This document shows, piece by piece, positions 1 through 64,000 of a stretch of DNA of 64,000 nucleotides. Where the stretch lies: the NCBI GenBank assembly GCA_020722065.1, contig DYLK01000006.1:1-64000 (forward strand), written 5' to 3'. Under the pieces are notes generated by a model. The model did no database searches, was not told the origin of the DNA, and saw nothing but the letters and a program-made list of their open reading frames with translations. Source of the stretch: Melioribacter roseus (GTDB lineage Bacteria > Bacteroidota > Ignavibacteria > Ignavibacteriales > Melioribacteraceae). A program made the position numbers and the translations under genes. The stretch's first letter is position 1, and each line of letters opens with the position of its first letter.

Positions 1-29
1 ATGAACTCCACCTTGAAGGTGGAGTTCAT
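1..29. terminator. Perfect hairpin at window edge, probable terminator
   Basis: Twelve-base arms (1-12 and 18-29) pair perfectly around the loop TTGAA, with an A/T-rich sequence after the right arm. The hairpin probably ends a gene that lies outside the window. The core AACTCCACC-TTGAA-GGTGGAGTT recurs exactly at 54861-54893 behind the OPT transporter gene, so it is a shared terminator-type palindrome. The T-run after it is short here, and the direction of use cannot be decided. Confidence 0.55.
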
Positions 30-151
30 TTAAAGTTTAAGTATGAAAAAATCCACTCAATTTTTTAAACATTCTTTTTAAACATTATTTCTAATACTCC
101 GATAATTTTAAAGATTATAACAATTTATAAACAACAAATGGATTAAAAAAA

Positions 152-2671
152 ATGAAAAAATTAAAATCAATTAAAACTTACTTGTCAATTTTGGTAGCAA
201 TTGTACTCGTTATTAGTATAATTATTGAATCTGCCAAAACTTATTATTCAGAAAAGACAATCCTTCAAGAAGAAAATTTAATTCTAAAAGAAACTTTAAC
301 AAAAGAACTAGATGAACTCTTAAAACAGGATATTCAAAATTCGAAATTAGAAGTCGAATTACTGTTAAATGATCGAGCAATAGTAGAAAAATTTGCAAAT
401 GGTGATCGGCTCGGTTTAGAAGAATTAACTTTACCAATTTATGAAAAAAAATTACGAGATGAATTCGGAATCAAAGAATTTCAATTTCACACTCCTCCAG
501 CTACCTCTTTTTACAGAGTACACATGCCAGATAAATGGGGCGATGATTTGTCATCTTTCAGACAAACAGTTGTTGATGCAAATAGAGATAAAAAAATAAT
601 TGCTGGGTTAGAAGTTGGAAAAGCTGGTTTAGGAATACGACTTGTTCACCCAATTAACTACAATGGACAACATATTGGGTCTGTTGAATTTGGGAAATCT
701 TTTACCAAACTTTTAGACGAAATAGCAAAAGCAAATAATGTTGAATTTGCTGTAGGAATTAAGACAAGTGTATTTCAAAAAGCGGGAGGGAAAGCAAAAC
801 AAGATGACATTATTAATGGAGAAACAACATATCGCGCCTTCTCTAACGAAATTGTAAAGAAAAACATAAGTGAAATTGAAACAAATTTTGAAGAAATCCC
901 TATTATAAATTTTGATGATAAAGATTATGCCGTTTTTTCAATCCCAATCAAAGATTATTCAAACTCAGATATTGGAATAATTACTTTTTTCTCTGACCGA
1001 ACAGCTATAATTGAAGAAGCGAATACTGATTTATTTATTTCAATTTTTATCCAAATAATATCTGGGGCAATTCTTATCGGTTTATTGTTATATATAATAA
1101 ACAAAAAAGTACTTTCTTCATTAAACGATACTGTAGAATTTACTAAAAGTTTAGCGGCGGGTAATTATAAGGCAGTAGCAAAAAATACTGAATTTATTGA
1201 AATTTACACACTAAATGAAACACTTAATATATTAACTGAAAAAATAATGGAACAACATCAAATGATTGACAGTTTGCCAACACCTGTAATGCGAATTGAT
1301 AAAGATTTTAATATTCAATACATGAATCAATCTGGAGCTAATCTTGTAGGTGTTTCTCAAGCTAATTTAGTTGGACAAAAATGCTACAATAATTTTAGAA
1401 CAGAGCATTGTAACACAGATAAATGTGCTGTAGCTAGAGCGATGTCAAATGGTAAAAATGTAACTGAAAAAACAATTGCAAGACCACAAGGAAAAGAAAT
1501 GCACATTATGTACACAGGAACTCCAATATATGATAATAATGGAGTAATTATTGGTGGCGAAGAATATGTTGCTGACATATCTGAAATGGTTAATAAAGAA
1601 GAATACCTTTCTAACAATGTTAGAAATATTTTAGAAGAAATGGAAAAATTCTCGCATGGTGATTTATCAGTTGAGTTACATTCTGAAAGAAAAGATGATG
1701 ATATTGCGAAATTGTTTAATGGTTTTAATGAAACAGTTAGAAAAATCCGAGATCTTATCAGTCAATTAGTTGAAGCAGTTTCAGCTACCGCAAGTGCAAG
1801 TACACAAATTTCAGCTAGTTCAGAAGAAATGGCAGCTGGAGCACAAGAACAAAGTTCGCAAACAAGTGAAGTTGCATCAGCAGTTGAAGAAATGGCTAAA
1901 ACAATTGTTGAAACAAGCATAAATGCAAATAATGCTGCTAAAGCATCTGCCGAAGCTAAAAAAGAAGGAATTGAAGGTTTCGAAAAACTAAAAGAGACAC
2001 AAGAAGGAATGATAAAAATCAATTCAGCTACAGACACTACAACCCAAATAGTAAATTCATTAACGCAAAAAACTGCATCTATTGGTGAAATTACACGTGT
2101 AATTGATGAAATTGCTGACCAAACAAATTTGTTGGCATTAAATGCAGCAATTGAAGCAGCAAGAGCTGGTGAACAAGGTAGAGGTTTTGCTGTTGTTGCC
2201 GATGAGGTTAGAAAATTAGCTGAAAGAACTACTAAGGCTACAAAAGAAATTGGAAATACTATAAAATCAATTCAATCTGAAGCAAAAGAAGCTGATGAAG
2301 CAACACTTGCAACAAGTAATGCAGTACATCAGGGAATGGAAATGATAAATAGTATGTCAGAACTTCTAAAACATATTCTAACAAGTTTTGATAATGTTAC
2401 AATGGAAATTTCTCAAGTAGCTTCGGCAAGTGAGCAACAATCGGCTACAGTTGAAGAAATAAGCAAAAATATTGAAGGAATTAACCACGTTGCTCAAGAA
2501 GCTGCACAAGGTGTTCAACAAATTGCTCAAGCTGCAGAAGATTTGAACAGATTGACAGAAAATCTATCACAAATTGCTTCTTATTTTAAAATTGATAATT
2601 ATGAAATGAAATCTTCTACAACAAAAGCAAATAATAAATTGCATTCTCAAAAATCACATTATTTGAAATAG
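152..2671 (+). CDS. Methyl-accepting chemotaxis protein (Cache-HAMP-PAS-MCP signal)
   Basis: Transmembrane chemoreceptor of 839 aa that would sense a ligand outside the cytoplasmic membrane and control CheA/CheW. Residues about 9-27 form TM1, 30-290 an extracytoplasmic sensor resembling a double Cache fold, and 293-316 TM2, followed by a HAMP segment to about 370. A PAS domain follows at about 375-480, then a second HAMP-like stretch (about 490-545), then the MCP signalling coiled coil with the conserved hairpin tip ([19 protein letters not shown]). The PAS domain carries C411, C420 and C425 (C-x8-C-x4-C), which could bind a metal or cofactor. There is no NWETF-type C-terminal tether. The ATG at 152 gives a good TM1, but no clear ribosome site is visible. 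No che genes are nearby, so it acts as an orphan receptor in this window. Confidence 0.93.
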
Positions 2672-2748
2672 AATTATTTTCTTATGGGAAAAAATAAATA
2701 ACCGAACTATAGTGCTTTAAAATCCCTATACTTAGTGAATTAGTTCTT

Positions 2749-2776
2749 AAAAAAACCGGCTCTCGCCGGTTTTTTT
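2749..2776. terminator. Bidirectional rho-independent terminator
   Basis: The stem (A)nCCGGC / GCCGG(T)n has loop TCTC, with seven A's on the left and seven T's on the right, so it works in both directions. It lies between the convergent chemoreceptor gene (ends 2671) and the PLP enzyme gene (ends 2941). Confidence 0.9.
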
Positions 2777-2778
2777 AT

Positions 2779-2907
2779 GTCATTCCAATATTTTATGTCA
2801 TTCTGAACGAAGTGAAGAATCTTTCTTATATTAATCTATTTCTCAAGATACTTCGCTTTCGCTCAGTATGACATAGAGAAAATCATTTGTCATTCCGATA
2901 TTGTATG
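2779..2907. repeat. Imperfect inverted repeat flanked by short direct repeats
   Basis: The left arm 2794-2825 (starting TATGTCATTCTGAACGAAG) and the right arm 2845-2875 read as inverted copies with about six mismatches over 30 bases. The whole is bracketed by near-identical 19-base direct repeats at 2779-2797 and 2889-2907 (GTCATTCCnATATTnTATG). It contains no ORF. The left-arm text resembles an intergenic repeat that I recall as widespread in Bacteroidetes-like genomes; its mechanism is unknown to me. It could be a REP/MITE-like element or the eroded remains of one. Confidence 0.6.
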
Positions 2908-2940
2908 TTTCTAAATGAACTAATCTTCAAATAAATGGTA

Positions 2941-4119
2941 TTAACTCATTGATTGTTCTAAATCAGCAATTAGTTCATCTACATTTTCAATCCCAACAGA
3001 AAGACGAACTAATCCATCAGTAATTCCAGCGGATTGACGAGCTTCTTTTCCCATCGATGCGTGAGTCATTGTTGCAGGATGTTGAATTAGTGTTTCTACT
3101 CCACCGAGACTTACAGCAAGTTGAGCAAGTTTTACAGAATTCATCATTTTTATGCCAGCGGATAAACCACCTTTTAATTCAAACGAAATCATTCCACCAG
3201 CCCCATTCTGTTGTTTTTGAGCTAATTCATAGAATGGAAAAGATTTCAATCCTGGATATCGAACCCATTTCACTTTTGGATGATTTTCAAGATATTCTGC
3301 AATTTTCATTGCATTTTCGGAATGTTTTTTCATTCTTATTGAAAGAGTTTTCAGACCGCGATGAACCAAAAATGAATTAAATGGATCAATTGTTCCGCCA
3401 ATTTGATTTAACATTTTGCGATGTTCTTTGTAGCTTTGTTCATCTTTTGTAACAATAATTCCAGCAACAACATCGGCATGCCCATTTAGGAATTTTGTCA
3501 TACTATGAACAACAACATCTGCTCCAAATTCAAGCGGACGTTGAAGTGCGGGCGACATAAATGTGTTATCTACAACTAATTTTGCTCCGTTTTGATGAGC
3601 AATTTCGGAAACGGCTTTCAAGTCTGTTGTTGATAAAGTTGGATTCCCAGGTGTTTCAACATAAATCACTTTTGTATTAGATTTCATCATACTTCTAACT
3701 TCTTCCAAATCTGAAGTTTCTGCGAACGAGACTTCAATTCCGAATTTGCTTAAAACATCTTTTGCAAGAGTTGCAGTTGGTCCGTAAACTGATTTTGAAA
3801 CAATTGCGTGATCTCCATTTTTTAGAAGAGTTACAAATGTTGTGTGAATTGCAGCCATTCCGCTTGCACAACCTAATGCTTTGTAGCCTCCTTCAAGTTC
3901 AGCTACGGCATTTTCCATTGCTTCAATTGTTGGATTGCCAATTCTTGTATAAATATAGCCGCTTGCTTCACCTTTGAAGAGTTTTCCGCCTTGTTCAACA
4001 TTTTCAAACTTAAAAGTTGATGTTTGATAAATTGGTGGAACAACTGGACCAAATTCATATTCGCCAATTCCCGCATGAACACATTTTGATTCGAATGAAA
4101 GATTTTTGTTATTTGACAT
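2941..4119 (-). CDS. Trans-sulfuration family PLP enzyme (methionine gamma-lyase / cystathionine gamma-synthase type)
   Basis: 392 aa, full length for the Cys/Met-metabolism PLP family. These cytosolic enzymes make or cleave cystathionine, homocysteine or methionine. The PLP-binding lysine is K209 in the SMTKFLNGH motif, and the phosphate-binding YxR (58-60) and GCASGMAAI (83-91) motifs are present. The overall sequence reads most like methionine gamma-lyase, but the position of the catalytic cysteine typical of that enzyme (Cys116 in Pseudomonas) is P114 here (VYGPT). The exact reaction therefore stays open between gamma-lyase, cystathionine beta/gamma-lyase and gamma-synthase. The ATG follows AGGTAAATAAA. 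The gene starts 14 bases after gyrA on the same strand, so it is probably co-transcribed, and it ends before the terminator at 2749-2776. Confidence 0.9.
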   Translation of the reverse strand: MSNNKNLSFESKCVHAGIGEYEFGPVVPPIYQTSTFKFENVEQGGKLFKGEASGYIYTRIGNPTIEAMENAVAELEGGYKALGCASGMAAIHTTFVTLLKNGDHAIVSKSVYGPTATLAKDVLSKFGIEVSFAETSDLEEVRSMMKSNTKVIYVETPGNPTLSTTDLKAVSEIAHQNGAKLVVDNTFMSPALQRPLEFGADVVVHSMTKFLNGHADVVAGIIVTKDEQSYKEHRKMLNQIGGTIDPFNSFLVHRGLKTLSIRMKKHSENAMKIAEYLENHPKVKWVRYPGLKSFPFYELAQKQQNGAGGMISFELKGGLSAGIKMMNSVKLAQLAVSLGGVETLIQHPATMTHASMGKEARQSAGITDGLVRLSVGIENVDELIADLEQSMS

Positions 4120-4133
4120 TTTATTTACCTATA

Positions 4134-6626
4134 TTAGATTAAAGTTGGATTTTCTTCATCTGTTGTATCAATAATTTCTTCATCATCAACGTTTTGTGAT
4201 TCAGATTCTGGCAAAACACGAGCAATATCAGCAATTGCATCGCCGTCTTTCAAACGAATTACTCTAACGCCGGAAGTGTTTCTTCCCATTACACGAATAT
4301 CTTTTACTGATTGACGAATTACCATTCCTCCAGTCGAAATAATAACAAGTTCGTCTGTGTCATTTACTTCGAGCATTGCGATTAAACTTCCGTTCTTTTC
4401 GCCAGTTTTAACAGTAATTATTCCTTTTCCACCACGTTTTGTGATTCGATAATCTGAAATATTACTTCTCTTTCCAAACCCATTTTCAGTAACTACAAGC
4501 AAAGTTCCTTCTCGCTTTACGACAATCATTCCAATTGCAAGATCACCTTTTCGCAAGTTTATTCCACGAACTCCAGTTGCTGTTCTACCCATTGGACGAA
4601 CGTCATTTTCATTAAATCGAATTGCCATTCCATTTTTTGTCCCAATAATAATGTCGTTATATCCTTCTGAAATTTTTACTTCAATCAGTTTATCGCCTTC
4701 AACTAAATTGATTGCGTTAATTCCGCCTTTTCGAACGTTAGAATATGCAGAAAGTACAGTTTTCTTGATTGTACCTTGTTCAGTTGCCATTATTATAAAT
4801 TTATCTTCGGAGAATTCTTTAACCGTTACGAAAGCTGTAATTTTTTCGTTTTTATCCTTTTCGACAATATTTTGTAAAGCTCTTCCACGTGATGTTCTTC
4901 CACCTTCTGGAATTTCGTAAACTTTTAGCCAATAGACTTTTCCGCTATCAGTAAAAAACATTATATAATGATGAGTAGATGAAACAAACATGTGCTCAAT
5001 AAAATCTTCATCTTTTGTCCCAGCACCGCTAACTCCTTTTCCACCGCGATTTTGTCTGCGATATCCACTAACTGGAAATCGTTTTATAAATCCGCGATGG
5101 GAAATTGTTACAACAACATCTTCTTCTGCAATTGTATCTTCAAGAGAAAAATCTTTGTAATCAAAAATTATTTCAGTTCTTCTTTCGTCTCCGTATTTAT
5201 CTCGCAAGGATTTTAGTTCTTCAGTGATTATATAATTTCTCTTTTCCTCATTATCCAAAATCCCACGTAATCTTTCGATAAGTTGTATTGTTTCTTTGTA
5301 TTCATCTTCAATTTTTTGGCGTTCTAAGCCAGTCAATCGTTGAAGTCGCATATCAAGAATTGCTTTTGCTTGAATTTCAGAAAGTCCAAATCGATTCATA
5401 AGATTATTTTTTGCGGTTTCAACATCTTTTGATTTTTTTATTGTTTCGATAACTTCATCAATATTATCAAGTGCAATTATGTAACCTTCCAAAATGTGAG
5501 CACGTTTTTCGGCAGCATCGAGTTCGTATTTTGTTCTTCTTATTAGAACTTCCATTCTGTGATTGATAAAATGCTTCATCATTTCTTTTAGAGTAAGAAC
5601 TTTTGGAATTCCGTTAACAAGCGCCAACATAATTACACCAAAAGTAATTTGCATCTGCGTTTGTTTGAAAAGCTGATTTAGAATAACATCAGGTTGCGAA
5701 CCTCGTTTTGTTTCAATCACAATTCGCATTCCATCTCTATCTGATTCATCGCGTATGTTTGAAATATCTGTTATTACTCCGGCACGAATTAAATCGGCAA
5801 TTTTTTCGATAAGATTAGCTTTATTAACTTGATAGGGCAGTTCTGTAACTACTATGTTTTCGCGGTCGTTTTTATGTGTTTCAATATTTGCTTTTGCTCG
5901 AACAATAATTTTTCCTCGCCCAGTTGTGTAAGCATTTCTTACACCATCGTAACCGTAAATAATTCCACCAGTAGGAAAATCTGGAGCTTTTACGAATTTT
6001 AATAAATCAATATTATCCAAATTAGGATTTTCAATAAGTGCAATTATTCCATCAACAACTTCAGTTAAGTTGTGTGGAGGAATATTTGTTGCCATTCCAA
6101 CTGCAATTCCGCTTGCTCCGTTTACCAATAAATTTGGAAGATATGAAGGCAAAACTGTTGGTTCTTGAAGTGAATCATCAAAGTTTGGGGCAAAATCGAC
6201 AGTGTTTTTTTCAAGGTCGCGAAGCATTTCCTCACTAATTCTATGTAATTTTGCTTCAGTATAACGCATTGCCGCTGGTGAATCTCCATCAACAGAACCA
6301 AAGTTTCCTTGTCCGTTCACTAAAGGATAACGAAGCGAAAAACTTTGCACCATTCTAACCATTGAATCATAAACTGCTGTGTCGCCGTGAGGATGATATT
6401 TACCAAGCACTTCCCCCACAATTCTTGCTGATTTTTTGTATGTTTTATTGTATGAAAGTCCAAGCTCGTGCATTCCATATAAAACTCGTCTGTGAACTGG
6501 TTTTAATCCATCGCGAACGTCTGGTAAAGCGCGTGCAACAATAACTGACATCGCATAATCGATATACGATGATTTCATTTCATCTTCTAAACTTCTTAAT
6601 TTTATTTTGTCAAAAATCATACTCAT
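4134..6626 (-). CDS. gyrA: DNA gyrase subunit A
   Basis: 830 aa, usual for GyrA. It cuts and rejoins DNA in the GyrA2GyrB2 complex to introduce negative supercoils. The catalytic tyrosine is Y122 ([10 protein letters not shown]). The quinolone-determining region is intact, with HPHGD at 78-82, T83 where E. coli has serine, and D87. The C-terminal half shows the repeated beta-pinwheel units, and the GyrA box appears as QNRGGKG, which argues for gyrase rather than topoisomerase IV. An acidic C-terminal tail ends the protein. The ATG follows GATGAGAAAA, 20 bases after the gyrB stop; the two genes form an operon. Confidence 0.97.
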
Positions 6627-6646
6627 TTTTTCATCTCATCTAAAAA

Positions 6647-8884
<2,238 letters not shown>

Positions 8885-8913
<29 letters not shown>

Positions 8914-10000
8914 TCATAAAAAGTGAATCCTTTTTATTTGTATGAAGTTGTTCATATTTTGAAAAATCTGTCATAGTAATAAATGCTTGACCAATTTGAC
9001 TCAGAAAATTTTTAATTTTTCCAGAACGGTTTGAATCCAATTCTCCAAAAATATCATCCATCAAAAAAATTGGAGTTTTTCCCGTTCTTTCCATTATGTA
9101 ATAAAATTCAGCAAATCGTAAAGCAATCTGAAAAGTTTTATGCTGACCTTGTGAACCATATTTTTTTAACAACTTTCCATTCAAAAAGAAATGAAACTCA
9201 TCGCGATGCGGTCCAACCAAGTTTTTTGCTCGTACTATTTCTGCTAATTCGTTATTTGCAAGCTCTTTTTCAAACACAGAAACAACTTCATTTTCATCAA
9301 TATTTGGTAAAATTGTTTCATAAATAATCGTTGGAATTTCCTTTTCCTCCATCACAAAAGAAAATGCTTTTTGTACGTATGGAATAAATTCTCTAATAAA
9401 TTCAAATCTATGCTTTATTAATTGTGAACCAATTTTTAATAAAGATTCGTTCCAAACTTGAAGTTGAAGAAAAAACTCTTCCCTTTTTGCTTCTTTTAGT
9501 GCTAAAAATAAAGATGTTCTTTGTTTTAGAATTTTATTATATTCTAAAAGCAACTTCAAATAAGCAGAATTTGATTGCGAAATGATGGAATCGACAAATT
9601 TACGTCTTTCACCAGGACCGCCGAGTGTGATTTCGTGGTCAGAAAGAGAAAGAAGGACAATTGGGAATTTTCCAATAAACTCGGATGCTCGATGAACTAA
9701 TTTCCCATCTAGGAGAACTTTTTTCTTGTTTTCTTCTGTATTAAAATTGATAAAGATTTGATTTTCGGTTAATTCTTTAATATTTCCGCGAACGTTGAAA
9801 TAATTTTCTTGAAAAGTGATAGATTCTTCTTCGTTTGCTATCCCTAAAATTTTAGTTGTGCAAAGTAAATAAATTGCTTCAAGAATTGTTGTTTTTCCTT
9901 GTCCGTTTCCACCAACAAAATAGTTTAATCCTTCTGAAAAATGAAACTTACTTTCTCTATGAGATTTGAAGTTAGTTAATTCCAAATAGTTAAGATACAT
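8885..10000 (-). CDS. recF: DNA replication and repair protein RecF
   Basis: 371 aa, an SMC-like ATPase that helps load RecA at single-strand gaps through RecFOR. Walker A GGNGQGKT is at 30-37, the ABC signature is seen in GSQGQHKTF, and Walker B in IFLMDDIFGELD near residue 320. The start is the ATG at 10000, one base after the dnaN stop codon. The recF-dnaN pairing is the usual bacterial arrangement. Confidence 0.96.
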
Positions 10001-10001
10001 T

Positions 10002-11129
10002 CTATCCGTTCAATCTAACAGGCATTATCAACATTCTAATTTCAAAATTTTCTTTTTGAGTTGTAGGAGAAACTATTACTGGTTTTGTATTGGACATTAA
10101 TTTGAAAACAATTTCTTCAAATTCGGTTAAATGATTTACAATGTCACTCAAAAAACTACCATTAAACCCAATCTCCATTGCATCGCCTTTATAGGATATT
10201 GCAAGATTTTCTTTTGCAGAAGAACCTGTATCAGTATCTTCAACAGAAATATCCAATTGTTCGTTTGTAATATCCCATTTAATCTTTTTCATTTTGGCAG
10301 ATGAAACTAATAGCATTCTTTTTGTTATCTGCGAAAGAGATTTAGGATTTACACTTAATGAAAATTCATTCTCTTTTGGAATAATATTTTTATAGTCTGG
10401 GAATTTTTCCATAATTAAGCGAGCTACTAAACTTATATCGCTTAAAACAAAAGCAATATAAGTTGAATTAAAGTAAACTTTAACTTCGCGTTCATCCAAT
10501 ATTTTTGATAGAATTGAAGTTGTGTTGCCTGCAACGACAATTTGTGCTTCATTTTCTATTTTTATGTTTTTGTAAAGTAATTCCACCAATCTGTGTGCAT
10601 CTGTACTTACAAAACGCATTCCATCTTCTGAAAATTCAAATAAAGTTCCAGTCATTGATGGACGATATTCTTCTTTACTAATTGCAAAAGCAGTTTTATC
10701 GATAGATTCTTTTAAGTCTTTCCCAGAAATTGTAAAATAGTTAACATTTTCCGTATTCTTAATTTCAAATTCTGGAACATCTGGATACTCATTTGCATTC
10801 TGAAAACTTAAATGAAATTCACCAGTTTCCCAATTAATTGTAAATTTCTTTTTGTCGTCCGTTTTGATTATAAGTGTTGTTTCTTCAAGAGATTTAATTG
10901 CTTCAAGTAACAGTTTTGCTGAAATAATGCCTTTGTAATTGGTATCCGAAACAACTCTTGTTGAGGCTTTAAGCCAATGATCACCATCTGAAGCAAGAAC
11001 TGTTAAAACACCATCTTGTAAATCGAAAAGAAAATTTTCATAAATCTGTTGAGTAGCTCTTGGGTTTATAGCAGGAAAAACGCGTGTAAGAAGTTTTTCG
11101 AGCTCTTTGCTGTTTACTTTGAATTCCAT
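10002..11129 (-). CDS. dnaN: DNA polymerase III sliding clamp (beta subunit)
   Basis: 375 aa with the three-fold clamp architecture. The N terminus reads MEFKVNSKELEKLLTRV, the central part contains KTAFAISKEEYRPSMTG, and the C-terminal MLIMPVRLNG matches the conserved clamp end. It tethers the polymerase to DNA and is the first gene of the dnaN-recF-DUF721-gyrB-gyrA run. The ATG follows GGAGAAATA. Upstream (11130-11285) is an A/T-rich leader with no DnaA-box cluster. Genes further upstream are unrelated, so dnaA is not linked here. Confidence 0.96.
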   Translation of the reverse strand: MEFKVNSKELEKLLTRVFPAINPRATQQIYENFLFDLQDGVLTVLASDGDHWLKASTRVVSDTNYKGIISAKLLLEAIKSLEETTLIIKTDDKKKFTINWETGEFHLSFQNANEYPDVPEFEIKNTENVNYFTISGKDLKESIDKTAFAISKEEYRPSMTGTLFEFSEDGMRFVSTDAHRLVELLYKNIKIENEAQIVVAGNTTSILSKILDEREVKVYFNSTYIAFVLSDISLVARLIMEKFPDYKNIIPKENEFSLSVNPKSLSQITKRMLLVSSAKMKKIKWDITNEQLDISVEDTDTGSSAKENLAISYKGDAMEIGFNGSFLSDIVNHLTEFEEIVFKLMSNTKPVIVSPTTQKENFEIRMLIMPVRLNG

Positions 11130-11285
11130 TATTTCTCCATATTAAATCACGAAAAAATACTGAAAAATAAGGAGAATTCCAACTATTTAAGCTAAATTAT
11201 AGAAACTGAAAAAAGTGCATTATTAGTTCAAATAAGCATTTTTTGTAAATTTCGAATAATTAATAATTAAAGAATTACTAAAACA

Positions 11286-11314
11286 AAAAACCCAACAAAA
11301 TTTGCTGGGTTTTT
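11286..11314. terminator. Bidirectional terminator between dnaN and the T9SS gene
   Basis: AAACCCAACAAA (11288-11299) pairs with TTTGCTGGGTTT (11301-11312) with one G-T pair. A-runs and T-runs flank it on both sides. On the - strand it ends transcription of the T9SS-sorted protein gene (stop at 11342) before dnaN begins. Confidence 0.85.
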
Positions 11315-11341
11315 AAGAAATTTATAAGATTAAACTCGAAT

Positions 11342-12253
11342 TTACTTCATGAGAATCATCTTTTTGGTAATTGTTTGATTCTTAGTTTTTAATTCATAAA
11401 AATAAATTCCAGATGTTAATTTTTTAGCATCAAATTGAACTTCATGAAAACCAGTTGGTAAATTCTTGCTTACTAAAGTTACAACTTCAGATCCTATTGC
11501 ATCATATATTTTTAGTGTAACAAAACCTGCTTCTGGGATTGTGAAATTTATTCTTGTTGTTGGGTTAAATGGATTTGGATAATTTTGTGAAAGCGAAAAT
11601 TCCAATGGTTTTTCATTTCCTTCATTCAAACCAACCAATGAACCTCTTCCACCTCCAAATTTCGAAAAATGTGATAATTGTAAAATTACATCGGTTGAAG
11701 TAATCTGAAAAGAAAGTCCGTTGCTATAGAAAAGTGAACCAATATAATATCCAAAACCAATATCATTTAGTCCCAAATTTAAAATTTGCAACAAAGTATT
11801 AAAAGAATCACTCAAAGGAATTGTTAAGGTTGCATATTTCCCTTCGTTGAAATAGTAAAACTCATCTAATCCGTGCATACCAGAATTTTCACCAATAACT
11901 GTTATTCCCATAAACATGAATAAATCATCGTTGAAATAAAATCCCGTATTGTTTGGATCGAATTGGAAAATGTTAATACCAATTGTAATATTTTCACTTA
12001 AAGCACCAGATTCAATTGCGAATTCTGTCCCTTCAATTGCGTCATACAATTGTTGATAACCAGATATTGCTTCTGGTAGTGTATATTCAGGAAGAGTAAA
12101 ACTACTTCCCGTTTGGAAACTTCCTCCAGTTATTGTTGCTGTTGATCCATCAAACGGATTATGAATAATAACTTGATAAGTAATTGTGTGTTCTTGTGCG
12201 AAAGTAAAAGTCGCAAAGAAAAACATTGCTAATAGTAAATACATCTTTTTCAT
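11342..12253 (-). CDS. Secreted protein with type IX C-terminal sorting domain
   Basis: 303 aa. Residues 1-19 are a Sec signal peptide (hydrophobic, ends FTFAQ). The last ~80 residues are a type A T9SS/Por sorting domain with NYPNPFNPTT, a GxxVxxL strand pattern, LTSGIYFYELK and the final KKMILMK. The protein should therefore cross the outer membrane by the type IX system and be attached or released. The middle (about 20-215) is beta-rich with many Gly, Asn and Phe; I do not recognise its family and see no catalytic motif. The ATG follows AAAGGAG. A Bacteroidetes-type promoter (12290-12320) lies upstream and a terminator downstream, so it is probably monocistronic. Confidence 0.88.
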   Translation of the reverse strand: MKKMYLLLAMFFFATFTFAQEHTITYQVIIHNPFDGSTATITGGSFQTGSSFTLPEYTLPEAISGYQQLYDAIEGTEFAIESGALSENITIGINIFQFDPNNTGFYFNDDLFMFMGITVIGENSGMHGLDEFYYFNEGKYATLTIPLSDSFNTLLQILNLGLNDIGFGYYIGSLFYSNGLSFQITSTDVILQLSHFSKFGGGRGSLVGLNEGNEKPLEFSLSQNYPNPFNPTTRINFTIPEAGFVTLKIYDAIGSEVVTLVSKNLPTGFHEVQFDAKKLTSGIYFYELKTKNQTITKKMILMK

Positions 12254-12289
12254 TTTTATACTCCTTTTTAGTTTTCTATTTATTTGATA

Positions 12290-12320
12290 GAAAAATACAA
12301 GTTAAATAGCAAAAGTCAAA
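12290..12320 (-). promoter_or_regulatory. Bacteroidetes-type promoter for the T9SS gene
   Basis: On the - strand TTTG (12320-12317) is followed after 19 bases by TATTTTTC (12297-12290). This fits the -33 TTTG / -7 TAnnTTTG pattern with one mismatch. It would give a leader of about 30 bases before the ATG at 12253. Confidence 0.45.
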
Positions 12321-12341
12321 TTATATATGATATAATGTATT

Positions 12342-15341
12342 TTAAATCACATTTTTAGTTTTTCTTTTAGCTAGATACATTTTCATTTTCCCTTTTCCTT
12401 TTGCATCCACCATTCCACGGTATTCGCAATCAAAAATGTCTTTTACTAATTCGTAAGTACTTGCAGAAATATTAACTTCATTAGAAACTCCAGAACTTTC
12501 CATTCTACTAGCAATATTAACGGTATCCCCCCAAATATCATAAGTAAATTTTTTACTGCCTACAACTCCAGCAACAACAGTTCCAGTATGAACACCAGCT
12601 CTCATTTCCCATTTAATTTTGAATTTCGATTCATTTTCTTTGATATATTCTTGCATTCTAATTGCTGCACTAACAACTTTTTCAGCATGATCTTCTGAAA
12701 TTTTAGGTAATCCACAAGCAGCCATATAAGAATCGCCAATAGTTTTTAATTTTTCTAGTCCGTATTCTTCAACAATTTTATCGAAGGCTAAAAATATTTT
12801 GTTCAATTCATCAACCAAATCATTTGGATGAAGTATTGCCGCTTGTGCTGTAAAACCTTTAAAATCTGTGAATAAAATTGTAACACTCTCAAATAATCGT
12901 GGTTTTACAAATCCATTTGTCTTTAGCTCAGTTACTGCATCAGATGGTAAAATATTATGAATTAATTCGTCGGTTTTATCTTTTTCAAGTTGCAATTCTT
13001 TTGTTCGTTCACGCACTAATATTGAAAGTTCAAGATTTCTCTTTTTTACTTGACTTGTTTTGAAGATAAAAAATCCATAAATAGAACCGAGAATTACAAG
13101 TACAAACACTGTTCTAAACCACCAAGTATCCCAAAATGGTGGATGAATAATGAATGAAGCTTGTGCGTATTCATCACTCCAAATTCCATCTTGATTTCTA
13201 CATTTGACCATAAACGTATAACTTCCAGGTGGTAATGCACGAAAAGAAACGGAATGTTCTTTAGTTTCTGTCCAAGTTTTATCAATTCCTTCTAATTTAT
13301 ACATGTATTGAATTCGCCCAGCGTCAGCAAAAACTACACCTCTGTAATCTATTGTGATATTATTATAGTTATAATCCAAATTTAAAGTTGAAGTTGAAAC
13401 GGTATCAAATTCAGTTTCATCAGAAATAATTCTCAAATTTCTTATATAAGTTGATGATGGAAAAAGTCTTGGTTGTGCATTGGGATTAAATTTTGTTACT
13501 CCACCTTGGGAACCAAAATACAAGTTGCCTTTTGCGTCCTTGTAATATCCGAATAAATTACATTCTGTGTTTGCTAAACCATCTCGCTTAGAATAAATTT
13601 TTATTTCATAGTTCTTTTGATTTGGTTTGAGAATGTAATTAACTCTTGCTAAACCACTTGGAGTTCCAACATATAAGAAATCGCCGTCAACCATTGCAAA
13701 ATAGCATTGATTTGAGGGTAATCCATTTTCTGTTGTCAGACTTATAAAATTTTCCCCATCATATTTAGTTAATCCATTATCAGTACTAAACCACAAATTC
13801 CCAAATTTATCTTGAGAAATATCATTTACCGTGTTTGAATTTAAGCCTTCAACCACAGTGAAATTTTCGAGTGTGTCATTTACAAGATGAAATACTCCTC
13901 TTGGGTCAGTTGCAAACCAGTATGTTCCATCTTTTGCTTTCAAAAAAGCTGAAACCCAAGCATTATTCATTTTTTCGAATTTCTTATCGGAATTAAAAAA
14001 TCTATTTGATTTCACTGAAAATATCCTCAGTCCATTTGAAGTACCGACCCAAATTGTATCTTCATTTAATTTAAATAGTTTAAGAATAATTGCAGATCTA
14101 TCAATTCCCGAAATTGGAGAAACTGAAACTATTTTTCCTTCTTTTACTAAAGCTAAACCGTCTTTTGCTCCAATGTAAAATCTTTCTCTATCAAATTGAA
14201 GGAAAGCAGCTGCGCCACTTCCAGGCAGTCGTTGTTTTTCTGAGATAATTGTACTTTTGTTTTGAAAAATTGTAGAGACTCCTTCGGATAAATGTCCGAA
14301 CCACATTCTTCCTGAAACATCTCGAGATATTCCAAAAACAACATTACTTGCCAAACCGACAGAATTATCGTAAATCTCAAAATTTTCGATTGGCAATCTA
14401 TCAACACCGCCATCTCTATATCCGAGCCAAATATCACCTCGTTTATCCTGAATTCCACTTATTAATTTTAATGTTTTTAAACCATTTTCAGTTTTGTAAT
14501 GTGTAAAATCACCATCATAAACATATAAACCATTTTCTTTTGAACCTAACCATATCTTGTGATTAAAATCTTCGAGCAAAAAAGAGAATTCAACATTATC
14601 TGTCATATTTGAAAGAATTTTCTTTACAAGTGAATTTTTATCTGATTTATTTAATCTGTATAAGTTGTTTTTAGTAGTAATCCAAATTCTGCTTTTGGAA
14701 TCTTGAATTAGTGCGTTTATTTTTTTATCAAGAATCGTATTTTCTTTTTTCAATTGTCTGATTCTACAATTTTCCGCTTTCCACAAACCATTCGAAGTTG
14801 TACCAACCCAAAGTGTGTTTTCGTTATCTACAAATAATGTGCTTAATGAATCGGGTAAAAAGGGGATTTGTTTTTTTGTAAAATGTGAAAATTTCCCTCT
14901 TTTATAACTAATCAATCCATTTGTCGAGGCAAAATAAATTGTGGAATCTTGTGATTCGGCAATTGAGTAAATATAAGTATTATTAAGAAATTCTACTTTT
15001 TTATTCTGATTTTCAAATTTGTTTTTCGCTTGTGAATAAAGAGCAACTCCATTATTTGTCCCCACCCAAATATTTCCTTTAGAATCTTCAAATATTATTC
15101 TAATATGCCGATGTGGTAACCCATTTTTTTGTCCATAAATTGTAAAATCGGTACCATCATATTTAGCAACGCCTTCTTCTGTTCCGAACCAAATGAAATC
15201 ATTTTTATCTTGAATGATTGTATTAATTGAATTTTGCGGCAAACCATCATCTGTGCTCAAATGGCGTAATGATAAAATCTGAGCATAACTTTGCAATGCA
15301 AACAATATTATTATAAAAGCTATTTTCTTTATGGTTTTCAC
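12342..15341 (-). CDS. Two-component-regulator propeller / Y_Y_Y / adenylate cyclase fusion
   Basis: 999 aa. A signal peptide (1-20) leads into an exported sensor of ten or more propeller blades with W-x-G-T/S signatures (IWVGTNNGVALY, LWVGTTSNGLW, LWFSTDNGLTKYDG), then a Y_Y_Y domain (about 640-735) and a single TM (about 738-760). A coiled coil follows, then a class III nucleotide cyclase (about 796-990). Cyclase metal aspartates are D826 (FTDFKGFT) and D870 (KTIGDSY). K866 and D935 are the pair typical of ATP rather than GTP specificity, and N942 and R946 are present. It should sense an external, perhaps glycan-derived, signal and make cAMP inside. The GTG start at 15341 is five bases after the DUF3467 stop, indicating one operon. 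Histidine kinase and DNA-binding parts, usual behind such propellers, are absent. Confidence 0.92.
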   Translation of the reverse strand: MKTIKKIAFIIILFALQSYAQILSLRHLSTDDGLPQNSINTIIQDKNDFIWFGTEEGVAKYDGTDFTIYGQKNGLPHRHIRIIFEDSKGNIWVGTNNGVALYSQAKNKFENQNKKVEFLNNTYIYSIAESQDSTIYFASTNGLISYKRGKFSHFTKKQIPFLPDSLSTLFVDNENTLWVGTTSNGLWKAENCRIRQLKKENTILDKKINALIQDSKSRIWITTKNNLYRLNKSDKNSLVKKILSNMTDNVEFSFLLEDFNHKIWLGSKENGLYVYDGDFTHYKTENGLKTLKLISGIQDKRGDIWLGYRDGGVDRLPIENFEIYDNSVGLASNVVFGISRDVSGRMWFGHLSEGVSTIFQNKSTIISEKQRLPGSGAAAFLQFDRERFYIGAKDGLALVKEGKIVSVSPISGIDRSAIILKLFKLNEDTIWVGTSNGLRIFSVKSNRFFNSDKKFEKMNNAWVSAFLKAKDGTYWFATDPRGVFHLVNDTLENFTVVEGLNSNTVNDISQDKFGNLWFSTDNGLTKYDGENFISLTTENGLPSNQCYFAMVDGDFLYVGTPSGLARVNYILKPNQKNYEIKIYSKRDGLANTECNLFGYYKDAKGNLYFGSQGGVTKFNPNAQPRLFPSSTYIRNLRIISDETEFDTVSTSTLNLDYNYNNITIDYRGVVFADAGRIQYMYKLEGIDKTWTETKEHSVSFRALPPGSYTFMVKCRNQDGIWSDEYAQASFIIHPPFWDTWWFRTVFVLVILGSIYGFFIFKTSQVKKRNLELSILVRERTKELQLEKDKTDELIHNILPSDAVTELKTNGFVKPRLFESVTILFTDFKGFTAQAAILHPNDLVDELNKIFLAFDKIVEEYGLEKLKTIGDSYMAACGLPKISEDHAEKVVSAAIRMQEYIKENESKFKIKWEMRAGVHTGTVVAGVVGSKKFTYDIWGDTVNIASRMESSGVSNEVNISASTYELVKDIFDCEYRGMVDAKGKGKMKMYLAKRKTKNVI

Positions 15342-15346
15342 AAAAA

Positions 15347-15667
15347 TTAATTTATTGTTTCGTCATTTAAGCTTGGATTTGCGACAAAACCAAATTGTTG
15401 GTTTGGCACATTTTCAATTTTTATTTCGCCAAATTTTTCTTCATATCGCTTGATATTGTCTTGAAGTGCTTTCATAAGCATTTTAGCGTGTTGTGGAGTT
15501 GTAATTATTCTTGATAAAACCTTTGCTTTTGGAACACCTGGGACTATTCTTGTGAAATCAATAATAAATTCTGCTGGTGAATGTGTTAAAATTGCAAGGT
15601 TGGAATAAATTCCTTCTGCTTCTTTTTCACCAAGCTCGATATTAATTTTTTGTTCTTTCTTTTCCAT
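15347..15667 (-). CDS. DUF3467 protein
   Basis: 106 aa from the ATG at 15667, which follows GGAAGAAAAA; a TTG at 15679 would add four residues. It shows the DUF3467 pattern: EGIYSNLAILTHSPAEFIID, a VPGVPKAKVLSRI middle, TPQHAKMLMKALQDNI and YEEKFGEI. There is no signal peptide or membrane segment, so it is cytosolic. The family has no settled function that I know. It directly precedes the propeller-cyclase with a five-base gap, making it a candidate partner of that signalling protein (inference). A hairpin with a T-run lies 13 bases before its start. Confidence 0.85.
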   Translation of the reverse strand: MEKKEQKINIELGEKEAEGIYSNLAILTHSPAEFIIDFTRIVPGVPKAKVLSRIITTPQHAKMLMKALQDNIKRYEEKFGEIKIENVPNQQFGFVANPSLNDETIN

Positions 15668-15680
15668 TTTTTCTTCCAAT

Positions 15681-15722
15681 AAAAAACTGTCTTAAACTTC
15701 TTTACAGATAATTTAAGACAGT
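15681..15722 (-). terminator. Terminator or attenuator ahead of the DUF3467-cyclase operon
   Basis: Read on the - strand, ACTGTCTTAAA (15722-15712) pairs perfectly over 11 bases with TTTAAGACAGT (15696-15686), loop 15, followed by six T's. It ends the TPR lipoprotein transcript (stop at 15737). Because it also sits immediately upstream of the DUF3467 ribosome site, read-through could link the two units. Confidence 0.75.
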
Positions 15723-15736
15723 AATAAAAAGTGTAA

Positions 15737-16900
15737 TTATTTATTTTGATCAGCTTTTTTGAAAGCTTCTTCTGATTCTTTTTTCATGCCCAAATTAGCA
15801 TAAACTTTCCCAAGTAAATCCCATATTTGTGGGTTTTCTGGGTTATTTTTAAGATATGTTTCAAGATAAGGAAGTGCTAATTTGTATTTTTCTAGATAAA
15901 ATGTTTCTTCTTCTTTACCAAGTTCAATTGATTTATCACGCATTTCAGCACCCCATTTAATATATGTAACTCCAAGATTGTAAATTGCATTTTCATAAGA
16001 TGGGTCAATTTCCAACGCTTTTTTGAATTGTTCAGAAGCATTTTTATAATCTTTTGCCCCAAGTAACAAAACACCATAATTATAACGATAATTTTTGTTC
16101 ATTGGTTCTTTTTCAACACCTTCTTTAAAAGCAAACATTGCAGTTTCACTCATATCCGAACGAACGTAAGCAGTAGCCAAATCAGCTAAAATTTGTCCAT
16201 CTTCAGGGAATTTTAATTTACCTTCTTCAAGATATTTTACGGCTTTTTTGTTCAAATCCATCGCTTTTACACTATCTTGTTTATCGTGTCCACTATAAAA
16301 TTTCCCCATATAATCGCTACCAATTTGAAGAACTAATTCACCTAATCTTGCGTAAATTTCTGGTGTTGGAGCAAGTTGCGTAACTTTTACTAAAGGTTCA
16401 ACAGCATTCTCAATTTTTCCCATATTAAAATATGTATATGCTTTGTATTCGTAACTTTTTGCTGAATCTGGTTGACAGATTATTGCTTCATCAAATGCTT
16501 TAATCGATTTTTCAAAGAATACTTGTGCGGAATCTTTACTATTAACTTTTGTTGCTCTATTATAAAATGCAGCACCTTTGTTAAAATTCTCAGCCCATCT
16601 TCTTTGTTTTGCTAATTCAATTTCTTTTTGGAATTTTGGTGAAATTTCAAGTGATCTATTATAACTATCAACCATTTTAGTAAATTCACCTTTTTCGCCA
16701 TAAATATCACCTAAAATTTTATAACCTTCAAAACTATTTGGATTTTTTGCGATTTCTTCATTCAAAGCTTCTTGAGCTTTATCAAGTTTTTTTTGTTGAA
16801 TATACATTTTTGCTGTTGTAATTTCTTTACTTGAGCATGAACTTCCCATGAAACTGAAAATCATTCCTACAACAATTATTAATGAAAATAGTTTTTTCAT
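15737..16900 (-). CDS. TPR-repeat lipoprotein
   Basis: 387 aa. The N terminus is a lipoprotein signal with a cysteine near residue 22 (FMGSSCSSKE). The rest is mostly tetratricopeptide repeats (for example NSFEGYKILGDIYGEKGEF, ENAIYNLGVTYIKWGAEM and PQIWDLLGKVYANLGMKK near the C terminus). TPR lipoproteins of this kind scaffold protein complexes at the envelope; no specific partner is visible. The ATG follows AGGAGAAACA. A promoter-like sequence lies at 16934-16965 and a terminator at 15681-15722, so it is probably a single-gene unit. Confidence 0.88.
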   Translation of the reverse strand: MKKLFSLIIVVGMIFSFMGSSCSSKEITTAKMYIQQKKLDKAQEALNEEIAKNPNSFEGYKILGDIYGEKGEFTKMVDSYNRSLEISPKFQKEIELAKQRRWAENFNKGAAFYNRATKVNSKDSAQVFFEKSIKAFDEAIICQPDSAKSYEYKAYTYFNMGKIENAVEPLVKVTQLAPTPEIYARLGELVLQIGSDYMGKFYSGHDKQDSVKAMDLNKKAVKYLEEGKLKFPEDGQILADLATAYVRSDMSETAMFAFKEGVEKEPMNKNYRYNYGVLLLGAKDYKNASEQFKKALEIDPSYENAIYNLGVTYIKWGAEMRDKSIELGKEEETFYLEKYKLALPYLETYLKNNPENPQIWDLLGKVYANLGMKKESEEAFKKADQNK

Positions 16901-16933
16901 TGTTTCTCCTTTTTAAATTAAAAAATTTATTTG

Positions 16934-16965
16934 AAAAGATACTGAAAATGCTTTATCTTATCAAG
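16934..16965 (-). promoter_or_regulatory. Possible Bacteroidetes-type promoter for the TPR lipoprotein
   Basis: On the - strand CTTG (16965-16962) is followed after 20 bases by TATCTTTT (16941-16934), one mismatch from each half of the TTTG / TAnnTTTG pattern. The spacing to the ATG at 16900 is sensible. Confidence 0.35.
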
Positions 16966-16979
16966 ATTAGCGAGTGTTA

Positions 16980-17771
16980 TTAAATTGTTAATTTCAGATT
17001 GGTTAACTCTTTTACAGAATTAATTCTATATTTTGGATTCTCTCCATTCACCAAGAACCTTTTTTTCACTCCAGTATTTACAAGAATTGTTGTTAATCCA
17101 AAAATTTTGCCCATTTGGATATCCGTTTCTGGTCTATCTCCAATTACAACGGTTTTGTCGTTAATAAAATTTGTACGATTTTTTATTTCTTCAATCATAA
17201 AAGCACTTGGTTTTCCAAAATGATTCCCCAACTTTTTGCCTGTTGATTTTTCAAGCGCCGCAATTGTTGAGCCAGCATCGATTATTTCACCAGATTTTGT
17301 TGGATATGTGTTATCAATGTTTGCTGCAAAAAAATTAGCTCCATTTTCTATTGCTTCTTTAGCAATTTCAAGTTTTTGATAATCGAAAGTTCTATCTAAA
17401 GTAACAATTACTGTGCTAATTTCTTCAATCTTATCTGCAAATGTAAATCCATCTGAAATCAAATCTTGTTTGAAATTATCTTCGCCTATCAAAAAAATAT
17501 TTTGGGTGAAGGAATTCTTAATAAGAAATTTTTTAATAACATCACCAGCGGTAATTATTTGATCCGTTTTAACATCAAATCCATTTTTTTTGAGGAAATT
17601 ACAATAATCGCTTGCGGTTTCAGTTGTTTTATTTGTTGCAAATACAACATTTTTCCCTTTTTCAGTAAGCAAATTATATGTTTCTAAAGCCCCATCAATC
17701 AATTTATCTTCAATATAAATTGTTCCATCTAAATCAAAAATATAATACTGATAATAATCAATTAATAACAA
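16980..17771 (-). CDS. HAD-superfamily class IIA phosphatase (NagD-like)
   Basis: 263 aa cytosolic hydrolase. HAD motif I is FDLDGTIYIED near residues 12-22, followed by FATNKTTET (motif II region), and motif IV is VIGDRPETDIQMG near 215. The architecture matches class IIA NagD / 4-nitrophenylphosphatase-like enzymes, which dephosphorylate small phosphate esters, often sugar or nucleotide phosphates. The start is TTG at 17771, directly after the rfbD stop codon (TAATTG); there is no suitable ATG before motif I. The zero-base junction indicates translation coupled to the nucleotide-sugar operon, so a phosphosugar substrate is possible (inference). Confidence 0.85.
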   Translation of the reverse strand: MLLIDYYQYYIFDLDGTIYIEDKLIDGALETYNLLTEKGKNVVFATNKTTETASDYCNFLKKNGFDVKTDQIITAGDVIKKFLIKNSFTQNIFLIGEDNFKQDLISDGFTFADKIEEISTVIVTLDRTFDYQKLEIAKEAIENGANFFAANIDNTYPTKSGEIIDAGSTIAALEKSTGKKLGNHFGKPSAFMIEEIKNRTNFINDKTVVIGDRPETDIQMGKIFGLTTILVNTGVKKRFLVNGENPKYRINSVKELTNLKLTI

Positions 17772-18683
17772 TTAAAAGCCCAATTCATCTTTCATTTTTT
17801 GTAAGGATTCTGCAATTGAATGTGGTTTGTAACCTAACACGGTTATTGCTTTTTCTATTTTTAAGCCAGATTTTAATGGGCGTTTTGCCATTTGATTCAG
17901 CGATTCAGTTGTAATTTTGTTGATTTTCTCTTTTGATAGATTAAAAAATTCGGCAATTTTAAGTGTAAAATCATATCGTGATAAAAATTCTTTTCCGCCA
18001 ATATTAAAAAGTCCATTAACTTGTTTGTTTTCAGCAAGATAAATTGCTTGTACTAAATCATCCAGAAAAGTTGGATTCCCGATTTGGTCGGCAACAATAT
18101 TAATTTCCTTTCCACTTTTTAATGATTGCACAACCCATTTAACAAAATCTGGGCGACCAAATTTTGCTGTCCCATATAAAACATTTGTGCGAATTATTGT
18201 GGATTTCACTTCAGATTTTTGAATTTCTCGTTCCGATTCCAACTTTGTTTCGCCATAATATCCAATCGGATTTGTTAAATCTGTTTCAGAATACGGTCCA
18301 TTTTCGCCATCAAAAACATAATCTGTGGAAATGTGAATTAAATGAGCATCTATCTTTTTGCAGGAAATTGCAATGTTTTTTACCGCTTCAGTATTTATTT
18401 GGTAAGCTAATTCCCGCTGCGTTTCACTTAAATCTACATTAGTAAATGCAGCAACATTAATTACAACTTGTGGCTTAAATTCGTCAATAATTTGATTTAT
18501 TTGCGATTTTTCTCGCAAGTCAATTTGCTTGTAATTTATTTCATTAAAAAAAGAAAATTCTTCTGCTGATGATGAAAGGATTTCTATATTTTTTAATGTG
18601 GAATAAAACTCAACCAACCGCTGACCAAGCATTCCATTTGAGCCGAAAATTAGTATTCTTTTGTTTTTCAAATTATCTACCAT
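17772..18683 (-). CDS. rfbD: dTDP-4-dehydrorhamnose reductase
   Basis: 303 aa NAD(P)-dependent short-chain reductase, last step of dTDP-L-rhamnose synthesis. The cofactor site is FGSNGMLGQ near residue 14-22, and the active-site pair is Y143 and K147 (YGETK). The conserved STDYVFDG segment typical of RfbD is present. The ATG is at 18683. It lies 45 bases after ugd and abuts the HAD phosphatase. rfbA and rfbB, needed to supply its substrate, are not in the window. Confidence 0.92.
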   Translation of the reverse strand: MVDNLKNKRILIFGSNGMLGQRLVEFYSTLKNIEILSSSAEEFSFFNEINYKQIDLREKSQINQIIDEFKPQVVINVAAFTNVDLSETQRELAYQINTEAVKNIAISCKKIDAHLIHISTDYVFDGENGPYSETDLTNPIGYYGETKLESEREIQKSEVKSTIIRTNVLYGTAKFGRPDFVKWVVQSLKSGKEINIVADQIGNPTFLDDLVQAIYLAENKQVNGLFNIGGKEFLSRYDFTLKIAEFFNLSKEKINKITTESLNQMAKRPLKSGLKIEKAITVLGYKPHSIAESLQKMKDELGF

Positions 18684-18728
18684 TATTAATTTAGTAAACA
18701 GTAATCAGTAAAAGATTAAAAGCATAAT

Positions 18729-20060
18729 TTACTCGTTACTAACTTTTTTTCTTCCGATACTATAATAAGCAAAACCGAGTTCTTTAATTTCTTCTGGAGA
18801 ATAAACATTTCTTCCGTCAAAAATTACTTTGTCTTTTAATTTTGCCAAAATTATATCGAAATCTGGATTACGAAATTCGTTCCATTCTGTTAAAACTAAA
18901 AGTGCATCACTATTTTCAAATACGTCATATTGTTCTTTTGTGTAAATAATTCTATCGCCAAAATAGAGTTTCGAAGTTTCCATTGCCGCAGGATCATAAG
19001 CTAAAATTTTTGCTCCAGCTTCTAATAATTTATTTAGAATTGTAATTGATGGAGCTTCACGCATATCATCTGTATTTGGTTTGAATGCCAAGCCCCAAAC
19101 TGCAAATTGCTTTCCGACAAGATTTTTACCGTAATGAGAGATAATTTTTTCTACCAAAACTGATTTTTGATTTTTATTCACCAAATCAACTTGCTTTAAT
19201 AATGTCATTGGAGAATTATTATCTTCAGCAGTTTTGATAAGTGCATTTACATCTTTTGGAAAGCACGAACCACCATAACCAATGCCAGGGAAAAGAAATC
19301 TTTTACCAATTCTTGAATCTGTTCCCATTCCTATTCTAACTAAATCGACATTTGCTCCAACTACTTCGCAAAAATTTGCAAGTTCGTTCATAAATGTAAT
19401 TTTTGTCGCTAAAAATGAGTTTGCGGCATATTTGGTTACTTCGGAGCTTTGTGGGTCCATAAATAATATTGGATTTCCCTGACGTACAAAAGGTTCATAC
19501 AGCAATTTCATTCTTTCGCGGGAATATTCAGAAGAAACACCAACTACAACTCGTTCTGGTCGCATAAAATCTTCAATTGCAAATCCTTCTCTTAAAAATT
19601 CTGGATTTGAGACAACTTCGAAGTTTTTGATTCCGTGCTTTGCGATTATTTCCGTCGTCTTGCGAGAAGTGCCAACAGGAACAGTACTTTTATTGATGAT
19701 GATTTTGAAATCTTTATCACCATTTTCTTTTAGTATTTTCCCAATCTCATCTGAAACACCAAGTACATATTTTAAGTCTGCCGAGCCATCTTCATCCTGT
19801 GGAGTTGGTAAACATAAAAATATAAATTCGCTTTCCAAAACAGCTTTTTTAAGATTATCTGTAAATGACAATCTTTTCTTTTCGATGTTACTTTTGAATA
19901 ATTTTTCAAGTCCTGGTTCGTAAATTGGGACAATTTCGTTTTTTAGCATTTCAAGTTTTTGTGGATTATTGTCAACACAAACAACTTGATTTCCCATATC
20001 AGCAAAACAAGTTCCAGTAACTAAACCAACATAACCAGTGCCAATAATTGATATTTTCAT
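18729..20060 (-). CDS. ugd: UDP-glucose 6-dehydrogenase
   Basis: 443 aa, the normal length. It oxidises UDP-glucose to UDP-glucuronate with two NAD+. The Rossmann motif IGTGYVGLVTG is at 6-16, and the catalytic cysteine is C266 in GYGGSCFPKD. The C-terminal UDP-binding domain carries VWGLAFKPNTDDMREAPS. UDP-GlcA feeds capsule or exopolysaccharide synthesis. The start ATG overlaps the rfbC stop by four bases (ATGA). UDP-N-acetylmannosamine dehydrogenase is a weaker alternative. Confidence 0.93.
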   Translation of the reverse strand: MKISIIGTGYVGLVTGTCFADMGNQVVCVDNNPQKLEMLKNEIVPIYEPGLEKLFKSNIEKKRLSFTDNLKKAVLESEFIFLCLPTPQDEDGSADLKYVLGVSDEIGKILKENGDKDFKIIINKSTVPVGTSRKTTEIIAKHGIKNFEVVSNPEFLREGFAIEDFMRPERVVVGVSSEYSRERMKLLYEPFVRQGNPILFMDPQSSEVTKYAANSFLATKITFMNELANFCEVVGANVDLVRIGMGTDSRIGKRFLFPGIGYGGSCFPKDVNALIKTAEDNNSPMTLLKQVDLVNKNQKSVLVEKIISHYGKNLVGKQFAVWGLAFKPNTDDMREAPSITILNKLLEAGAKILAYDPAAMETSKLYFGDRIIYTKEQYDVFENSDALLVLTEWNEFRNPDFDIILAKLKDKVIFDGRNVYSPEEIKELGFAYYSIGRKKVSNE

Positions 20061-20623
20061 TTTTTCCTCTTTTCTACATAAATAAAATCTTGATTTATAT
20101 TGTTAAATTTTTCTGCTTGTAAATCTTTATCTGAAACAATTGGATTTTCAATTTTCCAATCGATATTTAGTATTTCATCATTATAAATAATTGCTCTTTC
20201 TGATTCTTTATTATAATAATTTGATACTTTATAGTGAAATATAGCTGTTTCTGAGAGAACCGAAAATCCGTGAGCAAATCCTTTTGGGATAAAAAATTGA
20301 TAATTGTTTTCATCACTTAACTCAATTGCAAAATATTTCCCAAAAGTTGGCGAACCGAATCGAATATCAACTGCAAAATCGAGGACCTTCCCATACATTA
20401 CTTGGCAAAGTTTATCTTGTGCAAATTGACCAACTTGATAATGCAAACCGCGAACTGTTCTATATATAGATTTTGAAATATTATCTTGAATAAATTCCAC
20501 ATCTATTCCAGCTTCTTTGTATTTCTCTTTCATAAATGATTCAAAAAAATAACCGCGATTATCTCGATAAACATTCGGTTTAACTATAATTAATCCATCA
20601 ATAAATGTCTTTTCAAATACCAT
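20057..20623 (-). CDS. rfbC: dTDP-4-dehydrorhamnose 3,5-epimerase
   Basis: 188 aa from the ATG at 20623, which follows GAGGTTTTA and overlaps the galE stop in TAATG; a TTG ten codons earlier is inside galE and less likely. The RmlC cupin fold is clear: RGYFFESF, the catalytic histidine in RGLHYQ, VDIRFGSPTFGK, and IPKGFAHGF. It epimerises C3 and C5 of dTDP-4-keto-6-deoxyglucose. It ends in a four-base overlap with ugd. Confidence 0.93.
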   Translation of the reverse strand: MVFEKTFIDGLIIVKPNVYRDNRGYFFESFMKEKYKEAGIDVEFIQDNISKSIYRTVRGLHYQVGQFAQDKLCQVMYGKVLDFAVDIRFGSPTFGKYFAIELSDENNYQFFIPKGFAHGFSVLSETAIFHYKVSNYYNKESERAIIYNDEILNIDWKIENPIVSDKDLQAEKFNNINQDFIYVEKRKK

Positions 20624-21591
20624 TAAAACCTCTTGTTTGAATGCCATTTCCAAGCTGAACTTAGAATATCATCTAAATTATATTCAGGTTGCCAACCTAA
20701 AATTTCTTTTGCTTTTTTATTGTCGGCAACTAAAACTGCTGGATCGCCCGCACGCCTCCCAACAATTTCATATTTTATTGGGTTTTGAGTTATCTTTTCC
20801 GCCGATTTTATCATTTCCATCACCGAATATCCACTTCCTGTACCGAGATTGAAAACATCTGATTTCCCTTTTTCGAGAAATTCAATTGCTAAAAGATGAG
20901 CTTTTGCCAAATCGTTGATATGAATATAATCGCGAATTGCGGTTCCGTCTTCTGTTTCATAATCATTCCCAAAGACAAAAACTTTTTCACGTAAACCTAA
21001 TGCCGTGTTAAGAATTATTGGAATCAAATGTGGTTCTGGGTCGTGACTTTCGCCGATTTCTCCTTCAAAATCTGCACCAGCTGCATTAAAATATCTTAAT
21101 GCTACATATTTCAAATTATATGCAGTTTCGTAATCGCGTAACATTTTTTCGATTATCAATTTTGTTTCTGCATAAGGATTTATCGGCTTTACTGATTCAT
21201 TTTCAGAAATTGGAATATTTTCAGGATTTCCGTACAACGAGCAAGTTGATGAAAAAACGAATTTACGAATTCCACTTTTTACGATTTCGTTAATAAGATT
21301 AAAACTTCCGACTACATTATTTTCATAATACAAACCTGGATTTTCAACAGATTCGCCAACATAAGCAAAAGCCGCAAAGTGAACAACTGCATCAATTTTA
21401 TATTTTGAAATTGCCTCCGAAAGAGCATTTTTATCTAAAATATCAACTTTTTCAAATGGAACTTGTGGAGGAACTGCTTCCGAATGTCCGCGAGAAAGAT
21501 TATCAAAAACTACAACTTCTTTTTTCTTTTTTAATAAGTATTTAACAAAGTGTGAACCAATATAACCGGCTCCGCCCGTTACAAGAATCAT
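20623..21591 (-). CDS. galE: UDP-glucose 4-epimerase
   Basis: 322 aa extended short-chain dehydrogenase that interconverts UDP-glucose and UDP-galactose. The NAD site is GGAGYIGSH near the N terminus; the catalytic FSSTCSLYG and Y140/K144 (YAETK) follow. ALRYFNAAGAD and DGTAIRDYIHINDLA are typical of GalE. The ATG follows GGAGAAATA. It is the first gene of the nucleotide-sugar operon, with the upstream control region at 21592-21740 shared with the divergent parvulin gene. Confidence 0.95.
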   Translation of the reverse strand: MILVTGGAGYIGSHFVKYLLKKKKEVVVFDNLSRGHSEAVPPQVPFEKVDILDKNALSEAISKYKIDAVVHFAAFAYVGESVENPGLYYENNVVGSFNLINEIVKSGIRKFVFSSTCSLYGNPENIPISENESVKPINPYAETKLIIEKMLRDYETAYNLKYVALRYFNAAGADFEGEIGESHDPEPHLIPIILNTALGLREKVFVFGNDYETEDGTAIRDYIHINDLAKAHLLAIEFLEKGKSDVFNLGTGSGYSVMEMIKSAEKITQNPIKYEIVGRRAGDPAVLVADNKKAKEILGWQPEYNLDDILSSAWKWHSNKRF

Positions 21592-21675
21592 TATTTCTCC
21601 AAAATTAGCTTGTAAAGATAAAAAACTACACTCAAGCTAAAAAATTAAAAATATATTAAGTGATGAGCGTTACAA

Positions 21676-21707
21676 TTTGCAAAGTAGTTTTAACATAAGT
21701 ATTTTTG
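21676..21707 (+). promoter_or_regulatory. Bacteroidetes-type promoter for the parvulin-like gene
   Basis: TTTG (21676-21679) and TATTTTTG (21700-21707) are separated by 20 bases, an exact match to the TTTG / TAnnTTTG pattern. The leader would be about 25-30 bases before the ATG at 21741. It lies in the 149-base region divergent from galE. Confidence 0.5.
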
Positions 21708-21740
21708 CCATCAAATTGATTTTTAACGAGAAAAACATTT

Positions 21741-23489
21741 ATGCATTACACAAACAAAATTTTTTCATTACAATATTTTATCTTATTTCTGTTTATCAAT
21801 ATTTCAATTCTGCCACAAAATTTAGCTGAATTTGGAAATTCTAACATTTCTATTGATGATTTTAGACGGAAATTTGAACTAAATCCATCGCCAACAACTA
21901 ACAAAAATTCCGATAGTGTTAAAACTGACTTTCTATTTTCTATGATTACTGAAGAAATTTGGGCAAAAGAAGGAATTGAATTAAGTTTGGACACAACTGA
22001 ATATGTCCGTTCAAATGTAAAATTTATCGAAAAAATGCTTTTGCGTGATTATCTCTACAAAAATGAAGTTTTGGATAAAATTGTAATTACTGATAGAGAA
22101 ATTGATGAAGCAATTGCTAAAAGTAGTGTTATTATTTTTAGCGAATATTTTCTTTCAAAAAGTGAAGCAACTATAAACGATATTTATTCTAAATTACTTA
22201 ATAATAATAATTTATGGGATTCTCTAAAATCACAAATTGACTCTGTAAATCTATTTGTTGATACAATTTCAGTTACTTTTGGCAAGATGGAAAAGCAAAT
22301 TGAAGATGTCGTTTTTTCATTGGATAAAAATCAGATTTCTGCTCCTTTTTATACAAAAATTGGTTGGTTAATTATCAAAAATGTCGGAATTAAACGAAAT
22401 ACCGACCCAGATTTGATTTCTGAAGGAACAGCAAAGAAAAAGGTTTCCAAAATACTTTCAAAACGAAAAGAAGATGAACAAAGCAACAAAATTTATAAGC
22501 AGATTTTATTAAACAATGTTGTAAATGTTGATATTTTATTATTTGACAAATTATGCGAAAGCCTTTCAAAAAACATGAAATTATACAATTCGGGCGATGC
22601 TCAAAAATTGAATTTTGTTACTGATTTGGTTTATCAAAAAGTGCGGGAAGAATTACAAACTGACTTGAATTCTGATTATATCAAATTTGAAGAAAATCCA
22701 ATTTCTCTTAATGATTATCTAAATGATTTACAAAATATTGGGATAAAATTTTCAACTTTGGAAAGATTCCCTCTACAAAATGAACTCCACAGCATTCAAA
22801 AAGAATATATTATTCAGCAGATTTTTACTCGATTTGCCGAGAAATCAAATATTGGAAATTATCCCGAAGTGCAAAAAGAATTAGAAGAATGGAAAAAACA
22901 TTTTACTGCAAATTATTACATTCACATGTACAATGATTCTGTACAAATTGATCAAAATTCTGAGAACCAAATAATCACAATTTTAACAACAGAAGAAGTA
23001 ATCTCTGATGATATTTTAAAGATAAATCTTTTTCATAAACAGCTAAGCAATTCTGAAAACTTCAAGGAAGAATCGCAAAAAAATAGTCTATTTTGGAGAG
23101 AAAAGGAATATTCTTCAAACGATTTGTCGAATTTTGGTGTAAATGTTGATTCATTAAAAATTGGTGATATTATCGGACCAATTTACGCCAATAATTTTTT
23201 CCATCTTATAAAAATCAATAAAAGAACCACAAAAAATATTGGGACAGAAAATCAATTTAATTCCAAAATAAAATCAAAATTGAAAGAGAAAACCGAACAG
23301 TTGGCTGAGAAATACAATGTTAAAATTAATAGGGAATTGTTGAAATCTGTATCTACTACAGAAGTAAAAATGGTAGTTTTTAGAAATATCGGTTTTGGTG
23401 GAAAAATGCTTGCAACTCCTTTTCTAAAGGATTACAGTCAGTTTATAAAGGAATATTTTACGAAAAGTAAGGAAAAATCCAAAGCTTAA
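21741..23489 (+). CDS. Exported parvulin-like (PpiC/SurA-type) protein
   Basis: 582 aa. A signal peptide (to about residue 26, ISILPQ) is followed by a short helical region. A divergent parvulin domain spans about 125-225, recognisable by EDVVFSLDKNQISAPFYTK and the closing IGWLIIKNVGI. A second weak parvulin-like end occurs near 475-495 (LKIGDIIGPIYANNFFHLIK). Such proteins are periplasmic prolyl isomerases or chaperones for outer-membrane proteins. The active-site residues are poorly conserved, so a chaperone role without isomerase activity is quite possible. It converges on the next gene with a six-base gap and no visible terminator. Confidence 0.75.
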   Translation: MHYTNKIFSLQYFILFLFINISILPQNLAEFGNSNISIDDFRRKFELNPSPTTNKNSDSVKTDFLFSMITEEIWAKEGIELSLDTTEYVRSNVKFIEKMLLRDYLYKNEVLDKIVITDREIDEAIAKSSVIIFSEYFLSKSEATINDIYSKLLNNNNLWDSLKSQIDSVNLFVDTISVTFGKMEKQIEDVVFSLDKNQISAPFYTKIGWLIIKNVGIKRNTDPDLISEGTAKKKVSKILSKRKEDEQSNKIYKQILLNNVVNVDILLFDKLCESLSKNMKLYNSGDAQKLNFVTDLVYQKVREELQTDLNSDYIKFEENPISLNDYLNDLQNIGIKFSTLERFPLQNELHSIQKEYIIQQIFTRFAEKSNIGNYPEVQKELEEWKKHFTANYYIHMYNDSVQIDQNSENQIITILTTEEVISDDILKINLFHKQLSNSENFKEESQKNSLFWREKEYSSNDLSNFGVNVDSLKIGDIIGPIYANNFFHLIKINKRTTKNIGTENQFNSKIKSKLKEKTEQLAEKYNVKINRELLKSVSTTEVKMVVFRNIGFGGKMLATPFLKDYSQFIKEYFTKSKEKSKA

Positions 23490-23495
23490 TTTCTA

Positions 23496-24581
23496 TTATT
23501 TGCGAGCTGAATCAAAATAAGTGTAAGAATATTCCACGATTTCAACTGGTTGCAAGTTTGAATAAATTATCTTTCTACTAATATCGCCATACTTGTTGTA
23601 TTCATAATTTATAGACTGAAATTTTGACTTCGTAATGGAATAATCTACTTCCTTTTCGTTTATCAATCTCATTTTTTCATCATAAATAAATTCTATTGAT
23701 GTTGTCAAATTCTGTTTCGAAGTAAATAAAATTCTTCTTTCAAGTAAATTTTTTGAATTATAATGATAGGCAACCTTTGTTAGCAAATTCCTCTTCTTTT
23801 CTATCGCTTCTCGGGAAGTAATTTTCCCTTCTTTTGAATATTTATACCTATTAATAAAGTGGTAATTGGATATAAAATACTTTTCTTCGTGGAATATCAA
23901 ATTACTTGAATTATCATATTTTTTCGTAGAAATAGCAATAGGTTTGTTATTCTTATCTACAGTAACCTTTTTCACTTCATTATTATTTTTATCATAGGTT
24001 ATATTCAATTTCGAAATTAGATTTAGATTATTATCATATCTTTTTAACTCAATTAAATTATTGTGAGAATTGAAATGACTAATCACTTTATTCCATAATT
24101 TCCCATCTATGTTAAAATCTTGAACTGTAGTTTTTGTGTGATTTTTTTCAGTAAACACCGACTCTCTGCTAACAATCTCAGATTCCCAATTGTAATTGGT
24201 TTGTGTAATCACATTATTGTTTGAATCGAGTGTATAATCTATTGTATAATTTTTTGTAGAATCTGCCCAAATAGTTTGTTGTCGAATTAATCTTTTGAAT
24301 TTATCATATTTCAAATATTTCGAAAAATACAGGTTGCCAACAACATCAAATTTTTTCCTTTCAATTTCATTCCCGTCAATATTAAATTTTTTATATTCAT
24401 TATCGGCATAAATTTCTCTTTTCTTCGTGATTTTTCCATTTTCCCAATAAACTTCAAAATGTCTTTCGGAAATTGATTCAATTTTAGGTTTATGGGATTC
24501 ATTTTTTTTGGGTTCTTCGTTTACTTTGCAACTTGAAATAAGTAAAAGAATTATCAGAATATTGAGTAATTTTATGTTCAT
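23496..24581 (-). CDS. Lipoprotein with YD-like tandem repeats
   Basis: 361 aa. The lipobox ILLLISSCK near residues 9-18 predicts an acylated cysteine. The remainder is a run of about 20-residue units containing Y(D/N)xxxN-L/I-I and Y-x-Y patterns (for example YDKFKRLIRQQTIW, YDNNLNLISKLNITYDKNNN, YNKYGDISRKIIY). They resemble RHS/YD or MORN-type beta repeats. No RHS core or toxin domain is present. Probably a cell-surface or periplasmic solenoid; function unknown. The ATG is at 24581, divergent from the methyltransferase gene. Confidence 0.78.
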   Translation of the reverse strand: MNIKLLNILIILLLISSCKVNEEPKKNESHKPKIESISERHFEVYWENGKITKKREIYADNEYKKFNIDGNEIERKKFDVVGNLYFSKYLKYDKFKRLIRQQTIWADSTKNYTIDYTLDSNNNVITQTNYNWESEIVSRESVFTEKNHTKTTVQDFNIDGKLWNKVISHFNSHNNLIELKRYDNNLNLISKLNITYDKNNNEVKKVTVDKNNKPIAISTKKYDNSSNLIFHEEKYFISNYHFINRYKYSKEGKITSREAIEKKRNLLTKVAYHYNSKNLLERRILFTSKQNLTTSIEFIYDEKMRLINEKEVDYSITKSKFQSINYEYNKYGDISRKIIYSNLQPVEIVEYSYTYFDSARK

Positions 24582-24725
24582 TGGTGTTTCAAAAAAAATA
24601 TATAATTTAATTCTTAAAAGTTATTCATTTTGAGATAAAAAAGCTCAATTATTTTGATTTTTGAATAAATTCATAATAAATGTTTTATAATAAATTATCT
24701 TTAATTATTAAAAAACGAGAATTAT

Positions 24726-25466
24726 ATGGCTGAAAAGCACTACAACGAACAAGTAAAATACACAAATGAATATCTAATTCCATATTTCAAAAGACACATT
24801 CCAAATTGGCAAAAACTAAAAGTTTTAGAAATTGGATGTGCAGAAGGCGGTTTAATAAATGTTTTCCATAATTTGGAAATAGATGCAACTGGAGTTGAAA
24901 TTAGTGAAAAAAGAGTGCAACTGGCTATTAGCAAAAATCCCAATTTGAAAATTGTTGTTGGTGATATTATGGATGAAAATTTACCAAACAAATTGGGAAA
25001 ATTTGATTTTATAATTATGCGAGATGTTATTGAGCATATTCCAAACAAAGAAATAACTTTTACAAATATTGAAAAATTAGCAAACCCAAATGCCTACTTG
25101 TTCTTTTCCTTTCCGCCAAAATTTTCTCCTTTTGCTGGACATCAACAAATTGGTAAAACCATTCTGAAAGCTGTTCCATATTTACATTTACTTCCAACTT
25201 CCATTTTGAAAAGATTAGCAAAAACTATGGGAGAAAGAGATTATTACGTTGGCGAAATCAAATTAAATTATTCAACTGGAATGCAAATACAGAAATTTGA
25301 GAATTTGTGTAAATCCAAAAAATTTATTCCTATTAAAAAGGATGTTTTCCTTTTTCGCCCGATTTACGCATATCGGTTTGGACTTCCGACAATTAAACTG
25401 CCAAACATTCCTTTAATTCGGGAAGTTTTAACATTTGGATATGAAACATTACTGCAAAAAATTTAA
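24726..25466 (+). CDS. Class I SAM-dependent methyltransferase
   Basis: 246 aa. SAM motif I is VLEIGCAEGG near 35-44, the acidic motif II GVEIS follows, and FDFIIMRDVIEHIPNKE is a motif seen in UbiG/type-11 methyltransferases. The C-terminal part (SFPPKFSPFAGHQQ, then a basic region ending at LPNIPLIREVLTFGY) resembles methyltransferases of glycan or lipid clusters, but the substrate is unknown. The GH3 gene follows on the same strand 28 bases after the stop. ATG at 24726; no strong ribosome site. Confidence 0.85.
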   Translation: MAEKHYNEQVKYTNEYLIPYFKRHIPNWQKLKVLEIGCAEGGLINVFHNLEIDATGVEISEKRVQLAISKNPNLKIVVGDIMDENLPNKLGKFDFIIMRDVIEHIPNKEITFTNIEKLANPNAYLFFSFPPKFSPFAGHQQIGKTILKAVPYLHLLPTSILKRLAKTMGERDYYVGEIKLNYSTGMQIQKFENLCKSKKFIPIKKDVFLFRPIYAYRFGLPTIKLPNIPLIREVLTFGYETLLQKI

Positions 25467-25494
25467 CTATTTTTCACAGAAATATGAGGTTCAA

Positions 25495-27984
25495 ATGAAG
25501 AAAATTATTGTTTTAATTATCACTTTAATCTTTTCAACAGGCTTTTCTCAAGAAAATATGCTTTACAAAAATTCATCTCAACCAATTGAAGATAGAATTG
25601 AAGATTTACTAAAACGGTTAACTCTTGACGAAAAAATTGAATTGCTCGGTGGAACTGGTTTTGCGACAAAATCAATAACCCGTTTTGAAATTCCAGAATT
25701 AAAAATGACAGATGGACCAATGGGACCAAGATGGAATCCTTCAACGGCTTTTCCCGCTTCAGTTGCAATGGCTGCAACTTGGAATCCAGAACTAATTAGC
25801 AAAGTCGGATCGGCAATTGGTCGCGAAACAAAAGGAAAAGGTCGGCATGTAATTCTTGGTCCGTGTGTAAATATTGTACGAATGCCAATGGGCGGAAGAA
25901 ATTTTGAAAGTTTTGGAGAAGATCCTTTTCTTACTTCACGAATTGCCGTAAATTATATAAAAGGTGTACAAAAGGAAGGAGTTGCTGCAACAATTAAACA
26001 TTTTGCGGTAAATAATCAAGAACATGAAAGAACTTTTGTTGACGTAATTGTAAGCGAACGAGCTTTGAACGAAATCTATTTACCCGCCTTTAAAGCTGCT
26101 GTTCAAGAAGCTGATGTTTTATGTGTTATGAATTCATACAATAAAATAAATATGAATTATGCAGCCGAAAAAGATTATCTACTAGTAGAGAAATTAAAAA
26201 AAGAATGGGGTTTTTCTGGATTAATAATGAGCGATTGGGATGCTGTAAAATCTACAATTCCAACTGCAAAAAGTGGAATGGATCTTGAGATGCCAACAGG
26301 AACTTATATAAACAAAAATTCATTAAAAATTCCATTACAAGAAGGCGAAATAACCGAAGCCCAAATTACCGAGAAAGTTCGTAGAATTCTCCGTGTAATT
26401 TTCAAATTAGGATTGTTTGATAATCCCGAATGGCAAGAAAAACCAGAATTAGTAAACACAAAAGAAAATCGTCAAATTGCATATCAAATAGCACTTGAAT
26501 CGATTGTTTTATTAAAAAATGAAAACAATATACTCCCACTTAACAAAGATAAAATCAAAAAGATTGCAATTATTGGTCCGAATGCAGAAATACAAAGGAC
26601 GGGCGGTGGCGGAAGTTCCTATGTAACTCCAATTGACCCAATTTCGCCGTTGCAAGCTATTCGGGAAAAATATTCTGAAAATATTGAAATAGATTTTGCC
26701 CCTGGAGTAATTCTTGAAGGCGACACAAAAGCAATAGAATATGAATTTTTATTTACAGATAAATCGTTAAAAACAAACGGTTTACAAGCTAAATATTGGG
26801 ATAATAAATTCTTGGAAGGAAATCCCAAAATTGAACTAATTGAAAGTAATGTGGATTTTCATTGGAATGATAAAAGTCCAGATTCAGCAATTCCACAAGA
26901 TAATTTTTCAGCAAGATGGAGCGGTTTTATCAAAGTACCAAAATCTGGTGAATATCAAATTCAAACTTCATCTGATGATGGTGTAAGATTGTATTTTGAT
27001 GATAAATTAATTATTAACGATTGGAACGACCACGCTATCGAAACAAAAAGTTATTCATTTTCCCTTGAAAAAGATGCTGTTCACAAAATTACTTTGGAAT
27101 ATTATGAAAACGGTGGTAGTGCAGTTGCTATTTTAGGTTGGCAAAAACCTCAAGAAAATCAATTTGAAGAAGCAATAAAATTAGCCCAAAATAGCGATAT
27201 TGTATTAATTTTTGCTGGAAATTCCGACCAAATTGAAACTGAAGGACGCGACCGCCAAAACTTAGAATTACCAAACCAACAAGCTGAATTGATTCAAGAA
27301 ATAACAAAAGTTAATAAAAATGTAGTTGTTGTATTAAGCACTGGTGCCCCAATTGTGATGGAGAAATGGTTAAATGACGTTGAAGCAGTTATTCAAACTT
27401 GGTTTTCTGGAACAGAAGGTGGAAATGCTATAATTGATGTTTTGTTTGGGAAATACAATCCAAGCGGTAAACTTCCCATTTCATTCCCTAAAAAATATGA
27501 AGACTCTTCTTCATTTGATACATACAAATCTTATACTGCCCGAACATATTATGCCGATGATATTTACGTCGGGTACAGACATTTTGATAAATATAACATC
27601 GAACCACTTTTCCCTTTTGGTTTTGGTCTTTCATACACAACCTTTGAATACTCAAATTTAAGTATTTTGGAAGATGATAACTCTTTTACAGTTGCATTCG
27701 AAATAGAAAACATTGGCGATGTTGACGGAAGCGAAATTGCCCAGATTTATATTTCGGCAGAAAATCCATTAGTAGATAGACCAATTAAGGAATTAAAATC
27801 ATTTAAAAAAGTAGAATTGAAAGCCAAAGAAAAGAAATCAGTTGAATTAACTATCGACAAAAAATCATTCTCTTATTTTGATGGACAAATACACGATTGG
27901 AAATTAGATAAAGGGAATTATACGATTCATGTTGCTTCTTCTTCAAGAGATATTCGCTTGCAAAAAACTGTTTCCATTAAATAA
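25495..27984 (+). CDS. Exported glycoside hydrolase family 3 with inserted PA14 domain
   Basis: 829 aa from the ATG at 25495, which follows GAGGTTCAA and begins a signal peptide ending STGFSQ. The GH3 barrel contains KHFAVNNQEHER and the nucleophile D247 in LIMSDWDAV. A PA14 domain (about 425-565, SGEYQIQTSSDDGVRLYFDD) interrupts the second GH3 domain, and a fibronectin-III-like domain closes the protein. Family members are beta-glucosidases or beta-xylosidases; PA14 inserts usually shape the substrate pocket. Likely periplasmic or surface cleavage of beta-linked oligosaccharides. An upstream in-frame start at 25435 lies inside the methyltransferase gene and lacks a signal sequence. Confidence 0.92.
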   Translation: MKKIIVLIITLIFSTGFSQENMLYKNSSQPIEDRIEDLLKRLTLDEKIELLGGTGFATKSITRFEIPELKMTDGPMGPRWNPSTAFPASVAMAATWNPELISKVGSAIGRETKGKGRHVILGPCVNIVRMPMGGRNFESFGEDPFLTSRIAVNYIKGVQKEGVAATIKHFAVNNQEHERTFVDVIVSERALNEIYLPAFKAAVQEADVLCVMNSYNKINMNYAAEKDYLLVEKLKKEWGFSGLIMSDWDAVKSTIPTAKSGMDLEMPTGTYINKNSLKIPLQEGEITEAQITEKVRRILRVIFKLGLFDNPEWQEKPELVNTKENRQIAYQIALESIVLLKNENNILPLNKDKIKKIAIIGPNAEIQRTGGGGSSYVTPIDPISPLQAIREKYSENIEIDFAPGVILEGDTKAIEYEFLFTDKSLKTNGLQAKYWDNKFLEGNPKIELIESNVDFHWNDKSPDSAIPQDNFSARWSGFIKVPKSGEYQIQTSSDDGVRLYFDDKLIINDWNDHAIETKSYSFSLEKDAVHKITLEYYENGGSAVAILGWQKPQENQFEEAIKLAQNSDIVLIFAGNSDQIETEGRDRQNLELPNQQAELIQEITKVNKNVVVVLSTGAPIVMEKWLNDVEAVIQTWFSGTEGGNAIIDVLFGKYNPSGKLPISFPKKYEDSSSFDTYKSYTARTYYADDIYVGYRHFDKYNIEPLFPFGFGLSYTTFEYSNLSILEDDNSFTVAFEIENIGDVDGSEIAQIYISAENPLVDRPIKELKSFKKVELKAKEKKSVELTIDKKSFSYFDGQIHDWKLDKGNYTIHVASSSRDIRLQKTVSIK

Positions 27985-28035
27985 AAACACTGAATACATT
28001 TAATCATTTTCCTAATCTTTAATACATCGATTAAA

Positions 28036-28070
28036 AATTATAATTCCCGCATTTGGCGGGAATTATTTTT
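28036..28070. terminator. Bidirectional terminator between GH3 and M3 peptidase genes
   Basis: TAATTCCCGC (28041-28050), loop ATTTG and GCGGGAATTA (28056-28065) form a perfect 10-base stem with A-rich left and T-rich right flanks. It serves both convergent genes. Confidence 0.88.
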
Positions 28071-30171
28071 AATTTAAACCTCGTTTTTTTAACAAAGCTT
28101 CAATTCCTGGTTCTTTTCCACGAAATTTTTTATATAATTCCATCGAATTTTCTGTTCCACCTTTCGAAATGATGAAATCGCGATATTTCTTTGCAATTTC
28201 TTTATTTAGAATATTCCCACTTTGTTCGAAATATGCAAAAGCATCGGCATCAAGTAATTCTGCCCAAATATAACTATAATAACCGGCAGAATAACCGCCA
28301 CCGAAAATATGATTAAAATATGTTGTACGATAACGTGGAATAATTTCGTCAATTAATCCAATTCTTTTCATCGAAGCATTTTCAAAATCTATTACATCAA
28401 GATTTTTTTCATCAGTAATTGTGTGCCAATCCATATCTAAAAATGCAGCGGCAAGATATTCAACCGTTGCAAAGCCTTGATTGAACAATTCTGCATTTTT
28501 TAATTTAGCAATAAGTTCATCTGGAATTACTTCGCCCGTTTGGTAGTGTTTAGCATATTTTTTAATGAAATCTGGATGCAATGCCCAATTTTCCATTAAT
28601 TGTGAAGGGAATTCCACAAAATCAATCGGAGTTTGTGTTCCAGCTAACGATTCATAATTACAATCTGAAAGTAATCCGTGCAACGCGTGTCCGAATTCGT
28701 GGAACAATGTTAATGTTTCATCTAATGAAAGAAGAGATGGTTTATCGGCAGTTGGTTTCGAAAAATTTCCCACATTATATATTATTGGATAAATATTTTT
28801 TCCGTCAATTTTGTGTTGAGTTTGGAATTCCTCCATCCAAGCACCACTTCTTTTTGATTGACGCGGGAAATAATCGGTGTATAAAATTCCAATGTGCTTT
28901 CCATCTGCCTCAGTAACTTCAAATACTTTTACATCTGGGTGATATTTTTCAATGTCGTTTCGTTCGATAAATTTTATACCAAATAACTCGTTCGCCAAAG
29001 TGAATGCTCCTTGAATTACGTTTTCCAATTTGAAATATGGACGAAGTTCATCTTCATTCAAATTATATTTTGCTAATTTCACTTTTTCGGAATAAAACCA
29101 CCAATCCCAAGGCATTAATTGAAAAGAATTTCCTTCGTCTCTTATCATTCTTTGCATTTCATCGCGTTCTTCTGTTGCTCTTTTAATTGCTGGTTTCCAA
29201 AGTTGATTTAATCTTTCGTAAACATTTTGTGGATTTTTAGCCATATTTTCTTCTAAAACAAATTCTGCGTGATTTTTATATCCCAATAATTTAGCCTTTT
29301 GTAAACGAAGTTTTGCGATTTCTACAACAATTTCTTTATTGTCGTATTTATCATTTTTATCTCCTTTCATGAAATAAGCTCGATATAACTTTTCGCGGAG
29401 TTTTCGATTCTCGGCATATTGTAAAAATGGAATCATACTTGATTTTTGTGTTGTAAAGACCCATTTCCCGTCTTTCCCTCTTTCTTTTGCCGTTTCAGAT
29501 GAAGCAATAATTACTGATTCTGGCAAACCCGCTAAATCTTTTTTGTCTTCAATTACTAACTCAAATTCATTTGTTTCATTTAATGTGTTTTCGCTGAATT
29601 GAATAGAAAGCACCGACAATCTTGCATTAATTTTTGTAAGATTTTCTTTGTCTTCAGCATTTAGATTTGCACCTCCACGAACAAAATCTTTGTAGTAATT
29701 TTCCAATAAAATCATTTGTTCGTTTGTAAGGTTTAATGATTTCCTTTGATTAAACACAATTTTTACACGCTCAAATAACTTTGGATTTAAATTTATTTCA
29801 TCTTGATGTTCAGCAAGCTTTGGCATTACAATTTTTGCAATTTCGGTAATTTTTTCTGAATTCATCGATTCCAACATTGCCCCAAATATTTTACTTGTTC
29901 TTTCTAACAATTCGCCACTTTGTTCTAACGCAACAATTGTATTTTCGAAAGATGGAGGTTCAGGATTATCAATTATTCTTTGAATTTCTTCTTTATGAAT
30001 TTTTGCCGATTCAATGAATGCGGGCAAATAATGTTCATCTTCAATTTGGCTAAAAGGCGGAGTGTTATAAACAGTATTCCACTTTTGCAATAACGGGTTT
30101 TCGTTTGATTCAATACAACTTGTTGCCATAAGAATTACCAATAATAATGTTGATAAATATCTAACTTTCAT
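28069..30171 (-). CDS. M3-family zinc metallopeptidase lipoprotein (Dcp/oligopeptidase A type)
   Basis: 700 aa from the ATG at 30171, preceded by GGAAATAAA; this start gives a lipoprotein signal (LLVILMATSC), whereas the upstream extension to 30276 has no sensible leader. The thermolysin-like motif HEFGH is at H491-E492 to H495, with the third zinc ligand E520. Family M3 enzymes degrade peptides of up to about 20 residues, releasing dipeptides (Dcp) or cutting internally. As a lipoprotein it acts in the envelope, fitting the peptide-use theme of this window. Confidence 0.93.
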   Translation of the reverse strand: MKVRYLSTLLLVILMATSCIESNENPLLQKWNTVYNTPPFSQIEDEHYLPAFIESAKIHKEEIQRIIDNPEPPSFENTIVALEQSGELLERTSKIFGAMLESMNSEKITEIAKIVMPKLAEHQDEINLNPKLFERVKIVFNQRKSLNLTNEQMILLENYYKDFVRGGANLNAEDKENLTKINARLSVLSIQFSENTLNETNEFELVIEDKKDLAGLPESVIIASSETAKERGKDGKWVFTTQKSSMIPFLQYAENRKLREKLYRAYFMKGDKNDKYDNKEIVVEIAKLRLQKAKLLGYKNHAEFVLEENMAKNPQNVYERLNQLWKPAIKRATEERDEMQRMIRDEGNSFQLMPWDWWFYSEKVKLAKYNLNEDELRPYFKLENVIQGAFTLANELFGIKFIERNDIEKYHPDVKVFEVTEADGKHIGILYTDYFPRQSKRSGAWMEEFQTQHKIDGKNIYPIIYNVGNFSKPTADKPSLLSLDETLTLFHEFGHALHGLLSDCNYESLAGTQTPIDFVEFPSQLMENWALHPDFIKKYAKHYQTGEVIPDELIAKLKNAELFNQGFATVEYLAAAFLDMDWHTITDEKNLDVIDFENASMKRIGLIDEIIPRYRTTYFNHIFGGGYSAGYYSYIWAELLDADAFAYFEQSGNILNKEIAKKYRDFIISKGGTENSMELYKKFRGKEPGIEALLKKRGLN

Positions 30172-30417
30172 TTTATTTCCATAAATATTGGGCAAAAAAT
30201 AACGTTTTTTTTCCAAAAAGAGAGAATTGATAATTTTTTGAATTAGTCGAAATTCATAAAGATTTGCATAAATCATTTATTACTTCATAAGTAAATATGA
30301 CATAAATCACAATTATTAAAGATTTATACATCTTTTTTTAAAAATCATTGCTTATTATTTATTCTTATATATTTTATAACTACTCAAAACAAATTATAAA
30401 CATAACAAAGAGGATTT

Positions 30418-31068
30418 ATGAAAAGTAGAGTAATTGTAGTACTAATTGCTGGAATTTTTCTTTTCTCAAATATTTGGGGACAGGAATATTCCGCTTCAAT
30501 GGATTTAGGATTCAAAGGAGTTGGCCTTAGTTTATCTAAATCTTTTAGTGAACAAATCAATGCTCGCGTAGGATTTTCTTACTTCACACTTGAAGTGGAA
30601 GGCGGAGACCCAGCAACAGATGATTATGTTTACACCGCAAATCCCAAGTTAACAACTTTGAACGTTTTGGCAGATTATTTCCCGTTTGAAAACTGGTTTA
30701 GAGTAACCGGCGGCGTTGTCTTTAACTTAAATGTAATAGATACAAAATTAACACCAACACAGACTTATACAATCGGTGGCGATTCATACACTCCTGAAGA
30801 AATGGGCGATTTGAATGCGAACATTACGTTCCCACCAGTTGCTCCTTATTTAGGAATTGGCTTTGGGAATGCTGTTTCAAGAGAACCTGGTTTTTCTTAT
30901 ACTCTTGATTTCGGCACATTTTACCAAGGAGCAGCCAAAGTTGATTTAACCGCCGAAGGTTTATTAAGTCCATCAGCATCAAGCGACCAAGAACAAACTT
31001 TAGAAAATAATTTAAGTTCGTTCAAATGGTATCCTGTAGTAACATTTAGCGTTAATTATACATTTTAA
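30418..31068 (+). CDS. Small outer-membrane beta-barrel-like protein
   Basis: 216 aa. A signal peptide ends near residue 22 (NIWGQ). The mature part alternates hydrophobic and polar residues in strands (VGLSLSKSFSEQINARVGFSYFTLEV) and ends in YPVVTFSVNYTF, an aromatic C-terminal strand typical of barrel insertion. No named family was recognised. The ATG follows AGAGGATTT. The next gene, a surface lipoprotein, starts 11 bases after the stop with its own AAAGGAGG site, so the two are probably one operon. Confidence 0.75.
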   Translation: MKSRVIVVLIAGIFLFSNIWGQEYSASMDLGFKGVGLSLSKSFSEQINARVGFSYFTLEVEGGDPATDDYVYTANPKLTTLNVLADYFPFENWFRVTGGVVFNLNVIDTKLTPTQTYTIGGDSYTPEEMGDLNANITFPPVAPYLGIGFGNAVSREPGFSYTLDFGTFYQGAAKVDLTAEGLLSPSASSDQEQTLENNLSSFKWYPVVTFSVNYTF

Positions 31069-31079
31069 AAGGAGGAAAA

Positions 31080-32756
31080 ATGAAAATCAATAAGAAATAT
31101 TTAAGTCTTGTTCTTTTTGTATTAGTCTCCACCACATTTCTTTTTACTGCTTGCGAGATTAAAAATCCGACACAAGGATTAGAAGTAAGAATCGAAACAA
31201 TTGAACGTACAACAACCGTTTCAGTTCAATTTGTTGATGCTGCAACTCAACAATTAGTTCAAGTTCCTGTTGAAGTAGTATTTGAAGGTGATGGAAAAGA
31301 AGAAATTATTTCATCAACAAATGTTGAAATATCAGAATTAACAAGTAATCAAGGTGTAGCTGTTTTTGCAATAAAAGATGACGTTGTACCAAGTGAAGCA
31401 GACCCATTCAAAGTGAATTTAGTTTGCCAAGCCGATGGTTATTTATCAACAAGCCAACCAGTTTCAATTAGCAAAACGGGGGCTGCATCAATTATAATAT
31501 TTATGACAAATTTAACAAATTTGCCCAGTGGAACTGCTTCAAACACAGAAACAACTGGAACTTCATCAAACACAACTGGAACAAGTGGAACAATAGTTGT
31601 CTCTTCAGGTGAAGATAATACAAGCAATTCTCAAGCAACTATTACTTTACCACAAGGAACAATCTTGAAAGACCAAAACGGAAATGCTCTTTCTGGAACG
31701 ATTAAAACAACAGTAACTTATTTCAACCCAACTGACCAAGAAGCTTTAACTGCCTTCCCAGGTGGATTTTCAGTTGAAGTGGAAAATGAAAATGGTGAAA
31801 TGCAAGAAGGTGGATTCGTTTCTGCTGGGTTTGTTGCTGTAGAGATGACAGTTGACGGAACTCCTGTTGAAACTTTTGAAAACGGTACTTTACAATTAGA
31901 TATTGATATTCCTGCAGATGTAATTAATCCCGAAACCGAACAACCAGTTGCATCTGGAGATGTTATTCCTCTTTGGAGTTTCAATGAAGATACAGGGGAA
32001 TGGAAATATGAAGGTGAAGTTACTATTGCAAAAAGTGGTAAAAGCAAAACCGGTTTAAAAGCTACTTATAAAGGAATTCCTCACTTATCATATTGGAATT
32101 TAGATTGGTTTTTATTTGGAAATAGTTGGTGCAGTTTCGGCTTAACAATAAAATTTGAATCGACTACAGGTTGTTTCGAAAATGTAAGAGCTAAAATGTT
32201 TTACGAAAGTGTACTTGGCTCTGGTAATTTTGATAGATCAGCTTATGTTTGGTATAATCCAATTGTTTATGAAACTGATCCATACAGAACATTTGAATAT
32301 GTCCCACCAGACAAACCGTTTTTGATTGAAGTTTGGAATACTGACTATTCCGAGTTGCTTGGCACACAAATTCTTCCAAACCTTTGTGCAACTGATACAA
32401 CTGTTGTTGAATTTACTCCAACTAATGACAATATTCATCCTGTAACACTTTCAGTTCGTGTTGTTTGCGATAGTCAATCTGATAATCCACGTGTTGTTGT
32501 TGTTAATGGAATTCCAATTTATGCACAAAAAGTTACTGAAAATGGTGTCCCTCTCGGCAGTTGGTTCTACATTGGAAACTTTAATAGCGGAGTTTTACCA
32601 ACAATTTGTCTTGAAACTAATCAATATTACATTTTCCAAATGGAATATGATGGTGAATGGTATAACTCAATCGATTATGAGCCACCTTTCTTGATTGATC
32701 AAAATAATATTTTATATGAAGTAATTGACGACCCAAGAATTTGTGATAATCTATAA
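31080..32756 (+). CDS. Surface lipoprotein with CILP/FAM171-like domain
   Basis: 558 aa. The lipobox TTFLFTACEIK near residues 18-27 predicts an acylated cysteine. A Ser/Thr/Gly linker (about 150-185) separates an N-terminal beta domain from a middle domain with ITLPQGTILKDQNGN, AFPGGFSVEV, IPLWSFNEDTGEWKYEG and IPHLSYWNLDW. These resemble motifs in eukaryotic CILP and FAM171 extracellular proteins. The C-terminal third has paired cysteines and beta strands of unknown type. Likely displayed at the cell surface with the barrel protein before it. A terminator follows at 32774-32808. Confidence 0.75.
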   Translation: MKINKKYLSLVLFVLVSTTFLFTACEIKNPTQGLEVRIETIERTTTVSVQFVDAATQQLVQVPVEVVFEGDGKEEIISSTNVEISELTSNQGVAVFAIKDDVVPSEADPFKVNLVCQADGYLSTSQPVSISKTGAASIIIFMTNLTNLPSGTASNTETTGTSSNTTGTSGTIVVSSGEDNTSNSQATITLPQGTILKDQNGNALSGTIKTTVTYFNPTDQEALTAFPGGFSVEVENENGEMQEGGFVSAGFVAVEMTVDGTPVETFENGTLQLDIDIPADVINPETEQPVASGDVIPLWSFNEDTGEWKYEGEVTIAKSGKSKTGLKATYKGIPHLSYWNLDWFLFGNSWCSFGLTIKFESTTGCFENVRAKMFYESVLGSGNFDRSAYVWYNPIVYETDPYRTFEYVPPDKPFLIEVWNTDYSELLGTQILPNLCATDTTVVEFTPTNDNIHPVTLSVRVVCDSQSDNPRVVVVNGIPIYAQKVTENGVPLGSWFYIGNFNSGVLPTICLETNQYYIFQMEYDGEWYNSIDYEPPFLIDQNNILYEVIDDPRICDNL

Positions 32757-32773
32757 ATAATTCTGTTTTTACT

Positions 32774-32808
32774 AAAAAGGCAATTTCAGAGATGGAATAG
32801 CCTTTTTT
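32774..32808 (+). terminator. Rho-independent terminator after the surface lipoprotein gene
   Basis: AAAAAGGC (32774-32781) pairs with GCCTTTTT (32800-32807) across an 18-base loop and continues into T's. It lies 17 bases after the stop codon. Confidence 0.75.
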
Positions 32809-32851
32809 ATTTTAAAATTATCTTAAATCGTTAGAATATCACCCAACTTAG

Positions 32852-35176
<2,325 letters not shown>

Positions 35177-35198
35177 GATTTCATTAAGTATTTTTTCT

Positions 35199-35234
35199 AA
35201 AAACCTTCAAAGGAATAATCTTTTGAAGGTTTTT
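35199..35234. terminator. Bidirectional terminator between icd and clpB
   Basis: AAAAACCTTCAAA (35199-35211) and TTTGAAGGTTTTT (35222-35234) form a perfect 13-base stem with a ten-base loop, A- and T-runs being part of it. It sits between the convergent icd and clpB genes. Confidence 0.9.
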
Positions 35235-35277
35235 GAAAAATTTTGTAGCTATTTCAAATTTGAAATAGATTAGAAAA

Positions 35278-37899
35278 TCATCTTTTTCGAAACACCAAAC
35301 TATCTTTCGTTTCAGAAATATCCGCTAAAATTTCATCACCATTTCCAATTCTTCCTAATAATATTTCAGTTGCTAACTTGTTTGAAATGTAATTTTGAAT
35401 TACTCGTTTTAGTGGTCTTGCCCCAAAAGAAACATCGTAACCAAGTTCCAAAATAAAATTCTTTGCCTCTTCTGTTAATTCAATCTCAATTTCCTTTTCA
35501 GCCAATTGTTTTTTCAATTTTTTCAATTGAATATCAATAATCTGATAAATTTCATTTTTAAGTAGCGGTTTGAAAAGAATTATTTCATCAACTCTATTGA
35601 GGAACTCGGGACGAATAGTTTGTTTTAGTAAATCACTTATTTCATTTTCAAGCTCGAAATAAATCTTTTCGGCATTTGCTTCTGTAAAATCTCGTAATCT
35701 ATTTTGTATTAAATGCGAACCCAAATTTGATGTCATAATTATTATTGTATTCTTAAAATCAACAGTGCGACCTTGATTATCGGTTAATCGCCCTTCATCA
35801 AGCACTTGAAGAAGAATATTAAACACGTCAGGATGTGCCTTTTCTATTTCATCTAAAAGAAGAACAGAAAATGGGTGGCGACGAACTGCTTCGGTTAATT
35901 GTCCGCCTTCTTCGTAACCAACATAACCTGGAGGTGCTCCAATTAATCTTGAAACTGAATGCTTTTCCATATATTCCGACATATCAATTCTAATCATTGC
36001 TTTTTCGTCGTCAAATAGAAATTCCGCCAAAGTTCGTGCAAGTTCAGTTTTTCCAACACCAGTTGTTCCTATAAAAATGAATGAGCCAATAGGACGATTT
36101 TCATCTTGCAAACCTGTTCGCGAGCGGCGAACTGCATTTGCAACTGCAGAAACCGCCAAATCTTGTCCGATAATTCGCGTATGTAGTTCATCTTCCAAGC
36201 GGACTAATTTTTCGCGTTCAGTTTCCAACATTTTGCTTAATGGAATTCCCGTCCATTTTGCAACAATTTGGGCAATATCTTCTGAATCAACTTCTTCTTT
36301 CAATAATTTTTTTGACTGCTGAATTTCAGATAAATATTTTGTTTCAATTTCTAAATCCCTTTGAAGTTCATTTATTTTCCCATATCTAATTTCTGCGACT
36401 TTCCCAAAATCGCCATTTCGTTCAAAATTTTCAGCTTCGACTTTGGCTTTTTCTATTTCAGATTTAATTGTTCTAATTTTTTGAATTTGGGATTTTTCAA
36501 CTTCCCATTGTGCTTTCAAGGAATTTCTCTTTTCTTCAAATTCAGATAATTCGATTTGTAATTCTTCTAATCTTTGAATAGATTTTTCGTCAGACTCCCG
36601 TTTCAGTGCTTCGCGTTCAATTTCCAATTGTTTAACTTTTCGTTCGATATTATCCAATTCTTCGGGCATCGAATTTATCTGAATTCTCAATCTCGAAGCG
36701 GCTTCGTCCACCAAATCAATCGCTTTATCGGGCAAAAATCTATCGGCAATATATCTTGAGGAAAGTTGTACAGCGGAAATAATTGCAGAATCTGTAATTC
36801 GAACTCCGTGGTGAATTTCGTACTTTTCTTTTAATCCACGTAAAATTGAAATTGCATCTTCAAGATTTGGTTCATTTACCAAAACTGGCTGAAATCGGCG
36901 TTCCAAAGCAGAATCTTTTTCGATATATTTTTTATATTCCTTTAATGTTGTTGCTCCAATTGTGTGAAGTTCACCACGTGCAAGTGCAGGTTTAAGAATA
37001 TTTGCAGCGTCCATTGCTCCATCTGTTTTGCCAGCTCCAACAAGTTGATGAATTTCGTCAATGAATAGAATTACTTCGCCGTTTTTTGCTTGAACTTCTT
37101 TTATCACAGCTTTGATTCTTTCTTCAAATTGTCCGCGAAACTGAGCCCCAGCCACAAGTGAACCCAAATCAAGTGAAATTATCGATTTAGTTTTCAGATT
37201 TTCTGGAACATCTCCATTAACAATTCGATGTGCAATTCCTTCGGCAATTGCCGTTTTTCCAACTCCAGGTTCTCCAATTAAAACGGGATTATTTTTGGTT
37301 CTTCGTGATAAAACTTGCAAAACTCTGCGAATTTCTTCATCTCGACCAATTACAGGGTCAAGTTTTCCTTTCCGAACAAGATCGTTCAGATTTTTACCAT
37401 ATTTTTCCAATGCTTGATAAGTATCTTCTGCATTTGGATTTGTGATTCGTTGATTACCACGAATATCTTGCAGAACTTTTAGAATCGAGTTTGTATTTAT
37501 CCCAAATTGATTAAGCAATTTTCCTGTTGAATCAGTTTGTTCGCTCAAAGCTAAAAATATATGTTCAGAAGCAACAAATTCATCTTTCAGATTGTCAGCA
37601 TATTTTACAGAATTGTCGAGCAATTTTGCGGTTGCTTGCGACATTCGTTGGTTGCCGATTTTTGCTCCGTCAACTTTAGGCAAACGTTCTAATTCTTCAG
37701 CCAATTTCAATTGAATTGACTTTAAATCTGCACCAATTTTGTGAATTATTGAAACCGCAATACTCTCTTTGTCTTGCACCAAAGCTGCAAGAATATGAAT
37801 CGGGTCAACTATCTGATTTGAATAACTTTGTGCAATTTCCACAGCATCTTGAATTGACTCTTGTGCTTTTATAGTCATTTTATCATAATTAAAACTCAT
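35278..37899 (-). CDS. clpB: ATP-dependent disaggregase ClpB
   Basis: 873 aa hexameric AAA+ chaperone that threads aggregated proteins with DnaK help. The N domain (1-150) is followed by NBD1 with Walker [10 protein letters not shown] and the DEIHQL Walker B. The long M-domain coiled coil spans about 410-530, and NBD2 has GTTGVGKTE and LLDEIEKAH. The M domain and the absence of a ClpP-binding IGF loop separate it from ClpA/ClpC. The ATG follows AGGAGAAAATT. No CIRCE or other familiar heat-shock operator is visible upstream. Confidence 0.96.
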
Positions 37900-37933
37900 A
37901 ATTTTCTCCTATTTTCTTAAATTTAATAAATCG

Positions 37934-38011
37934 AAAGCTAATTCCAACGTTTTTTAATTTATTTGTATAAACAATATTTTTAATGAATATTTTATTCAAA
38001 AAAGCTAATTC
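37934..38011. repeat. Short direct repeat upstream of clpB
   Basis: AAAGCTAATTC occurs at 37934-37944 and again at 38001-38011, 67 bases apart, in the 212-base region between the divergent clpB and GNAT genes. It could be a pair of regulator sites; an 11-base match in A/T-rich DNA may also be chance. Confidence 0.3.
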
Positions 38012-38072
38012 GAGTTTCAAAATTAACTTTTAGTAATTTACAATTAATATTGGATTAAACTTTTACTAACAT

Positions 38073-38110
38073 TCAACCTATTAATTTGAATACACATTTT
38101 TTTAGGTTGA
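38073..38110 (+). promoter_or_regulatory. Inverted repeat that covers the ribosome site of the GNAT gene
   Basis: TCAACCTA (38073-38080) is a perfect inverted copy of TAGGTTGA (38103-38110). The right arm contains the likely ribosome-binding AGG, five bases before the ATG at 38112. In RNA the pairing would hide the site, which would suit translational control. Confidence 0.35.
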
Positions 38111-38111
38111 T

Positions 38112-38786
38112 ATGAAAATCACAACAAGGAAAATCGAAAACGAATTCCAACGAAAATCTGCAATAAATATAATGAAAACCGTTTTTATGGATGAAAAGAA
38201 ATGGATTCATTATCCAGATAAACATATTCCAAAAGAAACAATAAACTCGCCGCAATATTCTTGGTTTATTGCTTATTTTGATGAAATTCCAGTCGGTTTA
38301 CTACGTTTGTTTTACGATCCGCCTTTGGAATTGCCAAAAAATTATCAAGTTACTTTGAACAAAAACATCGATATTTCAGAAATTCAACAAAGCGGTCGTT
38401 TTGTTGAAGTTGGAAGATTTATGATTTTGAAAGAATATCGAAAAAATTTCCGAATTGCTTTAAGTTTAATGAAAGCATCAATAAAAGAAGTAATCGAACG
38501 AGATTATACTCACTTAATTACTGATGTTTTCGAAGGCGAAGAAACTTCTCCATATAATTTTCACACTCGTGTTTTGGGTTTCAAGGAAATTGGTTCTCAC
38601 TTGCACGGCGAATTAGAATGCCCAAATAGAAGAATAATTTTAACGATGAATATCTATGAAAATTATTTAAATCTAAAGAAAAAAGGGGGCAAAATTTACG
38701 ATTACATAAAAGATGAAATTGAGAATATTATTATTTCAAAAATTAGAAAAAAGAATAAAAGAATAACTCAAATAGCAACAATTTAA
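38112..38786 (+). CDS. GNAT-fold acyltransferase, FeeM/autoinducer-synthase-like
   Basis: 224 aa. The core shows a GNAT pattern: SWFIAYFDEIPVGLLRLFYD (beta strands near 55-75), then VEVGRFMILKEYRKN (about 97-111, the strand-loop-helix that binds acyl-CoA or acyl carrier), and LGFKEIGSHLHGE. The VEVGRF-MIL arrangement and the wide spacing resemble N-acyl amino acid synthases (FeeM) and acyl-homoserine-lactone-synthase-like GNATs more than simple acetyltransferases. The C-terminal tail is lysine-rich. The substrate is unknown. It is divergent from clpB and convergent with argF. Confidence 0.65.
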   Translation: MKITTRKIENEFQRKSAINIMKTVFMDEKKWIHYPDKHIPKETINSPQYSWFIAYFDEIPVGLLRLFYDPPLELPKNYQVTLNKNIDISEIQQSGRFVEVGRFMILKEYRKNFRIALSLMKASIKEVIERDYTHLITDVFEGEETSPYNFHTRVLGFKEIGSHLHGELECPNRRIILTMNIYENYLNLKKKGGKIYDYIKDEIENIIISKIRKKNKRITQIATI

Positions 38787-38808
38787 CCTTAGTAAATAAT
38801 GATGAATG

Positions 38809-38843
38809 AAAATCACCTTGTGGATTTACAAGGTGATTTTTTT
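38809..38843. terminator. Bidirectional terminator between GNAT gene and argF
   Basis: AAAATCACCTTG (38809-38820) and CAAGGTGATTTT (38829-38840) form a perfect 12-base stem with an eight-base loop, followed by T's. Confidence 0.9.
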
Positions 38844-38844
38844 A

Positions 38845-39846
38845 TTAATTCCCAAGAGTTGCAACCATCACAGCTTTAATTGTGTGCATTCTGTTTTCTG
38901 CTTCATCGAAAACTATGGAATATTCTGACTCAAAAACTTCTTCCGTTACTTCAAGTCCATCCATTCCGTACTTTTCAAAAATATCTTTTCCAACTTTTGT
39001 TTCTTTGTTGTGAAAAGCTGGCAAACAATGCATAAACTTCACATTTTCATTTTGAGTTGCTTTGATCACAGCCATATTTATCTGATAAGGCTTCATCAAA
39101 TTAATTCGTTCTTCCCAAGCTGAAGCTGGCTCGCCCATCGAAACCCAAACGTCAGTGTAAAGAAAATCAACGCCTTTTACACCTTCCTTAACATTTTCAG
39201 AAAGAGTAATTGTAGCGCCAGATTTTTCACCAATTTCGCGAGCTTTTGCAATTAATTCTTTAGTTGGCCAAAAAGATTTTGGTGCAACAAGACGAACATC
39301 CATTCCCATTTTTGCTCCGCCAATTAAAAGCGAATTTCCCATATTATTTCGAGCATCGCCCAAATATGCGAATGAAATATTTTTTAGATTTTTCCCGCTT
39401 GATTCCTCCATTGTCATAAAATCAGCAAGAATTTGTGTTGGATGGAATTCATCTGTTAAGCCATTCCAAACTGGAACGCCCGCAAATTGTGCCAATTCTT
39501 CAACAATTTCTTGTCCAAATCCACGATATTCAATTGCATCGTACATTCTGCCAAGAACTCGAGCTGTATCTTTCATCGATTCCTTGTGTCCGATTTGCGA
39601 ACCACTTGGTCCAAGATAAGTTACGTGTGCTCCTTGGTCGTGTGCTGCAACTTCAAAAGCACATCGTGTTCGAGTTGAAGTTTTTTCAAAAATAAGGGCA
39701 ATATTTTTCCCTTTAAGTTTTTGTTCTTCATATCCGCCATATTTAGCTGCTTTAAGATTTTTTGATAAATCGATTAAAAATCGAATTTCTTCTTGTGTAA
39801 AATCGAGTAATTTTAGAAAGTGTCTGTTTCTTAAATTAAAAGCCAT
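38845..39846 (-). CDS. argF: Ornithine carbamoyltransferase
   Basis: 333 aa. It makes citrulline from ornithine and carbamoyl phosphate. Carbamoyl-phosphate motifs STRTRCAFE and HPTQILAD are present, as are the ornithine-binding DVWVSMGEP and the catalytic [11 protein letters not shown]. The sequence follows the long E. coli ArgF/ArcB subgroup closely, so the catabolic direction (arginine deiminase pathway) cannot be excluded; no other arg or arc gene is in the window. The ATG is 35 bases after aspS on the same strand. Confidence 0.94.
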
Positions 39847-39881
39847 TTAGTTTTCCTATTCTATTTTGTAAAAATTTACAA

Positions 39882-41651
39882 TTAATCACTAATTTTAATA
39901 TGTAATTCTTTCAATTGCGATTCATCAACAGGCGAAGGCGAATTGTCCATTAGCGACATTGCACTCGATGTTTTTGGAAAAGCAATTACATCGCGAATTG
40001 AATCTCTTTCTGCAAAAATCATTGCGAGCCTATCGAATCCAAAAGCAATTCCTCCGTGTGGTGGTGCTCCAAATTTGAAAGCATTCATCAAAAAGCCAAA
40101 TTTCATTTGTGCTTCTTCGTCCGAAATTCCCAACGCTTTGAACATTTTTGCTTGCAATTCCGAGTTGTGAATTCTTATACTTCCGCCTGCAATTTCACTT
40201 CCGTTCATAACCAAATCATAAGCTCTTGCTTTTACTTCGCCAGGATTCGATTCCAACTTATCTAAATCTTCAATTTTTGGTGAAGTAAATGGATGATGCA
40301 TTGCATAAAAACGCTGAGTTTCTTCGTCCCACTCAAAAAGCGGAAAATCAGTTACCCAAAGTAGTGCTGGTTTTGAATCTGGTTTAATTAAATTTAATTG
40401 TTTAGCAAGTTCAAGACGCAAATTCCCAAGAGCTTTTAGTGATTTATCTTTTTCTGCTGAAACTATCAGAATTAAATCTCCAATATTTGCGTTCATTTCT
40501 TGTTTAATTGAAAACATTTCAGCTTCGGTTAAGAATTTTGAAATTGGCGATGTAAAACCTTCTTCGGTGATTTTTGCCCAAGCAAGTCCACCAACTCCTT
40601 GTTTTTTCACAAATTCTGTAAGATTATCTATTTGCTTTCGGGAGAAATGTGCAGCATTTTTTACAAGCAATGCCCCAATCACACCTTTTTCGTGAAAATC
40701 CTGAAAAACCTTAAATTCTGAATTTCTCACAATCTCGTTCAGATGAATAATTTCCATATCAAATCGCAAATCTGGTTTATCGCTTCCATATTTTTCCATC
40801 GCTTCATCATAAGACAAACGAGGAAGAGGAAGTTGTAAATCATAATTTTTTATTTCAGATAGAAGAATTTTCATCAGATTTTCAACAATTTCAAAAATAT
40901 CGGGAACATCTACAAACGACATTTCCACGTCAATTTGTGTAAATTCTGGTTGGCGATCTGCTCGCAAATCTTCATCTCGAAAGCATTTTGTTATCTGAAA
41001 ATATCTATCGAATCCCGAAACCATCAGTAATTGTTTGTATGTTTGCGGTGATTGCGGAAGTGCATAAAATTTTCCTTTGTGGATTCTGCTTGGCACAAGA
41101 TAATCCCGCGCACCTTCGGGCGTACTTTTCATCAAAATTGGGGTTTCGACTTCAATAAAATTCTGGGAATCAAAATATCGGCGGACAATTTGGTACATTT
41201 TGTGGCGGAGCAAAAGATTTTGTTGCATTTCTTTGCGGCGTAAATCTAAATATCGATATTGCAAACGCAATTCTTCGCTCGCATCAACTTTATCTGTAAT
41301 TGGAAATGGCGGCGTTTCTGCTTCATTTAGAATTACCAACTTTTCGGCAACAACTTCAATTTCACCCGTTTCCATTTTGGAATTCACCATTTCGGCGGGA
41401 CGTTTTCTCACTTTTCCTTCGACCGAAATTACAAATTCCAATCTAATTTTTTTTGCTAATTCCATCAACTCTGAATTGTTTTCAGTTGGCTCAAACACAA
41501 CTTGTGTAATTCCATATCTATCGCGAATAGTTATAAAAATCAAATTCCCCAAATCTCTGCGGGAATTCACCCAACCATTTAAAACCACTTCGTTTGATTC
41601 GTTTTGTATGCGAAGTTCTCCAGCTGTGTGCGAACGTTTATTGAATTTCAT
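39882..41651 (-). CDS. aspS: Aspartyl-tRNA synthetase
   Basis: 589 aa, the bacterial class II form with an OB-fold anticodon domain (NGWVNSRRDLG), a catalytic core and the inserted GAD domain (about 290-410). Class II motif 2 is visible as KCFRDEDLRADRQPEFTQID and motif 3 as GIAFGFDRLAMI. It charges tRNA-Asp; whether it also charges tRNA-Asn is not testable here. The ATG at 41651 follows AAGGAGAATTTG. Probably co-transcribed with argF. Confidence 0.96.
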   Translation of the reverse strand: MKFNKRSHTAGELRIQNESNEVVLNGWVNSRRDLGNLIFITIRDRYGITQVVFEPTENNSELMELAKKIRLEFVISVEGKVRKRPAEMVNSKMETGEIEVVAEKLVILNEAETPPFPITDKVDASEELRLQYRYLDLRRKEMQQNLLLRHKMYQIVRRYFDSQNFIEVETPILMKSTPEGARDYLVPSRIHKGKFYALPQSPQTYKQLLMVSGFDRYFQITKCFRDEDLRADRQPEFTQIDVEMSFVDVPDIFEIVENLMKILLSEIKNYDLQLPLPRLSYDEAMEKYGSDKPDLRFDMEIIHLNEIVRNSEFKVFQDFHEKGVIGALLVKNAAHFSRKQIDNLTEFVKKQGVGGLAWAKITEEGFTSPISKFLTEAEMFSIKQEMNANIGDLILIVSAEKDKSLKALGNLRLELAKQLNLIKPDSKPALLWVTDFPLFEWDEETQRFYAMHHPFTSPKIEDLDKLESNPGEVKARAYDLVMNGSEIAGGSIRIHNSELQAKMFKALGISDEEAQMKFGFLMNAFKFGAPPHGGIAFGFDRLAMIFAERDSIRDVIAFPKTSSAMSLMDNSPSPVDESQLKELHIKISD

Positions 41652-41790
41652 CAAATTCTCCTTAAAAATGAAAGCAAAAATAAGGAAAGAAACACTAAAA
41701 TGACGATTTTAAGTTGCCTTTTTATTCTTTATTGAGAAAGATTGGCTAACATTTTCTTATTTTATCAGACAAAAAATCAGAAAAAAGAAA

Positions 41791-43242
41791 ATGGATTTAA
41801 TTCAAAGTGTTGTAATTATTCTTGCTTCATATTTAATTAATCGAATTATTATAGATTCTAAAACTCACCTTTTCTACATTGATTATCTTTTAAGAAAGCA
41901 TCATTTCAATTTTTCCACACTTATTTCGTTTATTCTGTTTCTGTCGTATGGAATGTCGTTATTTTTCCCAAATACAGTAGTTGTTCTCTCGCTTTTGCCA
42001 ATTGTAAATTATTTATCAAAAAACGTAAAAGAAGACAACATAGAACATCTCAACTTACTAATGTTGGCTTTAATTTATGGTGCAAATATTGGCGGAATGG
42101 GTTCTTTGGTTGGCTCGCCTCTTAATTTTGTTTTTATTGGATTAATCGAAGCAAATCAAATTGCGGGAAAAGAATATGTTAGCTTTTTCACTTGGTTGAT
42201 TGTTGGAATTCCTGGTTCATTTGTTTTCTTATTAATTTCAAAGTACATTTTAGGAAGTGCAAAAAAATTGTCGAAAGATAGAATTGAAATTCAATTCGAC
42301 TTGAGTGGAATTACCCCCAAAAAAGCTAAAAAATATCTGCTATTTTTTGCTTTTGCGACAAGTATTTTGATTTTTCTCTCGGCAATCAAATTCCTTTTTG
42401 ATTTTAATTCTCCGAGCGGAAGAAATCTACTCGATTTATTTTTTATCACTTTTCTACTTGTAGTTATTTTTTTGGCATTTCTTCATCCTCGCAAAAAAAG
42501 AGATTTTGAAACACTTGTTTTTAATCTGAACCTTCTTATTGCGACTATTTTTACTTTCCCATTAATTATTTACAATCAATTTATCAAAGAAAACAATAAA
42601 TCGGGCAAGTTTACTAATTCCATTGAAAGAACGGATAATTTTATTGCCAACATTTATGATAGTCTAATTTTTCAGCGAGTTGATTCTAATTTTATAGATT
42701 TTCGCAAGAAAAACCCGTATTCATTTGTTTCGTTAAACAAAATATTATTCGACTTACCTTATTCTGGGTTTTTATTTGTAATTGTGATTTCGGTTGTGTT
42801 TATTGTTTCAATAACTTGGGGCGATAATCCAGCCACTAAAGTTATTGATGGAACTTTAATTCAGTGTCTTGGAAATAATCTGAAGGGAATTATCCCAATA
42901 AACGTTGGCTTTATTTATCTACTTTTTATTCTAATTTTCTTAACTATATTTTTAACCGAAATAATGAACAATACAACAATTGTTCTAATCTTTTCTACAA
43001 TTTTGCTCAGTATTCCAAATATACCCGAATGGAAATTGTTTATTTCACTTCTCGCCGTAACTATTGCCGCTGGCTCTGCTTTTATGACACCAATTGCAAC
43101 AACAGCAAATATGCTTGTTTATGCAAGTAGTGAACATCGCTCACTAAAAATGATGTTAAAAAAAGGATTTTGGTTAAATCTTTTTGGCTCAATTTTTCTT
43201 ACTGCCTTTTTTTGGTTACTTTCTTTTTTCTTTAGAAACTAA
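41791..43242 (+). CDS. DASS/SLC13-type anion:sodium symporter-like membrane protein
   Basis: 483 aa, about ten to eleven hydrophobic segments. The two SNT-like signatures of the divalent anion:Na+ symporter (and related arsenite/citrate) families appear in inverted repeats. The first is GANIGGMGSLVGSPLNFVF near 104-122; the second is EIMNNTTIVLIF plus SAFMTPIATTANMLVYASS near 390-450. These form the sodium and substrate sites. A polar insert (about 268-320) separates the halves. The substrate could be a dicarboxylate, sulfate or another anion. The ATG follows AAAAAAGAAA; the M16 gene follows after 69 bases. Confidence 0.8.
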   Translation: MDLIQSVVIILASYLINRIIIDSKTHLFYIDYLLRKHHFNFSTLISFILFLSYGMSLFFPNTVVVLSLLPIVNYLSKNVKEDNIEHLNLLMLALIYGANIGGMGSLVGSPLNFVFIGLIEANQIAGKEYVSFFTWLIVGIPGSFVFLLISKYILGSAKKLSKDRIEIQFDLSGITPKKAKKYLLFFAFATSILIFLSAIKFLFDFNSPSGRNLLDLFFITFLLVVIFLAFLHPRKKRDFETLVFNLNLLIATIFTFPLIIYNQFIKENNKSGKFTNSIERTDNFIANIYDSLIFQRVDSNFIDFRKKNPYSFVSLNKILFDLPYSGFLFVIVISVVFIVSITWGDNPATKVIDGTLIQCLGNNLKGIIPINVGFIYLLFILIFLTIFLTEIMNNTTIVLIFSTILLSIPNIPEWKLFISLLAVTIAAGSAFMTPIATTANMLVYASSEHRSLKMMLKKGFWLNLFGSIFLTAFFWLLSFFFRN

Positions 43243-43311
43243 ATTTTTTAAGAACAAAATTCTAAAAAAATTGTCAAACTCATCACATTTTAATAAAATA
43301 AAAGGATAATT

Positions 43312-44640
43312 ATGAATCGATATGGTTTATTGGCATTTTTGCTAATTAGCACTTTTCTTACGATTTCAGCTCAAAAAAACAAAATTGAATTCGAAGAATA
43401 TGATTTACCAAATGGGTTGCACGTTATTTTACATCAAGATAACTCAACTCCAATTGTAGCAGTTTCAGTTCTTTATCATGTCGGCTCTAAAAATGAACGG
43501 TCCGATAGAACTGGATTTGCACATTTTTTCGAACATTTAATGTTCGAAGGTTCAAAAAATATTCCAAGAGGCGAATATTTTCAATTTGTTCAAGGAAATG
43601 GGGGAAACTTGAACGCAAACACTTCGTTTGATAGAACATTTTATTACGAAATTCTTCCTTCAAACCAACTTGGGTTAGCACTTTGGCTTGAATCTGAAAG
43701 AATGCTCCATCTTCAAATTGATTCTATTGGAGTTGAAACTCAAAGAAAAGTAATAAAAGAAGAAAAAAAGCAACGTTTAGATAATCAACCTTACGGCTCA
43801 ATTTTAGAAGAAACATTCAAGCGAGCTTATTCAGTTCATCCTTATCAATGGACGCCAATTGGTTCTGATCAATATATTGACCAAGCCACAATTGATGAAT
43901 TTATGGAATTTTACAAAACTTACTACGTTCCAAACAACGCAACTTTATCAATTGCTGGAGATATCAAAATCGAAGAAGCAAAAAATTTGATAGAAACTTA
44001 TTTTTCTGAAATTCCAAAAGGAAACAGAAAAATGAATATCCCAAATGTAGTTGAACCACCACTAACAAAGGTAATTCAAGATACAGTTTATGATAATATT
44101 CAACTTCCTGCTGTAATTCAATCTTATAGAATTGCACCACAAGGAACTGCGGATTTTTATGCACTCGAAATGCTTACAACTTATCTTTCTCAAGGGAAAA
44201 GCTCAATTCTAAGAAAAGCGTTGGTTGATGATAAGCAATCCGCCGTTTTTACTGGAGCATTTCCTTTGCCAATGGAAGATGAAGGTCAATTTTTGATATT
44301 CTCAATTGCAAATATGGGGACTTCGGTGCAAGATTTACAACATCAGATGGATTCTATTATCAATTACGTTCAATCTAACATAATGGATGAAAAATCTTTC
44401 CAAAAATTGCAAAATCAAGTTATTTCAAATTTTGTTGAACAAACTTCAACTCAAGTAGGAATTGCAGAAGCACTCGCAAATTATCACGTCTATTTTGATG
44501 ATGCAAATTTGATAAATACTGAAATTGATAAATATCTTGCAGTAACTCCGCAACAAATTCAAGATGTAGCAAAAAAATATCTCAATCTTAATGGAAGAGT
44601 AGTTTTGCATTATTTACCAAAATCTGCACAAAAGAATTAG
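43312..44640 (+). CDS. Catalytic M16-family zinc protease, exported
   Basis: 442 aa. The signal peptide ends near ISAQ (residue 21). The inverted zinc motif HFFEH places H71 and H75 as ligands and E74 as the catalytic base; E150/E151 in VIKEEKKQRLDN supplies the third ligand. This is the active subunit of a two-chain M16B (pitrilysin-like) protease acting in the periplasm. The next gene encodes the inactive partner eight bases on, each with its own ribosome site (AAAGGATAATT here). Confidence 0.94.
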   Translation: MNRYGLLAFLLISTFLTISAQKNKIEFEEYDLPNGLHVILHQDNSTPIVAVSVLYHVGSKNERSDRTGFAHFFEHLMFEGSKNIPRGEYFQFVQGNGGNLNANTSFDRTFYYEILPSNQLGLALWLESERMLHLQIDSIGVETQRKVIKEEKKQRLDNQPYGSILEETFKRAYSVHPYQWTPIGSDQYIDQATIDEFMEFYKTYYVPNNATLSIAGDIKIEEAKNLIETYFSEIPKGNRKMNIPNVVEPPLTKVIQDTVYDNIQLPAVIQSYRIAPQGTADFYALEMLTTYLSQGKSSILRKALVDDKQSAVFTGAFPLPMEDEGQFLIFSIANMGTSVQDLQHQMDSIINYVQSNIMDEKSFQKLQNQVISNFVEQTSTQVGIAEALANYHVYFDDANLINTEIDKYLAVTPQQIQDVAKKYLNLNGRVVLHYLPKSAQKN

Positions 44641-44648
44641 GAGAAAAA

Positions 44649-46730
44649 ATGAAAAACATAAAATTCTTATTGTTTAGCACTTTAGTTTTTATTTCAATGT
44701 TTGCACAAGTTGATAGAACAAATCCGCCAAAACCTGGGATTGCTCCCAAAATTAATATCGGCAAAGCTGAATCTTTTACTCTTGAAAATGGACTGAAAGT
44801 GTTTGTGGTGGAAAATCACAAAATACCAAAAGTTACTTTTTCGTTCGATTTTGATTACCCATTTTCGGTTGAAGGAGAAAAAGCTGGATTATCTGAAATT
44901 GTTGGCGGATTAATTGGAACTGGAACTGAATCAAAATCCAAATCGGAAATTGACGAAAGTGTTGATTTTATTGGGGCGAATATAAATTCTTCTTCTCGTG
45001 AAATTAGCGGAAGCGTTCTTTCAAAATACACAGAAGATTATTTTTCAATTTTGTCAGATGTTATTCTAAATGCAAAATTTGAACCATCTGAATTGGAAAA
45101 ATTACAAAAACAAGCAGTTTCGGGATTAAAATCTGAAGAAGCTGAACCAAATTCAATTGCTTCAAAAGTTACAAATTCTTTGATATTCGGTAAAAATTCT
45201 CCTTATGGAGAAAACAAAACCGAACAAACTGTGAAATCAATAACTTTAGATGATGTGAAAACTTTCTATAAAAACAACTTCATCCCAAATGTAACTTATC
45301 TTGCAATTGTTGGCGATATCAATAAAAATCAAGCTGAAAAGTTGGTAAATAAATATCTCGCAAAATGGCAAAAAGGCGAAGTTACAAAATCTGATTTCGA
45401 ATTTGCTCGACAACCATTCGTTAGAAAAGTTTCAATTGTTGATAGACCAAACGCAGTTCAGTCTGTAATTCACGTGGCAACTCCGCTAAAATTAAAGCAA
45501 GATTCCAAAGATTTGTTTGCCGCAAAAGTTGCAAATTCAATTTTGGGAGGCGGTTTTACTTCGCGATTAAATCTAAATTTGCGTGAAAAACACGGTTTCA
45601 CTTATGGAATTCGTTCTTCTTTAATGCAAGATGAATTAATGGGTTCGTTGGATATTTCGTGCGAAGTAAGAAATAGCGTCACAGATAGCTCACTTTCCGA
45701 AATTCTTTCCGAAATGAAGAAAATGAGAAATGAATTAGTTAGTGCAAAAGAGCTTGATGCAATTAAAAAATATATGATTGGAAATTTTGCTTTGTCATTA
45801 GAACAACCCGAAACAATTGCAAAATTTGCTATAAATATTGCAAAATACAATTTGCCAGCCGATTTTTATGAAACATATCTCGAAAAGATTGAAAAAGTGA
45901 CGGCTGAAGATGTTCAAGCGGTTTCAAAAAAATATTTTGACCCTGGTAAAATTCACTTAATTGTTGTTGGAAGCAACGAACAAATCGGGACAAATCTAAA
46001 AAAACTTTCCCCAAATGGAAAAATTAATTATTACGACACTTACGGAAACGAAGTTGATATTTCAGCAAAAATTCTGCCAGCTGATATTACAGCCGAACAA
46101 ATTGTTGATAAATATTATGAAGCAATTGGCGGAAAAGAAAAAATATCACAAATAAAAGATGAACAAGTGATAATGAAAGGAAATGTACAAGGTTACGATC
46201 TCGAAATTTCAATTTCCAGAAAATTCCCAAACAAATTTTACTTTTTGCTCGACTTGGGAATTATGCAACAAATCCAAAAATTTGATGGGAAAAATGCAAT
46301 GGTTTCAGGAATGCAAGGAGAAAAGATTCTCGAAGGCGAAGAATTAGAAACAATGAAAATTGAATCGGAAATGAATCCGTTACTTCGTGCTAAAGAATTG
46401 GGAATTGAACTAAAACTTGTTGGTATCGAAGAAGTAAACGGCAAAAAAGCATATAAAATTGATGTAATTAAACCAAAAAATAACGTAACTACCGAATATT
46501 ATGATATTTCAACTGGACTAAAACTTCAGGAAATTTCAACTCGCAACACCGAACAAGGACAGTTTACAACAACAATTGTTTATGGCGAATACAAAGATTT
46601 TAACGGCTATAAATTCCCTGCATCTATTTCGCAATCAGTCGCTGGACAATCATTTGATTTAACAGTTGAAAGTTATATTGTTAATTCTGGATTGGAAGAT
46701 GGAATTTTTGTTGTAGAAAAACAACAATAA
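44649..46730 (+). CDS. Non-catalytic M16 partner with C-terminal LolA/LppX-like domain
   Basis: 693 aa. The signal peptide ends near MFAQ (20). Residues 30-475 form an M16 pair of half-domains in which HxxEH is replaced (GLSEIVGGLIG), while the R/Y-type substrate element is kept in GFTYGIRSSL. It should pair with the upstream catalytic subunit to close the protease chamber. Residues about 490-693 (AEQIVDKYYEAIGGKEKI onward) are an extra beta-rich domain resembling LolA/LppX-type lipid- or lipoprotein-binding folds. The ATG follows TAGGAGAAAAA. A terminator lies at 46769-46795. Confidence 0.9.
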   Translation: MKNIKFLLFSTLVFISMFAQVDRTNPPKPGIAPKINIGKAESFTLENGLKVFVVENHKIPKVTFSFDFDYPFSVEGEKAGLSEIVGGLIGTGTESKSKSEIDESVDFIGANINSSSREISGSVLSKYTEDYFSILSDVILNAKFEPSELEKLQKQAVSGLKSEEAEPNSIASKVTNSLIFGKNSPYGENKTEQTVKSITLDDVKTFYKNNFIPNVTYLAIVGDINKNQAEKLVNKYLAKWQKGEVTKSDFEFARQPFVRKVSIVDRPNAVQSVIHVATPLKLKQDSKDLFAAKVANSILGGGFTSRLNLNLREKHGFTYGIRSSLMQDELMGSLDISCEVRNSVTDSSLSEILSEMKKMRNELVSAKELDAIKKYMIGNFALSLEQPETIAKFAINIAKYNLPADFYETYLEKIEKVTAEDVQAVSKKYFDPGKIHLIVVGSNEQIGTNLKKLSPNGKINYYDTYGNEVDISAKILPADITAEQIVDKYYEAIGGKEKISQIKDEQVIMKGNVQGYDLEISISRKFPNKFYFLLDLGIMQQIQKFDGKNAMVSGMQGEKILEGEELETMKIESEMNPLLRAKELGIELKLVGIEEVNGKKAYKIDVIKPKNNVTTEYYDISTGLKLQEISTRNTEQGQFTTTIVYGEYKDFNGYKFPASISQSVAGQSFDLTVESYIVNSGLEDGIFVVEKQQ

Positions 46731-46768
46731 ACTGGTTTTTTAGTCAGGATTTATAAGTTTAAGCAATC

Positions 46769-46795
46769 AAAGACGGCTCTTTGCCGTCTTTTTTT
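46769..46795 (+). terminator. Terminator after the M16 pair
   Basis: AAAGACGGC (46769-46777) pairs with GCCGTCTTT (46783-46791), short loop, then T's. It lies 38 bases after the stop codon. Confidence 0.9.
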
Positions 46796-46829
46796 ATAAT
46801 ATTTTGAGAATGAAAAAAATCTTAAATTC

Positions 46830-46868
46830 AAAAAAAAAAAAAACCTTCGAGAAAATATCACGAAGGTT
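46830..46868 (-). terminator. Terminator after tRNA-Ala
   Basis: On the - strand AACCTTCG (46868-46861) pairs with CGAAGGTT (46849-46842), 11-base loop, followed by an unbroken run of T's (the + strand A-run 46830-46843). It lies ten bases after the tRNA 3' end. Confidence 0.88.
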
Positions 46869-46877
46869 AGATTTTTG

Positions 46878-46950
<73 letters not shown>

Positions 46951-46983
46951 AATAATAATTCACTTTTCAAACTTTTCTGTAAA

Positions 46984-47715
46984 TCATTTATGTTTTCTTT
47001 GCCGAACAACTTCGTAAAGTAGTATGCCCGTTGCAACAGAAACATTTAACGACTGCAATTTACCGCACATTTCTATTTTAATCAAGTCATCGCAGCTATT
47101 TGCTGTTAATTTTCTTATTCCTTTTTCTTCATTTCCCACAACAATTGCTGTTGGAAACCGAAAATTGTAATCTGTATAATTTTTATTAGTATTCAGACTT
47201 GAGCCAACTACCCAAATATTCCTTTCTTTTAGTTCATCAATTGCTCGCTTTAAATTTCCAACTTTTGCAATTTTTAAATATGAAATTGCTCCAGCTGATG
47301 TTTTTTCGACAGTTGCATTTATTGGAGCGGAATTGTTAATTGTCATAATAATTCCATGAACTCCTGCGGTTTCAGCTGTGCGGAAAATTGCTCCCAAGTT
47401 GTGGGTATCTTGAATAGAATCCAAAACAAGTAAAAAAGGAATTTCATTTTCATGAATAGAATCGAGAATTTCATCTATTTCATAGAATTTGAAATCTTGC
47501 ACAATTGCAACTACACCTTGTGTGTTTCCTTCAGATTCATAACTTTGAAATTTTTGTGGTGATAATTGCGATATTTTTATGTTGTTTTTTCTAGCCGCTA
47601 CAATTATTGCATCGATTATTGGATTTTTCTGTCCATAAGCAATTTGTATATTTTCAATCTTTTCGCCTGAATTTATTGCTTCCAGAACTGGTTTTCGACC
47701 AAAAATTATTCTCAT
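46984..47715 (-). CDS. rlmB: 23S rRNA 2'-O-ribose methyltransferase RlmB (TrmH/SpoU family)
   Basis: 243 aa. An N-terminal L30e-like substrate domain (MRIIFGRKPVLEAI, 1-75) is followed by the knotted SPOUT domain with the three family motifs: LDSIQDTHNLGAIFRTAE, VVGNEEKGI and LQSLNVSVATGILLYE. It methylates the ribose of a guanosine in the peptidyl-transferase region (G2251 in E. coli); other TrmH-family targets are possible. The ATG overlaps the hisS stop by four bases (ATGA). Confidence 0.92.
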   Translation of the reverse strand: MRIIFGRKPVLEAINSGEKIENIQIAYGQKNPIIDAIIVAARKNNIKISQLSPQKFQSYESEGNTQGVVAIVQDFKFYEIDEILDSIHENEIPFLLVLDSIQDTHNLGAIFRTAETAGVHGIIMTINNSAPINATVEKTSAGAISYLKIAKVGNLKRAIDELKERNIWVVGSSLNTNKNYTDYNFRFPTAIVVGNEEKGIRKLTANSCDDLIKIEMCGKLQSLNVSVATGILLYEVVRQRKHK

Positions 47716-49001
47716 TCTTCAATCTCATCTTCGTATTCTGATTTGCTAATTAAATTCAGAATTCCATCAGTATCGTCAATTGAAAATTCTTCAGATTCGC
47801 CTGTTTCCATTTTTTTTAGAATTATCTTTTCGTTTTGAAATTCTTCGCCTCCAACAAGCAAAGTAAATTTTGCTCCGAGTCTATTTGCTTCTCGCATTTG
47901 TGCTTTTACACTTCTATTTAGGTAATCAACTTCCGTAATAATTCCGTCCATTCTAAATAAAAGTGCAAGATTGAATGCCTGTGCAGTTACGTCTTCTGAA
48001 AGGCGAACAACATAAAGTGGAATTTTTGGTTGTTCTTCTTCATTAAATAATTTTTCGTTTGTCATTGCAAGCAAAATTCTTTCCATTCCAGCGGCAAATC
48101 CAACTGCGGGAATTTCGTCCTCACCAAGTTGTTTCGAAAGTAAATTGTATCTTCCACCGCCAAGTAATGCCGATTGTGCTCCAACACTTTCACTAACTAT
48201 CTCAAAAGTTGTGTGTGTATAATAATCCAAACCACGAACGAGTTTTGTATCAATTTCAAAATCTATTTGCGTGTTTTCAAGAATATTTTTTACCGTTTCA
48301 AAATGATTTAAGTCTTCTTCAGAAAGATAATCTAACAATTTTGGAGCGTTATTCATTATCTGAATATCTTGCTCAAGTTTGCTGTCAAAAATTCGTAAAA
48401 TGTTTGTTTCAAATCTTCGTTTACTTTCCTCGCTCAATTCTTCAAATTTATCCGTAAGATATTCTTTAAGAATTATTTTGTACTTTTCTCTTGATTGTGG
48501 TGTGCCAAGTGAATTAATTTTCACTTTGAAATTCTCAAGTCCGAGATTGGATAAAATCATATAAGGCATTATTATCATTTCAGCATCTAAATATGGAGAA
48601 TTGCTTCCCAAAACTTCCGCTCCAAATTGATGAAACTGACGCAAACGTCCAGCTTGTGGTCGTTCTTGCCTGAACATTGGAGAAATGTAATAAAATTTAT
48701 TTAGTGGTTTATTTCTGTGCAATGAATGTTCAATTACAGAACGCATTACGGAAGCTGTCATTTCTGGTTTTAGTGTAACGTTATTTTCACTTTTATCTAT
48801 AAATGAGTACATTTCTTTGCCAACAATGTCGGTATTTTCTCCGATTCCGCGAGAAAAAAGAGATGTTTCCTCAAATATTGGAGTTCTAATTTCAGTATAA
48901 TTAAAATTTTCGAGAATAATTCTAACGTTATCTTCAAGAAAATGCCATTTTTCAATTTCGGGTGAAAAAGTATCTTTTGTTCCTTTTATTGCTTTAATCA
49001 A
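47712..49001 (-). CDS. hisS: Histidyl-tRNA synthetase
   Basis: 429 aa, usual for bacterial HisRS. Class II motif 2 is FYYISPMFRQERPQAGRLRQF, histidine motif A is LVRGLDYYTHT, motif 3 includes GFAAGMERIL, and a C-terminal anticodon domain follows. The N terminus MIKAIKGTKDTFSPE is normal for HisRS. The start codon is TTG at 49001, eight bases after AAGGA; no ATG is available near it. It lies 11 bases after the EIIA gene and overlaps rlmB. Confidence 0.96.
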   Translation of the reverse strand: MIKAIKGTKDTFSPEIEKWHFLEDNVRIILENFNYTEIRTPIFEETSLFSRGIGENTDIVGKEMYSFIDKSENNVTLKPEMTASVMRSVIEHSLHRNKPLNKFYYISPMFRQERPQAGRLRQFHQFGAEVLGSNSPYLDAEMIIMPYMILSNLGLENFKVKINSLGTPQSREKYKIILKEYLTDKFEELSEESKRRFETNILRIFDSKLEQDIQIMNNAPKLLDYLSEEDLNHFETVKNILENTQIDFEIDTKLVRGLDYYTHTTFEIVSESVGAQSALLGGGRYNLLSKQLGEDEIPAVGFAAGMERILLAMTNEKLFNEEEQPKIPLYVVRLSEDVTAQAFNLALLFRMDGIITEVDYLNRSVKAQMREANRLGAKFTLLVGGEEFQNEKIILKKMETGESEEFSIDDTDGILNLISKSEYEDEIEE

Positions 49002-49012
49002 TTCAATAATCC

Positions 49013-49468
49013 TTAACTTTCTTCTTCTTTAATTATTTCAAATATTTCATTGGAATTTGTTGCTGAGCCGATTTTCTTTCTGAATTCATCGTTATTCATT
49101 AAGCGAGAGATTTTGCTTAACAATTTGATGTGGTCAGTTACCATTGTTTCTTTTCCGAGAAGTAAAAAAATTAAATCAACTGGTTTTCCATCGTGCGATT
49201 GAAATTCAATTGGAGTTTTTAATTTTGCAAAAACTAACACGAAACCATTAATATATGCAGATTTTGCATGTGGAATAGCAAAACCGTTACCAACTCCCGT
49301 TGAAAGAATTTTTTCCCTATCAAGAACTTCTTGTGTTATTTTGGGAATATCACTTAAAGATGGGTTGCCGTCTAATTTTTTTAGCAAGGAAATTATTGCT
49401 TCATCTTTGGTTTTATATTCAAGGTCAGTAAAAATAAAATTGGGTGTTAAAATTTCTGATAGTTTCAT
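49013..49468 (-). CDS. PTS EIIA-type protein (fructose/nitrogen family, PtsN-like)
   Basis: 151 aa single-domain EIIA. The phosphorylated histidine is H67 in GNGFAIPHAKS; HDGKPVDLIFLLLG and the C-terminal helix also match the family. Such proteins accept phosphate from HPr/NPr and either feed a sugar transporter or regulate metabolism. No EI, HPr, EIIB or EIIC gene lies in the window, and the neighbours are housekeeping genes, so a regulatory PtsN-like role is more likely. ATG at 49468. Confidence 0.88.
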   Translation of the reverse strand: MKLSEILTPNFIFTDLEYKTKDEAIISLLKKLDGNPSLSDIPKITQEVLDREKILSTGVGNGFAIPHAKSAYINGFVLVFAKLKTPIEFQSHDGKPVDLIFLLLGKETMVTDHIKLLSKISRLMNNDEFRKKIGSATNSNEIFEIIKEEES

Positions 49469-49568
49469 CTCGCTTCCAAATCACATTTTATGGAATGTAA
49501 AATTACGAAATCTTTATCAAAATTTATGCTAATCCAAGTAAAAAGTGATAGATAAGTGTTTGCTAATT

Positions 49569-50051
49569 CTAATATTTATAAATTAAAACACTTGCAAAAG
49601 CTTCTACGCCTTCTTCTCGCCCGACAAAGCCGAGTTTTTCGGATGTTGTTGCTTTTATGGAAATTTGAGAAATATCGCAAGCAAGCACATCGGATATTTT
49701 TGCTCTCATTTCGTCAATATATGACCGTAATTTTGGTCGTTGCATTACAATTGTGGAATCAATATTTCCAAGAACAAATCCATTTTCCTTCACCATTTCA
49801 TAAGATTTTGACAGAATTATTTTGCTATCAATATCCTTATTTTCTTGCGAAGTATCTGGAAAATGCAATCCAATATCGCCCAAAGCCAAAGCTCCGAGTA
49901 AAGCATCTGAAATTGCGTGAAGCAAAACATCTGCATCCGAATGCCCAAGCAAACCTTTTTCGAATGGAATTTCAGTTCCACCAATTACTAATTTTCTGTT
50001 TTCCGCCCACTGATGAACATCATACCCGTAACCAATTCTAATTTTATTCAT
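49569..50051 (-). CDS. ispF: 2-C-methyl-D-erythritol 2,4-cyclodiphosphate synthase
   Basis: 160 aa, the usual length. It forms MEcPP in the MEP isoprenoid pathway as a trimer with zinc. GYGYDVHQ (D10 and H12, metal ligands), LLGHSDADVLLHAI (third metal histidine), GDIGLHFPDT and the closing KATTSEKLGFVGREEG are all present. The ATG overlaps the acylphosphatase stop region by eight bases. Confidence 0.97.
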   Translation of the reverse strand: MNKIRIGYGYDVHQWAENRKLVIGGTEIPFEKGLLGHSDADVLLHAISDALLGALALGDIGLHFPDTSQENKDIDSKIILSKSYEMVKENGFVLGNIDSTIVMQRPKLRSYIDEMRAKISDVLACDISQISIKATTSEKLGFVGREEGVEAFASVLIYKY

Positions 50052-50334
50052 AATACTTTATCCTAAAATTTGTGAATTCGTTTTTCAATTCTTTATATGA
50101 AACAAAAACATCTTTTACTCGCGACCTCGAATTGCCTATTTTCAGTTTTTCTACCAAAGTTTTCACTAAATATTCTTCAGTTTCAACTACTACATAAACA
50201 TCGCCTGTATAAAGATTCTGGACATAACCATTAATATTCAATTTTGTTGCCTCGTTATAAACGAAATACCGAAAACCAACACCTTGAACCAAACCAGATA
50301 CAACTATCTCTGCTCTAACTTTCTTGCTTTCCAT
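50044..50334 (-). CDS. acyP: Acylphosphatase
   Basis: 96 aa, typical length. It hydrolyses carboxyl-phosphate bonds. The catalytic arginine lies in VSGLVQGVGFRYFV and the asparagine in GYVQNLYTGDVYV. The first ten codons overlap the 3' end of the EamA transporter gene by 31 bases, and its own end overlaps ispF, indicating tight translational coupling. ATG at 50334. Confidence 0.93.
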   Translation of the reverse strand: MESKKVRAEIVVSGLVQGVGFRYFVYNEATKLNINGYVQNLYTGDVYVVVETEEYLVKTLVEKLKIGNSRSRVKDVFVSYKELKNEFTNFRIKYYE

Positions 50335-51251
50335 TTTTCACTAATATTTTCGTAAGATTCTGAAATAATTAATCCCAAAAAAATCAACACACCTCCAAAA
50401 TATCCAAATGTTGAAATTCTTTCATCAGCGAAGATGAATGCAAAAAGTGCGGCGAAAACTGGCTCGAATGAATAGATAATTCCCGCTTTTGCTGGAGTTA
50501 CATTTTTTTGAAATTTCGTCATTAAAATTGTGTTAAAAACTGTTCCAATTATTGACAAATATAATATTGATATTACAAATTCCTTTGTAAAACTGATTTT
50601 CACGATTTCGTAGTTTGTTACTTGAAAGATTATCGCAATCAAAATACTAAAAATTGCCACAGTTACAATTTGAAGAAAAACAAGCAACCACATATTCACT
50701 GATTTTGAATAGTTATCCAGCAAAACAATGAACAAGGCAAACGGAATTGCACTTAACAAAGTTACGAAATCGCCAAAATTGAAATTTTTACTAATATCTT
50801 GGAGGAAAGTAAAAACAGAATTTCCGCCACTCGAAAGAAATAAAATACCAATTATCACGAAAAATATACCAAGCAAAGTGCCATTTGTTGGTCGTCTTTT
50901 TTCTATTATCAACTGAAATATTGGGATAAAAATAACTGAAGTATTTGTAAAAAAACCAGATTTTGTCGCACTTGTATATTGCAATCCAATAGTTTGGAGA
51001 AACATTCCCAACCACAACAAAAATCCAAGAATTAACGATTTGCGGAAAACATTCACCGTAATTTGTGTTTTATATTTGATGAAAATTGGTAATAAAACGA
51101 TAGTTGAAATCGTAAATCGGGATGCTAAAAATAATGCGGGCGAAGTTTGTAAAAGTGATTTTTTGACAATAATGAAAGTTGCTCCCCAGAAAACTGTAAT
51201 TAAAATTAAGACTAACTCACTTTTATATTTTAGTAAAGTTTCTTTATTCAC
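50304..51251 (-). CDS. EamA/DMT-family transporter
   Basis: 315 aa, ten predicted membrane helices in two five-helix EamA repeats. Helix 1 begins LVLILITVFWGATFI and the second repeat ends AALFAFIFADERISTFGYFGGVLIFLGLI. The drug/metabolite transporter superfamily exports amino acids, nucleotides or drugs; the substrate cannot be told. The start is GTG at 51251, overlapping the era stop by eight bases. Confidence 0.9.
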   Translation of the reverse strand: MNKETLLKYKSELVLILITVFWGATFIIVKKSLLQTSPALFLASRFTISTIVLLPIFIKYKTQITVNVFRKSLILGFLLWLGMFLQTIGLQYTSATKSGFFTNTSVIFIPIFQLIIEKRRPTNGTLLGIFFVIIGILFLSSGGNSVFTFLQDISKNFNFGDFVTLLSAIPFALFIVLLDNYSKSVNMWLLVFLQIVTVAIFSILIAIIFQVTNYEIVKISFTKEFVISILYLSIIGTVFNTILMTKFQKNVTPAKAGIIYSFEPVFAALFAFIFADERISTFGYFGGVLIFLGLIISESYENISEKWKARKLEQR

Positions 51252-52140
51252 TAATATCGTACCCCAAAGATTTAAGAAGATTTGGGTTACTTCGCCACTT
51301 GCTTCGCACTTTTACATTCAGTTCCAAAAATACTGGTCGTTCCAGAAATTCCTCGATAGATTTTCGTGATAATTCTCCAAGTTTTTTAATAGCCGCACCT
51401 TTTTTCCCAATGATTATTGGTTTTTGAGAATCACGTTCAATAATTATTGATGCAAGAATGTAATCCTTTCGGTTTTCTTTTTCACGAAAATCTTCAATTA
51501 TAACTTCAGTACTATATGGAATTTCGTCCTGATAATTTTCGAAAATTTTCTCCCGAATAATTTCCGAGACAAAAAATCTCTCTGTTTCATCAGAAAGTGG
51601 GTCATCTGGGAAAAATTTTAGATGAATTGGTAATTCAAGTTTGATTTGCTCAAGTAATTCGGTTGTACCAAAATTATTTTTTGCTGAAATCGGGATTATT
51701 TTTCCTCGAATTTGCATTTCTGAAATTTGGTTGAAAATTAGTTGCAATTTTTCTTGATTAATCAAATCAATTTTGTTTAGAACTATAAAAAGTGGGCTTT
51801 CGGAATTAATAATTTTTCGGACAACATTATTGGTGAAAACAGATGAAATATCTTCTGTAACATCAATTAAAAGGATAAAAATATCGGCATCAATTACTGA
51901 AATGTTGATAAAATCTACCAATTTTTCTTGCAAAAGATAATTCGGCTCCAAAATTCCAGGTGTATCAAGAAAAATTATTTGCGAGCTTTCGTCAGATAAA
52001 ATTCCCAAAATCCTTTTTCGTGTAGTTTGCGGCTTTGCCGAAACAATGGAAAGTTTTTGTCCTATAATTGAATTTAACAATGTCGATTTTCCAACATTTG
52101 GAAATCCAAGAATTGTTACATAACCAGCTTTTGTTTCCAC
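51244..52140 (-). CDS. era: Ribosome-biogenesis GTPase Era
   Basis: 298 aa. G1 GFPNVGKST, switch region TTRKRI, G3 DTPG and G4 NKID are followed by a C-terminal KH domain (IIGKKGAAIKKLGELSR) that binds the 3' end of 16S rRNA. It assists 30S maturation. The start is GTG at 52140, which shares its first base with the valS stop (TAGTG). Confidence 0.95.
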   Translation of the reverse strand: METKAGYVTILGFPNVGKSTLLNSIIGQKLSIVSAKPQTTRKRILGILSDESSQIIFLDTPGILEPNYLLQEKLVDFINISVIDADIFILLIDVTEDISSVFTNNVVRKIINSESPLFIVLNKIDLINQEKLQLIFNQISEMQIRGKIIPISAKNNFGTTELLEQIKLELPIHLKFFPDDPLSDETERFFVSEIIREKIFENYQDEIPYSTEVIIEDFREKENRKDYILASIIIERDSQKPIIIGKKGAAIKKLGELSRKSIEEFLERPVFLELNVKVRSKWRSNPNLLKSLGYDISE

Positions 52141-54773
52141 TAATTCAATTCCTTTAGAAATGCTTTTAATTTAGTGATTTTTTCTTCCCATTCTGATTTT
52201 TTAACTTTTTCTTTTTCTACAACATCAGTTGGAGCATTTGCGACAAATTTTTCGTTCGACAACTTGCTATTTACACCTTTCAATCCACTTTCGAGACGTT
52301 GAATTTCTTTTTCAATTCTCTCTTTTTCTGCTTCAAGATTTACAATTCCTTCGAGCGGAATAAATATTTCAGCAGATTTTACAACAGCCGAAGCCGATTT
52401 TGGTGGTTTTTCAGCTGATTTTGAGATTGTAATATTTTCAACTCGAACAAGCGATTTTATATAATCAGCCACAGAATTTGAAATCGATTCGCTTTTGATA
52501 ACAATACTAATTTTTGTTGAAGGTGGAATATTTAGCTCGCCGCGAATATTCCGAATTGCAGTTACAATTTCTTGCAAAAACTTAACATCGTTTTCTGCTT
52601 GCAAATTCTGTTGATATTTCTCCGATTTTGGAAAATCCTGTGTAGAAATGCTTTCCTTTTCATTTCGTGTTTCAACCAAATGCCAAAGTTCTTCTGATAA
52701 AAACGGCATAAATGGATGAATTAGCTTCAGAATATCTTCGAACAAAGCAAGCGAACGAGTCAAAACCGCAGATTTTACCTCATCTTCAGAATTATAAAGA
52801 CGTTTTTTTACAATTTCAACGTACCAATCGCAGAAATCATTCCAAACAAAAGAATAGATAATTTTAGTTGCACCAGTAATATCAAATGAATCGAGAGCAG
52901 ATTCCAGATTTTCAATTGTTGATTTAAATCTTGAGTTTATCCATTCATCTGCAAAATCGGTGTGTTTATCTATTAGATTTTTATTTATCGAAATGTTCTC
53001 CGTGTTCATCAACAAAAATCTTCCAGCATTCCAAATCTTGTTTGCAAAATTTCTTCCTAATTCGCATTTATCTGTGCTGAAAAGAACATCTTGCCCAAGT
53101 GGAGCAATGTAAGTAATTGTAAAACGAAGAGCGTCGGCGCCAAATTCTTGAATAACATCAATCGGATCTGGGGAATTTCCGAGCGATTTGCTCATTTTCC
53201 TACCAAGCGAATCGCGAATTATGCTTGTAAAATAAACATCTTTGAATGGAATTTTCTGCTCCGCCGAAGTTCTTTCATCTCGAAAATGCATTCCCGCCAT
53301 AATCATTCTCGCAACCCAAAAAAAGATAATATCTGGACCAGTTACCAACAAATCTGTTGGATAATAATAAGCCAATTCTTCATCCGAAGTAAAAACATCT
53401 TGAGCCCAAAGCCAACTTGAAGCCCAAGTATCGAGAACATCTGTTTCCTGCACCCAATTTTCCAAATCTTTTGGCGGTTCAACTTCGCAATAAATTTCTT
53501 TTGTTTCCTTGTGATACCAAACTGGAATTCGATGTCCCCACCACAACTGTCGAGAAATACACCAATCTTTGATATTGCTGAGCCAGTGATTATAAGTTTT
53601 CACCCAATGATTTGGATGAAAATTGATTAATCCATCATTTACAACTTGCATTGCTGGTTTTGCGAGTTCGTCCATTTTCATAAACCACTGTTCAGATAAA
53701 TACGGCTCGATTGGTACTCCGCCACGCTCCGAAAAACCGACTTTGTGAGTGTAATCTTCAGTTTTTAGTAATATTTCCAATTCTTCTAATTTTTTTACAA
53801 CTTTCTTTTGGGCAACATTTCTATCTAAATTTTGAAATTCTTCAGGAACATTTTCATTTGTGCTTGCATCGGGATTGAAGATGTTTATAATATCAAGATT
53901 ATGTCGTTGATAAATTGCGTAATCGTTAACATCGTGTGCTGGAGTAATTTTCACTGCACCAGTTCCAAATTCCAAATCAACATATTCATCAGCAATAATT
54001 GGAATTAATCTATTTGTGATTGGAAGAATTGCGTTTTTGCCAATCAAATGTTTGTATCGTTCATCGTTTGGATTTACGGCAACGGCAGTATCACCAAGCA
54101 TTGTTTCTGGTCGAGTTGTGGCAACAACCAAAAACTCGTTACTATTTTCAATTGGATATTTGATATGCCAAAGATGTCCTTTTACTTCGCGGAAAATCAC
54201 TTCTTCGTCAGAAATTGCAGATTTTGACGCTGGGTCCCAATTTACCATTCTATAACCTTTGTAAATCAAACCTTCTTTGTAAAGGCGAACAAAAGCGTCA
54301 ATTACGCGTGGATAATAATGTTCATCCATCGTAAACCGTTTTCTATCCCAATCCAAACTAACGCCAAGTTTCCGCAATTGTTTGAAGATAATTCCGCCAT
54401 ATTTTTCAGTCCATTCCATACAATATTCAAGGAATTTTTCTCGCCCAATTTCGTATTTATCAATATTCATAGTTTTCAAATATTGAATAACTTTGGTTTC
54501 GGTTGCAATTGATGCGTGGTCAACTCCAGGGACCCAACAAGCATTAAATCCTTTCATACGTTTGTAGCGAATGTAAACATCTTGCAAAGTATTGTTTAAA
54601 ATGTGACCCAAATGCAACATTCCAGTAACGTTAGGTGGCGGAATTACAATTGTATAAGATTTTTTTTCAGAATCTATTTCAGAGTGAAATAATTTGTTTT
54701 CTTCCCAATATTTGTACCATTTATCTTCGATTAAAGAAGGTTCAAAAGTTTTACTAATTTCGTTCATAGCCAT
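52140..54773 (-). CDS. valS: Valyl-tRNA synthetase
   Basis: 877 aa from the ATG at 54773; the ATG two codons later or a TTG at 54788 are alternatives, with no ribosome site to decide. Class I signatures are the HIGH equivalent HLGH in PNVTGMLHLGHIL and GRKMSKSLGNSPDP. The editing (CP1) domain is intact, and the C-terminal coiled coil typical of ValRS (about 810-877) ends the protein. It charges tRNA-Val and leads the overlapping valS-era-EamA-acyP-ispF operon. Confidence 0.97.
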   Translation of the reverse strand: MAMNEISKTFEPSLIEDKWYKYWEENKLFHSEIDSEKKSYTIVIPPPNVTGMLHLGHILNNTLQDVYIRYKRMKGFNACWVPGVDHASIATETKVIQYLKTMNIDKYEIGREKFLEYCMEWTEKYGGIIFKQLRKLGVSLDWDRKRFTMDEHYYPRVIDAFVRLYKEGLIYKGYRMVNWDPASKSAISDEEVIFREVKGHLWHIKYPIENSNEFLVVATTRPETMLGDTAVAVNPNDERYKHLIGKNAILPITNRLIPIIADEYVDLEFGTGAVKITPAHDVNDYAIYQRHNLDIINIFNPDASTNENVPEEFQNLDRNVAQKKVVKKLEELEILLKTEDYTHKVGFSERGGVPIEPYLSEQWFMKMDELAKPAMQVVNDGLINFHPNHWVKTYNHWLSNIKDWCISRQLWWGHRIPVWYHKETKEIYCEVEPPKDLENWVQETDVLDTWASSWLWAQDVFTSDEELAYYYPTDLLVTGPDIIFFWVARMIMAGMHFRDERTSAEQKIPFKDVYFTSIIRDSLGRKMSKSLGNSPDPIDVIQEFGADALRFTITYIAPLGQDVLFSTDKCELGRNFANKIWNAGRFLLMNTENISINKNLIDKHTDFADEWINSRFKSTIENLESALDSFDITGATKIIYSFVWNDFCDWYVEIVKKRLYNSEDEVKSAVLTRSLALFEDILKLIHPFMPFLSEELWHLVETRNEKESISTQDFPKSEKYQQNLQAENDVKFLQEIVTAIRNIRGELNIPPSTKISIVIKSESISNSVADYIKSLVRVENITISKSAEKPPKSASAVVKSAEIFIPLEGIVNLEAEKERIEKEIQRLESGLKGVNSKLSNEKFVANAPTDVVEKEKVKKSEWEEKITKLKAFLKELN

Positions 54774-54860
54774 ATAAAATTCGTGCAAAAATGAAGAGCA
54801 AATATAAAGAAGTTTTAAGAAAGAAAGATGAACTACACTTTTAAGAAAGATGTGAACAAT

Positions 54861-54893
54861 AGAAAAACTCCACCTTGAAGGTGGAGTTTTTCT
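54861..54893 (-). terminator. Terminator after the OPT transporter gene
   Basis: AGAAAAACTCCACC (54861-54874), loop TTGAA, GGTGGAGTTTTTCT (54880-54893) form a perfect 14-base stem. On the - strand it follows the OPT stop codon by about 13 bases. Its core is identical to the hairpin at 1-29. Confidence 0.85.
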
Positions 54894-54906
54894 ATAAAAA
54901 GTTAAG

Positions 54907-56880
54907 CTATTCTTCTTTAGCTCGCATCGAATCCCAAATCATATAAAATACAATAACGATAAACATTACTAAAGCAACAGCTTCGCCGCCGTGCGATTCC
55001 GCCCATTCGTCTAATCTATAATTTAATCCTGCAGATTTCATAATTACACTTACAACGCCGAGTAATGCTCCGCCAGCAATAAATCCCGAAGCGATTAAAA
55101 TTCCTCTTTCACTTCTGGCTTTATTTAATTCTTCATTTTTACTTCTACTTCCAACAAAGTGAGCAATTAATCCACCAACTAAAATTGGAGTATTTAATTC
55201 AAGTGGTAAGTACATTCCCAATGAAAAAGCTAACGCAGGAACTTTTATTGAAGTAAGAATTAAAGCCATAAATGCACCTGCAATGTACATCATCCAAGGT
55301 GCTGGTTGATCACTCATTAATGGTTTAATAACTGCTGCCATTGCATTTGCTTGCGGTGCAGGAAGTTCATTTCCAACGAACCCGAAAGTGTTATTTAACA
55401 ACATAATAACCCAACCGACTGTTGCCGCAGAAACCACCATTCCCAAGAATTTCCATTTTTCTTGTTTTGCTGGAGTTGAACCAAGCCAATATCCAATTTT
55501 TAAGTCAGTGATAAAAGCTCCAGAAACTGATAAAGCCGTGCAAACAACTCCTCCGATAATTAAAGCGGCAATCATTCCAGGTGCCCCAGTTAAACCAACT
55601 GAAACTAAGATTAATGAAGAAAGAATTAGTGTCATCAAAGTCATTCCAGAAACGGGATTTGTTCCAACAATTGCAATTGCATTTGCTGCAACAGTTGTAA
55701 ATAGAAATGAAATAATCAATACAATTAATAATCCAACAAAAGCGTGGAAGATATTATTTACAACTCCAAATAAGAAGAAAATAAATATAATAGCCGCAAC
55801 TAACACAACTCCACCAAATATAATCTTCATCGAAATATCTTTTTGAGTACGTAATTCCTTTTCGCCTGTATGAATTTTCTTTCCAAACAATTCACTAATT
55901 CCAAGTGAAAATGCTTGTTTGATAATTGATGATGATTTGATAATCCCAATCAAACCAGCCATTGCAATTCCGCCAATACCAATATGACGAATATATGATG
56001 AAAATATTTTTTCAGCGGGCATATCTTTTATTAGCATTGTAACATTTGCCCCAATTGGAGTTGTAATATAATCCCCAAGAAATGCAAAAATCGGCATAAT
56101 TACAAACCACGAAACAAACGAACCAGCGGCAATTATTGCGGCATATTTCAATCCAACAATATAACCTAATCCCATAACTGCGGCACCAACATTGATTTTG
56201 AAAACCAATTTGAATTTATCGGCAATTTGTTCCCCAATTGGTAAAACACGAGTAGAAAAAACTTCGCTCCACCAACCGAATGATGCGATAATAAAATCGT
56301 ACAAACCACCAATAATTGCTGAAGTAACGAGAACTTTTGCTTGATTTCCGCCTTTTTCTCCAGCAACCAAAACTTCAGTAGTTGCAGTTGCTTCTGGGAA
56401 AGGGAATTTTCCGTGCATTTCGGCTACAAAATATTTTCTAAATGGAACGAGAAATAGAATCCCGATAAATCCACCAAGTGCAGACGCCATAAATATTTGG
56501 AAAAAAGTAACATCTAATTCCAAAATATAAAGTGCGGGAAGTGTAAAAATTGCACCAGCGACAACAGCTCCTGATGACGCTCCAATTGATTGAATAATAA
56601 TATTTTCACCAAGTGCATTACTTCTTTTGGTTAATGTTGAAAGTCCAACAGCCAAAATTGCGATTGGAATTGCGGCTTCGAATACTTGTCCGATTTTTAA
56701 GCCAAGATATGCAGCCGCTGCCGAAAAAAGCACTGCCATCAATAACCCTGTGATTACTGAATAAACAGTAACTTCGGGATAATTTTTCACTGGCGAAAGA
56801 ATTGGCTCATATCGTTCATTTTCTTTCAATTCTCGATAAGCATTTTCTGGTAAACCAATGCTTTTTTTGTTCATTTCCAT
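54907..56880 (-). CDS. OPT-family oligopeptide transporter
   Basis: 657 aa, about 15 membrane helices. The N-terminal ITGLLMAVLFSAAAAYLGLK and GQVFEAAIPIAILAVG are hallmarks of the OPT family, which imports small peptides or metal-chelator complexes with protons. The bacterial OPT group is implied; the substrate is inferred from the next gene upstream, an exported tripeptidyl-peptidase-like enzyme whose stop lies eight bases before this ATG. The ATG follows AGGAGAAATA. A terminator lies at 54861-54893. Confidence 0.92.
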   Translation of the reverse strand: MEMNKKSIGLPENAYRELKENERYEPILSPVKNYPEVTVYSVITGLLMAVLFSAAAAYLGLKIGQVFEAAIPIAILAVGLSTLTKRSNALGENIIIQSIGASSGAVVAGAIFTLPALYILELDVTFFQIFMASALGGFIGILFLVPFRKYFVAEMHGKFPFPEATATTEVLVAGEKGGNQAKVLVTSAIIGGLYDFIIASFGWWSEVFSTRVLPIGEQIADKFKLVFKINVGAAVMGLGYIVGLKYAAIIAAGSFVSWFVIMPIFAFLGDYITTPIGANVTMLIKDMPAEKIFSSYIRHIGIGGIAMAGLIGIIKSSSIIKQAFSLGISELFGKKIHTGEKELRTQKDISMKIIFGGVVLVAAIIFIFFLFGVVNNIFHAFVGLLIVLIISFLFTTVAANAIAIVGTNPVSGMTLMTLILSSLILVSVGLTGAPGMIAALIIGGVVCTALSVSGAFITDLKIGYWLGSTPAKQEKWKFLGMVVSAATVGWVIMLLNNTFGFVGNELPAPQANAMAAVIKPLMSDQPAPWMMYIAGAFMALILTSIKVPALAFSLGMYLPLELNTPILVGGLIAHFVGSRSKNEELNKARSERGILIASGFIAGGALLGVVSVIMKSAGLNYRLDEWAESHGGEAVALVMFIVIVFYMIWDSMRAKEE

Positions 56881-56888
56881 TATTTCTC

Positions 56889-59687
56889 CTAAAATTTGAA
56901 TTTAAGTGGAATTTCTAAAACTGTTTTTTCTTGTGATTTTAGCATAAATTTGCCAAAAAATTGTTCATCATTTTGAATTTCGGTAGAAGGTTTTTTTACT
57001 GCTAATTCAACTCTTTTTTGCATTGATGGATAAAGAGTAATTTGATTTCTCTTTGCAAAAGTTGGGTTTAAGTTTATTTTTTCATTCAAAAATGTTGATT
57101 CCGTAACAAAAACTTTAATTTTCCCTTCTTTTAAAGCAAAAGCTGGATTTAATTCAAGCACAAATTCTTCTGCTTCTTTGGAATTATTTGTAATTGCAAG
57201 TTCGGAATGTGCATACGAAAAACCAGCCGATTCAACACTTTCGCCTTCTTTATTATAAATATTTATTGGAAAATCTGTCAATTTATTGAAATCAGTTTTT
57301 TCAATTGTTAATGAAAATAATTTGCTTCCCATTTCTGGAGTTAATGTAAATGGAATTTTACCAATTTCACCAGCGTTAATTTCAAGAATATATGTTTTTT
57401 GATATCCTGAAATTTCACCTTCCATTGTATAATTTTTTGGTTTATTGAAGTTGTTTATTAATTCAATATAATTTTTGTTTTCTGTGATTTCAGTGTTTTC
57501 AACTCTATTTACGCCGTCAAATTGGATTGACAAATCGTAAGTAGATTCTCCTTCTGCTCTGAAAAATCCAAGAACGTCAACTTCGTAAACACCTGGATTC
57601 AAGTTGTAATAATATCCATTTACAGATGCCGATTCTCCATTTCCTCGAACGATTTCACTTGCAATTTGCTGTCCGTCTGGTTGGTGAATCAAAAACCAAA
57701 CAAATCCATATTGATTATCAACAGTATTCAGTTTTACATTCATTGAACTTGCGCCAGCTGGAACATTTACAAAATATCTTTTATGCATACTAATATCAAT
57801 TTTTTCATTTTTCCAAGAATGTTTATAACCATTTTCAGATGTAAATTCATAAGGAAGAATAACTGTTGCCATTAGCTCAAATTCTGGAAAGTTTGATTTA
57901 TCTGCTCTTGTGGCACTAATTGTTGCATTATAAATCCCTGGGTTTTGCATTTTAGATTTATCAAATCGAACATTCACCGTTCCATTTTGATTATTTCGCA
58001 AATGTAGATTTTTTTGAATTGGAATTAGCCATTCTGCATCACTTTTTATATTGTACATTCTATAAAATTTATCATTCTTTTGGAAATTATTTCTTGTGAT
58101 TGTAAATGAATAAGAATCTTTATCTGTAACATAATTTCCATTTCTGATATAAAGTGCTTGCGATTTTTCATCTGGCATTGTGCTAGCAAAAGCCGAAGTT
58201 GTGTATGTTTCGAATGATTTTATAACATCATTTTTCACCCAACTTTTTAGTAACTCACACGCATTTTTCACATTTATTAATCCAGCACCTTCATCAATTC
58301 TTTGATATCCATCAAGATGCACAGCACTTTGGCGAACAGCTTCAAAAAGCAGTGCCGATGGAATTTTAATATCTGGGAATTGTGATTTCATTGCACTGAG
58401 CAAAAGCGACATAACACCAGTTGAATAAGGAGAAGCCATACTTGTTCCCCACATAACATCGCGAGTCATAAAATTTGGAATTGTGGAAACTGAAGCCCCT
58501 GGCGAAACAACATCTGGTTTCATAACTTCGCCACCACGTGAACTGAAATATGTTAAAACATCACGTTCTTGGAAAGTGCCGTAAAGATTTTGTCCAACTT
58601 CTTCTGCCAAAACCGCACCGCTTGAAAAAATTTTGGGCGAAGCAGCTGGCAATCCCGTAGTTGAAACTCCTGGACCTTCATTTCCGTTTGAAGTACAAAT
58701 ATATAAATATGGATTTTCATCAACAATTTTGTTGATATATTTTTCCATTTCGGCTCTTCCTTCAATTTCAGAACCAACGCCAAAACTCATATTAATTATA
58801 CAAGGTTTTTCTTGTTCTTTCGAGATTTTATCAGCATAATCAAAACATTTTTTCATACTTTCTGTAACAGTTGAACCGCCAGCATAATTATTGTTTCCAA
58901 GTTTTAGTCCAATAACATTTGCCCCAGGAGCAACTCCATTCAAATCTTGTCCGCCAATTTTGTAACCAGCGGCAATTCCAGCACAATGTGTTCCGTGTCC
59001 ACCGTCATCAAAGAAGAATGATATTTTGCTTTCTTCGGGGAAAATATTCAAGGCAATTGTGAAATCTGATAATTTTTCCCCATCGCTAATTTTGAAAATA
59101 TCTTGAGCAATTTTATAATTTCGCATTGGTTTTTCGTCAGATAAATCGCCATTTCCGTTTACATCAATAAAAGTTACCCATTTCCCTTCAGATTCTTGAA
59201 ATACTACAAAGTAGAAATTATCTTCTTCAGATTTATTCTTATTCAAATCTTTTATTCCAGAAGATGAATTTTTCCAGAGTTTTTCTGATAAATTCCCGAT
59301 GAAATACTTTTCGTCAAAAGCTTTGATTGATAAATTTTTAGCTCCGAATACTTTGAATTTCATTTCTTCATTTTGAAAGAAATACTTGTCATTTTCTTCA
59401 TCAATTTCTGCTTCATAAAACTTCACATCTCCTTCCCCTGTAAAATCTTGAACATCAATCACTTTTGTTTCGCCCGTTGAAGTTAACGTCAATCCGTCAA
59501 TTCCCATATCAACGCCAGTATCAAAAATGAAAATAATTGTTCCTCTTCCATCAAATTCTGGATGTTCAGCCAAAAATTCTGCAACCCCTGTTGATTTTAT
59601 TGGAAGTAAAAGTTGTGTTGATTCTTGCGAAAAAATTGTACTTGTTGCAAAAATCAATGCAAATAAAACGTGCTTAAATTTTTTCAT
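56889..59687 (-). CDS. Exported S8 subtilisin-family protease, tripeptidyl-peptidase II-like
   Basis: 932 aa. A signal peptide ends near residue 20 (STIFS). The catalytic triad is D56 (FIFDTGVD), H231 (GGHGTHCAG) and S416 (GTSMASP), with oxyanion N336 (NGNEGPG). The 175-residue gap between D and H is far longer than in ordinary subtilisins. Together with GETKVIDVQDFTGEGDV after the Asp, it matches the tripeptidyl-peptidase II branch. Residues 480-932 are beta-sandwich domains as in that branch. No T9SS sorting domain is present, so it is probably periplasmic. The ATG follows AGAAAGG; the gene lies 12 bases after the membrane-protein gene and eight before OPT. Confidence 0.9.
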   Translation of the reverse strand: MKKFKHVLFALIFATSTIFSQESTQLLLPIKSTGVAEFLAEHPEFDGRGTIIFIFDTGVDMGIDGLTLTSTGETKVIDVQDFTGEGDVKFYEAEIDEENDKYFFQNEEMKFKVFGAKNLSIKAFDEKYFIGNLSEKLWKNSSSGIKDLNKNKSEEDNFYFVVFQESEGKWVTFIDVNGNGDLSDEKPMRNYKIAQDIFKISDGEKLSDFTIALNIFPEESKISFFFDDGGHGTHCAGIAAGYKIGGQDLNGVAPGANVIGLKLGNNNYAGGSTVTESMKKCFDYADKISKEQEKPCIINMSFGVGSEIEGRAEMEKYINKIVDENPYLYICTSNGNEGPGVSTTGLPAASPKIFSSGAVLAEEVGQNLYGTFQERDVLTYFSSRGGEVMKPDVVSPGASVSTIPNFMTRDVMWGTSMASPYSTGVMSLLLSAMKSQFPDIKIPSALLFEAVRQSAVHLDGYQRIDEGAGLINVKNACELLKSWVKNDVIKSFETYTTSAFASTMPDEKSQALYIRNGNYVTDKDSYSFTITRNNFQKNDKFYRMYNIKSDAEWLIPIQKNLHLRNNQNGTVNVRFDKSKMQNPGIYNATISATRADKSNFPEFELMATVILPYEFTSENGYKHSWKNEKIDISMHKRYFVNVPAGASSMNVKLNTVDNQYGFVWFLIHQPDGQQIASEIVRGNGESASVNGYYYNLNPGVYEVDVLGFFRAEGESTYDLSIQFDGVNRVENTEITENKNYIELINNFNKPKNYTMEGEISGYQKTYILEINAGEIGKIPFTLTPEMGSKLFSLTIEKTDFNKLTDFPINIYNKEGESVESAGFSYAHSELAITNNSKEAEEFVLELNPAFALKEGKIKVFVTESTFLNEKINLNPTFAKRNQITLYPSMQKRVELAVKKPSTEIQNDEQFFGKFMLKSQEKTVLEIPLKFKF

Positions 59688-59699
59688 AACTAACCTTTC

Positions 59700-60536
59700 T
59701 TAATTAATTGTTTTTTCTATTTTTTGTTTAGATTTTTCTTTATCTAATTTGTTGTAATCAAGCTCGGAACCAAACAAGCTATGTGGTATCATAAAAATTA
59801 TAAAAGTTACAATCGAGGCAAAAATTGCCCATTTTTGTGGAACTCGCGTTTTTCGGAAAGCAAATAGTGCAATCGCCCAAGCAATTCCAGCTATTAAAGT
59901 TTTGTTATCTGTTAAATCATATCCATAGGGAAAACCAGTCCAAAATTCACCAAAAGCATATTTTTGCATTATTGGTCCCATCACGAACCCGCCAAAGAAT
60001 ATAAAACCAACTGTCCAATAAGCAAGTTTTTTTACATTTCTTCCGTTATTAAAAAATTCCAATGCAGTTCTGTTGGAAAGTAACATTCCTAAAAACATTG
60101 CGAAAACGTGAATTATTAGCACAATTTCGGGAACTTCGCCTTTGAATCTGATAACTACATTTTGCCCCATTGGGATTTTTATTGTGGAATTTTCTGAAAT
60201 ATTTTCAATAAAATATTCTAATTTTCCCGCAGGTGGTTGTCCTGGAAGATTTGCAACGTATTTTCCATTTTTATATTTCATTGGGATTTTTATCCAATCG
60301 TCTTGAGTTTTAAACCTTTTCCAATTTAATACGAGTTGCAAATTTTTTTGTTTTGTGGAAATTTCAACTATTTCATCATTTGAGCCTGAATGACTTCTCT
60401 GTAATTTATATTCAATTTTTTCGTTTTTCGAATGAAATTCGCCTTTTAGCGGGTAAGTGGGACCTGTTGTCCGTTGGTAAATTGCCGAACCAATTGTAAT
60501 TAATAAGGAAATAATCCAAAGCAATATTGTTTTCAT
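59700..60536 (-). CDS. Membrane protein with extracytoplasmic beta domain and four TM helices
   Basis: 278 aa. An N-terminal hydrophobic segment (4-20; signal peptide or anchor) is followed by a polar beta-rich domain (25-130) and then four membrane helices. Notable motifs are IIHVFAMFLGMLLSNRTALE, MGPIMQKYAFGEFWTGFPYG and DLTDNKTLIAG. I cannot name a family with a known function. It is the first of three closely spaced genes with the TPPII-like protease and the OPT transporter, so a role in peptide use or in the envelope is inferred. ATG at 60536. Confidence 0.75.
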   Translation of the reverse strand: MKTILLWIISLLITIGSAIYQRTTGPTYPLKGEFHSKNEKIEYKLQRSHSGSNDEIVEISTKQKNLQLVLNWKRFKTQDDWIKIPMKYKNGKYVANLPGQPPAGKLEYFIENISENSTIKIPMGQNVVIRFKGEVPEIVLIIHVFAMFLGMLLSNRTALEFFNNGRNVKKLAYWTVGFIFFGGFVMGPIMQKYAFGEFWTGFPYGYDLTDNKTLIAGIAWAIALFAFRKTRVPQKWAIFASIVTFIIFMIPHSLFGSELDYNKLDKEKSKQKIEKTIN

Positions 60537-60595
60537 ATTAAGATACTTTCTAATTTGAGAATAGAAATATAAAGAAGAGAGATGAGTTGAAGAAA

Positions 60596-62494
60596 TTAGT
60601 TTTTGTTAGATTGTTTTTCTGGAAAAGTTAAAACGATAGTTGTTCCATTTTGAATTTTTGAATGTATTTCTAATTCACCACCTAACATTTTAGTAAGTTT
60701 GCTTGCCAAGGTTAGTCCCAAACCAGCACCTTCATGTCGGCGGCGATAGCCATCAATTTCTTGTTGTGAAAACGGACGAAGCACTTCTTCGAGCATTTCG
60801 GGACTAATTCCAACGCCAGTATCTATAATTTCAATTCTAAAATCCTTATTTACTGGATAAGTTTTGATAACTACTTTTCCCTTCTCAATATTGTATTTTA
60901 TTGCATTTTCAATCAAAGCAAATAGAATCTTTTTAAGATGAATTTCATCTGTTTCAATGAATTTATTTTCTTCATCAAGATGCAAATCAATTCGAATTGA
61001 GTTTTGCTCGGCTGTTTGCTTTAATTCATCAACAACATATTCAAGTATTTTATTTACGTTATAAAGATGAATTTCTGTTTGCATTTCACCAGAATCAATT
61101 TGGGAAACATCTACAATATTGTCAACAAGTCGCAAAAGTCGTTCAACACCTTCTTTTAAGTAGGAAACAAATTCACTCATTTCTGGTTTTGATAAATTTT
61201 TAATTTCGTCTTCAAGTAAATCGGAATAACCAACAATTGCGTTTAATGGAGTTCTAATTTCGTGCGACATATTAGCCAAAAAGGAGGATTTCATTTTATT
61301 CAATCTTTTTTCTTTTTCATAAGCCTCGTGTAATTTTCGCTCATTTTCAATTTGTTGAGTTATATCAAAAAAAGAAATAATCATTATTGTTGTATGGTCA
61401 AATTCGTTTTCAAAAACTGATAGTTTACATAAGTACTCTTTCAATGTTGGTTGATGTGTATATCGAAATTTGAATTTGTTAGTCTTTTCAGATTTTATAA
61501 AATCCAAAGATGTTAAAACAGTATCCCAAAAGTGATCATTTGTAACTTCATCAAAGTGCTTCCCAATAATTTCTTCGGGACTCACTAAAAATTCTTTATA
61601 AAAATTCTCATTTGCTCCATCATAAAAAAGTGTCCCATTTTCTTCTTTTAAGATAATAATTGGCTCGAAAATGTTGTTTATTATTTCTTCTTTTCTTTTA
61701 TTACTTTGATTAATAACCGCTTCTCGTTCAATTAAAGCTGTTACATTAGTTGCCGTTACTACAAAACTAAGTTCTGCTTTTTCGCTTTGATAAAGTGGAC
61801 GAAGAAATAATTCTAGGAAAGTTTTTTTATTTTCAAATGTTATTTCAATTATTTCACGAAATTCTTCTTGATAGTTTATTGCATTCACTATTAATTTTTT
61901 ATTTTCTTCTGAACAAATATTTCCCAAAATATCGACTAAACTTTGTTTGTATATCTGCGAAATATCTTTTCCCAAAATCTGTTCGAAAGATGAAGTTGAA
62001 TAGGTAATTCTTCCTTCAATATCTAAAGTGATTACTGGAATTTTTCCAAATTCTAAGGCATTATGTAAATTATTTATTCTTTTTTCGATTTGTTTCCGTT
62101 CGGCTAATGATGAAAAAGTAATAACAGAAAACTCATTATTTTGAATCAGAATTCGGTTAATTTCAACAAAATAAGGTATCACCATATTTTGCTTTTGGTT
62201 AAAAAAATAAAAATCTAAATGAAAACTCGCATATTTTTTATTTATCAAATTAGTTAAGATATCATTTAGATTCGGGTCAGAATTTGGTATTTCGAACTTT
62301 TGTTTTTCTATTAGTGAAAATGCTTCAATAAATGGTTTGTTTGCATATTCAATTAAAAATTCGCCATTTTTCTCTAAGATAAGAATTAGTGGATTCGTTT
62401 CAGGAAAAAAGTTCATTTCTCGAAATTCTGAAATTGAAGAATATTCTTGTGCAATATTTTTCATCTTTTTTAATGTGGAATATTTAGCGTTCAT
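60596..62494 (-). CDS. Cytosolic three-PAS sensor histidine kinase
   Basis: 632 aa from the ATG at 62494, which overlaps the preceding stop region by 11 bases; ATG at 62464 and TTG at 62512 are alternatives. Three PAS-type domains (about 30-130, 140-255 and 265-380) precede a HisKA dimerisation domain with phospho-acceptor H411 (FLANMSHEIRTPLNAI). A HATPase follows, with N box ALIENAIKYN, G1 DTGVGISPE and G2 GAGLGLTLASKL. There is no membrane segment and no receiver of its own, so it senses an internal signal and should phosphorylate receivers in trans, the nearest being the two receiver proteins upstream. Confidence 0.92.
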   Translation of the reverse strand: MNAKYSTLKKMKNIAQEYSSISEFREMNFFPETNPLILILEKNGEFLIEYANKPFIEAFSLIEKQKFEIPNSDPNLNDILTNLINKKYASFHLDFYFFNQKQNMVIPYFVEINRILIQNNEFSVITFSSLAERKQIEKRINNLHNALEFGKIPVITLDIEGRITYSTSSFEQILGKDISQIYKQSLVDILGNICSEENKKLIVNAINYQEEFREIIEITFENKKTFLELFLRPLYQSEKAELSFVVTATNVTALIEREAVINQSNKRKEEIINNIFEPIIILKEENGTLFYDGANENFYKEFLVSPEEIIGKHFDEVTNDHFWDTVLTSLDFIKSEKTNKFKFRYTHQPTLKEYLCKLSVFENEFDHTTIMIISFFDITQQIENERKLHEAYEKEKRLNKMKSSFLANMSHEIRTPLNAIVGYSDLLEDEIKNLSKPEMSEFVSYLKEGVERLLRLVDNIVDVSQIDSGEMQTEIHLYNVNKILEYVVDELKQTAEQNSIRIDLHLDEENKFIETDEIHLKKILFALIENAIKYNIEKGKVVIKTYPVNKDFRIEIIDTGVGISPEMLEEVLRPFSQQEIDGYRRRHEGAGLGLTLASKLTKMLGGELEIHSKIQNGTTIVLTFPEKQSNKN

Positions 62495-63146
62495 CGGCAG
62501 TAACTTTTTCAATTTTTATTAAATTATTCCTTCCAACAGGAAATTCAAAATGATTTTGGATATCATATTTTTTTAATTTATGTAAAAAAGAATAAATAAC
62601 ATAAAAAATGTTAGTGAAATCTACCAAAACGTTTTCTTCAACACCATCAAGAATTGTGGAATACACAACTTCTTCAAATCGAAGTAAATCTGATGTAAAG
62701 TTTAATTTTTCTAATTTATTAAAAAGAGATTGAATTCCTTTAATCGGGAATGAAGAATATCGTTCAAATAACCGAATGTCTGGTTTTTTTACAAGTAATA
62801 TTACATTAAACAAACGGCGTTTCGTTAAACTTGTCCTTTCAGAAGAAAGGAAAACTTTTTGATAGGAATTTCGGTAGAAATCAACAATATCAATATTCAT
62901 CTTGAAATGGACATTTTCAATAAAAAAATCAAGCAAAACATTGTTTGAAGAAGAGTAATCGACTTCGCCAATTTGCCAATTAACTTGCGATATAAAAGTT
63001 GCAGCGGGAGAAAAAGTAATAGAATCTTGTCCTAAATCTTCTGCAAAAGCATTCGATTTAGAATATTTTTCGTAAATACTCAGATTTTTTCTGTGAGTGT
63101 GAGTGAATTTACTTGAATTTTCGATATTTCCTATTTTATTTAACAT
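62484..63146 (-). CDS. Unrecognised protein between receiver and kinase genes
   Basis: 220 aa from the ATG at 63146; a TTG at 63158 would add four residues. No signal peptide or TM. The N-terminal third is Ser/Asn-rich (SSKFTHTHRKNLSIYEKYSK), followed by SITFSPAATFISQVNWQIGE and an alternating beta/alpha region with FFIENVHFKMNIDIVDF; the C-terminal half is helical. I do not recognise a family. Its stop overlaps the kinase start and it follows the REC-DHp gene by 40 bases, so it should belong to the same signalling operon, perhaps as a sensor partner or regulator. Confidence 0.75.
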   Translation of the reverse strand: MLNKIGNIENSSKFTHTHRKNLSIYEKYSKSNAFAEDLGQDSITFSPAATFISQVNWQIGEVDYSSSNNVLLDFFIENVHFKMNIDIVDFYRNSYQKVFLSSERTSLTKRRLFNVILLVKKPDIRLFERYSSFPIKGIQSLFNKLEKLNFTSDLLRFEEVVYSTILDGVEENVLVDFTNIFYVIYSFLHKLKKYDIQNHFEFPVGRNNLIKIEKVTADER

Positions 63147-63186
63147 ATATTTCTTCAAATAATTATCGAAGAAATATATATTTTTT

Positions 63187-63858
63187 TTAGTCGGAATCTA
63201 AATCAAGCATTTGTGTGCTTGATGTATAATTGATTAGTTTGGGATTTTTAAGATTTGTTAAAGATTGAACCGCATTTTTTATTCGTTTAAGTGATTCTTC
63301 GGCAATAAAAATTTCATCTTCTAAATCAGGAATATTTTTTATTTGAATAGCATTTTTAATTGATTCGAGACTAATCTGCAAACTTGCAAGTGGGTTATTA
63401 ATTTGATGTCCAGTAGTAAAAGCCAAATCAATCAAAGCTCTATTTCTTTCATTTTCTTTTACTTCAGCTTGAAGATTAAAAATTCTTACTCCCGAACGTA
63501 TCCTTGCGATTAATTCTTCATTATCAACTGGTTTGGAAAGAAAATCATCAGCCCCAACATTCAAACCTTCAACTTTATCTTTTAATGTAATTCTTGCTGT
63601 TATAATTATATAATAAATATTTTTGTATGTCGGGTCGTTTTTCAACTTTTCACAAAGAGTAAGTCCATCCATTTCGGGCATTGTCCAATCAGCCAAAATT
63701 ACAGATGGCGAAAAACTTTTAAGCTTTTCAAGTGCTTCATAACCATTACCGGCAACTTCAGTTTTATATCCATTCTTTTCGAGCAATTTAGAATATGTAA
63801 ATCTACTATCTAATTGATCTTCGACAATCAAAACGTTTTCATTCTCAAATCTTTTCAT
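63187..63858 (-). CDS. Receiver-DHp protein lacking a kinase ATPase domain
   Basis: 223 aa from the ATG at 63858, one base after the upstream stop codon; a TTG at 63879 lies inside the preceding gene. Residues 1-125 are a complete receiver: acidic pocket VEDQ at 12-15, phospho-acceptor D57 (ILADWTMPEMDG), T87 and K109. Residues 140-205 form a helix pair with TTGHQINNPLASL, an H-box-like sequence with H151 in the phospho-accepting position of HisKA. No HATPase domain follows; the protein ends about 70 residues later. It could relay phosphate between D57 and H151 or bind the kinase DHp; both are inference. Confidence 0.88.
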   Translation of the reverse strand: MKRFENENVLIVEDQLDSRFTYSKLLEKNGYKTEVAGNGYEALEKLKSFSPSVILADWTMPEMDGLTLCEKLKNDPTYKNIYYIIITARITLKDKVEGLNVGADDFLSKPVDNEELIARIRSGVRIFNLQAEVKENERNRALIDLAFTTGHQINNPLASLQISLESIKNAIQIKNIPDLEDEIFIAEESLKRIKNAVQSLTNLKNPKLINYTSSTQMLDLDSD

Positions 63859-63859
63859 A

Positions 63860-64000
63860 TTATTTAGTACTTTCTTCAATCAAACTAACAATTCTTTCTA
63901 AAAAAAGATTGAAATCCATTATTGGTTTCTGAAAATAATCATCTGCTAAACAATCTTCTTTGTTTTTCTTACTTTGATTATAAGCAGAAACAAGAACTAG
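63860..64000 (-). CDS. Response-regulator receiver domain, C-terminal part (runs off the window)
   Basis: The last 46 codons of a gene that begins beyond 64000. The reading frame gives LVLVSAYNQSKKNKED, then ADDYFQKPI and a helix ending SLIEEST before the TAA. The VSA strand and the K-P dipeptide match beta-4/beta-5 of a receiver domain. No output domain follows, so it ends as a stand-alone or C-terminal receiver. It is the first visible gene of the phosphorelay operon, with one base between its stop and the next ATG. Confidence 0.75.
   Translation of the reverse strand, partial: LVLVSAYNQSKKNKEDCLADDYFQKPIMDFNLFLERIVSLIEESTK

Follow-up and report, generated by a model that had tools for sequence, protein, structure and literature searches.

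A receiver continuing into a HisKA-type hairpin without an ATPase domain, encoded in a flagellar operon of Melioribacter roseus and its relatives

The gene and its flagellar neighbourhood

The stretch of DNA analysed here (the window) comprises the first 64,000 nucleotides of a 110,884-base contig (DYLK01000006.1) in the 2.38-Mb genome of Melioribacter roseus (assembly GCA_020722065.1), whose nearest named relatives belong to the Melioribacteraceae and to other Ignavibacteriota. Near its right-hand end, on the minus strand, lies a gene for a protein of 223 amino acids (63187..63858, stop codon included), here named REC-DHp, which runs from an ATG at 63858-63856 to a stop codon at 63189-63187. 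The protein is confirmed as a complete receiver (REC) that continues into a HisKA-type DHp hairpin, after which the chain ends. Pfam detects Response_reg (1e-28) and HisKA (1.9e-4), the latter scoring 21.8 bits in this copy, under the gathering threshold of 26.9; no HATPase domain was found by Pfam, and NCBIfam returned generic receiver matches only. An AlphaFold2 model (mean pLDDT 83, pTM 0.68) places the receiver first, followed by one helix spanning residues 113-174 and containing H151, a tight turn, a second helix (177-201) and a short β hairpin. An initial annotation had described a full receiver with D57 and K109, then HQINNPL with H151, then the end of the protein; its coordinates and, with the ATG start, its residue numbers are exact. 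It overlooked the flagellar operon and also the single-domain receiver next door, part of whose gene lies inside the window.

The operon reads, in order, FlgI-FlgJ-FlgN-FlgK-FlgL-MotA-MotB-FliW-CsrA-(REC-HPt)-MotA-MotB-REC, then REC-DHp, a gene of unknown fold and a kinase, and this order is kept in most relatives. The receiver gene directly upstream encodes a single-domain protein of 131 amino acids; its 3' part occupies 63860..64000 (minus strand), it extends past the window to contig position 64255, and its stop lies 1 nt from the REC-DHp ATG. A single receiver adjoins REC-DHp in 21 of 22 related flagellar clusters (related loci with the upstream stretch present, counted by eye), the exception being the flagellated genome G026. 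In two genomes, G023 and G031, REC-DHp stands outside the cluster, and G023 still has the flagellar operon. None of the operon's three receivers carries a recognised DNA-binding domain. Farther upstream, outside the window, are two MotA/MotB pairs with FliW, CsrA and the REC-HPt protein between them (L003:4253-8733, equivalent to contig positions 64252-68732), an arrangement likewise kept in most relatives.

Downstream, a gene for about 220 amino acids (62484..63146, minus strand) separates REC-DHp from the kinase, as it does in most relatives that have the cluster. It is fast-evolving, with D39, S44 and W55 the sole invariants among 19 sequences, and AlphaFold2 confidently predicts a β-meander with C-terminal helices; no Pfam family was matched, and no convincing fold was found in the PDB (best Z 5.7, of the Mam33/p32 type). 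The PAS-HisKA-HATPase kinase that follows (60596..62494, minus strand, with an alternative TTG start at 62512) is cytoplasmic-looking and complete, with strong Pfam matches to HisKA (2e-19) and HATPase_c (7e-24) and a canonical SHEIRTPL box.

Residues kept and lost across the family

Full-length REC-DHp occurs in 28 of 39 genomes, comprising this genome and 38 relatives sampled from three families of the order; 27 of the 38 relatives carry it, at 43-57 % identity to the present copy. As the genomes are mostly metagenome assemblies, a missing gene in any one of them is weak evidence. HisKA is detected in 32/32 orthologues (best 3e-9), from which the sub-threshold HisKA match of this copy can be taken as real, and HATPase is detected in 0/32; all share the same length and C-terminal end. 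In a tree, a branch supported at 100/98 has the HATPase-less proteins on one of its sides, and the flagellar proteins form a single 95/97 clade, the sole full kinase on the HATPase-less side being a cyanobacterial protein on a very long branch, whose placement is unsure. REC-DHp is a conserved family, not a broken kinase.

The receiver (residues 8-122; 63493..63837, minus strand), which also matches receiver domains by fold, has a complete active site, with E13, D14, D57, T87 and K109 each present in 32/32 orthologues; the codon of D57, the phospho-acceptor aspartate, lies at 63688..63690. It bears an OmpR-like face made up of D104 (32/32), D105 (28/32) and R119 (30/32). Conservation of the linker in the orthologue alignment matches that of the receiver (0.79 versus 0.77), which suits a rigid transmitter. 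The FATGUY motif of strand β4, described for several intermediary receivers of the CckA/MrrA/SdrG type (PMC9981736), is absent from this receiver, which has T87-A88 in 32/32 orthologues and not T/S-G. This absence is weak evidence, because the motif's meaning is unresolved and the ShkA receiver likewise lacks it, according to the motif's authors (PMC9981736).

The DHp hairpin covers residues 141-203 (63250..63438, minus strand), on the evidence of Pfam, AlphaFold2, a PDB profile and the orthologues. Its first helix is predicted as a continuation of receiver α5, and the whole hairpin (113-174/177-201) was modelled, as a monomer, with pLDDT of about 71-80. A fold search with the entire model was dropped as evidence on the DHp, every listed row having matched the receiver half. 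As that search was uninformative here, a profile of the DHp alone was compared with all PDB sequences, and it returned histidine kinases alone at E < 0.02 (ZraS at 9e-6, ThkA, FixL and LvrB, with HK853 next at 0.03). The helix pair is HisKA-type by this profile and is predicted as a helical hairpin, in agreement with the DHp fold that the initial annotation had supposed. The conservation of H151, which that proposal had also presupposed, is borne out: the histidine (codon CAT, 63406..63408, minus strand) is invariant in 32/32 orthologues and in 13/13 paralogues.

The residue at H+1, an acid needed for autokinase activity in HisKA kinases, is Q152 in this copy (63403..63405, minus strand). Among the 32 aligned orthologues the position is Q in 14, K in 14, N in two, and R and E in one each, and is therefore non-acidic in 31/32, whereas it is D or E in 17/17 full REC-HisKA-HATPase controls (one cyanobacterial, the other 16 from the same class). 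The acid is not known to be needed in HWE/HisKA_2 kinases; the REC-DHp domain belongs to HisKA, not to HWE/HisKA_2. At H+4 stands N155 (63394..63396, minus strand), the phosphatase residue of HisKA proteins (PMC3510030), which is N in 32/32 orthologues, and the proline at H+5 (P156) is invariant as well. H151 and N155 are two of the nine positions that never vary in the DHp and tail, a stretch where conservation averages about 60 %. The tail itself (residues 206-219; 63202..63243, minus strand), in which P206 and Y211 are invariant and M217 is kept in 31/32, is predicted as a β hairpin and falls, in the alignment, where HATPase starts in full kinases; the protein ends about 20 residues beyond the second DHp helix.

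In the kinase CrdS, the H+1 acid is required for kinase activity only, E372Q being kinase-dead and phosphatase-competent, and the H+4 asparagine (N375) for phosphatase activity only, with matching results in HK853 and two other HisKA kinases (Willett and Kirby, PMC3510030). Exchange of the CrdS histidine itself (H371A) lowers phosphatase activity by only about four-fold (PMC3510030), so that an invariant histidine argues for some phosphotransfer as well. With the ATPase half missing, REC-DHp probably removes or relays phosphate and does not add it, and the earlier claim that it cannot autophosphorylate is strengthened, the H+1 acid being gone in addition to the HATPase domain. The pattern of residues suggests that the family gave up what a kinase needs (the H+1 acid and the ATPase) and kept the phosphatase residue N155.

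More distant members of the family, from the class and the phylum (f10, f18, f19, f30, f45 and f57), keep Glu at H+1 and one group, f13, has Q; loss of the acid thus marks the flagellar clade and f13, not the whole family. A second, paralogous REC-DHp family (13 rows) has K or E at H+1 and Gln at H+4 (NHxIxQPL), an example being L080:9391-10098 (G000:C46, about 41390-42100), and in several genomes the gene order is REC, 1180-aa hybrid kinase, REC-DHp, with flagellar genes absent. In a distant relative from family f5 (L107:9447-10175), Asp is aligned with the phospho-acceptor His (AADRIGNPI), and this relative is possibly a catalytically dead member.

Co-occurrence with flagella and contexts elsewhere

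At the level of the order, REC-DHp and the flagellar protein FlgI occur together in 27 genomes, REC-DHp alone in one, FlgI alone in none and neither in 11 (Fisher 7e-9, a statistic that ignores shared ancestry). The one genome with REC-DHp and no FlgI is 77 % complete, and its REC-DHp contig carries FliW, CsrA, MotA and MotB. The corresponding counts for CheW are 27/1/5/6, a poorer fit than that of FlgI. A link to chemotaxis was considered and rejected: G026 is flagellated and has REC-DHp with no CheW, and three genomes (G032, G033 and G038) have CheW with neither FlgI nor the orthologue. The association with FlgI loosens at the level of the class, where 33 genomes have both, 11 REC-DHp only, 15 FlgI only and 90 neither.

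Outside the flagellar clade, the contexts vary. In f13, a receiver and REC-DHp have as neighbours an HDOD protein, an NtrC-type regulator and a sigma factor of the FliA/WhiG type (L104:3667-10068, L103 and L114); FlgI is absent from every sampled f13 genome that bears REC-DHp, and the cluster is perhaps a remnant or a re-used motility circuit. In f18, the receiver and REC-DHp come after a hybrid kinase. In both groups a receiver adjoins REC-DHp in clusters that are not flagellar structural operons. A kinase precedes REC-DHp in several f10 loci, and f10 shows a conserved three-gene order (L100, L108, L112, L145 and L146) of a small HisKA-HATPase kinase, a large protein, identified as DUF4175 in the single case tested, and then REC-DHp. 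In f19, f30, f45 and f57, REC-DHp is found next to housekeeping genes, among them Lon, Thy1 and NFACT. Where REC-DHp has any recurring partner, it is a single receiver.

Possible functions and known counterparts

The reading preferred here, held tentatively and at a little under an even chance, is that REC-DHp is a response regulator with a kinase-incompetent DHp output, acting as a phosphatase or phosphotransferase on a partner receiver and gated by its own REC. The PAS histidine kinase of the operon, the presumed phosphodonor, would phosphorylate D57, and the phosphorylated receiver would alter a dimeric helical stalk running unbroken into the DHp bundle, a step suggested by the continuous helix, the linker conserved like the receiver, and the OmpR-like face. 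The DHp would then dephosphorylate, or exchange phosphate with, the upstream single-domain receiver, which H151, N155 and gene adjacency point to as the likeliest partner, and the outcome would be a phosphate level on that receiver set for flagellar control. Enzymatic activity, direction, partner and physiological output are all inferred; by analogy with PhyT, phosphatase and transfer activities need not exclude each other. Held more loosely again is the wider proposal that the receiver-gated, kinase-free DHp enzyme and the single-domain receiver constitute a flagellar control module of Ignavibacteria distinct from the CheA pathway. Counting against the preferred reading are the Gln at H+4 of the paralogues, the missing upstream receiver in G026, the Glu that more distant members keep at H+1, the small effect of H371A in CrdS, the HWE/HisKA_2 kinases with their freedom from the H+1 acid, and the separation of REC-DHp and FlgI at class level.

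Of the other readings, a true His-Asp relay like that of ChpT or Spo0B, in which phosphate would pass from a receiver to H151 and on to another receiver and net transfer would be the function, is unlikely, though the likeliest of them. The donor would be the upstream receiver or one elsewhere, and the REC-HPt protein may add a step; the invariance of H151 in orthologues and paralogues alike, the two further receivers and HPt in the operon, and the precedents of ChpT and PhyT as non-kinase DHp transferases all speak for it. The phosphatase residue at H+4 is, however, as invariant as the histidine, and the operon offers no obviously terminal receiver, none of the three having a recognised DNA-binding domain. 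The initial annotation had raised an internal step, from D57~P to H151 in one chain or dimer, like a Spo0F-Spo0B pair in one polypeptide. D57 and H151 are indeed both invariant and the domains stayed fused throughout the clade, yet the predicted helix is continuous from 113 to 174, with H151 38 residues past the start of receiver α5 and hence about 55 Å of helix (at 1.5 Å per residue) away from the end of the receiver that holds D57. On this model the step would require a break in the helix or cooperation of chains in trans. Together with the linker, whose conservation fits a rigid transmitter, and, weakly, the missing FATGUY motif, this makes internal transfer improbable; a receiver that gates the DHp, with a separate receiver as partner, fits the continuous helix and the missing motif better.

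It is only slightly less doubtful that the DHp serves for dimerisation or docking alone, as a coiled-coil scaffold or as a decoy for the kinase or a receiver, binding without chemistry. For archaeal REC/HisKA proteins that lack HATPase, a census put forward roles in dimerisation and in contacts between proteins (PMC5847659), and the conserved tail residues P206, Y211 and M217 could form a binding motif. A scaffold requires neither His151 nor Asn155, which are invariant amid a stretch of moderate conservation, and would not account for the release of the kinase-specific residue alone; the kinase decoy raised in the initial annotation likewise predicts none of these three features, and fits less well. 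Phosphorylation of H151 in trans, by the operon kinase's ATPase domain in a mixed dimer, is very improbable: a complete kinase is encoded two genes along, but 31/32 orthologues lack the acid that a HisKA domain needs to be phosphorylated by ATP, and the corresponding CrdS mutant is kinase-dead. A truncated or frameshifted kinase is barely credible; in its favour, the tail lines up with the beginning of HATPase in full kinases, and against it stand the shared end of all orthologues, the conservation of all catalytic positions and the 100/98 branch, on one side of which lie the HATPase-less proteins with only the one long-branch cyanobacterial kinase among them. A pseudogene or assembly frameshift was rejected on the tree and on the same-length orthologues in 27 of the 38 relatives.

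If the preferred reading is true, REC-DHp would show the kinase and phosphatase functions of HisKA set apart in nature, a separation known so far from point mutants of a few kinases. It would also represent a response-regulator output class that surveys noted but nobody assayed. It is a concrete candidate for a flagellar regulator in Ignavibacteria; a search of the literature on flagella and phosphorelay in this class found no paper and no described flagellar control circuit. REC-DHp forms an order-wide family of the flagellar operon with a distinctive residue signature.

Several known systems share parts of this design. PhyT of Sphingomonas melonis is a membrane-bound protein that lacks a receiver, and its DHp is of another class (HisKA_2). 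The likeness lies in non-kinase phosphotransfer on receivers by a conserved histidine, with a single-domain receiver as partner: PhyT passes phosphate from SdrG to PhyR, which it also sequesters (PMC5898713). ChpT of Caulobacter and Spo0B of Bacillus resemble REC-DHp in the lack of autokinase activity; their four-helix DHp is built from two hairpins, a design that the predicted hairpin of REC-DHp may share, and they differ as dimeric transferases without a fused receiver (PMC3433190). The Spo0F/Spo0B comparison of the initial annotation is apt as a description of how REC-DHp may work, not as membership. A degenerate ATPase-like C-terminal domain is present in Spo0B and also in ChpT, whereas REC-DHp has only its short predicted β hairpin. 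With Q at H+1 and N at H+4, REC-DHp holds naturally the state of the laboratory mutant CrdS E372Q (PMC3510030), although CrdS itself retains HATPase and is a complete kinase. By domain make-up, the archaeal REC + PAS/GAF + HisKA regulators of the AF_1472 type come close, likewise combining a receiver and HisKA without HATPase; the survey of archaeal two-component systems mentions such REC and HisKA proteins, none of them studied experimentally (PMC5847659). REC-DHp differs from them in having no PAS/GAF, in being bacterial and encoded in a flagellar operon, and in the selective loss of the kinase acid. Full-length response-regulator kinases of the REC-HisKA-HATPase type, from the same class, share its domain order up to the end of the DHp, differing in the retained HATPase domain and an H+1 residue that is acidic throughout, and are the probable ancestor type of REC-DHp.
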